Virus record (IMG/VR): IMGVR_UViG_3300034092_004681
Span: 1 to 40,191 of that record
Length of the DNA stretch: 40,191 nucleotides
Direction: 5' to 3' (one strand)
Origin: a virus
Shown here: positions 1 through 40,191 of the stretch, in pieces
How the letters are laid out: each line of letters opens with the position of its first letter
Numbering within the stretch: the stretch's first letter is position 1
Made by a program: the position numbers and the translations under genes
Notes under the pieces: generated by a model
Databases searched by the model: none
Told to the model about the DNA's origin: nothing
The model's input: only the letters and a program-made list of their open reading frames with translations

Positions 1-10
1 GCTGCTCCAT
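1..10 (-). CDS. Possible start of a leftward gene cut by the window edge
   Basis: Only the first codons would be inside the window. On the minus strand an AGGAG motif (18-14) is followed by two consecutive ATG codons at 13 and 10. Spacing to the second is 3 nt, which is short. It lies downstream of a promoter-like repeat cassette (50-141), as expected for the first gene of a new leftward transcript. No product can be assigned, and the call rests on position and the Shine-Dalgarno motif only. Confidence 0.3.
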
Positions 11-49
11 CATCTCCTAGATGTTGATTCGCGTTCTTTTAGCGGCGTC

Positions 50-141
50 GTACTCGCCGGAGGCGAGCCTGTCGAACTTATGTTGTTATGTTACTTACTT
101 ATAGTCAGTCAGTTAGAGATAGAACAGCAGCACCCGGGGGG
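50..141 (-). promoter_or_regulatory. Intergenic cassette, copy 1 (AT-rich region plus CC-TCC-GG hairpin)
   Basis: This block is closely similar to 944-1036. The first 18 bases on the plus strand (from GTACTCGCC) are identical and include a 6-bp hairpin with a 3-nt loop (CTCGCC/GGCGAG). An AT-rich tract follows, then a shared ATAGAACAGCAGC block and a G-rich end. Both copies sit just after a GC-rich terminator hairpin and before a leftward gene, so they probably drive the next transcript. AT-rich -10-like motifs exist on the minus strand but no convincing -35, so the exact promoter is not assigned. Confidence 0.55.
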
Positions 142-152
142 TTGCGAGAGAA

Positions 153-192
153 CTTCCCCCCGCCCACCGCGCCTGCGGTGAACGGGGGGAGG
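153..192 (-). terminator. GC-rich hairpin terminator after the 197-517 gene
   Basis: A long stem pairs CTTCCCCCCG..CCACCGC with GCGGTG..CGGGGGGAGG around a small loop. It starts 5 bp beyond the stop codon of the leftward gene at 197-517. No long T-run follows, so it could be a stalling or processing hairpin instead. The same arrangement (gene, strong hairpin, cassette) recurs at 1072-1107. Confidence 0.6.
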
Positions 193-196
193 CCGA

Positions 197-517
197 TCAG
201 ACGATGACCAGTCGTGCGTTCCAGTCCGTTCCAGTATTCCATCGTTCGCGTACGATCCACGCGCCGTCCTCATCCTGACGCAACACTTCGTATCCGATCG
301 GATCGAGCGCGTCCTTCAGAATGAAGAATGCGCGGGTATCGAGTTCGTCGATCCACGACGATGGACGATCCTTCCGAATCGCTTCGATAGCCTTCACGAT
401 CCTATCCGATACACGATCGGATTCTGCTTCCATCCTAGTGCGATTCTCGCGCTCCGTCAGCGTCGAGCGATGCTCATACACGAACTTCCATTCGATCGGG
501 TTCACGTGCTTCACCAT
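197..517 (-). CDS. Hypothetical early-type protein, 106 aa
   Basis: No family was recognised. The chosen start (MVKHVNPIEW) has AAGGGAG seven bases upstream. A longer reading to 577 has no such site. The protein is soluble, charged and Trp-rich, with a helical Arg/Glu-rich stretch (about residues 20-45) and a C-terminal half reading YEVLRQDEDGAWIVRERW, the look of a small alpha/beta domain. Its ribosome-binding region (GAAGGGAGA..CACAATGGT) closely matches that of the upstream gene at 579-863, so the two probably form one leftward unit driven from the cassette at 944-1036 and ended by the hairpin at 153-192. Position at the distal end of the leftward block and GC-rich codons suggest a small host-takeover gene; this is inference. 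Confidence 0.6.
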   Translation of the reverse strand: MVKHVNPIEWKFVYEHRSTLTERENRTRMEAESDRVSDRIVKAIEAIRKDRPSSWIDELDTRAFFILKDALDPIGYEVLRQDEDGAWIVRERWNTGTDWNARLVIV

Positions 518-578
518 TGTGATTCTCCCTTCAGTGAAGCGATGCGCGGCGTCGCATTCGCCGCGCATCACCATCACG

Positions 579-863
579 CTATTGCCAGACGATTCTATTG
601 CGGAAGAATGCTGGTAGTTCGTACCAGACTTCGTCTTCCACTAGCACTCGCTTCGCTTCAGCGTCGCTGAAGTAGTGAATGCCGCCATAGCCGTCCGCTT
701 CCATCACCATCAGCGCGTTCGCATTCGCGCTAAGTGCGACGTGGTAGCGGTGCGGCTTCGGACTCATCACGCCTTCCGTATTCACGCAAGTGATCGTGAT
801 GACGTCATCAGCATCACCGCGTACGGTGACGTCGCAGCCTTCATCAGGTCGATGCCAAGTCAT
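579..863 (-). CDS. Hypothetical early-type protein, 94 aa
   Basis: No family was recognised. The start MTWHRPDEG is preferred because GGGAG lies eight bases before it; an upstream in-frame ATG (914) has no comparable site. The sequence looks like a small beta-rich domain: alternating hydrophobic strands (DVTVRGDADDVITITCVN, HYHVALSANANALMVME) and then a Tyr-Phe-Ser-Asp segment followed by RVLVEDEVWYELP. It is soluble with no membrane segment. It is the first gene after cassette copy 2 and is separated by about 60 bp from the 197-517 gene, which it probably shares a transcript with. Function unknown. Confidence 0.55.
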   Translation of the reverse strand: MTWHRPDEGCDVTVRGDADDVITITCVNTEGVMSPKPHRYHVALSANANALMVMEADGYGGIHYFSDAEAKRVLVEDEVWYELPAFFRNRIVWQ

Positions 864-943
864 ACCATTGTCTCCCTTCCGAGCCTTCGGTGGCTCGCCC
901 TCATCATCGCGCACTCATACAATAGCGTTTTCATACTCGGTCT

Positions 944-1036
944 GTACTCGCCGGAGGCGAGTCCATCGAACTTATTATGTTATTTGTTATTTATATTCAT
1001 ACTGTGAGTTACATATAGAACAGCAGCCCCAGGGGG
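944..1036 (-). promoter_or_regulatory. Intergenic cassette, copy 2 (AT-rich region plus CC-TCC-GG hairpin)
   Basis: Second copy of the block at 50-141. It has the same 18-bp beginning with the CTCGCC/GGCGAG hairpin, a TCGAACTTAT element, an AT-rich tract with different spacing, and the shared ATAGAACAGCAGC element. It lies between the terminator hairpin at 1072-1107 and the leftward genes 579-863 and 197-517. Conservation is patchy, with both ends conserved and the middle diverged, as expected for promoter plus leader or operator sites rather than coding sequence. Confidence 0.55.
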
Positions 1037-1071
1037 CGCGACCGCCACCGAAGTCACATAGGTACAAAGAA

Positions 1072-1107
1072 GCCCCCGCCCTCCGCGCGCTCGCGGAGGA
1101 CGGGGGC
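1072..1107 (-). terminator. GC-rich hairpin terminator after the 1128-1511 gene
   Basis: Arms GCCCCCGCCCTCCGCG and CGCGGAGGACGGGGGC pair over 16 positions with one mismatch around a 4-nt loop. It lies 20 bp past the stop of the leftward membrane-protein gene. There is no long T-run after the stem, so efficiency is uncertain. Confidence 0.6.
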
Positions 1108-1127
1108 GGTTGCGTTTCGTGTGTGTG

Positions 1128-1511
1128 CTATCGCTTGCCGTAGCGGCGGCGCATCTTCTCATCGGCAACGACCACCGCGAAGATTGCGAGCCACGCCGCG
1201 CCCACGCTCGCCACACCCAGAAGGAGCGACATCGCATCGCCCGCACCCAGGAGCCACGAGATCGCCGTGCCAGCGATTCCAGACACCGCGCACACCAGAC
1301 CGAACGCGACCACCTCGCCGTCTGCCTCGCGTGGGTTCTTCGCGTAGCGGTGCTCCATTGCGAGATCACCGAACTCGTAAACGAAACCCGCGAACGATAC
1401 AACGCCGAGAGCCGCGAAACCGAAGAGAACCGAGAGCACCGCATCACCGCGGAGAACGAAAGAAAGAGCCGCCGCCGCCATCGGCGAAAGAAGCAAGAGC
1501 ATTGCGTACAT
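1128..1511 (-). CDS. Small polytopic membrane protein, 127 aa
   Basis: The start is well supported: a perfect AGGAGGT sits seven bases before ATG. The protein has about four hydrophobic segments: residues 3-20, 25-50, 68-90 and 93-113. A charged loop (HRYAKNPREADGE, around 54-66) separates the two pairs, and the protein ends in a basic tail (MRRRYGKR). No family was recognised. Small multi-spanning phage proteins of this kind can be holins, superinfection-exclusion proteins or host membrane modifiers, and nothing here separates these. It is flanked by its own terminator, so it is probably made from a separate transcript. A further hairpin in its long leader (1606-1620) may be regulatory. Confidence 0.65.
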   Translation of the reverse strand: MYAMLLLLSPMAAAALSFVLRGDAVLSVLFGFAALGVVSFAGFVYEFGDLAMEHRYAKNPREADGEVVAFGLVCAVSGIAGTAISWLLGAGDAMSLLLGVASVGAAWLAIFAVVVADEKMRRRYGKR

Positions 1512-1605
1512 TGTGCGTACCTCCTAACTACCACCGCGGCGGCAACGCCACCGCTGACCCCATCATCGCCTATGGTCTTGATCGTGCTTTCTTTGGGGGC
1601 GTGTA

Positions 1606-1620
1606 GCATCCGGAGGATGC
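1606..1620 (-). promoter_or_regulatory. Leader hairpin GCATCC-TCC-GGATGC in the 1512-1754 gap
   Basis: A perfect 6-bp stem with a TCC loop (minus strand) lies in the 243-bp stretch without a gene between 1512 and 1754. It has the same CC-TCC-GG core as the hairpins in cassettes 50-141 and 944-1036, and sits about 95 bp upstream of the strong start at 1511. Its CCTCC is complementary to the GGAGG of that gene's ribosome-binding site. The rest of the gap is G-rich sequence and an A-run near 1690, with no gene seen. A regulatory role is inference. Confidence 0.35.
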
Positions 1621-1754
1621 TCCCAACCCCCAGAATGCGTCCTCGACCCCCCTCCCCCACCGTGCGACTAGGGACGCGGCGGATTTTTTTACAGACGAGG
1701 GGTTGGCGGTTCTATAATCGCTTGCGGAGGGCCTTCCAGAAGCCCCGGAAATGC

Positions 1755-2003
1755 CTATTTGCGGCCCGTAGAGCCTTGTTGATTCGCCTGGCGTATCGTG
1801 AGCTCCCACGCGAGCCTACAGACCGCCTCGTGAGGATTTCTTCCTCGTGCCGATACGACCGCCCCTTTTCGGCTGTGCGCGACTGCCATCCAGTCGTTGT
1901 CGACCATTGCGCGGTGAACGCCGTGAATGGTGAATCCGAATCCAGAAACGGCTGCGTCTGCCTCCTCAAAGGAGAGCATTGCAAAGTCAACCCACTTAGA
2001 CAT
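1755..2003 (-). CDS. Hypothetical protein, 82 aa
   Basis: Family not recognised. The start (MSKWVDFAML) overlaps the end of the upstream gene by 8 bp and has GGAGAAG just before ATG; longer upstream readings in this frame only cross the neighbouring gene. The protein reads as a small alpha/beta domain with an Asp-Asn-Asp-Trp turn (DNDWMAVAHS) and an Arg-rich C-terminal helix (HEAVCRLAWELTIRQ). This pattern, a short strand pair followed by an EAV..LA helix, resembles small phage proteins with a double-stranded-RNA-binding-like or HicB-like look, but I would not assign it. It is co-transcribed with 1996-2253 and the glycosyltransferase upstream. Confidence 0.6.
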   Translation of the reverse strand: MSKWVDFAMLSFEEADAAVSGFGFTIHGVHRAMVDNDWMAVAHSRKGAVVSARGRNPHEAVCRLAWELTIRQANQQGSTGRK

Positions 2004-2253
2004 TCTCTTCTCCGGATACAAGTTTCTGGACTGCAATCTCTGGGGTCTCGCCGACAGCGCGACGCTTAACGATCCAGTTTCCCTTCGGCGACTCGGTGCC
2101 GCGAAGGTAGTCAAGTGCTGTATTGACATTCTCTGCCTTTGGGTCCCACGCACTAGTGCATACGGCCCATTCCTTTGTCTCGTGCAAATACTCCATGATC
2201 GAAAGCACCTCTCCTTCTGGGAGCTGCGCCGCGAGTCGTTCAATCCTGCTCAT
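1996..2253 (-). CDS. Hypothetical protein, 85 aa
   Basis: Not recognised. ATG is preceded by AAGGAG at seven bases. The gene overlaps the glycosyltransferase end (2240-2253) and its own end overlaps the next gene start, so translation is probably coupled. The first part is helical and acidic (MSRIERLAAQLPEGEVLSIM). The C-terminal part repeats the pattern of its neighbour at 1755-2003: a basic strand (WIVKRRAVG) followed by a helix in which a TPEIAVQKLV motif parallels HEAVCRLAW. The two adjacent genes may therefore share a small fold. Soluble, function unknown. Confidence 0.65.
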   Translation of the reverse strand: MSRIERLAAQLPEGEVLSIMEYLHETKEWAVCTSAWDPKAENVNTALDYLRGTESPKGNWIVKRRAVGETPEIAVQKLVSGEENV

Positions 2254-3037
2254 TGTCTGTCTCCTTCATATAGTTTGACGCAAGCTTTGCGAAATCTGTT
2301 TCGTACCCAAACCCACCGTGGTGAACCGTTCGTGCGTCCACAAGCACGTTGATGTCGTACCCAATTGCGCGCATGTCCATGCAGAATCCAAAGTCTTCGC
2401 CCCAGTGCTCCTTGGTTTCTGGATGCACCATAAAGCGGAAGAATTCGGTGAGACGCTGATTTGTTAGGGTGTTCTGATACCAGCGGTCTGGATACTTTTC
2501 CTGGAAGTCCAGCAGTGCCTCTCGACGAATAATCATCGCGCCGGTTCCTGCTCGCTGCGACTTGAGAAGCATTCTTCCGTCAGGGCGCTCTTCGTCAATA
2601 GGAAGGAAGTTCATTCCGCCGATGTATGCTGGCAAATTTTTTGCTGGAATTTCAGGATACTTGCGCAGCACCTCAACCGCTAGTTCGAAATTCGCAATCC
2701 TCTTAGCGCACGGAAGGGCCACGATCGACTCGCCAGATGCAACCGCCCGAAGGACATCCTTTCCCGAAAACTCGATATCCGAGTCAACCATGAAAAGGTG
2801 CGAGTAGCCGCTCTCAAGGAATGAGTGCAACAAGACATTCCTTGCATCGGTGAGGATCGATGATCCGTGCACCATCTTCCACTTGAACTGAATGCCGTTG
2901 TGCATGCAATCCCGCTGAAGCTCCAGCAACCCCATTGTGTTTCCTGGGTGCATCTCGTGGGCGATCGGTCCGCCGGAATAAATCGACGGCAAGTTCTGTT
3001 TTGCCTGATTGCGCATTTGTTTTGCCTTCTTACCCAT
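2240..3037 (-). CDS. GT-A fold glycosyltransferase-like protein, 265 aa
   Basis: Probable nucleotide-sugar glycosyltransferase. The start MGKKAKQMRN is chosen because GGAGAAG lies upstream of ATG and the upstream gene ends across it; the longer frame reading is spurious. A DxD-type metal/nucleotide-sugar site is visible at residues 85-87 in a hydrophobic strand (HLFMVDSDIEF). It is preceded by the TDARN segment (64-68) common in family-2-like phage transferases. Downstream come a GIGGMNF-like region, a GTGAMIIRREAL acceptor-loop region, an EDFGFC motif that could supply the catalytic acid, and a late VHHGG. No signal peptide or membrane segment. In phages such enzymes modify DNA, virion proteins or host surface glycans; which one applies here is unknown. 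Confidence 0.75.
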   Translation of the reverse strand: MGKKAKQMRNQAKQNLPSIYSGGPIAHEMHPGNTMGLLELQRDCMHNGIQFKWKMVHGSSILTDARNVLLHSFLESGYSHLFMVDSDIEFSGKDVLRAVASGESIVALPCAKRIANFELAVEVLRKYPEIPAKNLPAYIGGMNFLPIDEERPDGRMLLKSQRAGTGAMIIRREALLDFQEKYPDRWYQNTLTNQRLTEFFRFMVHPETKEHWGEDFGFCMDMRAIGYDINVLVDARTVHHGGFGYETDFAKLASNYMKETDNEQD

Positions 3038-3683
3038 TGACAACCTTCTCCTTCTTTGAGTAGTTCCACGAATCTTCATCGCCGAGAGCGGCCCACCGTT
3101 CGCCCTCTGCAGAGAACAGTTGCGTGCTGACCTTGAAGTCCGGCATCTTCGGATTCTTAAACACCGTCGCCTCATCCATCCAGATGACACGGTTGTTCGG
3201 CTGAGCGGCAAACTGCCCGTTGTCTAGTCTAATGAAGTTGTAGGACTTGTGCTCTGCCGGAATGGCAGCCCAGTCGGTGTCCACTTCGTTCGGCTCGGGC
3301 TGCACCATGTCCACCGTAAATAAGTATGAGCCCTTGTGCCATGCGCCTGCCTTATCAAGGTACTTGCATGGCATCCCCTTGAGCAGGGTCTTCTCGATGA
3401 CGGCAATTCCTGAGGAGTTGACATCCCACATCTGCAAGAGACCCAGCGGAAGATCGGGTGTTGGCGTTTCTGGGTTCTGGACGTACGCGCTAATGGGAAG
3501 TTTGTCATACAACGCCCCGTATTCCGGCAGGAATGCCTCGATATACAGCGCGCGGTGCCGTGGCGCCTTGACGGTCACCCAGTAGGCTGGGGTGAACTCT
3601 CCGTGGCCATCCTGAAGGTCTCGCAGGTATTCCCTGCGGACGTAGCACGAAACGGTTGGAATGTTTGCAATGACGTGCGGCAT
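3030..3683 (-). CDS. Conserved phage hypothetical protein, 217 aa
   Basis: The reading frame is uninterrupted, with a TAATG start coupled to the upstream zinc-ribbon gene and an 8-bp overlap with the glycosyltransferase downstream. The N-terminus (MPHVIANIPTVSCYVRREYL..GHGEF.PAYWV) and the following Arg-His-Arg, FLPEYGALYDKLP and LPLGLLQMWD segments look like a conserved uncharacterised protein that I recall from environmental tailed phages. No catalytic motif is evident. The protein is beta-rich and soluble. The tight link to a glycosyltransferase suggests they act in one process, but that is inference. Confidence 0.7.
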   Translation of the reverse strand: MPHVIANIPTVSCYVRREYLRDLQDGHGEFTPAYWVTVKAPRHRALYIEAFLPEYGALYDKLPISAYVQNPETPTPDLPLGLLQMWDVNSSGIAVIEKTLLKGMPCKYLDKAGAWHKGSYLFTVDMVQPEPNEVDTDWAAIPAEHKSYNFIRLDNGQFAAQPNNRVIWMDEATVFKNPKMPDFKVSTQLFSAEGERWAALGDEDSWNYSKKEKVVNG

Positions 3684-3862
3684 TATGCGCTCGCCTTGAT
3701 TTTATCTCGATACTTCTTGGCAGCCTGGCGCATGTATTCTCTCCGCCTTTCAAAATCTTCAACTTCCACATTGCATGCAATGCACATTGGATGCTTCCTT
3801 GAGTGGTAGAATTCTCCGTCGTTCGGCCACCACTCTAGACATCTTTTGCACTTGCGTATCAT
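3683..3862 (-). CDS. Zinc-ribbon-like small protein, 59 aa
   Basis: Start and stop are both coupled: ATG overlaps the upstream TAA (TAATG at 3862), and its own TAA overlaps the next ATG. The protein begins MIRKCKRCLEWWPNDGEFY, then PMCIAC, giving C-x2-C and C-x2-C pairs about 18 residues apart, followed by a basic helix (RRREYMRQAAKKYRDK). This is the look of the short zinc-binding modules often found at the N-terminus of phage HNH and endonuclease-VII-type proteins. Here it stands alone with no nuclease domain. It resembles the protein at 5119-5334 (Cx2C..WxP..EFY.R..CxxC). Likely DNA- or RNA-binding; this is inference. Confidence 0.65.
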   Translation of the reverse strand: MIRKCKRCLEWWPNDGEFYHSRKHPMCIACNVEVEDFERRREYMRQAAKKYRDKIKASA

Positions 3863-4002
3863 TAGCTAATAATCTCCGCAACGACCCAGATGATTGCGAA
3901 TGCAACAAACGCGTAGAAAAATGATTCTACGGGCGTCGTCACATAGATTTCTTTGTGTTCATACTTGTAGCGCTGATCATCAACCTTGCGAATCTTTTTC
4001 AT
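3862..4002 (-). CDS. Small single-span membrane protein, 46 aa
   Basis: AGGAG lies five bases before ATG inside the end of the MazG-like gene (23-bp overlap), and the stop forms a TAATG with the next gene. The first 24 residues are charged (MKKIRKVDDQRYKYEHKE). Residues 27-45 form one transmembrane helix (FFYAFVAFAIIWVVAEII) ending at the stop. The charge distribution suggests a cytoplasmic N-terminus. No family recognised. Confidence 0.6.
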   Translation of the reverse strand: MKKIRKVDDQRYKYEHKEIYVTTPVESFFYAFVAFAIIWVVAEIIS

Positions 4003-4489
4003 GCTCACTCCTGTTGACGCTGCGATCTACGGAAAATCCTTTCGGGTATCTGAGGCGGAGCTTCTTCTCGTTCTGAACCGCAACCTCCGAAAGGTCGATC
4101 CGAGCAACTGAGGCAATCTCAGCCACATACCAAAGGATATCACCAAGCTCCTTGGTGATGTAGTCGCGATCGACAGCGTGTCCGTGTCCAATCCACTTCT
4201 TGAGGTGATCGATCAGCTCACCAGACTCCCCAGCAAGGCCCATCGCTGCAATCGCAACGCGCCCCTGTTCTGGGTCGAGGTAGATGTCGCCACGAGCGGT
4301 CATGGCAGCGCCTCGCTGGTAATCGTCAAATCCGCTGGCCCACGCCTTGTGGTCGCAGCAGTTGCCTTCGCTGCACCCAGTACAGCCGCAAGTACACGCG
4401 GTTTCGGTAATCATATTCCTCATCTCCATAAGCTCACGTTCTATTCGCGCATCAACACTGTCGCAAGTACACGCGGTTTCGGGAATCAT
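3980..4489 (-). CDS. mazG-like: MazG-like NTP pyrophosphohydrolase with Cys-rich N-terminal extension, 169 aa
   Basis: The C-terminal two thirds match the MazG / all-alpha NTP-PPase fold, with the metal-binding pattern ExxE...ExxD visible as GESGELIDHLKKW and TKELGDILWYV, followed by a helix (ARIDLSEVAVQNEKKLRLRYP). Such enzymes hydrolyse NTPs or dNTPs, or lower ppGpp signals, and are common in phages. The first 60 residues are unusual: CTCDS, CTCGCTGC and CCDH Cys clusters, probably a metal site. Residues 1-9 and 26-34 are near-identical (MI-P/T-ETACTC) because of an in-frame 75-bp duplication, and both copies have their own AGGAGG or GAGG ribosome site, so a 144-aa form starting at 4414 is also possible. 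Confidence 0.8.
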   Translation of the reverse strand: MIPETACTCDSVDARIERELMEMRNMITETACTCGCTGCSEGNCCDHKAWASGFDDYQRGAAMTARGDIYLDPEQGRVAIAAMGLAGESGELIDHLKKWIGHGHAVDRDYITKELGDILWYVAEIASVARIDLSEVAVQNEKKLRLRYPKGFSVDRSVNRSEHEKDSQG

Positions 4490-4497
4490 ATTTCCTC
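4387..4497. repeat. In-frame direct repeat duplicating a start region
   Basis: Two copies (about 4387-4420 and 4462-4497), 75 bp apart, share the run CGCAAGTACACGCGGTTTCG and then AATCATAT..TTCCTC with few differences. Each encodes the ribosome-binding site, the ATG and the first nine residues of the MazG-like protein. The 75-bp offset keeps the reading frame. This looks like a recent tandem or dispersed duplication. Confidence 0.8.
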
Positions 4498-5070
4498 CTA
4501 AAGCAAAATTACGGGGATTGTTAACATAAGCGCAACTCCAGTCACCCAGAGGGTTGCGGCAAACGCCACGAGGTAGGAGGCGTTCTTCCTGCTCTTCATG
4601 GGTGAGGTTACGCCAAGGGCAAACAGGGCAACAGCAAAGATGCCCGTGAGCACCTGCAGGCGGTTGCTGTAGTTGCCTTCGCGCTCAGATAGCGCAAGGG
4701 GCTCCTCTCCGCTATCGAATGTCTGGTTGTATGGTCCATACACGGCGTCCATATATGCGGCACAGTCTGGCAGTTGGCCTTCTGGGTTTTCCTGCTGGCA
4801 TGGCACCGCATAGACGCTGAACTCATAGGAGCCGCCAAGGTCGGTGTCCCAAGTCAGCAGGTCGGCTCGGTACTTCACCTCTGCCGTAATCCACAGGTTA
4901 TTCGCTTCAGCCATAATCAACTGGTAGTCGCCATAGGCGGCAGACGATGCGTTGTTATGGAATGACGCTTGGATTGCCGTCCAGGCGGTGGTTGTCGACA
5001 CAAGGCCAATCAGCAGCACCACTGCAAGTTCCCCTGATATCTTGTTTAAAAACGTCAACACTCTGTTCAT
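4498..5070 (-). CDS. Membrane protein with large external loop, 190 aa
   Basis: GGGGGTGAGTA precedes ATG. One hydrophobic segment is near the N-terminus (residues 12-34, LAVVLLIGLVSTTTAWTAI) and two more are at the C-terminus (about 138-155 and 165-189), separated by a short basic loop (SPMKSRKNAS). Residues 35-130 form a soluble loop rich in Asn, Tyr and Asp with two Cys (VPCQQE and LPDCAAY) that could form a disulphide outside the cell. The stop overlaps the ribosome-binding site of the MazG-like gene. I recall broadly similar bacterial inner-membrane proteins of unknown function, so host acquisition is possible. No function assigned. Confidence 0.65.
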   Translation of the reverse strand: MNRVLTFLNKISGELAVVLLIGLVSTTTAWTAIQASFHNNASSAAYGDYQLIMAEANNLWITAEVKYRADLLTWDTDLGGSYEFSVYAVPCQQENPEGQLPDCAAYMDAVYGPYNQTFDSGEEPLALSEREGNYSNRLQVLTGIFAVALFALGVTSPMKSRKNASYLVAFAATLWVTGVALMLTIPVILL

Positions 5071-5118
5071 TACTCACCCCCTGCGAGAGCAGGCCTGCAT
5101 GTTGATTCCCATAAAAAT

Positions 5119-5334
5119 TCAGAACGCATCGCCACACCGGCACACATCTTTCCCTGCCTCTCTTGCTGCTAGTCGTTTCCTAGATCTCTCTAATTCCGCT
5201 ATTTGTTCTTCAGCCATGCGTGAGGGCGAAAAGTTTTTTACCCCGTGCTCGCATGAGCGGCACTGCATCTTGCCGCGGCGGTAAAACTCACATTCTGGCG
5301 GCCAAACCTGCTGGCAGCGTGAGCAATGCTTCAA
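5119..5334 (-). CDS. Zinc-ribbon-like small protein, 71 aa
   Basis: The start appears to be TTG overlapping the upstream stop (TTGA at 5334-5331), giving MKHCSRCQQVWPPECEFY. Cys pairs: C4-x2-C7, C26-x2-C29 and a C-terminal CRC. The spacing and the WPP..EFYRR pattern match the 59-aa protein at 3683-3862, so the two are paralogues of one zinc-module family. A charged helix (EEQIAELERSRKRLAAREAG) follows. Probable nucleic-acid binding; partner and target unknown. Confidence 0.6.
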   Translation of the reverse strand: MKHCSRCQQVWPPECEFYRRGKMQCRSCEHGVKNFSPSRMAEEQIAELERSRKRLAAREAGKDVCRCGDAF

Positions 5335-5828
5335 AATTGCACCGACTCGTTGATGACAATTGGCTGTGCCTCGAACGAGGCGAACACAGGCATGCCGGGC
5401 TTGATAAATCCACCCTCGATATTGAAGGAAATGTATTCGTCCGCCTCCTCAATGTGGAAGCAGCCCTCATGAGTGTCCCCTGGGTTGTTCGCCTCGCAGG
5501 TCGACACAAAGTCGTCAAACAAGCGCTGTAGGATCTTGTTGCGGTCGTAGATAGCAACAATCATCTGTCCGTCAGACCCGTGAAAGATTGTCCCGTGTCC
5601 TACGAGGCAATCTTCCCACCCATCGGCGTACAGGACGTCTTCACGCTGTTCAATTGCTGGTCGCGTAATCGTTGTTTGCTCTTCCATGCCCTCAATCCTC
5701 CATAGTCCATACTCTTGTCCATGCTCGGTGAACCCGATCACTCGTGCTGTTCCGTCGTCTAGTGTATCTCGATAAAGTTTGACGTGCACGCCGTTTACTG
5801 TGGCGGTGCAGATCGCTCTGCTGTTCAT
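5331..5828 (-). CDS. Hypothetical protein, 165 aa
   Basis: Not recognised. The start overlaps the upstream stop (ATGA at 5828-5825). The protein is acidic and beta-rich, with alternating short strands (ICTATVNGVHVKLYRD; RVIGFTEHGQEYGLWRIEG; QMIVAIYDRNKIL) and a final segment EYISFNIEGGFIKPG. It looks like one compact soluble domain, with no signal peptide, no membrane helix and no catalytic motif that I can name. It is part of the run of small genes downstream of SSB. Confidence 0.6.
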   Translation of the reverse strand: MNSRAICTATVNGVHVKLYRDTLDDGTARVIGFTEHGQEYGLWRIEGMEEQTTITRPAIEQREDVLYADGWEDCLVGHGTIFHGSDGQMIVAIYDRNKILQRLFDDFVSTCEANNPGDTHEGCFHIEEADEYISFNIEGGFIKPGMPVFASFEAQPIVINESVQF

Positions 5829-6121
5829 GTGTAATTCTTGATTCTTTCTAGTGAGTTTTCATGTATCGGTTCGCTTACGTGCCATGCGTCTAGCATCCAG
5901 GCCGCCCAAAACCGTGGGCGAACAGCGGGGACTACCCGTGTGGCAATCAGTTGCCTGTAGCGGCGGTCGGGAAGCAGGCGAATGATGGTAGTAGCGAGAC
6001 TAGCCGCTACCTCAGTTTTTCCCAAAAAAAATTTCGAGAAGCCATCGTAACGAAGTTGGTTATAGGGGGTCACAATGATCGATCCGTCTACATTGGCGAT
6101 AACCATTCGACCCTGCTTCAT
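5825..6121 (-). CDS. Hypothetical protein, about 98 aa
   Basis: The frame is open further upstream, but MKQGRMVIANVDGS is the first plausible Met and overlaps the stop of a short upstream frame. There is no good ribosome-binding site, so the start is uncertain. The N-terminal part is a small beta hairpin (GRMVIANVDGSIIVTPY). The C-terminal part is basic and helical (LLPDRRYRQLIATRV, RPRFWAAWMLDAWH). The end overlaps the next start (ATGA). The coupled arrangement argues that it is translated. No function seen. Confidence 0.5.
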   Translation of the reverse strand: MKQGRMVIANVDGSIIVTPYNQLRYDGFSKFFLGKTEVAASLATTIIRLLPDRRYRQLIATRVVPAVRPRFWAAWMLDAWHVSEPIHENSLERIKNYT

Positions 6122-6149
6122 CTTGAGCCGCGCGCGAGGATAACTAGTT

Positions 6150-6189
6150 CTCGTACCCAAGAGCCAATGGTGTAACCCTTGGGTACGAG
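6150..6189. repeat. Perfect 12-bp inverted repeat with 16-nt spacer
   Basis: CTCGTACCCAAG at 6150-6161 is repeated in inverse form at 6178-6189. The spacer is 16 nt. It lies between the 33-aa membrane peptide gene and the 5825-6121 gene, in the only stretch of this module without a confident gene. There is no T-run beside it. It could be an operator, a stable mRNA hairpin downstream of ssb, or a replication-associated site. Confidence 0.6.
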
Positions 6190-6212
6190 TCTCCGAAGGA
6201 GAAGCAACACAA

Positions 6213-6314
6213 TTATCTATTGACGATTCTGAACCAAAGGGTCCAGAGGGCCAACGTGAGCGTGGAGCCGACAACGACTGCCGCCACGTAACTAAAGAAC
6301 GTTCCGAGATCCAT
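6213..6314 (-). CDS. 33-residue single-span membrane peptide coupled to ssb
   Basis: ATG overlaps the ssb stop (TGATG at 6316-6312). The peptide MDLGTFFSYVAAVVVGSTLT then continues as one hydrophobic helix with a Trp-rich boundary and ends FRIVNR. This gives an outside-in topology with a positive cytoplasmic C-terminus. It is far below normal gene-calling length. Translational coupling and an uninterrupted hydrophobic helix are the support. Role unknown. Confidence 0.5.
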   Translation of the reverse strand: MDLGTFFSYVAAVVVGSTLTLALWTLWFRIVNR

Positions 6315-6691
6315 CAGAACGGAACCTCGGAAAAGTCTTCTTCAGGCGCGGCCTGCTTGACTGCGCCAGCGGCACCCTTGCCCTTGGCAAGAAGATCAAA
6401 TGTGCGCGCCGTGATCTGAATGGAAGACTTGGACTCGCCGCTGCGGGTCTGAAAAGTCTTCACGGACGGAACGCCTTCAACGCACACAAGATCACCCTTG
6501 TCGAGCAGCTGTACAGCAAGTTCTGCCTGCTTCTCCCAAATGGATACGTCGTACCAATTGGTGGTCTCTTCGCCGCCGCGCTTGTTCTTCACTGCAACGC
6601 TAAACGATGAAACGTTCTTTCCTGTCTTGGTGCTGCGAAGTTCTGGCTTGCTTCCAAGCCTGCCAGTTACTTCAATCCTTTCCTTTGCCAT
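6314..6691 (-). CDS. ssb: Single-stranded DNA-binding protein, 125 aa
   Basis: Typical bacterial/phage SSB. The OB fold starts at once (ERIEVTGRLGSKPELRSTKTGK), with the conserved SFSVAV strand, the NWYDVSIWEKQAE segment with aromatic DNA-stacking residues, GDLVCVEG and a final QITARTFDLL strand. A short flexible tail ends in EEDFSEVPF, the acidic-hydrophobic tip that recruits host repair and replication proteins. It binds ssDNA as an oligomer in phage replication and recombination. Downstream of RusA and the helicase loader, it fits a replication operon. Confidence 0.95.
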   Translation of the reverse strand: MAKERIEVTGRLGSKPELRSTKTGKNVSSFSVAVKNKRGGEETTNWYDVSIWEKQAELAVQLLDKGDLVCVEGVPSVKTFQTRSGESKSSIQITARTFDLLAKGKGAAGAVKQAAPEEDFSEVPF

Positions 6692-6692
6692 T

Positions 6693-7088
6693 TCACTTCT
6701 CCTGACTTAGGACCAGTCGGACATATTCTTCCGCTGCTCCAAATTCCATTTCCCAAACTCGTGGGATAAACCATCGGTCATTGACGACCAATCCAGCCGC
6801 TACCGCATCTAGCGTTAGCTTCAATAGATTATCAGCATCCATCGGTCTTTTCAAATGCGCCCAGATGTCGATGACAATCCTCTTCCCGTCTACCGGCAGG
6901 AAGTCCGGCCTTGTGACTAACGCTTTCTGTGTCGCATATGTCACGATCTCCTTCCATGCTTTTGCTTCTCGTGTCATGTAGATGATTTTGCCCGCAACGC
7001 GATACGCGCGGTTCCATGATGGCGGTCTTCCTACAAGGACAATCTCAAGCCCTTCCGTCCAGCCTTCCAAGCCTGATACGCTGGTCAT
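6693..7088 (-). CDS. rusA-like: RusA-family Holliday junction resolvase, 131 aa
   Basis: The conserved RusA core is clear: LVGRPPSWNRAYR at the N-terminus and RPMDADNLLKLTLDAVAAGL with D84, D86, N87, K90 and D94, followed by V-N-D104, which supply the acidic metal-binding site. RusA dimers cut four-way junctions made during recombination and replication, giving linear DNA for packaging. The start at MTSVSG overlaps the end of the helicase-loader gene by 44 bp with a weak AAGGTGG upstream. A slightly later start is possible, but not much later because the first conserved strand begins near residue 15. Confidence 0.9.
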   Translation of the reverse strand: MTSVSGLEGWTEGLEIVLVGRPPSWNRAYRVAGKIIYMTREAKAWKEIVTYATQKALVTRPDFLPVDGKRIVIDIWAHLKRPMDADNLLKLTLDAVAAGLVVNDRWFIPRVWEMEFGAAEEYVRLVLSQEK

Positions 7089-7701
7089 CCCCGCCCACCT
7101 TGATGGCGCGACAGGTCTGCTGTAGTCGGGAGATGAGAGCCCCATATCCAAGGGCATCGAGTTCGTCAAGGCCGCGGTTCGTCGTGGCGATCGTCGCGAG
7201 ACAGGCACTATATCGGCTCTCAACAAGGACGTAGAGTCGCTCTGCCGCCCAGTCGGTTGCCTTCTCCTTCCCAAGATCATCAAGGACCACGACGCTTGCG
7301 CGTGTCAAACAAAAGTCAAACAAGTTCATGACTTCTGGATCATTGTACTTCATTGACTGGCGAATCCGATCTAAAAAGATCGGCACATTGATAAAGCGAA
7401 CTCCACCAAGACCAGCGGCAACTTTCTCTCGGACTGACGCCACGGCAAGGTGGGTCTTTCCCGTACCTGGCGGCCCAACAAAAAGAAGGCCCCGCTCCCC
7501 AATCGGTGCCTTTGCCCACTCCATTGAGGCCTCAAGGGCCGTCTTAGAGCCACCCTGCGCCTCGAAATTGGCGAAGGTGCTGTCTAAGTACCTTTTTGGG
7601 ATTCCAACGCCTAGAAGCGCTTTTTCGAGGTCCTGCGGCGGCTTGCTCTCGCCCCACATGATGTCCTCCAGGTATACAACTTCGGTGCTACTTGTTGTCA
7701 T
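7045..7701 (-). CDS. dnaC-like: DnaC/IstB-like AAA+ helicase loader, 218 aa
   Basis: AAA+ ATPase of the DnaC/DnaI/IstB group. Walker A GPPGTGKT is at 76-83, Walker B VVVLDD at 137-142, sensor-1-like IATTN follows, and SRLQQTCRAIKVGGDDQR carries the arginine-finger and sensor-2 region. It is expected to load the host replicative helicase on phage DNA, together with the replisome organizer just upstream. The N-terminal 65 residues are a short helicase-binding region. No phage helicase or DNA polymerase is in the window, which agrees with use of host machinery. Its start overlaps the end of a 28-aa frame. Confidence 0.9.
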   Translation of the reverse strand: MTTSSTEVVYLEDIMWGESKPPQDLEKALLGVGIPKRYLDSTFANFEAQGGSKTALEASMEWAKAPIGERGLLFVGPPGTGKTHLAVASVREKVAAGLGGVRFINVPIFLDRIRQSMKYNDPEVMNLFDFCLTRASVVVLDDLGKEKATDWAAERLYVLVESRYSACLATIATTNRGLDELDALGYGALISRLQQTCRAIKVGGDDQRIRLGRLDGRA

Positions 7702-7774
7702 TATCTCGCTCCCCCGCAGCGGCGACCAAGAGGATCACCGCGACGAGCAACATAAACAGTGCTGGCTGCAACAT
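7688..7774 (-). CDS. 28-residue hydrophobic peptide between replication genes
   Basis: ATG follows directly after the stop of the replisome-organizer gene, with GGAGG five bases upstream (within that gene's final Glu-Glu codons). The peptide MLQPALFMLLVAVILLVAAA has a single transmembrane helix and a charged end (GERDNDNK). It overlaps the helicase-loader start by 14 bp. It could be a real membrane micro-peptide or only a coupling device; the ribosome site may serve either. Confidence 0.4.
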   Translation of the reverse strand: MLQPALFMLLVAVILLVAAAGERDNDNK

Positions 7775-8467
7775 CTACTCCTCCAACTGTGCATCACGAA
7801 CAGATGATGTTGTGTGCACCCTCTTCTTACTGCCTTTTCCGATCGCTGTCAAATATGCAATTGGGTCGCCCTTGAGGTCGCGCAGTGCCGCGTCGCAGAT
7901 GGCAGACATTAGCGCGGGAATTCCACCTGGATATTCGCGCATCAGCTTTGCAATGCGAGCGTAGTCGGCTCTCTGTGGGACGATGCCATTCATCTGTCCC
8001 ATGAATTCAACAAGTCTTCCCTGTCGGTTCGGCCCTGCCACAATGTATTCCATCCACTCTTTCATGCTCCGAACCTTTACCTGCGCATCGTGTTCGTCGC
8101 GAAGGCCGAGACGGTTTAGTCGGTCGCGAGCGGCCGCTGCAAGCGCCTCCCTTGCCTCGCGCATTCCATCAGATGGAACCTGCCACTCGTCCCAATCGTG
8201 AACCACGAGTCCGTCGAGAAGCCCAACGCGTCGGAAGTGCGGAAGGAACTTTGTGTTTTGCGATCCGACCATTGCTTCAATGTGCTGATCGGACTCAAAC
8301 ACTCCGTCGGTTTCTGATGCCGCGCACAACAGAACAATCCATGCCCATCGCGCGTTGTTATCTGGCAGCCGCCAAAGTTTCTTGTGTCGCGGGAGATCGC
8401 TATAGCATCTCCAGTAGACGCGGGCGTCCCCCATCTCTTCAAGAGGAATAATCGGTGTCATGCCCAC
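7775..8467 (-). CDS. Replisome organizer / DnaD-like replication initiation protein, about 230 aa
   Basis: The N-terminus has the winged-helix pattern of phage replication initiators (RCYSDLPRHKKLWRLPDNNARWAWIVLLCAASETDGVFES). A DnaD/DnaB2-like C-terminal region follows, with helical segments and a late GDPIAYLTAIGKG. Such proteins bind the origin and recruit the DnaC-like loader encoded next. A GTG at 8467 with AGGAG seven bases upstream is preferred; ATG at 8461 would remove two residues. A basic, Ala/Arg-rich helix (about 108-130) may contact DNA. Homology is by overall pattern, so the family assignment is moderately sure. Confidence 0.75.
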   Translation of the reverse strand: MGMTPIIPLEEMGDARVYWRCYSDLPRHKKLWRLPDNNARWAWIVLLCAASETDGVFESDQHIEAMVGSQNTKFLPHFRRVGLLDGLVVHDWDEWQVPSDGMREAREALAAAARDRLNRLGLRDEHDAQVKVRSMKEWMEYIVAGPNRQGRLVEFMGQMNGIVPQRADYARIAKLMREYPGGIPALMSAICDAALRDLKGDPIAYLTAIGKGSKKRVHTTSSVRDAQLEE

Positions 8468-8469
8468 CG

Positions 8470-8565
8470 CTAATCTCCTTCTGGATCGCAATCCATGCAG
8501 TAGTTGTTTTCTTCTCCGAACTCACCAATGAATTCCGCACCACAGTTCTTGCACGTGCAGATCAT
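8470..8565 (-). CDS. 31-residue zinc-ribbon micro-protein
   Basis: The start forms TAATG with the upstream nuclease stop. The protein MICTCKNCGAEFIG..NNYCMDCDPEGD has CTCKNC and CMDC, a complete four-Cys rubredoxin-like zinc knuckle, and little else. It carries the ribosome-binding site of the next gene near its end. Too short for standard calling but coupled on both sides. Probable nucleic-acid- or protein-binding zinc module, function unknown. Confidence 0.6.
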   Translation of the reverse strand: MICTCKNCGAEFIGEFGEENNYCMDCDPEGD

Positions 8566-9437
8566 TATTTTTCCCAGTCAGGCCAAAGGTCTTTCTTCAG
8601 TGCTGGGACCAGATTGTACAGCTCTTTTCTCTTTTCGGGAATCTGCTGCGGGTGGCTCTCCCACTTATCGCACAGTTCCTTGAATTCGCAGTTTGCATGC
8701 GCAAACGCCGTTGGGTTCGGATAGATCGCGCCCTTCTCGATTGCGTCAAGGAACGCGCGAGCCCCGATGTACATCTTGTCAATATCTTCCTGCGTGCGGG
8801 TAGTAGTTCTTCGATCAACATTCACGCCCTTAGCCGAGTTGCTAATGATATTGAATGTCACCGATGGGTCGTGGTCATAGTTTTGGCGAACAGCATTCAC
8901 ATAGGCGGTTGCCTGAATGTCTCCGCGCTCTCGATCCTTCTCCCACCTTCTCTGTGCGGTCTTGTGCTCGACCACGCGGAGATCTGTGGTGAGCATGTCG
9001 AGATTTGTCTTCAACTTCATCGGAAGCTTCCCAAGTTTCGAGTGGGAAATCTCCGACATCATTGAGTGCTCAACATACTTTGCAGTCCAGTCGTCGCCCT
9101 CAAGAACAGCAGCCCGAAGCATCTCTTCGCCATTAAAGCCCTCGCTCAGGATATCGCGCTCTTTTTCTGCGCCCCAGTCCACCTGCGCCGACTCTATTGA
9201 CCAAACTTTTCGATAGTGATCGAACACCGGCGTAAGGTCGCCATTTCGCTTGCCGCCCGTAATGGGCTCGTACCATCGCTGAAGTCCGGCGTGGACCGAG
9301 GTGCCCAGGGCGAAGTACGCCGTCGTCCTGTTGGTCCACATACCGAGCCGATACTTGTACCACCAGCGGAGTGGGCACGAAAGGAATTCGCGCAACTCAC
9401 TTACACTGATGTGCTGCGGGTTTCTCTCCTCAATCAT
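8565..9437 (-). CDS. PD-(D/E)XK (RecB/Cas4-like) nuclease, 290 aa
   Basis: RecB-family nuclease domain. The N-terminus has SVSELREFLSCPLRWWYKY, the Cas4/AddB-type entry motif. The catalytic set reads H49 (GTSVHAGL), D147 (NLDML), E157-x-K159 (VVEHKTA) and Q175-x3-Y179 (GDIQATAYV). C21 and the late NCEFKELC hint at a remnant of the Fe-S cluster seen in Cas4, but only three Cys are positioned for it, so a cluster is doubtful. It is likely a 5'-3' exonuclease that makes ssDNA for the annealing protein upstream. The start overlaps that gene by 4 bp (ATGA), a classic exonuclease-annealase pair. Confidence 0.85.
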   Translation of the reverse strand: MIEERNPQHISVSELREFLSCPLRWWYKYRLGMWTNRTTAYFALGTSVHAGLQRWYEPITGGKRNGDLTPVFDHYRKVWSIESAQVDWGAEKERDILSEGFNGEEMLRAAVLEGDDWTAKYVEHSMMSEISHSKLGKLPMKLKTNLDMLTTDLRVVEHKTAQRRWEKDRERGDIQATAYVNAVRQNYDHDPSVTFNIISNSAKGVNVDRRTTTRTQEDIDKMYIGARAFLDAIEKGAIYPNPTAFAHANCEFKELCDKWESHPQQIPEKRKELYNLVPALKKDLWPDWEK

Positions 9438-10033
9438 CCGACGAGCTCAGCTCGGCGAGCGCGGAATCTCTTGATCAAGAACTCACGGGAAAGTTCGTCA
9501 ATATCAACACCGTCGGCGTTCGACTCGTTGATCGACTTTCCAATCTCAGTAAGTTCATCAATCGTCTTCGCCTTGGCGAATGCATCGACAAACTTCTGGA
9601 TGTGTGGCGGGAGTGCGACGTCTTCGTCAAAAACCTCAGCGGCGGCCTTTGCTGCTGACTTTCCGCCCTTTGACTTGATCTCGTCGTCAGACGCGATTCT
9701 CTTTGACGGAAGGCCAGCCATTACCAACGCGCGACCAACTGCCGATGTCTCGCAATTCTCAATCTCTGAGCCGCGGGTGTACGGCGTTGCGCCAGGAATC
9801 TGCATTGCGCTGTGTCCAATTCCCGCTGGGCGATCATCCATAAAGCCAAGTGCATCGTCAGGTCCGTTGTCGCCCTTAACGCCGCGATATGCTCGCGCCT
9901 CTACGACTACACGCTTTTCGGTGTGCTCAACAATTCTGGTTTCAATGCGTGCGTTGGGGTACGCCTCGTACCATGCGCGGATTCGCTCTGCGACATCCAC
10001 GTAATCCTTAAGTGCGCTCTTATCGAATGCCAT
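9434..10033 (-). CDS. Putative ssDNA-binding/annealing recombinase, 199 aa
   Basis: A strong AAGGAGG precedes ATG. Residues 1-125 match a phage protein class usually annotated as ERF/Rad52-like or ssDNA-binding annealing protein. Features are KDYVDVAERIRAWYEAYPNA, a strand RIVEHTEKRVVVEARAYR, GIGHSAMQIPG, and the conserved SEIENCETSAVGRALVMAGL segment. After an Ala/Lys linker, a small helical domain (about 140-195, IQKFVDAFAKAKTIDELTEIG) follows, as seen in many recombination proteins of this type. It probably coats or anneals the single strands produced by the adjacent PD-(D/E)XK nuclease. The exact superfamily is uncertain. Confidence 0.75.
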   Translation of the reverse strand: MAFDKSALKDYVDVAERIRAWYEAYPNARIETRIVEHTEKRVVVEARAYRGVKGDNGPDDALGFMDDRPAGIGHSAMQIPGATPYTRGSEIENCETSAVGRALVMAGLPSKRIASDDEIKSKGGKSAAKAAAEVFDEDVALPPHIQKFVDAFAKAKTIDELTEIGKSINESNADGVDIDELSREFLIKRFRARRAELVG

Positions 10034-10301
10034 TTGCTTCCTCCTTATTCAAATACTCATCGAGGTCCTCGAAGAGTCTTCCTTCTTCAATCCCGAGAAA
10101 TTCAGAGATCTTCTTGCGCATCGGGCCACTGATAGGCGCCTGACCATACTGCACCTGATTTAGGTAGCCGTACGATACGCCAAGATGCTTGGCGATGTAT
10201 CGCCTCTTGATCCCAGTTTCTTCTAGGAGTTTCCACACCCGAGCAGTTTTCTTCCTCTGAATAATGCGCTGCTCCGCAAAATTCGGACCAGTTTGCTTCA
10301 T
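10020..10301 (-). CDS. HTH (XRE-like) DNA-binding regulator, 93 aa
   Basis: A Cro/CI-type helix-turn-helix is visible in TGIKRRYIAKHLGVSYGYLNQVQYGQAPISGPMRKKISEFLG (about residues 29-70), with acidic C-terminal residues. The start forms TAATG with the upstream stop, and the end overlaps the annealing-protein gene by 14 bp. The inverted repeat at 10771-10794 upstream of this sub-operon is a candidate operator, so the protein may autoregulate the replication module; this link is inference. It lacks any second domain. Confidence 0.8.
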   Translation of the reverse strand: MKQTGPNFAEQRIIQRKKTARVWKLLEETGIKRRYIAKHLGVSYGYLNQVQYGQAPISGPMRKKISEFLGIEEGRLFEDLDEYLNKEEANGIR

Positions 10302-10543
10302 TACCCTTCCTTGCTTTCTAGCACTGGATTTGCAACCCAGTCCTCCATCGCTATCGAGATGCCCCTACGATACGCCAAAATGTCATCGTATGCAACTAGC
10401 GTATCAAGGTCGTTGGATGCGGCGTTGGCCGCCTCAAACGCAATCATCTCCTTCGGCTTAATATGAGCGCTCTCGTCAAGAGATTGCTGGAGATACTCCC
10501 TGAACTTGCTCCGACCGAGCAGCATCAGTTCCATTTCCTGCAT
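10301..10543 (-). CDS. Hypothetical protein, 80 aa
   Basis: AAGGGAAG lies just before ATG. The protein is acidic and helical (KFREYLQQSLDESAHIKP, EMIAFEAANAASNDLDTLVAY) without known motif. Its stop is coupled to the HTH gene (TAATG), so it may work with that regulator. The first 68 bp overlap the end of the zinc-ribbon gene upstream, which is long for this genome, and leaves the exact start of this gene or the end of the previous one open to doubt. Confidence 0.6.
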   Translation of the reverse strand: MQEMELMLLGRSKFREYLQQSLDESAHIKPKEMIAFEAANAASNDLDTLVAYDDILAYRRGISIAMEDWVANPVLESKEG

Positions 10544-10754
10544 TTTCTTCCCTTCCCCTGCCGTGCACAGTGCACCTATCTAGGACACACTTTGAGGTGT
10601 TTGAGCCGGGGGCCTCAATGGCCTCCGCTAAACCCATCACCCTGCCGCCAGGATTACAGTGCGCGTTTGCGCAAAAATACACCTTCAGCCGTAGCTGAAA
10701 GAGCGTCCCGCCACATGCGTAGCAAGACAATCCGAGGGCACCCTTATTGGACAT
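10476..10754 (-). CDS. Zinc-ribbon-like protein, 92 aa
   Basis: AAGGAGG lies six bases before ATG, immediately after the candidate operator at 10771-10794. Cys pattern: CYAC (residues 11-14), then CANAHC (28-33) and CVLDRC (56-61). The first two form a plausible four-Cys ribbon; the third may be extra. The tail after residue 65 is low-complexity (GRGREENAGNGTD) and overlaps the next gene by 68 bp. It is the first gene of the sub-operon leading to the HTH and recombination genes. Confidence 0.55.
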   Translation of the reverse strand: MSNKGALGLSCYACGGTLFQLRLKVYFCANAHCNPGGRVMGLAEAIEAPGSNTSKCVLDRCTVHGRGREENAGNGTDAARSEQVQGVSPAIS

Positions 10755-10770
10755 ATGCCCCTCCTTTCAG

Positions 10771-10806
10771 GATATCATCTTACTTGATGATATCACCCTT
10801 GGTCAA
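10771..10806 (-). promoter_or_regulatory. Candidate promoter with overlapping inverted-repeat operator
   Basis: On the minus strand TTGACC (10806-10801) is followed after 18 nt by TAAGAT (10782-10777). The -10 lies in the centre of a perfect 9-bp inverted repeat GATATCATC-N6-GATGATATC (10771-10794). A ribosome site and start follow at once for the 10476-10754 gene. The same sequence also codes the last residues of the 10780-10953 gene, so this would be an internal promoter. The likely binding protein is the HTH regulator at 10020-10301. Confidence 0.5.
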
Positions 10807-10953
10807 GCCTACGTTGGGTAGGCACCCAATGTGATATTTGCGATTGCCTCTTTTCACAATAGGACCCAGGCCCCTGCCGATGATCCCCGCCGACTTCGCC
10901 ATGCACTGGCGATTGTCGCATCTTGGTCTAGGAAAGCTCTCCACTTCGATCAT
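10780..10953 (-). CDS. Small Cys-containing protein, 57 aa
   Basis: GAGGG lies eight bases before ATG, inside the last codons of the HNH gene (26-bp overlap). The protein MIEVESFPRPRCDNRQCMAK continues with GIIGRGLGPIVKRGNRKYHIGC and ends GDIIK. Cys at 12, 17 and 44 plus His 41 could make a zinc site. It looks like another truncated zinc-ribbon module similar in size to its neighbours. No function assigned. Confidence 0.5.
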   Translation of the reverse strand: MIEVESFPRPRCDNRQCMAKSAGIIGRGLGPIVKRGNRKYHIGCLPNVGLTKGDIIK

Positions 10954-11242
10954 ATTCAAATCCCTCTAAGTATTCATACAGTGCCTCTCGCCACTTGCGA
11001 GAGGATTCTGTTTTCATTTTATGATGCCACCCGCACAGCGTCACCAGATTCCACATCTCCGAGGGGCCACGCTTGCCAAAGCCAGAGTTAAAGACGTGGT
11101 CAAGCTCAAGGACGATCTGCCCGCCGGACCCGAACTGGCTGCCGCACTCATCGTGCATTCCGACTCGAGGACCAATGCAACCCCTGTCCCTCTGCAGGAC
11201 ATCTTTCCTCATCTTTGGCGTGACTGGATCTTTATGCCCCAT
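10928..11242 (-). CDS. HNH endonuclease, 104 aa
   Basis: Stand-alone HNH nuclease. C-terminal motif: VLELDHVFN (first His with its Asp), then WNLVTLCGWHHKMKT with the second Asn/His part of the beta-beta-alpha-metal fold. An Arg-rich N-terminus (KMRKDVLQRDRGC) precedes it. ATG overlaps the upstream TAA (TAATG). HNH proteins of this size next to portal/terminase genes often act in DNA packaging; here the position right after the portal agrees with that, though the terminase itself is not in the window. A free-standing homing-type nuclease is the alternative. Confidence 0.85.
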   Translation of the reverse strand: MGHKDPVTPKMRKDVLQRDRGCIGPRVGMHDECGSQFGSGGQIVLELDHVFNSGFGKRGPSEMWNLVTLCGWHHKMKTESSRKWREALYEYLEGFEYDRSGELS

Positions 11243-11382
11243 TAGACCTTCTTAGATCGCTTGGCTTTCTTCTTTGGACGATCCTGCTCTTGCGCAACCG
11301 GTCGCGGCTTTACCCCGTCCGCTTTCATGACTCGACAGGGGATACAGAAGCATGGCTGCTGGTGGTAAAACTTATCTGCCAT
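11242..11382 (-). CDS. Small zinc-knuckle protein with basic tail, 46 aa
   Basis: It starts 6 bp after the portal stop and its TAA overlaps the HNH start. MADKFYHQQPCFCIPCRVMK contains a C-x-C-x2-C cluster with an adjacent His, followed by a Lys/Arg tail (RPKKKAKRSKKV). The basic tail suggests nucleic-acid binding. The ribosome site is weak (AAAGCGATAGG), so expression would rely on coupling. No family recognised. Confidence 0.5.
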   Translation of the reverse strand: MADKFYHQQPCFCIPCRVMKADGVKPRPVAQEQDRPKKKAKRSKKV

Positions 11383-11388
11383 AGAAGC

Positions 11389-13542
11389 CTATCGCTTTCG
11401 CTCTTTGGCCTCAACTGACCTCATCACCTTATTCGACCAGGCCTTTCCCGGATCACCGCCCCAAAGAGCCCAGGCAATTCTCCCGGCAGATGGGAATCCC
11501 TTTTGGCCAGGGGCCCAACCTTCGCCCTTCTTGTCTACTTCGTGACGCGCAAGGTATGCGCGCATCTTTTTCACTCTTGCAATTGTCATCTTGTTTCCCG
11601 TGAGCATTCTTGCGGTTACTTGACCAGGTCCAATTCCGCCCCTGCCAAACTCTTTTCGCCAATCAAGCCCACGTCTCGCTTCTGCCCTTACTCCTGCAGG
11701 AACATTAAGGTTGATTGTGTCGGCCTTTTCAACTTCAATATCTCCAAGGTTTGGAATTGCTGCGCCAGCAGCCTTGTAGGAGGAGTCGGCTGATGGGTCG
11801 TAATAGGAAACGATTGCTGCGCCAGCCCGAATAATCTCGCTGACCTTCTGTCTCTTGAAGTAATCAATTGCACTTGTCGGGAAGCTGCTTTCATAAACCT
11901 CGGCGTCAAATCCCGCTTCGGCAAGCTGACTTCTAACAAAATCAACTTGTCCCTTTGTCGAGGTGATTGCAACCACCGAAGAACCGCCCTCAACAAATCC
12001 ATCTATTGCGTCAATGATGTGTGAAGGGCACTCGTCACTGAGCAACGCCTCTGCGTCAACGAGAACAACGCTCTTCTTAGACGGTTGCTGATTTGGATTC
12101 ATTTCAGGATTCGGCTTAGACTCAAGTTGGTCTTTGCCCTGATCTGGCTCTTGGCTCCCTGCCCCGTTGTTTCCGGCCCCGCCATCCGGGACGTCTCCAC
12201 CAGGTGTTGGCTCCTGTTCTGGCGCGTCGGGATCGCCAACCTTACCCTTAAGGTAGAGCTCGTAATATCTCATTGGCATATACCCAAGCGGGCTTGGCAT
12301 CCATACTTCATCGCCCATCAGCCCAACGCCTTCCTGTCCGCGCTCCTTGAGCGCGTCATTGAGTCGAAGCCATGGAAGTCCGGCAAGTGCTGCCTTGTAG
12401 TAGTCAGCAACTGTCTGCGCAGACTCGCGACCAACATCAGTGTAGACAAATCGCAAGCCCTTGTCATAAAGCCAAACAACTTCTCTAGTGATGTAGTCCG
12501 CAATAAGTTCGCAAAGCGGAGCAATGCCGTTGTCGGCAGTGAACGCCGCGCCGTACTCTGACGAACTCTTGTTCACGTCAAAGTTTAGCCCGATGTCTTG
12601 CGCCTGAACGCCGAAGACTGCGCAGATCTTGCGTGCAAGATAGATCTGCCACTCCATGAACTGCATGTCTCGGTTTGACTGCGCCATAGGAATCCACTTG
12701 ACCCCCTTACCGCCACCGGTGATCGCGGTCTGGCTCTTGCCTGCGATTTCGCCTTCCCAATAGTTCTTGAAGGCATCAACCTGATCAGGGCGAACGCCTT
12801 CGCCAAGATCAATAATTCCCGGTGGGGTCGCCTGCTCAACAATGTTGTTGTTGTACTTAGCCGCCCGAAGGTCCGCCTCAATGGTCTCAGCAAGAACCTC
12901 TAGCGGTGAGAGGCCGAGCGGGGAATACGTCACTCGGTTTCCCACAATGACAATCATCTCTTCGTTCAGGTACTCGGCAATGATCTTTCCGGTCTCGTCG
13001 TATTCAAAGTATCGCGGCTTCTTTAGGTTTGTTCCGTCCCAGTCCGGGTCGAAAGCGATTCTTGCACCATCTTTTGGCCAAAGGTTCTTAACCGGCCTTC
13101 CGCTTCTTCCCGCCCGCGCCCCGACAGTATGTTCTTTCTCAATGCAGCCCTGATCCAGGACAAGAATATCCTCAACGATTGGCTCGATGAATGACCTCCA
13201 CGAATCAAGACGCGTATTTGGATCTCGCAAAAGATCCTTAATCGTCTTTACGTTTGCTTCGTTGACTTCACCGTTGCCATCAATGCTGACAATGTCCCAC
13301 TTTGCGCGGCTGATCTGCTGCCTGCGAAGATTAATTGCAGATCTAATCCATGGGTTTGTTCGGGACCACTTGCGAAGCTGATTAACTGAACGCTTCTGCA
13401 CAGTACCCTTGCCAGCGCCTCGCGCGTAAGGCTGCGAGTCGTAATTTGGAATAAGGATTGCATCCTTTATTGCTTGAACATCAGCTTCTGCTTGCGTGCT
13501 TTCAACTTGGCGCTTTACGCGCTCCCACGGCATCATTACCAC
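11389..13542 (-). CDS. Portal protein fused to a HAD-like domain and a C-terminal packaging-region domain, 717 aa
   Basis: Residues about 45-435 have the phage portal pattern (RTNPWIRSAINLRRQQIS; PLEVLAETIEADLRAAKYN; FMEWQIYLARKICAVFGVQAQDIGL; SSEYGAAFTADNGIAP). Portals form the dodecameric channel for DNA at the capsid vertex. After a Pro/Gly/Asn/Glu linker (440-490), residues 491-605 look like a HAD-fold domain: VVLVDAEAL at 492-500 where DxD would be expected (Asp-Ala-Glu here), VAITST at 524-529, a Lys in DYFKRQK, and VSYYDPSAD at 578-586. The last 90 residues (VPAGVRAEARRGLDW..GGDPGKAW) match a small domain common near phage head genes. GTG at 13542 is chosen for AGGAG eight bases upstream. 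Confidence 0.85.
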   Translation of the reverse strand: MVMMPWERVKRQVESTQAEADVQAIKDAILIPNYDSQPYARGAGKGTVQKRSVNQLRKWSRTNPWIRSAINLRRQQISRAKWDIVSIDGNGEVNEANVKTIKDLLRDPNTRLDSWRSFIEPIVEDILVLDQGCIEKEHTVGARAGRSGRPVKNLWPKDGARIAFDPDWDGTNLKKPRYFEYDETGKIIAEYLNEEMIVIVGNRVTYSPLGLSPLEVLAETIEADLRAAKYNNNIVEQATPPGIIDLGEGVRPDQVDAFKNYWEGEIAGKSQTAITGGGKGVKWIPMAQSNRDMQFMEWQIYLARKICAVFGVQAQDIGLNFDVNKSSSEYGAAFTADNGIAPLCELIADYITREVVWLYDKGLRFVYTDVGRESAQTVADYYKAALAGLPWLRLNDALKERGQEGVGLMGDEVWMPSPLGYMPMRYYELYLKGKVGDPDAPEQEPTPGGDVPDGGAGNNGAGSQEPDQGKDQLESKPNPEMNPNQQPSKKSVVLVDAEALLSDECPSHIIDAIDGFVEGGSSVVAITSTKGQVDFVRSQLAEAGFDAEVYESSFPTSAIDYFKRQKVSEIIRAGAAIVSYYDPSADSSYKAAGAAIPNLGDIEVEKADTINLNVPAGVRAEARRGLDWRKEFGRGGIGPGQVTARMLTGNKMTIARVKKMRAYLARHEVDKKGEGWAPGQKGFPSAGRIAWALWGGDPGKAWSNKVMRSVEAKERKR

Positions 13543-13775
13543 GAGTCTTGCTCCTTCGGCTTTCTTGTTCTCCAGGACCTTATCGCATTAGAAACAGCCA
13601 TGCCATCAAGGTCCTTGTTGACAATCTGTCTAGCTTCTGTGTAATTAAAAGGTATAAGTCGCACTCCGTCAACTATACCAACTCCTTTAAATGAAGGAAG
13701 CCTTCCCCACCATTTTGGCACAACGAACTTGCCGTCTTCAAACTGCAGCTCGATGCTCTCGCTAATGTCAAGCAC
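13536..13775 (-). CDS. Hypothetical protein, 79 aa
   Basis: The start is GTG overlapping the upstream TAG (TAGTG). The end overlaps the portal start and carries its AGGAG. The protein has an acidic strand (ESIELQFEDGKFVVPKW), then GRLPSFKGVGIVDG, RLIPFNYTEARQIVNKDL and a basic C-terminus. It looks like a compact alpha/beta domain. Position directly before the portal suggests a head-assembly or packaging accessory; no family recognised. Confidence 0.6.
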   Translation of the reverse strand: MLDISESIELQFEDGKFVVPKWWGRLPSFKGVGIVDGVRLIPFNYTEARQIVNKDLDGMAVSNAIRSWRTRKPKEQDSW

Positions 13776-14296
13776 TACTTTTCGCCTTCCTCGTCGCCTT
13801 CGGACTCAGTGTTTGAGCCAATCGCAACCATGGCCATCTCGAGCCCTGCATAATCTTCCATATCAAATGGGTTTTCCTTTCGGAAAGTTTCCCAGAAGCC
13901 ATCGTACTCCTTGTCGTTAACATGTTCCAGCCTTGTGAGTTCTTCTTCGACATGGCGCTGGTATTTGATCTGCTGGGGAACGCTTCGTTTAACCCTTGAA
14001 AGCACCTTGTGGCACTGCTTACAAACGGAGTATCTTTTTTGACCCTTTGCTCTGGGGACCATTGGCTCTGGAATAAGGTCTTGCTCCATATGGTCCTCAC
14101 CGACCATTATTGTGCATAGGGCGCACCTCGGATGCGCCCGATGTATCTCCTCGTATCTTCTCATGACTGGCGCCAGGGTCTTCTGGATGCGCCGTATAGC
14201 CAGCACGATATCGAGAATACCGCCCTCAGCGTCGTTTAGCTCTAAGCACAACCGGCACTTGACTGCCGTATCTTCACACATGCGGCAATTATACAT
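13775..14296 (-). CDS. Cys-rich protein with four CxxC pairs, 173 aa
   Basis: First gene of the leftward block. It has C4-x2-C7, C14-x2-C17, C58-x2-C61 and C92-x2-C95, which can build two zinc ribbons, with basic helices between (RRIQKTLAPVMRRYEEIHRAH; KVLSRVKRSVPQQIKYQR) and an acidic C-terminus (NTESEGDEEGEK). This resembles zinc-binding recombination-type proteins but no catalytic residues are evident. There is no Shine-Dalgarno motif before ATG 14296. A perfect TATAAT (14288-14293) lies six bases before the second ATG (14281), which would allow a leaderless start but would break the first CxxC. Confidence 0.7.
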   Translation of the reverse strand: MYNCRMCEDTAVKCRLCLELNDAEGGILDIVLAIRRIQKTLAPVMRRYEEIHRAHPRCALCTIMVGEDHMEQDLIPEPMVPRAKGQKRYSVCKQCHKVLSRVKRSVPQQIKYQRHVEEELTRLEHVNDKEYDGFWETFRKENPFDMEDYAGLEMAMVAIGSNTESEGDEEGEK

Positions 14297-14477
14297 AGAC
14301 CGTAAATACTAGTCATTGACACGCTATGGTAGATTCATGTAGGAAGCAAAGGTCTTGCAATAATGAATATAAGAGGGGATGATTCGATGGTGCTTATACG
14401 GGACTATCTGCTGACACCGATGTCTAACAGGGGTTCCGATCGGCCTGTCGACGGCCATAAGAATTGGGGGTCTGATC
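14297..14477. promoter_or_regulatory. Divergent intergenic region between leftward and rightward blocks
   Basis: 181 bp separate the leftward Cys-rich gene from the rightward capsid genes, the only divergent junction in the window. It must hold promoters for both sides. A TTGACA at 14316-14321 (plus strand) has no good -10 at standard distance; TATAAG-like motifs follow near 14369. No tRNA or terminator was seen. A short frame with a ribosome site occupies its right part (14387-14488). Exact promoters are not assigned. Confidence 0.5.
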
Positions 14478-14488
14478 TTGGACTTTAA
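14387..14488 (+). CDS. Possible 33-residue leader peptide before the protease gene
   Basis: AGGGG lies eight bases before ATG. The frame reads MVLIRDYLLTPMSNRGSDRP and ends with a TAA that overlaps the start of the prohead protease gene by 11 bp. It may be a leader for coupled translation. Composition is unremarkable and no homology is seen, so it could be chance. Confidence 0.3.
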   Translation: MVLIRDYLLTPMSNRGSDRPVDGHKNWGSDLGL

Positions 14489-16079
14489 AATTTACACCAA
14501 CGCCCTGAAGGCCTATGAGTCTGAAAATGGCGAGCGATATGTAACCGGAACAACTTCTTCAACAATTCGGGACCTGCATGGCGATGAGATGTCGCTGGAT
14601 GCCCTGAAGACAATGGCTGAAACAGCCAGACAGAATATGACGGTGTTCCTCAATCATAATTACAATGTCCCAGAGGACCTTTTTGGCTCCGCCACGGATG
14701 CCCAGATTGTTAGACGATATGACAGCGAAACAAACGAAGAGGTTTATGACCTCGATCTCAATATTCGGGTGGTAAACGAAGACGAAAACCCAGAGGCGCT
14801 TCGCGCTTATCGCGCAATCAAGCGCGGGGTTAAGCTTGGTCTCTCCATTGGAGCCCGCGTTGAAAAGGCGCGTCGCAAGGCTGCCGAAGGAGACAGGCCC
14901 GAGTCAATCCTTATTGAGAAGGTTCGCCTACTTGAGGCGAGCGTTGTTGGCATTCCTGCCAACCAGAGATCCTACCTGCAGAACGCAGTAAAGAGCCTCC
15001 GCTCTGGTAGCGTCGATATTGACGAGCTTGAGGGCGTGATCGAAGAAGAGAAGTCAGAGACAGAAGTAACCTCTAAGGCAGAGGCTGGCTCCGTCATTGC
15101 TGGGGACTGGGTTCTCTGGTCAAATGAGGACGGCGAGACAATGTGCGGCGCTGTTGAGTACGTTATGACCGAAGGCACCCTTGGTGCTGAAGGTTCAGAG
15201 TATTCAATTGAAGCCACACCAGAAGATCCAGCAGCTCTTGTTCGCATTTATGAGGGCGAAGAGGGAAACTGGGAAGCAACCGAGATGCTCGTTGGCCAAA
15301 AGGTCAGCGCTCTCACCAAAATTAATCCGCTCCCTATGGCGGAAGAAGACGAGGAGACAGAAATGTCAGAGACCGAGAAGGATCTCTTCGCTGGGGAGGT
15401 CGTTGAGACCGCCGCCGGGGACGAGACCAATGATCTAGAGAAGAAGACCCGCGTGACCGTTACGGTCAGCACGGATTCTGAAGAGAAGCAGCCAGCTGCC
15501 GCATCTGTTGCTCCCTCCGCTCCGGATGCGGCAGCCGCGGACTCAGAGGAGAAGCTTGATGAAATCAAGGCTTCTGCCGAAGATGTGGCCGATGGCGAAG
15601 TTACTGAGAAGGTAGAGGACGAGAAGGAAGTCGTTGAGGAGGAGCCTGTCGACGCCAATGTCGAGGCCCTGCAAGAGCTCGGCGCTGAGCTCGTTACCGG
15701 CGACGCCGAAAAGTCCATTGCCGATGAATCATCCGTACAGCCCGAAGTGGCCGAGGCGGTTGTTATTAGTGTCGAGACCGAGGCCTCTTCCTTTGAGGAA
15801 GTGGAGTCGATCGCGAAGTCAGCTCTCGATGCAGCCAATGCTGCTCAGGAGGAGGTTACCGCCCTCGCGGCAAAAGTGACCGAGCTCCTTGAGTCGAAGG
15901 CCAAGGTCGAAGAAGATCTTGCGAAAGCGCTCGATCTTATTGATCGCATTAGCGATCTTGGGATCGGTCGAAAGTTCGTCGACAGGAATTCACAGAAGGT
16001 CAACGTCAAGGCCGCAGAGCGCGCGCCTTGGTTGAGCCCATATGTTCAGCGCGTCCTTGAGGCGCAAGACGAGGAGTAA
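14478..16079 (+). CDS. HK97-type prohead protease fused to SH3-like domain and scaffold, 533 aa
   Basis: Serine protease of the U35 / HK97 prohead class. Residues 20-170 hold GTTSSTIRDLHGDEM, catalytic His60 in FLNHNYN, catalytic Ser123 in GLSIGARV, and LLEASVVGIPAN. Residues 207-283 (GDWVLWSNEDGETMCGAVEY..ATPEDPAALVRIY..GQKVSALTKI) form an SH3/Tudor-like barrel often attached to phage proheads' proteases. A very acidic Ala/Glu/Val linker (290-430) and a coiled coil (about 435-500, AANAAQEEVTALAAKVTELL) look like a scaffold (delta-domain) role. It processes capsid and scaffold inside the prohead. The start is TTG with GGGGG seven bases upstream; no better ATG precedes the conserved part. Confidence 0.85.
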   Translation: MDFKIYTNALKAYESENGERYVTGTTSSTIRDLHGDEMSLDALKTMAETARQNMTVFLNHNYNVPEDLFGSATDAQIVRRYDSETNEEVYDLDLNIRVVNEDENPEALRAYRAIKRGVKLGLSIGARVEKARRKAAEGDRPESILIEKVRLLEASVVGIPANQRSYLQNAVKSLRSGSVDIDELEGVIEEEKSETEVTSKAEAGSVIAGDWVLWSNEDGETMCGAVEYVMTEGTLGAEGSEYSIEATPEDPAALVRIYEGEEGNWEATEMLVGQKVSALTKINPLPMAEEDEETEMSETEKDLFAGEVVETAAGDETNDLEKKTRVTVTVSTDSEEKQPAAASVAPSAPDAAAADSEEKLDEIKASAEDVADGEVTEKVEDEKEVVEEEPVDANVEALQELGAELVTGDAEKSIADESSVQPEVAEAVVISVETEASSFEEVESIAKSALDAANAAQEEVTALAAKVTELLESKAKVEEDLAKALDLIDRISDLGIGRKFVDRNSQKVNVKAAERAPWLSPYVQRVLEAQDEE

Positions 16080-16081
16080 AA

Positions 16082-17317
16082 ATGTCTGAAGTACGAGAGA
16101 AGTTGGATGACGTCGCGAAGGGCCTAGAGTCCCTCAACGGCGCTCCGATCGGCCGAGATCTCGATGTCGAGAAGAAGTCCGATTTTGATCCTGCTGAGGC
16201 CTATGCCGTTCAGCGCGAACTTCGCAAGAAGTTCTCGAAGATGAGCGCATCGGAACTCAACGAGATGCTTGATGTTCAGGCCTCGCGAGAAGTTGGGAAG
16301 CAGGCTGATGCCGGTGTCCTTAACCAGCTTGCGTTGTCGAACCCACAGATTGCAAAGGCACTTGACAGCAGCGGTGGTTCGGCGCTTATCCGCCAGGACC
16401 TCGAGCCAATCCTTTACAGCCTGTTCGTTAAGAAGTTCCCATTCTTTGACCGCATCCGCAAGGAGCCTGCAAACGGCCTCGTGCACGCGTTCAATCAGCA
16501 GACCGCTTACGGTGATGCAGTCTTCCAGACGGAGACCGGCACTGTAACCGACGATAACTCGACGTATGCTCGCCAGACGACCAATGTGGCCGTTCTTGCG
16601 ACCCGCCGTGGTATCACGCTTAAGAATCAGTTCGCGCTTGGTCAGGGCGGCTCGCCGTTCAATGGCCTTTCGCAGGAGCTTGGCAGCGGCGTAACCGCCA
16701 TTGCGCACAAGCTTCAGAAGACCCTGTTCCAGGGCAACGCAACCGTTACCGCGAGCGCGGGCGCAGCAACCGAGCTTGGTGCTTATGACGCCAACTCGTT
16801 CGATGGCCTCCGCAAGCTTCTTGGTACGGCTGCTTCAGCTGGCAACGAGATTGTTGGGAAGGGCACGGCTTCGTACCTTTCAACCATCAATACCGCTGTC
16901 GCTGGCGTCCTGGACAACGGTGGCGCTCCGTCGGCCGTCATCTGCACCCCAACCGACTACGCAGGCCTTGTGAATGAGCTTACAAACCTCGTTCGTTACA
17001 ATGCGCCTTCGCAGACGGAGCAGGCTGCTGGTGCAACCTTCGGTTCCGTCGTGACGGCTGCTGGCTCACTGCCAATCCTTGCCGTTCCTGGCGATGCCAT
17101 TGGTTCATACGCAATTTCCGGCACCGACTACCGCGATATGTACGTGGTGGACGAGGCTGGCTGGTCGATGCCATACCTTGGCTCCGACTCAATCACGACG
17201 CTCGAGATTCCGATCGGCGTGAACGGTGCCCTTACGCGCCTCTACATCATGTATGTGATGTTCGGGTTTGCAAACAAGGCTCCACAGTTCCAGGCGAAGG
17301 TTCGCGTTACGGTCTAA
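16082..17317 (+). CDS. Major capsid protein (HK97 fold), 411 aa
   Basis: It follows the protease by 2 bp and has the expected size and organisation. A charged helical N-terminal arm (1-75), probably cleaved by the protease, is followed by a hydrophobic body with GGSALIRQDLEPILYSLFVKK, TRRGITLKNQFALG, KLQKTLFQGN, an ICTPTDYAGLVNEL A-domain segment and a final MYVMFGFANKAPQFQAKVRV. High alanine/glycine/threonine content is typical. Capsid shells of this fold form T=7-type heads. I see no obvious Lys/Asn crosslink pair of the HK97 kind. Confidence 0.85.
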   Translation: MSEVREKLDDVAKGLESLNGAPIGRDLDVEKKSDFDPAEAYAVQRELRKKFSKMSASELNEMLDVQASREVGKQADAGVLNQLALSNPQIAKALDSSGGSALIRQDLEPILYSLFVKKFPFFDRIRKEPANGLVHAFNQQTAYGDAVFQTETGTVTDDNSTYARQTTNVAVLATRRGITLKNQFALGQGGSPFNGLSQELGSGVTAIAHKLQKTLFQGNATVTASAGAATELGAYDANSFDGLRKLLGTAASAGNEIVGKGTASYLSTINTAVAGVLDNGGAPSAVICTPTDYAGLVNELTNLVRYNAPSQTEQAAGATFGSVVTAAGSLPILAVPGDAIGSYAISGTDYRDMYVVDEAGWSMPYLGSDSITTLEIPIGVNGALTRLYIMYVMFGFANKAPQFQAKVRVTV

Positions 17318-17335
17318 TCCGTAAGTATTGCAACT

Positions 17336-17364
17336 GGGGCCCCAGGATTAATTCCTGGGGCCCC
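17336..17364 (+). terminator. Strong hairpin between capsid gene and next gene
   Basis: GGGGCCCCAGGA (17336-17347) pairs with TCCTGGGGCCCC (17353-17364) around TTAAT. No T-run follows, and the next gene's ribosome site is close behind. It is more likely a partial attenuator or an mRNA-stabilising hairpin that raises capsid expression relative to downstream genes than a full terminator. Confidence 0.55.
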
Positions 17365-17383
17365 GGAAGCGAAGGAGCAATAA

Positions 17384-17704
17384 ATGTTTGACGACGTTAA
17401 GAAGGAAACACCAACGGTTGATGTAAATGCAGTTGCCCAGAAGGCCGTAACCGCAGCTAAGGCTGCGGTTTCAGACGACGAGGTAGTTCGCGTACGAAAC
17501 CACAGCGGTCTTTCTTCGCTTGTTTTTGGAGACGGCACCGTTGCCCGTTTCCACGAGGGTGTTGCGCGCATTAAGGCTAAGTACCTAGTCCAGGCTGTTG
17601 CCCAGGGCTGCACGGTCGAGACTGATGCACCGGCAGCTCCGAAGCAGGAGCTTTCGGCCGCCCAAAAGGCCGAGCTTGAAAAGGTTTTCGGCAAGTCCGA
17701 GTAA
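17384..17704 (+). CDS. Small head-region protein, 106 aa
   Basis: GAAGGAG precedes ATG at good distance. The N-terminus is helical (VNAVAQKAVTAAKAAVS). The middle is a small beta domain (EVVRVRNHSGLSSLVFGDGTVARFHEG, then a KAKYLVQAVAQGC strand-helix), and the C-terminus is a charged helix (SAAQKAELEKVFGKSE). Small proteins between the capsid and the head-tail adaptor are often decoration proteins or connector accessories. I recall the RNHSG..FGDG.V.F..G pattern from phage proteins of unknown function in this position. Confidence 0.65.
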   Translation: MFDDVKKETPTVDVNAVAQKAVTAAKAAVSDDEVVRVRNHSGLSSLVFGDGTVARFHEGVARIKAKYLVQAVAQGCTVETDAPAAPKQELSAAQKAELEKVFGKSE

Positions 17705-17717
17705 TCAATCTAGCTTC

Positions 17718-17765
17718 AATGGGGCTCGCAGACACTTTTTTAGTGCAATGCGGGCCCCATTGTTT
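17718..17765 (+). terminator. Rho-independent terminator-like hairpin
   Basis: CAATGGGGCTCGCA (17718-17731) pairs with TGCGGGCCCCATTG (17748-17761) over 14 positions with one G-U, with a small CACT/AGTG hairpin in the loop. The run TTTT follows the stem. It would end most transcription after the capsid cassette. Readthrough or another promoter is needed for the adaptor genes. Confidence 0.65.
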
Positions 17766-17777
17766 TAGGATGTGAAA

Positions 17778-18692
17778 ATGATAAGAGTGAACGTATCTGT
17801 CCCGAATCCAGCTACCGCAGCCGCAACATATACAGGGATTCAAATCGGTAAGGCCGCGTCCCAGGCCGACGCAAGCACCCAGACCGGAGCGTTTTCCAAT
17901 CTTGGCACCGTAATAACGCTTGACGCCAAGATCGGTACGTACTCATATTCGGACAGCGATTCACCTTATGGCTACTGGTACGTATGGCGACTGACTGGGA
18001 GCTCGAACAACGGCGCCTGGTCAAGTCCGTATCAGGGCGTTGACACTGGCTATGTGACGGTTGCTGAGCTCCGAGAATACGAGCTTGGGGCACTCTCCCT
18101 GCCAGATGGAAGCGACTCGAGCGACAACAGGCTTGAAAAGCTGGTTGGCGTCGCCTCCAGGATGGTTGACGGATACTGCGGGTTCTCATTCAGATACAAG
18201 ACCACAGTTGAGCAGCACAAGTGGAACCAGGAGACAAGAAGGGTGTTTCCGTACTCCAGGCCAATCATTGCCGTCAATTCATTTGAGGTATTTGTTAGCA
18301 ATCAGCAAAAGGCCACTTTCAACCTTTCAGACCTGTTCATAAACACAAGTCAAAACTATGTTGAAGTGACAAGCCTGGCGAACGTAACCTACTCCCTATT
18401 CCCGGCAATTGTTGCTCTTGGGCTTATCGATCCGGTAGCCAAGATCAACTATACCCACGGATACACCGTGACGCCTCAGGAGATCAAAGACGCGACTGCG
18501 CTGATCGCCATAGACCTCGCCTCAAGGGACGCGCTCTATCAGACCGGAATGGGCCAATTGACAAGGCTTACGGTTGGCGACACAACAATGGAAAGGCTTC
18601 CGCAGGTTGCCCCAGGGAAGCAGTCTGCACTGGCAATACCACCAACGGCTGCAGCAATCCTTGATCAGTATATTGCGGTGTCTATTCGATGA
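17778..18692 (+). CDS. Head-tail adaptor with N-terminal extension, 304 aa
   Basis: The start ATG at 17778 is preferred, with AGGA seven bases upstream; a GTG six bases earlier is possible. The C-terminal 200 residues resemble gp6/gp15-type adaptors that ring the portal: VAELREYELGAL, RLEKLVGVASRMVDGYCGFSF, then strands and a long final helical part (QEIKDATALIAIDLASRDALYQ). The first about 95 residues (VNVSVPNPATAAATYTG..YGYWYVWRLTGSSNNGAWS) look like a beta-sandwich (Ig/FN3-like) added to the adaptor, unusual for this family and possibly exposed at the neck. It overlaps the next gene by 4 bp. Confidence 0.7.
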   Translation: MIRVNVSVPNPATAAATYTGIQIGKAASQADASTQTGAFSNLGTVITLDAKIGTYSYSDSDSPYGYWYVWRLTGSSNNGAWSSPYQGVDTGYVTVAELREYELGALSLPDGSDSSDNRLEKLVGVASRMVDGYCGFSFRYKTTVEQHKWNQETRRVFPYSRPIIAVNSFEVFVSNQQKATFNLSDLFINTSQNYVEVTSLANVTYSLFPAIVALGLIDPVAKINYTHGYTVTPQEIKDATALIAIDLASRDALYQTGMGQLTRLTVGDTTMERLPQVAPGKQSALAIPPTAAAILDQYIAVSIR

Positions 18693-19024
18693 TCCCAGGG
18701 GCGATGACAACCGTCACCCTCAAGCGCAAGGGCATGACGACACAAGACGCGACAGGCACACCAGTAACCACAGATGAAATCATCTGGGTAAAGAAGTGCC
18801 ACTACCAGTCGCTCCGAGAGGATGGAAGCCGAGAGTACGCCAATCCAACTGGCCCAGCGGCAAGGCAGGTATATCGATTCTGGACTCCATACCTGGAGGG
18901 CAGGGAACGACCGAAGCTAAATGACAGAATGGTGGCGGACTCCTACGAGTTTCGCGTCATCGCGATTGACTTTGAGGCAGTCCGCCACCATCTTCTTGTT
19001 CGCGCAGAGAGGGTCGAGCGTTAA
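18689..19024 (+). CDS. Head closure (head-tail joining) protein, 111 aa
   Basis: It starts in an ATGA overlap with the adaptor. Size and pattern (TVTLKRKGMTT..GTPVTTDEIIWVKKCHYQ; a basic middle; NDRMVADSYEFRVIAI; VRHHLLVRAERVER) match small beta-barrel stoppers of the phage head-tail joining class, which plug the portal after packaging. It is the last rightward gene and meets the metallophosphoesterase gene end-to-end with a 4-bp overlap. Confidence 0.75.
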   Translation: MIPGAMTTVTLKRKGMTTQDATGTPVTTDEIIWVKKCHYQSLREDGSREYANPTGPAARQVYRFWTPYLEGRERPKLNDRMVADSYEFRVIAIDFEAVRHHLLVRAERVER

Positions 19025-20226
19025 TTCAGTTTACAGCGCAAAACCTTCATATCGTCCCAACCGTTTGAATCTACCACCAAGGTAAGAATCCCAGTCGGGG
19101 CGTCAACTCCAGCAACTTCCTTATACCACTGAGAGCCACCATCAAGGCTTGGGGCCTGGATATGCGTTCTTGCACCATGCGTTGACATCGCAAGGTGATG
19201 GTAGTGGCCCGTCAAGAGAAGCGTGGCATCGGATACAGGCTGCATGCCAAGAGCCTGCTTTGCCCACCAATTCTCCACTTTTCCTACTGCATTGCTGCCG
19301 CCTCGTCGAGCCTGATGCCCGTGGGCAAGCCCAACCACCGTCCCGTAGACGTCAAGCGTCAGGGTCAAGTCATTCTTTGGAATCACAAACTTGACGTGTC
19401 CAAATGCGTCTGGATTGGCGGAAAGAATCTCTGCCACCTGCTCAAACACGGCAACGTCGTCATTGTCTCCAAAGGTTGTAAACGCCTTACCGCCTCGCCT
19501 GTTTTCACCATGGTTCCCAGGCACGCAAGCAACGATCACCTCTGGGGCAAACTTAGACCACTGCATAATGGCCTTCGTAACCAGCCTTCGGGCAACCGTA
19601 ATTTGCTCTCGACGATCAAGGTCTGCCTGGAACGCCTGCATGTCGTAGTGCCCGTCGCAGTTCTCGATGATGTCACCGAGGCCAACAACAACTAAACGTG
19701 ATAGCGGCCTGCCAAACTTCCTTAGTTCCTTCCAGCGATTTTCAACCTCATTAATCCCAGCAAGGAATCGTTCAACAATCTTGACGCTTCCGCCGTTTTC
19801 GCCCTTGCCGAGCTGCAGGTCTGATATCGCGACAATCATTGCGCTACCGTCTGATGAAACCTCTGGCCTGGAGAACTTGTGCTTCTTAATCTCCTCAACC
19901 ATCTCCTGGACATCTGAGCCCATCGAGGCGACCTTTCGGACAACCTTGCCCTTCCATTGTCGATTCAATACGCCAAGCGTGTCTCCCCAGACATTGAATA
20001 GCACTGGCTCAACAACCTCAAAGTGTTCAGGGTCAAGACCCCAAACTCTAAGAACCGTTGCCCAGTCTGGTGCATTTTCTGCTGGCATTCCAGTGGTCGT
20101 AACAGTCCCCTCGTTGCCGTTCCACTGCACGCCTGGCTCCCACCCTTCTGGGTGTTGTCGCCTTGGCTTTTTTGCGTTTTCCATATCTCGCTGAACCGCG
20201 AGTATTTTTTCAAATTCTTCGCTCAT
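19021..20226 (-). CDS. Calcineurin-like metallophosphoesterase, 401 aa
   Basis: Metal-dependent phosphoesterase of the Mre11/SbcD-like superfamily. Motifs in order: D136-x-Q138 (ISDLQLGK), G184-D185 (GLGDIIEN), G237-N-H-G-E241 (VPGNHGEN), H302-x-H304 (AHGHQ) and GHYHH at 340-344. The first motif has Gln where His is usual. The N-terminal 125 residues (QHPEGWEPGVQWNGNEGTVTTTG) are a phage-specific extension, partly a small DNA-binding-like region (WATVLRVWGLDPEHFEVV). Similar proteins occur in actinobacteriophages beside an HTH gene, as here (ATGA overlap). Likely a DNA nuclease or phosphatase in DNA processing. Confidence 0.85.
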   Translation of the reverse strand: MSEEFEKILAVQRDMENAKKPRRQHPEGWEPGVQWNGNEGTVTTTGMPAENAPDWATVLRVWGLDPEHFEVVEPVLFNVWGDTLGVLNRQWKGKVVRKVASMGSDVQEMVEEIKKHKFSRPEVSSDGSAMIVAISDLQLGKGENGGSVKIVERFLAGINEVENRWKELRKFGRPLSRLVVVGLGDIIENCDGHYDMQAFQADLDRREQITVARRLVTKAIMQWSKFAPEVIVACVPGNHGENRRGGKAFTTFGDNDDVAVFEQVAEILSANPDAFGHVKFVIPKNDLTLTLDVYGTVVGLAHGHQARRGGSNAVGKVENWWAKQALGMQPVSDATLLLTGHYHHLAMSTHGARTHIQAPSLDGGSQWYKEVAGVDAPTGILTLVVDSNGWDDMKVLRCKLN

Positions 20227-20465
20227 CGTTCACACCCGCACTGACCGCGACGATGCCGAGACATCGTATGCGGCTTCACGGAATATCCTTTCTGACCCAG
20301 CCAGCGAGCGATCGCAGTCGACTGAATCGTTTCGTCTTTCATCGCCTCCTTGAAGGCGGTTTGCTCTTGAACGGCAAGACGCGTGTACGTCAAGCCGATT
20401 GCGCACGATGGGCCCTTCTTTGCGGAGTCCTTGCGCATTTCATCTAGCATGTCACTAACTGACAT
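20223..20465 (-). CDS. Small HTH DNA-binding protein, 80 aa
   Basis: ATG has AAGGAG six bases upstream. A longer reading to a TTG is possible but would cover the ribosome site. The sequence pattern CAIGLTYTRLAVQEQTAFKEAM..STAIARWLGQKGYSVKPHTMSRHRRGQCGCER is a helix-turn-helix followed by a basic RHRRG and a Cys-x-Cys end. I recognise this as a widespread actinobacteriophage protein type of uncertain role, sometimes proposed as a regulator or small terminase subunit. It is transcribed from the promoter at 20513-20541 together with the metallophosphoesterase. Confidence 0.75.
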   Translation of the reverse strand: MSVSDMLDEMRKDSAKKGPSCAIGLTYTRLAVQEQTAFKEAMKDETIQSTAIARWLGQKGYSVKPHTMSRHRRGQCGCER

Positions 20466-20512
20466 TTCCATCTCCTTCAACCTTTACCTTGGCATACAGG
20501 CCAAGTAAAATG

Positions 20513-20541
20513 ATCATAACAAATAGACGAAAAGTTTTCAA
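20513..20541 (-). promoter_or_regulatory. Sigma-70-type promoter for the HTH and phosphoesterase genes
   Basis: On the minus strand TTGAAA (20541-20536), a 17-nt spacer and TATGAT (20518-20513) form a near-consensus vegetative promoter. It lies 20 bp after a strong terminator and about 50 bp before the HTH start, exactly where a new transcript is needed. Confidence 0.75.
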
Positions 20542-20560
20542 CATACGTGTGGATAAAGAA

Positions 20561-20588
20561 AGACCCCCAGGGTTTCCCCTGGGGGTCT
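20561..20588 (-). terminator. Rho-independent terminator after the 41-aa basic protein
   Basis: A perfect 12-bp stem (AGACCCCCAGGG / CCCTGGGGGTCT) with a 4-nt loop. On the minus strand it is followed by TTCTTT. It ends the lysis transcript and separates it from the promoter at 20513-20541. The plus-strand side also has T-rich sequence, so it may work both ways. Confidence 0.85.
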
Positions 20589-20594
20589 TCTATA

Positions 20595-20720
20595 TTATCG
20601 AGAGAAGATTCGGGCTAGTAGGCCCTTCTTTGCCTTGGGCTTTGGTGCCTTTGGCGCTGCCTTCTTCGATGGAGAAGCCTTTTTTGCTGCTGGCTTCTTT
20701 GTCTTCTTAGTTGCTGCCAT
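20595..20720 (-). CDS. Lys/Ala/Pro-rich histone-H1-like micro-protein, 41 aa
   Basis: ATG follows GGGACGG, and the stop is 7 bp before the terminator stem. MAATKKTKKPAAKKASPSKK continues with the same composition and ends GLLARIFSR. Nearly half the residues are Lys or Arg with Pro/Ala, as in histone H1 C-terminal tails and bacterial HU/Hc-like tails. It has no acidic residue. It could bind DNA, RNA or membrane lipids; the terminal LLARIF is amphipathic. It is the last gene of the endolysin-holin transcript, which places it late in infection. Confidence 0.65.
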   Translation of the reverse strand: MAATKKTKKPAAKKASPSKKAAPKAPKPKAKKGLLARIFSR

Positions 20721-20767
20721 GTCAATTACCGTCCCTTTCTCGGCCATTTGGCCGTGGAACGAGTATA

Positions 20768-21163
20768 TCAGACTCGCGGCTTGGTGTCTTCCTCGTCGTC
20801 AAGCGAGCCATAAGCCTCATTGGCGAGGCTCCCTGCAAGCTCGTCAGCGATTCCGTCTCCGTCGGTATCGATAGCAGTTCCCTGAATGTGGGACGTGGAA
20901 GCCTTCTCGGCTGCAACGGCCTTCGCCTTGCCTACCCCAAACTTTCCGTCCTCTGGGTTGAGGGCGCGGACGATAACCTGTAGGCACGCTGCCAGACCAG
21001 CTGAAACAACCGTTCGGAAGTCGCCGCCGCTGATGTCAAGAAGCGGGATGCCAAGACCAAGAGCAACGGCAATCGAGGTTGCGATAAAGGCACGGGCGGC
21101 CTCCAGGAGCATCTCGTCGATTCCGGTGTTGTCTTTAATCCAAATAATTGCGCTCTTAATCAT
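20768..21163 (-). CDS. Holin of actinobacteriophage type, 131 aa
   Basis: Two hydrophobic segments (about residues 22-44 and 50-68) are followed by the ALNPED motif and a soluble tail, the arrangement of many actinophage holins. Holins make pores that release the endolysin and set lysis time. The gene lies directly downstream of the endolysin (15-bp gap with GAGAGG before ATG). Unusual is DTDGDGIADE at 99-108 in the tail, matching a D-x-D-x-D-G-x-x-D calcium-binding loop as in thrombospondin type-3 or dockerin repeats, in a helical acidic tail. Confidence 0.75.
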   Translation of the reverse strand: MIKSAIIWIKDNTGIDEMLLEAARAFIATSIAVALGLGIPLLDISGGDFRTVVSAGLAACLQVIVRALNPEDGKFGVGKAKAVAAEKASTSHIQGTAIDTDGDGIADELAGSLANEAYGSLDDEEDTKPRV

Positions 21164-21178
21164 TATTCAAAATCCTCT

Positions 21179-21802
21179 CTACTTCTTCTCAATGATGATG
21201 ACATGCTTGAAGGGCGGGGCGTTGTGCTCTCCGGAGACCCTCTTGGAGTCCGCAATAGCCTTGAGCTGCGCCTCGGTCACGTTGACCGCAAACTGCTCCT
21301 TGCCCTTGCCTGAACGCGTTGGGCACGCCCACATCCAGCCCTCTACGGGGTCCCACGCAGCGCAGGTCATATGACCATAGCCAGCGGTGATGTGCGACTT
21401 GTCCTTCTTTGCCCAGTATCTCGCCCAGCCAGCATGCCAGGCGCTTACTTCGACTTCCTTCGGGTAGCCAATCGGCTGCTGCACCCACACGGCAAGCGCG
21501 GCGCCCTTCTTGCAGCTATTCACGACATCGGCCCAATCCTTTGCCCATCGGGCATTTGCACCAAGCTGCTTGGCGGTCTTGATAAGGTCGCCAAGGGACG
21601 ATCCGTTGTCGGATACACCCTGCTTGTCCTTGTGGCCGGTTGCGGACTCCTTTGCCTTGATTCCGTCCGCGGCAGAGAAATCCTTGCCAGGAGCATATTG
21701 ATAGACCCAGGAAACAGCAGCGGCGACGCTGGATGGACCGCAGTCGTCCAGAATTCCGCCCTTTTCCTCGTGGTCCAGCTGAGACTTAACCTTAAGCTTC
21801 AT
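21179..21802 (-). CDS. C39-like cysteine peptidase endolysin, 207 aa
   Basis: Papain-like peptidase of the C39 type. Cys21 lies in DDCGPSSVAAAVSW, His144 in AGYGHMTCAAWD, and Asp151 (or a later polar residue) could complete the triad; a WMWACPT strand follows. Similar domains form the N-terminal peptidase of mycobacteriophage LysA enzymes and cut peptidoglycan stem peptides. No separate cell-wall-binding domain is present, so it is a single-domain lysin. AGGGGG lies six bases before ATG. Pairing with the holin supports a lysis role. A tail-associated protease is less likely because there is no structural fusion. Confidence 0.75.
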   Translation of the reverse strand: MKLKVKSQLDHEEKGGILDDCGPSSVAAAVSWVYQYAPGKDFSAADGIKAKESATGHKDKQGVSDNGSSLGDLIKTAKQLGANARWAKDWADVVNSCKKGAALAVWVQQPIGYPKEVEVSAWHAGWARYWAKKDKSHITAGYGHMTCAAWDPVEGWMWACPTRSGKGKEQFAVNVTEAQLKAIADSKRVSGEHNAPPFKHVIIIEKK

Positions 21803-21846
21803 CTGAAACCCCCTAACTAGAACCCCATTTGAGGCTATGTCATTTT

Positions 21847-21867
21847 ACCAGCGCAAGGCTGGTTTTT
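21847..21867 (+). terminator. Hairpin followed by T-run, rightward orientation
   Basis: ACCAGC-GCAAG-GCTGGT (21847-21863) continues into TTTT on the plus strand. The minus strand lacks a T-run after the stem, so it would mainly stop rightward (antisense) transcripts entering the tail genes. It lies in the 100-bp gap between fibre and endolysin genes. Confidence 0.5.
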
Positions 21868-21925
21868 CTAGCCCTCCAGTTCTGCGACGCCAAGGCCCAG
21901 TCTTAACCCTCTAGTTCTGCGACTC
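21868..21925. repeat. Duplicated 3' end of the fibre gene
   Basis: The segment 21870-21889 repeats 21906-21925 with few changes. On the minus strand both read GTCGCAGAACT-G/A-GAGGG followed by a stop, so both encode VAELEG and a stop codon. The outer copy is a relic lying beyond the real stop. This suggests recombination at the fibre end. Confidence 0.7.
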
Positions 21926-24900
21926 GAGATTCCAGCAGGTCAATCTTTTTGATCGCTTCACGAAGGGCCCCAATAACGTAAATAAGCGTATTCCCCGCCA
22001 TTACCTCTTGATACACAGGATCTCCGTTTTCGTCAACCTGATCCTTGTATCCAGTTACGGCAATAGGAATGTGGGGCTGAAGCTCGTGGGCAACGAAGCC
22101 GAGTACATTTTCATCAGAGTCCATATAGGTATAAAGTCTTGGCTGTATGTTCTTAATGATATATGTAAAATCAATTTCTTCTTCTGCATTTCTTATGTTT
22201 GACTTTAGCCTATAGTCAGACGCTGTAGTGAATACAGGGGAACTTCCTGCCCCGACCATGTTTATACCGCCTCTAGTTTCCACCACTGACGCCCCGGTGT
22301 TTCCGGCAAATCTGGCAAATTCTATAGCCCTCACAGCGGTAGTTGCAGAACCCGTCCAGCCCCTGACTATCTGAAGAACATGTTCTGAGGCAGTAAGGCT
22401 TGTCCTTCTAATGGCCGTAGCGCCGCCAGACGATACGTACATTCCATTTAGACCACTTCCCACGGAATAAGTCTCTCCGACTAAATCCCCAGTATTAACG
22501 CCGTTTGTTTGAAGAAATGAGTTTCCAGTTATGCTCCCATTATTTACTGTCTCTATGTCTCCATCAACATAAAGGATCACATTTCCAGACCCAGCAGTGT
22601 TTTCAACGACGATACGACCAGCAACGGTGTCGCTTCCGCGAATCGTTCCTCGGCGCGTGCCGTCGCTAACGTCAGCATCCGACTCGTAGACATCAAATCG
22701 TTTGGCTTCAACAACACTACCTCTAAAGTTGGCAAATCCGTTTTCAAGCTGAAGTCTTGAAGTGAATGTTCCACCTGCCCCTGCGGAAGCAGCTGATGTC
22801 GCCCCGAGGTGTAAAATTCCTCCGCTGGCTGCGGCGACATCGCCCTGGGTACCGTCCCCCTTTGTCACGACAGCTGGCGAAAGTGTCCCGTCGGAACTCC
22901 TGTTTTGAAATGTTGCCGCAGCAGTGATATTAAGAGATGTACCGGTAATGCTGCCACCTGTAATAGTGACACTCGATGCAGTTACGGCACCAGCGGCGCT
23001 TACCCTGAACGGGGCAGATGCGGCGGTTGCGTTGCCAGCAAAGAATGGGAACGTCCCTGGTGCCATTCCAACCGCGCTTGAACCAGACCCGGCAGTCAGC
23101 GATGAGGCATTGATGTCAAATCCGCCGATTGTTCCTGAGCCCGCAGTAATTTCACCGGTAAAACTTCCAGATGTTGCAGTAATGGCCCCGCTAATGTTGG
23201 CGCTTGTAGCGGTAATCTGCCCAGTGTTACTGACGGTAAAATACGTTGAGGTAATTGCATTTGTTCCGCTATTGACCAGAGAGGCCCCGTATGGCAGAAC
23301 CTCTGTCTCCGCAACAGTTGCGCTTGTCCCGACAGTGTATGAAAACTTAGTTGCAGTGGGCGCTGGGCTTGCAAGGATTGTAAATGTTCCGTTGAACGGA
23401 GCGCCGACCTCTGTTATCTTTACGATATTTCCCGAAGAGTACCCGTGATTGGCTGTCGTTGTAAGCGTTGCAGTCGTTCCCGACTGAGCCTTATGGGAAA
23501 CATCCCGAAGATTACCGACTCCAAATCTTGAGTCAATAACCAGGGCGCCGGACTTTATGACCGAGGCGTCCAGCCCTGCGGTCGAAATAAGCCCTGCGGT
23601 GATGCTGTTTGCAACGACATCCGATGACCCGATTGCGTTTTCCCACGCCCCGCCAACGCCAACCTTTCTCAGCCCTGGAGGTGTTCCGCCAAGGTGGTAA
23701 ACGATTGTTCCTTCGGTGTACGAGGCGCTCGGGAGGGTCGGAAGCGTCGGGCCGCTGAATATCTCTATCGCCTTGAGGCTTGATACAAGCTTTTCCGCAG
23801 TAATTGACCCGTCCGCAACTGTAACCGTCGGCTCGTTTGGCTCTGTTGGACTGCTTACTTCAGTAAACGAGCTTGCAGTAAGGTCGCTTGAGAGTGAGCG
23901 TACCTTATAGCGATACTGAAGGGCGTTTGTTAGCCCGCCGTCGTTTACATATGTTGCTTTTGTATTTTGAACAGTTCTAAAGTCTGTAAAATTGTAATAG
24001 ACGTAGCCGCTGACGCTTGTGGTTGAAATTGTTCCGCTTGTAAGCGATGCAAACGTAAAGCTTGTTGTTGTCGTTGAGGCGACAGACCACTGGCCCTCAA
24101 GCGCCATGATGTTGGTTGCTGTTGGCTCAAGGTCAATTCTTATTACGTCACTGACTACAAGGCCATGATTTACGGCAGTTGTAACAGTTACTGTCGACCC
24201 GCTTCTTGAAATCTCAGAGATTGCCCTAAATATCGCGTCTTGCCGCTGAATTTCAAATGAGGCGAGTTTTTTGTTTACTTCCCTAGTCTCATCAAAAGAC
24301 CAGGAAACAGCAACAGATTTGTCGTTTGCGGAAACAGTTAAATCCGAAGGAATATCTGGCGTTGGAGGGACCGGATTTACATCATCAATTTCCCTGATTC
24401 TCTCGCTAAGCCTGATAAAAGCGCTTCTCTGCAGCCTTACATCGCCACCTACGGTTATTGTATAGACGATATCCATGCCAAGCATTTTTGCGGCAACAGA
24501 TTTTACGATCATTGGTTTTGCAATTTCCATCGTATTCCATATAAATGGAATCACGTCTCCAACTTCAGGAACTGGATACACTGAGTCGGACGCGTTTCTC
24601 GGCCTCATCTCAAACGTGTATGACTCTATAGGCAGCCCGTTTTCTTTCCAGTACCCCTCGGCAGAAAGCTCTGCGTCGGCAAGCGTTTCTACCCTTTCGT
24701 CGGTAATTGCCGCCTCTACAATTTTTCCGTTTGTCGCCCAGATTCCTGGCACAAAGTCGTAGTCGACATACTGAACTGGATTGCCGCTCGTATCCGTTAG
24801 TGCAACTTTGTTTCCGCTTGAGTCTCTTGTCCTAAACACGGCATAGAGGTGCAGCCTGTTAGCAGTGTTTCCGGACTCTACTGGGCTGCTTGGCACCTCC

Positions 24901-26906
24901 ATTTCATAGATCGGAATGGTGTACGTATTTAAATCCTCAAAGTCCCCATAGCCCATAGCCCCAGTGATCTTGATTACGCTCCAGTCAGTGAAGCTTACCG
25001 ATCCGCTCTGGCTGCTTGTGCACTCACCGACCAATCCAATATACGCCGCGGATGAATTTGATACATGTGCAACTTTCCAAAGCTTCTCCCACTGACCAGC
25101 TGCATATAGGTTTCCAATCGAGTGTCTTGATATCTCTGTTCCTGAAGCGTCATAAAACGCGTAGTGGGCATCAAGCCTGTTAACGTGATTGCTTGCCTTG
25201 GCGCGAACAGAGATAAAATAATCTTCGTTATGGACCACCGGAATTCTGTTTGCAGATGCTGTTGATATCGCTGTTCCCGAGGTGCTGCTTGTAACCGTGT
25301 ACCCAGCCCCGTACGGGCCGCTCGTTGAAGATCCAATTGTAAACCCTGAGGCGGTGGTCCAGCCGTCGATATTCCCGTCGTAAAGCCCGTTAACGACAAG
25401 CTCTTTTGGTGTTTTTGCACGATAGTGAAGCCTGCAAGAATAGGCGCCACCCCCGTCAAACGACCCCTTGTCAACCCAGTACTCGGCTCCAGTCTTTTCG
25501 GAGATATAGTCGAGTATGTTTCTAATCGTTCGTCCGCCATACTGCTCGGCATTTGGCGTGTCGCTCTCCTGGAAGTAGGGACTAAACCTGTACTGTGTGT
25601 CCACGGCCTCAACGTACGTGCTGGTGTCGAGTCCGATTTCGCTAACCCATGAGTTATCGAAAAGCCCACCAAAGACTGAGATCGGATACAGCCATCCACG
25701 AACGTTGTCTGCCCCAACACCAAGCCTGTAGTTGTTTCCGCCAACCGTGTATATCTCACCATCGGCCCAGCCCCTCGCGGATGAGCTCGTCAAAACAGTT
25801 GGGGATTCAACGGTTGATAGAGATCCGACAAGCGCTGATCCCCCAGAGGTGAGATACGCGCCAGTGATGGTCGCAGAGCCGTCATCGCCAACGCTGTCGT
25901 ATGTGATTTTTGTGCTATTTGGAACAGCTTTGACAAGGGCAAAGTCCGTTTGGGCAACAGAGAACCCAGGCGTTTGCGGAATAGATACAACAATCGGGTC
26001 TTCAACTGAAAGCCCGTGTGCTGATGATGTTGTTATCTCAACAACATTGGATGTTCTTGTTGCCGCAGTAATCGTCTTTTGCGATGTAAGTGTGTTTGCC
26101 GTCTTGCCTAGATATTCAACATTCTGCGTGCCAGATCCTGAGGCAGACGTTCTTTTTACATATATCCTGACGCTGTCTGCAGATCCCGGGTTTTTCCATT
26201 TTATCTTCAGCCTCTGTGTGCCTGTTCCCGCAGACAGCGCAAGTGAAACCGCCTTTGTGACCGGTCCATACTGAGGCGTTGCGGAGTCTCTGCCGGTCAT
26301 TGTGGAGTTTCTTGCCTGAGCTCGAACCTCGTAGGTTCCGTCGGATAGATTCCCACCAGTAGACTCAGACGAGAGCGAGAGCCCGTCAATCTGCCCGACC
26401 ACAGAGGGAAGCGAGGCGGAAGAAGTGTATGTGGTTGTTCCACCGTATATTACGTCAATATCTCTGGAATCTCTTGGGGCATAGTAGTCGGCAACAACGT
26501 GCTCTTCAAGTATTGCGGTATTGTCGGCGCACTCAACATCCTGAATGATGCTTCCGCCCTGTCGGTTGCTAGATATTCTTGTGATAATCCCGGCAAACAA
26601 AGCAGTGTCTGGAGATGTTTCAACATCAACAATCCTGATTTCTGCCCTGTTTGGAATCTCTATCAAGAACGACTCATCCGCTATCGCCGCATTTAACTTT
26701 TCAGCAAACGTTGCCCCAGCGTATCCGGATACTTCGGTTGACGACTTTGGAAGAATTGTCCATACCGGAACTCGAGCGTTAGCGCTGGTGCCTTCGCTGT
26801 TTGATTCCCAGGAAAGATTTTCATAATCGACCCGGCCGCTAATGTCATAAAAAGCAGCAGTCTCTCCTTCGTACTTAAGCTTTACCAGTACTCTTACCGA
26901 AGCCAT
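21903..26906 (-). CDS. Tail hub / receptor-binding fibre with S74 chaperone domain, 1667 aa
   Basis: It directly follows the tape measure gene (0-bp gap). N-terminal 1-250: hub (Tal/gp27-like) features such as NRAEIRIVDVETSPDTALFAGIITRIS. FCCH-type repeats (HGL/HGY..G..V.I pattern) are near 282-360, 890-960 and 1135-1208. About 500-645 (NGLYDGNIDGWTTASGF..SFTDWSVI) is a jelly-roll carbohydrate-binding-like module. FN3 is near 840-1025 (PVPPTPDIPSDLTVSANDKSVAVSW). A Gly/Ser/Thr-rich beta-helical shaft (SGAITATSGSFTGEITAGSG) follows. The end (about 1560-1667: SDYRLKSNI..YVIGALREAIKKIDLLESRVAELEG) is a Peptidase_S74 intramolecular chaperone that trimerises the fibre and cuts itself off, with the Ser-Lys dyad in SDYRLK. 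Host recognition protein. Confidence 0.8.
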   Translation of the reverse strand: MASVRVLVKLKYEGETAAFYDISGRVDYENLSWESNSEGTSANARVPVWTILPKSSTEVSGYAGATFAEKLNAAIADESFLIEIPNRAEIRIVDVETSPDTALFAGIITRISSNRQGGSIIQDVECADNTAILEEHVVADYYAPRDSRDIDVIYGGTTTYTSSASLPSVVGQIDGLSLSSESTGGNLSDGTYEVRAQARNSTMTGRDSATPQYGPVTKAVSLALSAGTGTQRLKIKWKNPGSADSVRIYVKRTSASGSGTQNVEYLGKTANTLTSQKTITAATRTSNVVEITTSSAHGLSVEDPIVVSIPQTPGFSVAQTDFALVKAVPNSTKITYDSVGDDGSATITGAYLTSGGSALVGSLSTVESPTVLTSSSARGWADGEIYTVGGNNYRLGVGADNVRGWLYPISVFGGLFDNSWVSEIGLDTSTYVEAVDTQYRFSPYFQESDTPNAEQYGGRTIRNILDYISEKTGAEYWVDKGSFDGGGAYSCRLHYRAKTPKELVVNGLYDGNIDGWTTASGFTIGSSTSGPYGAGYTVTSSTSGTAISTASANRIPVVHNEDYFISVRAKASNHVNRLDAHYAFYDASGTEISRHSIGNLYAAGQWEKLWKVAHVSNSSAAYIGLVGECTSSQSGSVSFTDWSVIKITGAMGYGDFEDLNTYTIPIYEMEVPSSPVESGNTANRLHLYAVFRTRDSSGNKVALTDTSGNPVQYVDYDFVPGIWATNGKIVEAAITDERVETLADAELSAEGYWKENGLPIESYTFEMRPRNASDSVYPVPEVGDVIPFIWNTMEIAKPMIVKSVAAKMLGMDIVYTITVGGDVRLQRSAFIRLSERIREIDDVNPVPPTPDIPSDLTVSANDKSVAVSWSFDETREVNKKLASFEIQRQDAIFRAISEISRSGSTVTVTTAVNHGLVVSDVIRIDLEPTATNIMALEGQWSVASTTTTSFTFASLTSGTISTTSVSGYVYYNFTDFRTVQNTKATYVNDGGLTNALQYRYKVRSLSSDLTASSFTEVSSPTEPNEPTVTVADGSITAEKLVSSLKAIEIFSGPTLPTLPSASYTEGTIVYHLGGTPPGLRKVGVGGAWENAIGSSDVVANSITAGLISTAGLDASVIKSGALVIDSRFGVGNLRDVSHKAQSGTTATLTTTANHGYSSGNIVKITEVGAPFNGTFTILASPAPTATKFSYTVGTSATVAETEVLPYGASLVNSGTNAITSTYFTVSNTGQITATSANISGAITATSGSFTGEITAGSGTIGGFDINASSLTAGSGSSAVGMAPGTFPFFAGNATAASAPFRVSAAGAVTASSVTITGGSITGTSLNITAAATFQNRSSDGTLSPAVVTKGDGTQGDVAAASGGILHLGATSAASAGAGGTFTSRLQLENGFANFRGSVVEAKRFDVYESDADVSDGTRRGTIRGSDTVAGRIVVENTAGSGNVILYVDGDIETVNNGSITGNSFLQTNGVNTGDLVGETYSVGSGLNGMYVSSGGATAIRRTSLTASEHVLQIVRGWTGSATTAVRAIEFARFAGNTGASVVETRGGINMVGAGSSPVFTTASDYRLKSNIRNAEEEIDFTYIIKNIQPRLYTYMDSDENVLGFVAHELQPHIPIAVTGYKDQVDENGDPVYQEVMAGNTLIYVIGALREAIKKIDLLESRVAELEG

Positions 26907-29900
26907 TTAGATCCTTCCTACGCCTGACGACCTCAACAGTGACCTTTGGGCCCTTGAGACTTCTTCGGCAAGCTTCCTGATGTCTTGGTCGCTTCTAACA
27001 GTTGGGTTGTTGATTATAACACTTGCGTTTACCGCTCCGGATGTGCTACCGCCAGCTGCACTAATGCCGTGTATTGGTCGATATGTCCTTGGGAACACCC
27101 TGGCGACACCATACGGGGTAACCTGCATTGTTTCCGTGCCAGCCTCGCCTACCCTAAATATACCAGGGCCCATCATAGTTCCGCCGCTTGCAAAACCGGC
27201 AACAGGGTTATACTTCCCAAGCGGGCTAAGTGTGGACTTGAGCTTTGTGACCTGTACCTCAAACTGCTTCTGTATAGAATCTGCTGAGGACGGTGCGACG
27301 CTCATCGATGTTGCAAAGAGCCTTCTCATCTCAGCGCCAACAAGGAACATCTTTAGCGCATTTGAATGTGTTATCCCCCAAACCGTTGGAGAAATTCCTG
27401 TTGGCGCCATTTTCTTTGCGCTATCTTGAACTTCTTTCCAAAGTGTCATGAATCTCAGCCTTAGGGCACCGAGAGTCATCTTGTTTGCGGTAACCTGCAT
27501 CCCTGCGGCATCTGACTCAACCTGCTTTTCCATTTGAGCACCGACGCCATGCTCTCTCCAGTTGTCGTACGGCCTTCCGCCAAGCGTTGATGTACCGTTT
27601 CCAGCAGACCCAGGCGGAGTTGTGTACTGTCCTCCTGGGTCATCGTCATTGGCTCCTGTTCCGGGGTTGTTAAGCGAGTTTTGCAGCTGCTTGATTTTCT
27701 TGACAAGCTTGGCAATCTTATCTGCAAGCTTGATGAATTTTTCAATTGTCTTTGTCCAGGACCCCAAGAATGACTCCCCAAAATTGGCAGCATCTTCGGC
27801 AAGCTCCGCATCAAGGTCGCCAATACTTGCAAACGATTGACCGTATAGGGCCTTAATTCTCGCAATTGCCTCTGCGCCTGTAATTTTTCCTTGTTCCAAG
27901 AGAAGCATGATTCTTTGCATCTCTTCCTGGAACTTCATTCTCATCGCCTCAAACCTCTCGTCAATTTCCTCAAGTCCCCTGGTTACCGGTTCGCTTGCCA
28001 TTGCCTCGTCAAGGGCAATTCTCTTTCTCTCAAGCGCAGCCTGCTTTACGGCATCAGTCTTTGCCTCTTCGGCCTCTCGCATTCTTGCCGCAGCTTCAAG
28101 CGGATCAATAGATGCGTCGTAGAGTGCAAGCCGTGCCATTTCTATGTTTCTATTTGCATCTCGAAGGCTTTTCTCAACAGCGAGCAGTCTATTCTTCTTC
28201 TCTTGCTCCTCAATTTCGTCCTTAAGTGCCTTAAGGTTCCAGGTCGTTCCCTCGACAATGACTTCCTGGGTTGCAAGGAACGCCTCTTTTGCCTTCTCAA
28301 GCTGCTCTTTGAATCTCTTGTCAAACAGAGCCTGAATTCTGTTTTGCAGGGCTCCGGATGCTATGTTGAACTTAGCCTTAAGGAAGGAAAGCTTTTCGTT
28401 AAGCTTCTCAATTGCCCTTGAAAGGCCTTCAGTTGAGTCTTCAGCACCATTGATGAGAAGATTCCACTGCTCTGCCTGCTCTTTGCTTACCATAAATCGG
28501 CTTGCAAGCGTATCTAGCATTTGGTTTAGTTGGTCTACGTTTGTGAACGGGCCAGCCTGCATTACCGCGGCGACAATTTCAGCCTGAGCCTTCATTGCGG
28601 CAAGATTTGCAAGCTGATTGTTTACTATTCCGCCCGATTCGTTTCTGATTGGCGTCTTAAACTCAAACGCAAGCTTGTTTTCGTAAACCTTCTGAATCAT
28701 TGATTGAATGTTGTCTAGCAGAACCATATTCTGCTGCATCTCTTTGGTATTTAGGCCAAGAGGTGCCGCCGCGTTCGTGAACGCCTCTTCTGCGCTAAGC
28801 GAACCGCCAGCCTCATTGAGCGCAGCAAGAACATCTTTAATTCCGAAATTTATTGATTCGATTTCCGGATTTAGGGCCTTGAATGACGTAACAATGTCGT
28901 CAACCTTAAGGGGAATTTGTTCGGCAATTGAAACCATCTCGGCAAACGTCATCTTGCCGTCTGTCAATGCGTTGTTCCAGATTTCTTGCTCCATCTGTGC
29001 CTGGGTCATGTCCATCTCAACGCCTTCGCCAGCAACCTCTCCGTCTTGGAATTGCGGTCTTCCAACGGCATCAGATATCACTCCGCCTGCCGCTGACCCG
29101 AGCATTGAGCCGATGATGGCGCCGATTGGACCCCCGAGCAGGAATCCAGCTAGTCCGCCAATAACGGATGTTATAGATGAAATTGCCGTCCTAATAACAT
29201 CTGCCTTGTTGACAAAAATGTCAAACAGTGCAAAGAAGCCGGTCAAAAGAACGGTAGACTTACCAACCAGTCCAAGCCCGTCTTTCAGGGACTTTCCTAG
29301 TGCTGCAAGTCCGCCCGCCCCAGTCTTTAGTGCGTTAGCAAATCCACCACTATCCTGAACAACATTTTTTGCCCCTTTTGTGCTGAGGTATGCCCCGATT
29401 CCGCGCTCTATGCTTGGCCTTAGGGGTCCGCCCGCCAATCCAACTGCCGCAGCCCTCGAAGCAGAAGCTCCTCTAAGCCCCGCAAAGGCACCGCCAATAG
29501 ACCTTGCAAAAGTGGAGATACTTTCCTTGAAGACGCTTACTGCATTCCTGAAGAATCCCCCAGTAGACTTAAGGTCTGCGCCGAAACCTGCCAGCCTGGC
29601 TGCTATTGGGGTATCCCTTGTTGCAAGGGCACTGACTCCGGACATGTATTCTTGCCGTGCCGCAACCCCAATAAGTCTTGATCCACCGACCCCAGAAAGG
29701 TTCCTTACGCCCTGCGCCGTCTGTGCTGTTGCGGAAACTTGCGCCTGCGCTGCTGCAACTGTTGCTGAAATATTTTGTCTTTGAACGGGGCTGAAAGCGT
29801 TTCCGGTCTGGTCAACAACCTTCTGCATGACCACTTTTTGAATCTTAAGTTCACCAGCCGCAGTTCTTGCCTTGTTGGCAAGCGGAGCGCCCATCTGATA

Positions 29901-32900
29901 TGCCTGTCTGGAGGCAACAGTTCCTGCGCTAAACGCACCAAGTGAGCCAAAGAGCTTCTGGAGGCCTCCAAGTGCACCGCCAGAAGGTGCCTTGATAAGC
30001 TCTCCTGCGGGACCAAATTTTGCAGCGGAACCAAAAAGAAGTTTTCCAAAAAGCTTACCGGTTGCCAAAATCGCAAGAGAAGCCCCAATTGCCTCTACTG
30101 CAAATGGTATACTTGTAAGGAGCTCAAGGAAGATGTTCAGCAGCCGTATAAATACGCTTATTAGCGGCATTACAAGCGTAATTCCAGTGATCAGCTCAGC
30201 GAAGAACGCACCGCCAGCACCTGACGCAAGGGATTGAAGGGCAGGAACAAGCTTGGACTGAACTTCGCGAACAAGCCCCTGCATTGGAACCGCAAAGTTG
30301 TCAACTACTCCTCTGAACGCGCTGTTTTGAGCATATTCCTTTGAGAGCACGCCGAATGCAGCGATCACGGCTGTTATACCAAGAAGAATTGGGTTTGTGT
30401 TGAACGCCAGGGCAATTCCCCTCATTGCAAGCGCCGCAACCGCGGCGGCCCTGACAAAGTCTATCCTCATCAGCTCGGATATCGCCCTTATTCCGTCTCC
30501 GATTACTGCAAATACGCCAGATCCTCCGCCTTGCCCGAGTGCGGTGAAAAGCCTGATAACCCCTTCCCCAAACTTCTGGAATATTTGAACTGTTGCCTGA
30601 AGGGTTGGGGCAATTTCATCAAGCATTCCACTGAACTGTGAGGCAAAGTTTGCAGTTGCTGTTCTTGCGGCCCTTGACTGGAATACAAGGCCGATGTCAT
30701 ACATGACATCTCTAAGTCCGTCATATATTGGCTTTGTAACGACCGCAACCATGTACTGGCTTGTGTCCTGAAGTGTAGAAAGTGCTCCCTGGAATGTCCT
30801 TGAGAGCTTCTCCATTCCTCCGCCGAAGACAAGCGACATCTCCTCAAGGATCTTTCTTGCAGCTGCGGCTCCTTCAATTTTTCCTCGCTTTGAAAGTACT
30901 CGCATTGCCTGAACCGGTCCTTGATTCAAAATAAGATCTACGGTTTCCTTGGAAATTCCCTTAGCGCCCTTTGCCGCTTGCATGGAAATTCCGTATTGCT
31001 GCCTTGCGCCCTCCTTGCCAAGCTTTACAAACCTGTTGACCTGCGCATTAAGGGCAGATTCTGCTGCAAGCTTTGCGTCCCTGTCTGTTGAGGTGAGCAT
31101 CTCTTTAGTGATTGTTACGGTTCGCTTTTTTACGGAGTCATAGTAGCTTATTGTTGCCTCTCCCTGTTGGACCATCTGTTTCATGACGGCCTTTGAAAGG
31201 AGCTCGTATCCAGCAATACCTGCGTTTGCCAGCTGCATCATGTCGTTTTGGTATACGCGACCAGATTGCTTCATCTGCCCAAGTGCATAAGTGATTCGGT
31301 TTAGCTTGTCGTCTTCTCCGCCAAGCGCCGCAACAGCGTCACCAATAATTTGAAGATTTGGCATGATTTCTTTTGTTTCGAAACCGAACGCGCGCATCCT
31401 TCTTGCTGATTCAACAAGTTCAGGGAATCTGAACGGCGTTACGTTTGCAAACTGCTGAATAGACTTTACAAGTGTATCTGCCTGATCTGATGCCTTGGTA
31501 ATATCAACATTCGTTGCTCCCATTGCCTTCTGCTCGTTTTCAAACAGTGTCTGGAATGCAACCGCAGAGTTTTCGAGCTGTGCATTGAATCCAATAATTC
31601 CGCCCTGGAGGTGCGACAGGAGCGAACCAACGCCCTGGCTGATCTGACCAACTATCTGCTGGCTAAATCCGAATTTTATCTGATCAACAAATCTTCCAAG
31701 AATTCCAGATTGTCGCTCAATACCGCGTGCGGCTTCTTTTTCTGCATTCCTAATCTCTTGTCCGCCAACAGGCATAAATCCTGGTAGGAATCTTCCACTG
31801 CCTCCGCCGCCGCCACCTCCACCGCCAGTTCCCGTCGCCCCCCTACCAACACCCGCACCGCCAGCCCCAGCTGCCATTATTGGCGTGGCCACTGCCGCCT
31901 GCCTTCCAAGGGCCGCAGCGAGTCCCTTGGTTGTAATCTTTCCACCGGAAATACCACGGAGCTCTGCCATCATTTCGGCAAGTCCGCGGATTGTCGCCCT
32001 TAGATCGCTCAGCTTCTTAGGGGATACCGGTGCAATTGTAGAAAGTGCGCCAAATAGCTGCGCCATCGCAGCCGCGTTCTTGTTCATTGACGATACGTTT
32101 TTACCACCAATTGGCGGAACGCCAGCAGGCTGTCCGCCGGGGGCTACCGCAGTCCTTCTCCCTCTTCGCCCGCCACCGCCGCCGCCAGCACCGCCAGCAG
32201 CAATGGCTGGAACTGCAGCCTCTTGCGCCGCCCTAGTTGCAGCAGCCGCTCTTGTTCCGGTGGCAGCTCTGCCCTTCTTAGCCTCTTTAACAACAGACTC
32301 GCCTGCGGCTGTTGCAATTGCGGCAGCGGACTGATCGACGGCAGCAGCGGTAGCCTCAGCCTTCTTTGCCGCCCTTGCATCTGCTCGCTCTTGCTTTGCT
32401 ATTTCCTTTCTTGCAGCTGGGCTTATGTTTGCAGCAATGTCGGCAGCAAGCTGCTGTAGGGCCTGGTTTGCGGCTCCTGTTGCGACAGAGACATCACCCT
32501 GCGCTTGCATTCTCTGGAACTGCTTTCCTTCCCTTGTTCCATAAAGACCGTATTTTGCTCCTTCGCCAGAAAGAAGAACGGCAAGCCTTGCAAACGTCCC
32601 TTTTACAGTTGGCTTAGAGGACGGAATTTGTTCGGTAAGAAATGCAGGGGGTGCGTTTTTTAGAGCCGCGGTGTATCCTGTTTTTTCAATTTTACGACCA
32701 AGGGCTATAACTTTTTGCCTGTGCTGCTCTGACTCTTTTGTGATAAGCGCAATTGCTGCTTCTTTCTGTTTTCTTGCGCTCTCTGTTCCTGCTGGTCTTC
32801 TTTCAATAAGCGCAAGTTTTCTTTTAAGGGTTTCGCTGATTTTACCAAGTCTTTTTTCTTCTTTTTGCAGCTCTGCAATTCCACGCTTTTTTCTCATCGG

Positions 32901-35291
32901 GTCCAGAATTTCTTTTTTGTACTTTGCAAATTCAGGATTTGGTCCGATAAGACTTGTTGAGTACCTTTCTTCTGTAACTTTTGGCATAAACCTTGAAAGG
33001 AATGCGCCCATAAAGGCAGGACTGCTTGCAAGGAAGCTTCCGGATTGCTTTACTATGACGGCAGGCTTGGCAATTGCGCTAGACCTTATTTCCCTTGAAG
33101 ATCTGCCCGTAAGTATTACCCCATCCTCGCCGCCTAGCGTCAAATATGCCCTATGGAGCGACGGCAAAACCCTTGTCAACTCAAGACCGGCCGCCCTTGC
33201 AGCTTCTGTTGACTGAATTCCAGGAGATGAAGTTGCCGTTGCAATGGCTTTCTTGTAGTTGTCAACAAGCTTGCCAGCGGCCTCTTCAAGTATCTTCCTG
33301 CGTGAGGTTGCGTTTTTATCTCCCCTGAGGAATTGATTTCTTACTTTTCCAGCAAATCTTCCACCGGAGCGCTGAATGATAAAATCGTATTCAGAAACAT
33401 TAAGAGGGGTCTCTTCAGATCCAAGATGGTTAACAATCTTTTCGTCAAACTTTCCCTTTTTAATCGCTTCAAAGAGTTTGCTTGTTCTTTCGTTGTATTT
33501 CTTTAGACCAGCCCTGAACTTTGGGGCGTCTCTTTGAATCAACTGCTCTGTAGTCATCTTTTCTCTTGGCGTTCTGAATTGCAGCTTTCCGCTTGCAATG
33601 TCTTCTGCCATTTGAACCATTGGCATCAAGCCCCTGGTCTTTGAGGTGCCAGCAAGAGACGCTACGGTGAACAGGAGATTCTTATCGTCCTGACTGAGAT
33701 TCTTTCTTCTTTCCTTTACGAGCGTTACTGCTCGTTTAAGATCCGGGTCCCCCGTCGCAAACCATGCGGCCCCTCGCTCCTTGCTTGTGAGGTTCCTGTA
33801 TTCTTTTGATCCAAATGAATCGCTAAGTGCCCTAAGAAGCGAAAGGTGACCTTGAACCCTTCCAACTATCGCCTGCCCCTCAAAGCTGTTGAAAAAATCT
33901 GGTCCGTTCTGAGAAAGCAGTCGCTTATAGTAGTCAAGGTCTTTTCTGATTGCCGCGTAGGCCCTTATCGGGCTTTTGTGAACAGCCCCTTCAAAATCCT
34001 GAAAATTAGCAAGAGCTGCAAATGGGTCCTTAATCCTTGAAGTTGCCGCAGATACCCTTTTTGCCGATGTTTCTTTTCTTGCAATTTTCTGCCTTGCAGC
34101 TGCTTGTCGCTGCTTTGCAAGGGATCGTATGTTTGACGCTGTGGACTTAGAGGACGCAATTGCAGAAACAAACGCAGACGCAAAACCGGACCTGTCGCTA
34201 AGGCCCCTAGAAAGCGCATCCTCAAATTGCCTTATTCCGTTTGCCGTATCCGGAATACTAATCGGGGCCTTCCCGCTGATCCACATCTGTCTCTTTTTTC
34301 TTGCATCGCCACCAACCATTACCCTCTTGCCGGTTGCCTTTACGGTGACTTGCCTTTTTACGGTAAGGGCCTTCCCTTCGCGAATATTTTGAAGCGCTTG
34401 AGAAAGGGCCTTTTCTGCAGTCATCCTTCTGTCGGCAGCCATCAGCCTGGCAGCCTCTCTTGAAATAACCGTCAAGTCATCCTTGATGAGTCCTTGAACA
34501 GATCCAGGAATCGAAACATCTTTTCCGGTTCCTTGAATAAGAGATCTAAGGTTTGTTGGATTTCCTTTTTTATCAAACCTCAAACCTTCCATGCCCTTGC
34601 CCCCGAGAAGGGAGAGTATCGATGCAGCCGCCCTTACTCCCTGAACTCCGTTTTTCTTAACAAGATCAAGCATTGCGGAGTTAAAGCCCCTTGACTTTGC
34701 GTCTGCTTTTCCGAGGGGGCCCCTGCCAACGGCGCCAAGAAGCTTGTATCTTTGATACGGATTCAGGCCACTGGTAGATGCGAGCTCTCGATAGAGCGCG
34801 TCAAGAATCTGCTGAGGGTTTTTTGTAGAAAGTTTTCTTTCTGCAACCCTTTTACCAATTCGCTTAGTGATCTGATCTACATACGGATCTTTTGATTTTC
34901 CAGATGCTTTGTTTTGCTTTGATATCTTTTCATTAATAGAACTGCGAACTACCTCAAGGGTAATTTTTCTTTCCTGATCCCAGCTTGGGCCCATTGCCTC
35001 AGACACTCGCCTAACGGTATTGAGTCCATCTTGTACTGCAGGAATTGAGCTAACAAGTGCTGACTTGTCGCCAAGCAAAATTCTGTGCGCAAGGCGTTCG
35101 GCGTCTACCGGCCTCATCATATTAAACGCAGACGCAACGTCTATCTCATCGTCACCCGAGAGTCTATTGCCGTAGTTTAGGGTGGTTAGAAGCTGCTCTA
35201 CGTAGCCTTCTTCGCGAAGATTAGCTGATTCCTTATAGTTTGTGCCTACATCATCAGCGCCAAAAAAAGCATCGTAGTCTTTGTCAGACAT
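26907..35291 (-). CDS. Tail tape measure protein, 2794 aa
   Basis: The longest gene of the window. It measures tail length and is ejected with DNA. The standard tape-measure N-terminal domain is at about 1215-1450 (ANVTPFRFPELVESARRMRAFGFETKEIMPNLQ.., DDKLNRITYALGQMKQSGRVYQNDMMQLANAGI). Hydrophobic segments follow around 1600-1760 and 2010-2080. Coiled coils (about 2260-2480) are rich in Lys/Glu. The C-terminus (NNPTVRSDQDIRKLAEEVSRAQRSLLR) is typical. Residues 1-1150 are an extension with no recognised domain, basic and helical, ending in Ala/Gly-rich linkers near 1030 and 1160. It starts 1 bp after the chaperone stop. Confidence 0.9.
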   Translation of the reverse strand: MSDKDYDAFFGADDVGTNYKESANLREEGYVEQLLTTLNYGNRLSGDDEIDVASAFNMMRPVDAERLAHRILLGDKSALVSSIPAVQDGLNTVRRVSEAMGPSWDQERKITLEVVRSSINEKISKQNKASGKSKDPYVDQITKRIGKRVAERKLSTKNPQQILDALYRELASTSGLNPYQRYKLLGAVGRGPLGKADAKSRGFNSAMLDLVKKNGVQGVRAAASILSLLGGKGMEGLRFDKKGNPTNLRSLIQGTGKDVSIPGSVQGLIKDDLTVISREAARLMAADRRMTAEKALSQALQNIREGKALTVKRQVTVKATGKRVMVGGDARKKRQMWISGKAPISIPDTANGIRQFEDALSRGLSDRSGFASAFVSAIASSKSTASNIRSLAKQRQAAARQKIARKETSAKRVSAATSRIKDPFAALANFQDFEGAVHKSPIRAYAAIRKDLDYYKRLLSQNGPDFFNSFEGQAIVGRVQGHLSLLRALSDSFGSKEYRNLTSKERGAAWFATGDPDLKRAVTLVKERRKNLSQDDKNLLFTVASLAGTSKTRGLMPMVQMAEDIASGKLQFRTPREKMTTEQLIQRDAPKFRAGLKKYNERTSKLFEAIKKGKFDEKIVNHLGSEETPLNVSEYDFIIQRSGGRFAGKVRNQFLRGDKNATSRRKILEEAAGKLVDNYKKAIATATSSPGIQSTEAARAAGLELTRVLPSLHRAYLTLGGEDGVILTGRSSREIRSSAIAKPAVIVKQSGSFLASSPAFMGAFLSRFMPKVTEERYSTSLIGPNPEFAKYKKEILDPMRKKRGIAELQKEEKRLGKISETLKRKLALIERRPAGTESARKQKEAAIALITKESEQHRQKVIALGRKIEKTGYTAALKNAPPAFLTEQIPSSKPTVKGTFARLAVLLSGEGAKYGLYGTREGKQFQRMQAQGDVSVATGAANQALQQLAADIAANISPAARKEIAKQERADARAAKKAEATAAAVDQSAAAIATAAGESVVKEAKKGRAATGTRAAAATRAAQEAAVPAIAAGGAGGGGGGRRGRRTAVAPGGQPAGVPPIGGKNVSSMNKNAAAMAQLFGALSTIAPVSPKKLSDLRATIRGLAEMMAELRGISGGKITTKGLAAALGRQAAVATPIMAAGAGGAGVGRGATGTGGGGGGGGGSGRFLPGFMPVGGQEIRNAEKEAARGIERQSGILGRFVDQIKFGFSQQIVGQISQGVGSLLSHLQGGIIGFNAQLENSAVAFQTLFENEQKAMGATNVDITKASDQADTLVKSIQQFANVTPFRFPELVESARRMRAFGFETKEIMPNLQIIGDAVAALGGEDDKLNRITYALGQMKQSGRVYQNDMMQLANAGIAGYELLSKAVMKQMVQQGEATISYYDSVKKRTVTITKEMLTSTDRDAKLAAESALNAQVNRFVKLGKEGARQQYGISMQAAKGAKGISKETVDLILNQGPVQAMRVLSKRGKIEGAAAARKILEEMSLVFGGGMEKLSRTFQGALSTLQDTSQYMVAVVTKPIYDGLRDVMYDIGLVFQSRAARTATANFASQFSGMLDEIAPTLQATVQIFQKFGEGVIRLFTALGQGGGSGVFAVIGDGIRAISELMRIDFVRAAAVAALAMRGIALAFNTNPILLGITAVIAAFGVLSKEYAQNSAFRGVVDNFAVPMQGLVREVQSKLVPALQSLASGAGGAFFAELITGITLVMPLISVFIRLLNIFLELLTSIPFAVEAIGASLAILATGKLFGKLLFGSAAKFGPAGELIKAPSGGALGGLQKLFGSLGAFSAGTVASRQAYQMGAPLANKARTAAGELKIQKVVMQKVVDQTGNAFSPVQRQNISATVAAAQAQVSATAQTAQGVRNLSGVGGSRLIGVAARQEYMSGVSALATRDTPIAARLAGFGADLKSTGGFFRNAVSVFKESISTFARSIGGAFAGLRGASASRAAAVGLAGGPLRPSIERGIGAYLSTKGAKNVVQDSGGFANALKTGAGGLAALGKSLKDGLGLVGKSTVLLTGFFALFDIFVNKADVIRTAISSITSVIGGLAGFLLGGPIGAIIGSMLGSAAGGVISDAVGRPQFQDGEVAGEGVEMDMTQAQMEQEIWNNALTDGKMTFAEMVSIAEQIPLKVDDIVTSFKALNPEIESINFGIKDVLAALNEAGGSLSAEEAFTNAAAPLGLNTKEMQQNMVLLDNIQSMIQKVYENKLAFEFKTPIRNESGGIVNNQLANLAAMKAQAEIVAAVMQAGPFTNVDQLNQMLDTLASRFMVSKEQAEQWNLLINGAEDSTEGLSRAIEKLNEKLSFLKAKFNIASGALQNRIQALFDKRFKEQLEKAKEAFLATQEVIVEGTTWNLKALKDEIEEQEKKNRLLAVEKSLRDANRNIEMARLALYDASIDPLEAAARMREAEEAKTDAVKQAALERKRIALDEAMASEPVTRGLEEIDERFEAMRMKFQEEMQRIMLLLEQGKITGAEAIARIKALYGQSFASIGDLDAELAEDAANFGESFLGSWTKTIEKFIKLADKIAKLVKKIKQLQNSLNNPGTGANDDDPGGQYTTPPGSAGNGTSTLGGRPYDNWREHGVGAQMEKQVESDAAGMQVTANKMTLGALRLRFMTLWKEVQDSAKKMAPTGISPTVWGITHSNALKMFLVGAEMRRLFATSMSVAPSSADSIQKQFEVQVTKLKSTLSPLGKYNPVAGFASGGTMMGPGIFRVGEAGTETMQVTPYGVARVFPRTYRPIHGISAAGGSTSGAVNASVIINNPTVRSDQDIRKLAEEVSRAQRSLLRSSGVGRI

Positions 35292-35624
35292 TTACTTATC
35301 TCTCTCCGCCGCCCTATTGCGCATTTTCTCAATTCGGTCTCGAACTAGCGATTGCTTGGCTTCTGGAGATCCAAACTGCATAACAAGAGCGTCAATGGAT
35401 GATTCCTTGTCGGGCGCGCTGAGGATTCTCTTGCCGCCAGCCGCTCTGTCGTCGGTCTTTGACTTGAACTTCTTGTCGCGCTCTTCCATGTATCTGCTGA
35501 ATGAGGCGATCTGGGGGAGGGTCATACGCATGAAGTCACTCGGCGTATAGCCAAATGCGTCAGCGTACGATCCCATAATCACACCCCAATCGATATCTGA
35601 CCAACCTACGCCCGACTTGGTGCT
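35292..35624 (-). CDS. Tail assembly chaperone, frameshift-extension part (T-like)
   Basis: This frame has no good ribosome site of its own: only a GTG/ATG near 35582-35576 with no Shine-Dalgarno motif. It is open upstream to the slippery heptamer at 35624-35630. A -1 slip there joins 94 residues of the 35606-35905 frame to 110 residues here (total 204). The T part reads YADAFGYTPSDFMRMTLPQIASFSRYMEERDKKFKS and is basic, as in lambda GT and related chaperones that bind the tape measure and recruit tail tube subunits. Direct translation from the internal GTG cannot be excluded. Confidence 0.8.
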   Translation of the reverse strand, partial: STKSGVGWSDIDWGVIMGSYADAFGYTPSDFMRMTLPQIASFSRYMEERDKKFKSKTDDRAAGGKRILSAPDKESSIDALVMQFGSPEAKQSLVRDRIEKMRNRAAERDK

Positions 35625-35905
35625 TTTCCCACTTGCTCACCATCGGTGGGCTCTTCTGGGAGAAGTCCGCTGTCGCGGAGAACCTTGGTCACGGTCTCCT
35701 GCATGCTTCTGATGTCAAATCGTTCGCCGACTTCTCGCTCATCAACTTCTGGCTCATTCTTTCGAATCGCCAACCAAAGGACGTAGCGGAGAACGGTAAA
35801 CTTGTTAAAGTCGATCTGGTCAATTGCCCCGTATCTCTCTTCGAGATCCGCCAGGTCGTTAAGGCTAAGTGCCTTCTTTGGGCTTATTTCTACTAGGTTT
35901 GCCAC
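35606..35905 (-). CDS. Tail assembly chaperone (G-like), 99 aa
   Basis: Acidic small protein (LSLNDLADLEERYGAIDQIDFNKFTVLRYVLWLAIRKNEPEVDE) of the type found between the tail tube and tape measure genes, equivalent to lambda gpG. It is made alone most of the time. About one in some tens of ribosomes would shift at GGGAAAA to make the longer form. The stop follows 15 bases after the slippery site. It is followed closely by the T-like frame and the tape measure. Confidence 0.85.
   Translation of the reverse strand: MANLVEISPKKALSLNDLADLEERYGAIDQIDFNKFTVLRYVLWLAIRKNEPEVDEREVGERFDIRSMQETVTKVLRDSGLLPEEPTDGEQVGKAPSRA
35624..35630 (-). promoter_or_regulatory. -1 programmed frameshift slippery site GGGAAAA
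   Basis: Read on the minus strand in the zero frame as GTG GGA AAA GCA, so the heptamer is G GGA AAA, the canonical X XXY YYZ. After a -1 slip the next codon is AGC and the frame runs on uninterrupted into the T-like part. Position, register and gene context all fit tail chaperone frameshifting in lambda-like siphoviruses. Confidence 0.9.
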
Positions 35906-35990
35906 TGTTCTCTCCTATCTTTCCAATCACGGCAAGTCGCCGCGTGGATATCATAGCGCAACCAGCGCTATAGATATTTATAAAACATAA

Positions 35991-36017
35991 AACCCCTGGG
36001 GGCAAGCCCCAGGGGTT
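35991..36017 (-). terminator. Rho-independent terminator after the tail tube gene
   Basis: AACCCCTGGGG (35991-36001) pairs with CCCCAGGGGTT (36007-36017) around a 5-nt loop. On the minus strand TTATGTTTTAT follows. It lies 24 bp after the tail tube stop and would lower transcription into the chaperone and tape measure genes, giving high tail tube levels. Confidence 0.85.
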
Positions 36018-36040
36018 CTATTACGCCTAAAGAAGGCGGA

Positions 36041-36592
36041 TTAGCTCTCGATCTCCACGCGGATGATCTGATCGCCAGCGGTGAGGGTCGTGTCAACAAT
36101 GGCATTGAAGTCAATGTCCATCGTTGAAATGGCCTCACGCATGAATGGGAAGTTCAGAGCGGTCGAGAACGCCTTGAAGAGGTGAACAATCACCTTCTTG
36201 TTTGGGTCATCGGTTCGCGTGTGGGTGAACTTCACATACATCGCTGATGGCTTGTCGTCGTATTCCGTCGTAAAGACGTTGTGAGTGCCGGTGATGCCGT
36301 TCGTGCCGGTTGAAAGCGTCGTCTTGGCTGCGGTGAAGAACCGAGCAAGATTCTCAAAGTTAATCTCAACCGAACGAGCCGACGCCGTGACGTTGCCACC
36401 GTAGTAGCCACGTGCAATCACGAAATTCGACTGGCCGCGGAACTCTGCTTCCTGGAACTCCACGCGGAACTCAACATCGCCACCGACTTCGCCGATGGTG
36501 TAGAGCGTCGTGTAGGTCGTGGGAAGGTCCGCGGGATTGGCCCCGGAAACCCAAGGCGCAACCGAAAGTGTGCCTGATCCTAGTGTCAGCAT
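36041..36592 (-). CDS. Major tail tube protein, 183 aa
   Basis: Size, beta-rich composition and order (terminator protein, this gene, hairpin, chaperones, tape measure) identify the tube protein. Sequence features: GTLSVAPWVSGANPADLPT at the start, EVGGDVEFRVEFQEAEFRG, a central SARSVEINFENLARFFTAAK, and an end FMREAISTMDIDFNAIVD..QIIRVEIES. No added Ig-like domain is present, which is a short version of the family. It forms stacked hexameric rings around the tape measure. Confidence 0.85.
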   Translation of the reverse strand: MLTLGSGTLSVAPWVSGANPADLPTTYTTLYTIGEVGGDVEFRVEFQEAEFRGQSNFVIARGYYGGNVTASARSVEINFENLARFFTAAKTTLSTGTNGITGTHNVFTTEYDDKPSAMYVKFTHTRTDDPNKKVIVHLFKAFSTALNFPFMREAISTMDIDFNAIVDTTLTAGDQIIRVEIES

Positions 36593-36605
36593 GCTGCGTT
36601 ACTCC

Positions 36606-37001
36606 TCATCTAACTATCATGTTGTACCGAAGGCGCCTTCGATACTCCAATGTCGCCTCATCATACTCATCTCGCTCGGCAACTTTCTTAACGAGATGGA
36701 CCTTAATCCCCGATCCGGCAAAGCTCTGAATGTTTAGCAGGGTATCGATTCGGTTTGATATCTGGCCAAGCTCAGTGGCTCCGGCAGTCGAAACCACCAT
36801 TACCTCTACGCTCGGCTTATTGATACTAAAGCCGACTTCGGTTTCCCCGCCTTCCACCGAGATCTTCACGGCTGGCAAGGCAGTTCGAACTGTTGCGGTG
36901 ATCGGGTAAATCTTCTTATCGCCGCTGGTGCCGCCGAGCAGCGACTGCAAAGTTGCGTCGCCACCAAGCTTGCTAAACAGCGTTTCGTAGATTCCGTTCA
37001 C
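36606..37001 (-). CDS. Tail terminator / tail completion protein, 131 aa
   Basis: Small alpha/beta protein (MNGIYETLFSKLGGDATLQSLLGG..KKIYPITATVRTALPAVKISVEGGE..LGQISNRIDTLLNIQ) in the position and with the look of DUF3168/gpU-type tail terminators that cap the tube and join it to the head closure protein. The gene is on the opposite strand from the other head-tail joining genes, 17 kb away. Confidence 0.7.
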   Translation of the reverse strand: MNGIYETLFSKLGGDATLQSLLGGTSGDKKIYPITATVRTALPAVKISVEGGETEVGFSINKPSVEVMVVSTAGATELGQISNRIDTLLNIQSFAGSGIKVHLVKKVAERDEYDEATLEYRRRLRYNMIVR

Positions 37002-37048
37002 AAAGAGGATAGTACGCTATCTGACAGAAGGTACAAGGGGGGTTCGTT

Positions 37049-37498
37049 CTACGCTGTTTCCTCATCGTGATTGTGCTCGGATTCGTCCCACCCCATTGTG
37101 ATTGATTTTGGATGCAACGGAAGCGGGCTAAACGGTCGCAATGGGCAGTCACTAATCCTGCAGAATCGGTCTCCAAGAGCACATCCAGCACACATTTTGT
37201 TGATAACCTTTTGGCGTTCCTTCATCCCTATTGCGGCAGGTCCCTCTGCCGCCGCAAGGGTGCTCTTCTTTTCAATGCCAACCGTTTCAATCCCAGCGGC
37301 CTGGATCGCCTTCTCTGGGATTGTTCTTGTTCCGGCGGTCCAGTGGGCAATCGACGACTCGCTATACCCAAGAATTTTTGACCACTTCTCAGTAAATTCC
37401 TTAAGGTTCAAGTCTTTTGACTCACCCTCAAGCTTTAGTTGGAATTCCCTGGTTGGACCATCTACCGCCAACCGTCTCCAGAATGTTGTGTCCTTCAT
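37049..37498 (-). CDS. HTH plus Cys4 cluster protein, 149 aa
   Basis: Residues 33-68 (KEFTEKWSKILGYSESSIAHWTAGTRTIPEKA) look like a helix-turn-helix. Residues 103-118 hold C-x2-C-x6-C-x4-C followed by PLRPFSPLP. The protein may bind DNA with a metal-stabilised tail. It lies between the tail terminator and an HNH gene, a position that is not needed for the tail itself. Family unknown; regulator of late genes is a guess. Confidence 0.65.
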   Translation of the reverse strand: MKDTTFWRRLAVDGPTREFQLKLEGESKDLNLKEFTEKWSKILGYSESSIAHWTAGTRTIPEKAIQAAGIETVGIEKKSTLAAAEGPAAIGMKERQKVINKMCAGCALGDRFCRISDCPLRPFSPLPLHPKSITMGWDESEHNHDEETA

Positions 37499-37529
37499 TT
37501 GGACTCCTTTCTGTAAGGAGCCTAGCCAA

Positions 37530-37982
37530 TCATCCCTGAGGTGTCAAATTTACCACTGGGTCCATCCTGCCGCCGTAGTACTTGCAAGTTCGGCACTCTC
37601 GGTCGCCGTTCTTTCTCCAGTAAGTGTTCTCCCAGGAATACTCGTGTCCGTGCTTGCAGTGAGTATTGCGTAGTTTTCCAGCATCGCCGCGGCGGGTGTT
37701 CATCCTTGGGGTAACAACCTCAAGGTGTTCCAAGTTGACACATTTTCTATTTCTGCACAAGTGGTCGATCTGAAGACCCTTTGGGACCTCTCCGCGCTGG
37801 GACTCATGATGCCACTTATGGGCGTTGATCTTTCGGCCCTTGTCGTCCTTGAAGGCACCATACCCAGACGGGTCAAGAGCGCCAGTCCACTCCCAGCAGC
37901 CCGATTCTACTTTTTGAACATAGCGAAGAAACCGAACATACGGATCGGTCTTTGGTCTTCCACGCTTAGTAACTTCATCCAT
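37530..37982 (-). CDS. HNH homing-type endonuclease, 150 aa
   Basis: Classic phage HNH: YVRFLRYVQKVESGCWEWTGALDPSGYGAF, then INAHKWHHESQRGEVPKGLQIDHLCRNRKCVNLEHLEVVT and a C-terminal Cys set (HCKHGHEY..CRTC). These cut DNA at recognition sites and often insert between phage genes as selfish elements. The start codon lies in a palindrome (37979-38003) and no Shine-Dalgarno motif is present. TATGAT six bases before ATG suggests a leaderless transcript. Confidence 0.85.
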   Translation of the reverse strand: MDEVTKRGRPKTDPYVRFLRYVQKVESGCWEWTGALDPSGYGAFKDDKGRKINAHKWHHESQRGEVPKGLQIDHLCRNRKCVNLEHLEVVTPRMNTRRGDAGKLRNTHCKHGHEYSWENTYWRKNGDRECRTCKYYGGRMDPVVNLTPQG

Positions 37983-38003
37983 GGTGACATCATATCACCA
38001 TGG
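37979..38003. promoter_or_regulatory. 9-bp palindrome over the HNH start, with TATGAT
   Basis: CCATGGTGA (37979-37987) and TCACCATGG (37995-38003) form an inverted repeat with a 7-nt centre, covering the HNH start codon and a TATGAT (37994-37989). Next to it TTGACC (38007-38002) is shared with the candidate promoter-operator at 10771-10806 (CTTGACCA..GGTGATAT.AT in both). A common regulator is possible. Confidence 0.5.
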
Positions 38004-38030
38004 TCAAGTATTTATGTTCTACGGGGCGAG

Positions 38031-38231
38031 CTATCCGCGAAGCCGAAGCGGGATGGTGACAAACCAAATAAGTGTCAACCAACCAAGGACATTGCCAACA
38101 AAGTTTCTGGTCTCACCATCCGGAAGGACAATCCAGCCAATAAGAAGGCCAAAAATAGTCCACGACTGGCTAATGATATCGTTTGCAGCTGAAATTAGCG
38201 TGTCCTTGTGCTTCTTTATAAAGTCAATCAT
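38031..38231 (-). CDS. Small membrane protein, 66 aa
   Basis: [20 protein letters not shown] is amphipathic, then two close hydrophobic segments follow (about residues 22-37 and 44-62: [14 protein letters not shown] and [18 protein letters not shown]). The end is basic (LRLRG). It overlaps the stop of the upstream gene (ATGA) with GGGGAG nine bases before ATG. The small size and topology fit a holin or antiholin, but none is proven. It is the last of three coupled membrane genes. Confidence 0.65.
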
Positions 38232-39487
38232 TTACCGATTCTCCCCCGTGGTCGATTTGCAGCAGTAGCAGCAGCCGCCACGGCTGACTGCGCTACCTGG
38301 GTGATAACCACCGCAGCAATAATTGTCGGAGCAGCCTCTTTTCGCTCCGTTTCCGAAATATCCTTTCCAAGATTTGCTACCGGCGCAAGCGCCTCGCCAA
38401 CCGCTTCGCCAATTGCCTCTGCGGCCTGACCAACGGTTGCATCAAACACTTCGCCAACGGCTGCGGCCACTTCTCCAACCGCTTCGCTAACAGCCTCCAC
38501 CGCTGCGCCAATTTCCTCTACACCTGGCAAAGCGGGCTGTGACGGCTCAGGAGAAGGAACAGGAGTGGGATCAACAGAAGGGGCAGGTTCCGGCGAAGCA
38601 CTTGGCTCCACGGTTCCTTCGGGCGTCGGCTCGGGCTCGGAAGTCGGGTCTGGTGTTGGTTCATTTGTCACCTCTGGGCTTGGAGTCGGCTCTACAGTCG
38701 GCTCTGGGCTTGGAGACGCGACCGGGTATGGTGGCGGCTCTGTTGGATTTGGGCTTGGCGTTGGGTTTGGTGTTGGCAATGGGGTCGGAGATGGCTCTAC
38801 AGAAGGCTCTGGCGTGGGGGTAGGAGGCACGCTAGGGCTTGGTGATGGCGGTTCTGGGGTAGGAGAAGGGGTTGGCTCTGGCGTGGGCTCTGGCGTGGGC
38901 TCTGGCGTGGGCTCTGGAGTTGGTTCTGGGGTTGGTTCAGGGGTTGGCTCAGGAGTTGGCTCTGGGGTTGGCTCCGGGGTTGGGGTTGGCTCTGGGCTTG
39001 ATGGCGGACCAACGACCCAAGATGTGTTTGTGATTGTCAGCGTGCCAACGCCACAGCATGAATCAAGTGAAAGAACACGGAACCCAAAGGCCCCGCCAGC
39101 CGTCACGTAGACCTCAACGGTCCCGCTGGCGCTTTTCGTATTGTTGGCAAGATCGGTCCAAATATCTGCAAGCAAAACCTGCGGGCGGTCAAAGTACGCA
39201 TTGTCGGTTGTGATAAAAGACCAAGAGAAAGACACCGTCTCGCCGAGGGATGAGTTCGTTGTGATTCCAGTCACGGTGTTTACCCACGGCTGGCCCGGCA
39301 GCACGTTATTACTACCATCAATGACAATCGTTCCGTCGGTAAGGATTATGGTTCCGTTTGCGTCTACCTGCTGATCCCATTGATCGGTATCGTCAAGGGC
39401 ATAAACAGGAGATGTGACGTATCCAAAGAATAAAGCGCTTACAATCAGCCAGATGATTGCAGCAGCTACAAACTGCTTCTGGGTCAT
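38228..39487 (-). CDS. Surface-type protein with signal peptide, Pro-Glu-Thr repeats and C-terminal membrane anchor, 419 aa
   Basis: A signal peptide or anchor is at residues 8-30 ([20 protein letters not shown]). Then comes a beta-rich ectodomain (40-160) with a CC pair in [12 protein letters not shown], and a rigid stalk of P-E-P-T-type repeats (about 163-310) in which 12-bp DNA repeats are visible. A helical Ala/Glu/Val segment ([20 protein letters not shown]) and a final hydrophobic helix ([19 protein letters not shown]) with a basic end (NRPRGRIGK) follow. The protein would span the cell wall region from the membrane. It starts 4 bp inside the upstream gene. Function unknown: adhesion, superinfection exclusion or a lysis accessory are possible. 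Confidence 0.7.
38872..38995. repeat. 12-bp tandem repeat array coding Pro-Glu-Pro-Thr
   Basis: About nine units of GGCTCTGGNGTN (plus strand) lie in a row with third-position changes, four of them nearly identical. They code the EPTP stalk on the minus strand. Such arrays gain and lose units by slippage, so stalk length may vary between strains. Confidence 0.85.
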
Positions 39488-39669
39488 TTTCCCTGTCCGG
39501 AGAGCCAGGCTACAATCCCACTGACGCCAGTAAGGCCAAGAATGCCAATAACAAATTTGGCAAGTCGATACGCGCCACGCGTTTCTGCCATTTCTACGCG
39601 CATGGCAGAAAGCTCCTCCTCGATCTTGTCGAGGCGGTCAAGGATTTGCTGGACATTATTCGCAGTCAC
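39484..39669 (-). CDS. XhlA-like coiled-coil membrane protein (putative holin accessory), 61 aa
   Basis: Start GTG with GAGGTG upstream. Residues 6-35 form a coiled coil ([27 protein letters not shown]). A transmembrane helix follows (about 40-57, [18 protein letters not shown]). This layout is that of haemolysin XhlA-type phage proteins, which assist lysis in Gram-positive phages. It overlaps the next gene by 4 bp. Since another holin candidate exists at 20768, its role remains open. Confidence 0.6.
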
Positions 39670-39708
39670 ATCGGCACCTCATGTTGTGTGGATGCATTGA
39701 TGTGTTGC

Positions 39709-39737
39709 ACTATATTATGCGCCTACTTCAAGCGCAA
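39709..39737 (-). promoter_or_regulatory. Weak candidate promoter for the membrane trio
   Basis: TTGCGC (39737-39732), 17 nt, then TATAGT (39714-39709) on the minus strand, about 40 bp before the GTG start at 39669. The -10 is good and the -35 poor. It starts in the short gap after the FmdB-like gene. Support is limited. Confidence 0.35.
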
Positions 39738-39742
39738 GTCAT

Positions 39743-39913
39743 TTAGCCTCTACGCGCCCAGCCGTCGCCCTTATAAAAAATGTTTGACGCAGAAAAAACT
39801 TTATTCAGTTCTCTTCCGCACTCTTTATGTATTTTCTTGCTTTCGTCGGACATTGCGTGCATAATTTCTACTTTTTTTTCGCATTTGTCGCAAAAGTACT
39901 CGTAGACTGGCAT
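39743..39913 (-). CDS. FmdB-family zinc-ribbon protein, 56 aa
   Basis: MPVYEYFCDKCEKKVEIMHA is the signature FmdB start (MP-x-YEY-x-C-x2-C). A single further Cys (ECGRELNKVF) and the conserved ending FYKGDGWARRG follow; the second Cys pair is incomplete (one Cys). Members are small zinc-ribbon proteins frequent in phage genomes, often near structural genes, with uncertain role. It starts in a TAATG overlap with the coiled-coil gene upstream. Confidence 0.85.
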   Translation of the reverse strand: MPVYEYFCDKCEKKVEIMHAMSDESKKIHKECGRELNKVFSASNIFYKGDGWARRG

Positions 39914-40074
39914 TATTTCTTTTCTTGATCTTTAAACTTAGCGAGCTCCGCCTCAATCTCGGCAATCTTTGCCTGCAGCGCAGCGATCTGCGACTGATAG
40001 ATGTCGCCCTGTACGGCCATCGCCCCAATCTTCCTAAGGAGATCTTCCACTGTGATCTGAATGTTATCCGACAT
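39913..40074 (-). CDS. Small coiled-coil protein, 53 aa
   Basis: GAGGAGG lies before ATG, and the start overlaps the end of the upstream partial gene by 11 bp. After a short N-terminus (MSDNIQITVEDLL), residues 22-50 form a heptad coiled coil (GDIYQSQIAALQAKIAEIE..AKFKDQEKK). Small coiled-coil proteins of this kind accompany FmdB-like genes in phages. Function unknown. Confidence 0.7.
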   Translation of the reverse strand: MSDNIQITVEDLLRKIGAMAVQGDIYQSQIAALQAKIAEIEAELAKFKDQEKK

Positions 40075-40191
40075 TTTTCTCCTCCTCTAATGGCAATGTG
40101 CCAATGTTGGCATAGTATAGCGGATGCTTGAATTTTACAAGACCGCTGCGGAGGTCTATCCCCGCATACCTCTCAAAGACCTTGATCTTTT
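40064..40191 (-). CDS. C-terminal end of a gene cut by the window edge
   Basis: An open frame enters from the right edge and ends at TAA 40066-40064. The visible 41 residues read KIKVFERYAGIDLRSGLVKF, then HPLYYANIGTLPLEEEKNVG. There is no internal start needed and the next gene is coupled to it, so it is genuine coding sequence. Too short to assign. Terminase large subunit or another structural gene is possible because the terminase must lie outside this window. Confidence 0.6.
   Translation of the reverse strand, partial: KIKVFERYAGIDLRSGLVKFKHPLYYANIGTLPLEEEKNVG

Follow-up and report, generated by a model that had tools for sequence, protein, structure and literature searches.

The 40,191-nucleotide viral stretch analyzed here (the window; IMG/VR record IMGVR_UViG_3300034092_004681, positions 1 to 40,191) encodes a portal protein, P0001, built from an HK97-type portal, a Pro/Gly-rich linker, a HAD domain of ~120 residues, and a basic module of ~110 residues, in that order (Table 1). 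The portal core matches the Pfam family PF04860 (Phage_portal) with an E-value of 3.8e-38 and a score of 131.9 bits against a curated cut-off of 39.1, covering profile positions 2–318 of 321, and is also matched by the PHROGs portal families phrog_2662 and phrog_12. It can be aligned with that of relatives up to approximately residue 430. Among solved structures, the HK97-type portal 8q7d (563 residues) is matched by the family profile, with positions 94–472 aligned to chain residues 140–535 (E 1.5e-19); the 8q7d chain stops about where the linker of the window portal lies, and neither the HAD domain nor the basic module is matched.

The head gene block is oddly split. Protease, capsid, and head-tail adaptor occupy positions 14478–18692 on the plus strand, and the portal lies on the minus strand together with the genes left of it. 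Several IMG/VR records from different samples (L002–L006), one of which may be the window's own, encode a portal with 100% protein identity to that of the window, so the virus is not a one-off assembly. When bacterial and archaeal genomes were scanned using an alignment of full-length portals, no provirus or host was confirmed, and no cultured phage with this portal was encountered.

Table 1 Position of the portal gene, its domains, its HAD motif residues, and neighboring head genes in the window.
Feature	Position	Strand	Basis
Portal ORF P0001, 717 aa, GTG start	11389..13542	-	ORF call; coordinates exactly as in the first-pass annotation
HK97-type portal core, Pfam-matched residues 65-399	12346..13350	-	PF04860, phrog_2662/phrog_12, 8q7d
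Pro/Gly/acidic low-complexity linker, residues 431-484, net charge -7	12091..12252	-	composition
Degenerate PNKP-type HAD domain, residues 486-606	11725..12087	-	hhalign, AF2 model, foldseek, active relatives
HAD motif I (D496-A-E498), with the nucleophile Asp retained and Glu in place of the second Asp	12049..12057	-	residue table
S528, motif II Arg column of active relatives	11959..11961	-	residue table
K563, motif III Lys; 8/8 of degenerate clade	11854..11856	-	residue table
D582, motif IV acid; 7/8 of degenerate clade	11797..11799	-	residue table
Basic C-terminal module, residues 608-717, net charge +14, phrog_2859-type	11392..11721	-	PHROGs profile, charge count
Possible head maturation protease (weak phrog_80 match), without HAD	14478..16079	+	profile match
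Major head protein (phrog_752)	16082..17317	+	profile match

The HAD region of the window, used as a single query, gave nothing significant in Pfam or PHROGs and no tblastn match among annotated phages. With no Pfam match of its own, its identity is unprovable from the single sequence, and relatives are needed. A scan of viral contigs returned 142 stretches encoding this portal, of which 80 were kept, including full-length relatives at 54–100% identity. In more than half of the aligned relatives, the segment reads like DIDGTLT ... IVSARS ... QFKKYK ... AIENDAEV, which are the four HAD motifs, and intact motifs (DxDGT, S/T-x-R, Lys, and an acidic residue) lie in the same place in relatives whose portal cores are 65–70% identical. 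The HAD domain of an active relative matches phage polynucleotide kinases (phrog_415, E 2.5e-18), and several Pfam HAD families are matched weakly by the active relatives. A profile made solely from the window's clade aligns with the HADs of active portals at E 1e-11 and with non-portal phage HADs at an hhalign probability of 96% (E 4.5e-9). No kinase domain was matched on the window ORF in Pfam or PHROGs, and the P-loop kinase of a bifunctional polynucleotide kinase/phosphatase is therefore not found there.

An AlphaFold2 model of residues 478–717 (mean pLDDT 81) shows alternating strands and helices that form a Rossmann-type domain. Its best match among solved structures in foldseek is the LNS2 domain of Nir2 (probability 1.00, E 7e-3), with lipin phosphatases also matched; the E-values are modest, and the model includes the C-terminal module as well. 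Short-chain dehydrogenases ranked below Nir2, mostly with an rmsd of ~16, and were rejected. The HAD model of an active relative (L044, pLDDT 89.5) matches the 3'-phosphatase of T4 Pnkp (5uj0, E 1.3e-6, TM 0.68) and Pnkp1 (4xrp, TM 0.72), followed by Nir2 and lipin. When the family profile was compared with solved structures, weak matches to SecA appeared beside Pnkp1 and were taken as chance. The closest predicted viral protein to the window model is A0A6J5R7M5 from an uncultured Caudovirales phage (E 3.6e-18, 43% identity over the whole HAD-plus-module), already labelled 'HAD_like domain containing protein'. At 722 residues it is of the same length class and, to judge from its sequence, probably belongs to the window's portal family; the HAD label in UniProt is automatic, and the entry says nothing on portal identity or catalytic state.

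These comparisons show that the window domain has its origin in a PNKP-type HAD 3'-phosphatase. It has the fold and motif order of the T4 Pnkp phosphatase (5uj0, 1ltq, 2ia5) but sits on a portal with no kinase domain attached, and has lost the second Asp of motif I and the Arg of motif II. The first-pass annotation had proposed a portal with an added HAD-like segment, quoting the motifs VVLVDAEAL, VAITST, DYFKRQK, and VSYYDPSAD, all of which are present, and had pointed to structure prediction and a fold search as the check; the Rossmann-type model and its matches to HAD-fold proteins bear the proposal out.

The catalytic residues of the window domain are only partly conserved. In active portals, Asp occupies column 496 in 31/31 sequences and column 498 in 30/31; the window keeps the former and replaces the latter with Glu. 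The motif II Arg is found in 31/31 active portals and in 12 of 12 other HADs, and the window has Ser in this column, while the placement of its motif II Thr varies with the alignment. Thus, the window domain has neither the DxD of motif I nor the Ser/Thr-then-Arg of motif II that mark HAD enzymes, and retains the Lys of motif III and the acid of motif IV. In the alignment, the stretch following motif I is shorter than in active portals, and in sister sequences of the window the nucleophile itself is Glu or Asn. The degenerate clade also has invariant residues of its own, for example C505-P506, D514, K530, R572, G574, and Y581. Catalysis had earlier been called doubtful from the Glu in DxD, a doubt that the Ser at the motif II Arg column reinforces, and the HAD mechanism implies that catalysis was presumably lost along with the motif residues. 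Since D496, K563, and D582 are kept, residual activity is possible in the window, and the domain might still be a slow functional phosphatase in which E498 acts as a weaker acid/base. We consider this improbable in view of the Glu and Asn nucleophiles of the sisters, the Ser of motif II, and the shortened stretch after motif I.

Among 62 distinct portals whose C-terminus is complete, 61 have both the HAD domain and the basic module. The one apparent portal without HAD (L082) was rejected as an exception: its portal ORF is cut before a separate HAD-module ORF, which we read as a frameshift. A HAD domain had been regarded as something portals do not normally carry; its presence stands, but within this family it is the rule (61/61 intact members) and not one phage's oddity. 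The portal HAD is therefore more general than a single sequence could reveal, a family-wide feature with intact and degenerate versions side by side. The D-D-K triad is intact in only 39 of the 61 intact portals. By parsimony, the catalytic state changed 7 times on the portal-core tree and 6 times on the HAD tree, compared with ~18 times when labels were shuffled, and the catalytic residues were thus lost independently about 6–7 times. Point losses in otherwise intact HADs include EIDG (L166/L167), DIQG (L069), DIEG (L183), and a Lys-to-Arg change (L173/L174). Erosion is more extensive in L072/L078 and in the window's clade, of which one member (L020) has kept DxD and lost motif IV. Because catalysis was lost repeatedly and the domain never, the function that is retained needs no turnover.

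Selection on the domain was estimated with the codon model MGK in IQ-TREE, used in place of MG with fixed kappa. The degenerate HAD of the window's clade has an omega of 0.179, versus 0.087–0.109 for the HAD of three active clades, 0.033–0.049 for the portal core, and 0.044–0.071 for the C-terminal module, values that are rough because synonymous sites are near saturation in many pairs and the modules recombine. Pairwise estimates agree with the codon models, and the log-likelihood for the degenerate HAD drops by 103 units when omega is set to 1. Constraint on the degenerate domain is relaxed about twofold, yet it is far from neutral, and purifying selection continues. A decaying leftover, serving as a neutral spacer between the linker and the C-terminal module, would agree with the fall in HAD identity to 33–38% inside the window's clade, where the core stays at 87–89%. 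This reading is already largely refuted, and we hold it to be highly improbable, given the low omega and the cost of neutrality, the lack of any intact member without the domain (0/61), and the clade-specific invariant residues. Two relatives (L023/L026) have portal genes with a dS of 1.14 in the core versus 0.04 in the HAD region, indicating that the C-terminal part recombines between lineages.

The linker that separates the core from the HAD domain was described early on as low-complexity, which its composition confirms (10 Gly and 9 Pro in 54 residues, with acidic residues). Its identity across the family is only 15–74%, the near-identical copies of the window set aside. At the end of this variable segment, many relatives have a short NPxMxPNQQP-like motif, located in the window at residues 473–486 (about 12085–12126 on the minus strand), which may serve in processing or docking.

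The same type of HAD is found on other phage proteins. It is fused to prohead proteases with a Peptidase_S78 match (L100, L107, L116, L139, L158), to proteins of the same build (L117, L136, L148), to an XkdF-type protease (L109), and to a portal-MuF fusion (L127), and also forms stand-alone small genes (L102, L103, L113, L125). Both Asp residues, the Arg, and the Lys are intact in all 32 distinct non-portal copies, which were retrieved with patterns that favoured an intact motif IV. In one phage protein (L115, 1502–2824), the HAD adjoins an ADP-ribosyltransferase-like domain (ADPrib_exo_Tox, E 2.2e-5).

In known portals, the C-termini form a crown on the capsid side, and prohead proteases work inside the procapsid. 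Portal C-termini that face the capsid interior, together with the same HAD on prohead proteases and on a portal-MuF fusion, make the portal crown, within the capsid, the probable site of the C-terminal HAD. On account of this portal architecture, the terminase, one of the options raised in the first-pass annotation, is a less likely place of action than the capsid interior. We propose, with a probability of roughly 60%, that the window HAD is a pseudo-phosphatase on the portal C-terminus, kept for a non-catalytic role. Twelve copies would then sit at the portal crown inside the head, beside the packaged DNA. In intact relatives, the domain would still hydrolyze a 3'-phosphate or a nucleotide; in the window lineage, its role may be binding, whether of a phosphate-bearing ligand, of nucleic acid, or of some other component of the head, or it may be structural. 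The structural option agrees with the earlier suggestion of a retired phosphatase used as structure, as the fold is kept under selection and the catalytic residues are lost. More tentatively, and with odds well against it, the crown could hold a ring of twelve pseudo-phosphatases that bind nucleic-acid ends or phosphate, a non-catalytic device for DNA handling or sensing derived from an end-repair enzyme. Portals are usually seen as conserved minimal motors; here, an end-repair phosphatase is a standing portal domain that lost its catalytic residues about six times and yet stayed under selection. Natural pairs of intact and dead HADs in close relatives make the need for catalysis by enzyme domains of head proteins testable.

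Precedents for a non-catalytic role come from two systems. The LNS2 domain of Nir2/PITPNM, a lipin-like HAD (9jtz, 9jz1) and the top solved match to the window model at 18% sequence identity, has been solved in complex with phosphate and in complex with phosphatidic acid, a HAD fold serving binding; it is a eukaryotic lipid binder, to which the phage domain is likened by its predicted fold. Mu gp30 has an inactive PBECR domain whose orthologues are active, as noted by Iyer and colleagues (PMC5512222).

The main rival to a pseudo-phosphatase retained at the crown is host delivery. The HAD would be portal-fused cargo that is released, for example by linker cleavage, and acts in the host on nucleic-acid phosphates or signalling nucleotides, with catalysis lost where the host defence that it answered is gone. 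PNKP-type enzymes mend RNA ends cut by nucleases, an activity in keeping with such cargo. Sequence change is also faster in the HAD than in the core and recombination exchanges the module, as expected of an arms race, the NPxMxPNQQP-like motif recurs in the linker, and the domain is fused to head proteins (portals, prohead proteases, and portal-MuF), which is a mark of such effectors. PBECR, 2H, Nudix, and ART domains fused to MuF, portal, or capsid-processing peptidase are read as packaged effectors by Iyer, Aravind and colleagues in the parts of PMC5512222 (published in 2017) and PMC9503650 that deal with them. Portals, however, remain in the virion, and strong constraint persists after the losses, which inactive pure cargo would not need. 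Whole-record searches gave one HAD per record. On balance, we regard delivery to the host as unlikely, and prefer a pseudo-phosphatase kept on the portal.

Phage head proteins with enzyme domains are already known; for a HAD on portals or on prohead proteases, we found no description in the open-access literature. The fusions covered in those parts of PMC5512222 and PMC9503650 resemble the window in that a portal, protease, or MuF protein carries an extra domain of phosphoesterase type; HAD is not among the domains named there, and the window family adds repeated loss and measured selection.

The basic module that ends the portal corresponds to the further C-terminal domain, with the motif GGDPGKAW, recognized in the first reading. 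It is matched over residues 605–714 by phrog_2859, a PHROGs family of unknown function (E 6.7e-20), and its net charge ranges from +6 to +18. Phages of Roseobacter and Synechococcus also have the module on their major capsid proteins, and it occurs on proteases and other proteins. The archaeal Halorubrum virus HRTV-4 has it on a portal-MuF protein (E 2.7e-9, single target); no HAD was found on this portal, which had come up as a structural match. The module is likely to contact nucleic acid or head proteins. The occurrence of both HAD and basic module on prohead proteases points to a common stock of interchangeable head modules, scarcely named in profile libraries. The module, GRGG...ARHEVDK...PSAGRIAWALWGGD, is without a Pfam match and also occurs in L240 (1528–4014) and in H41–H67.
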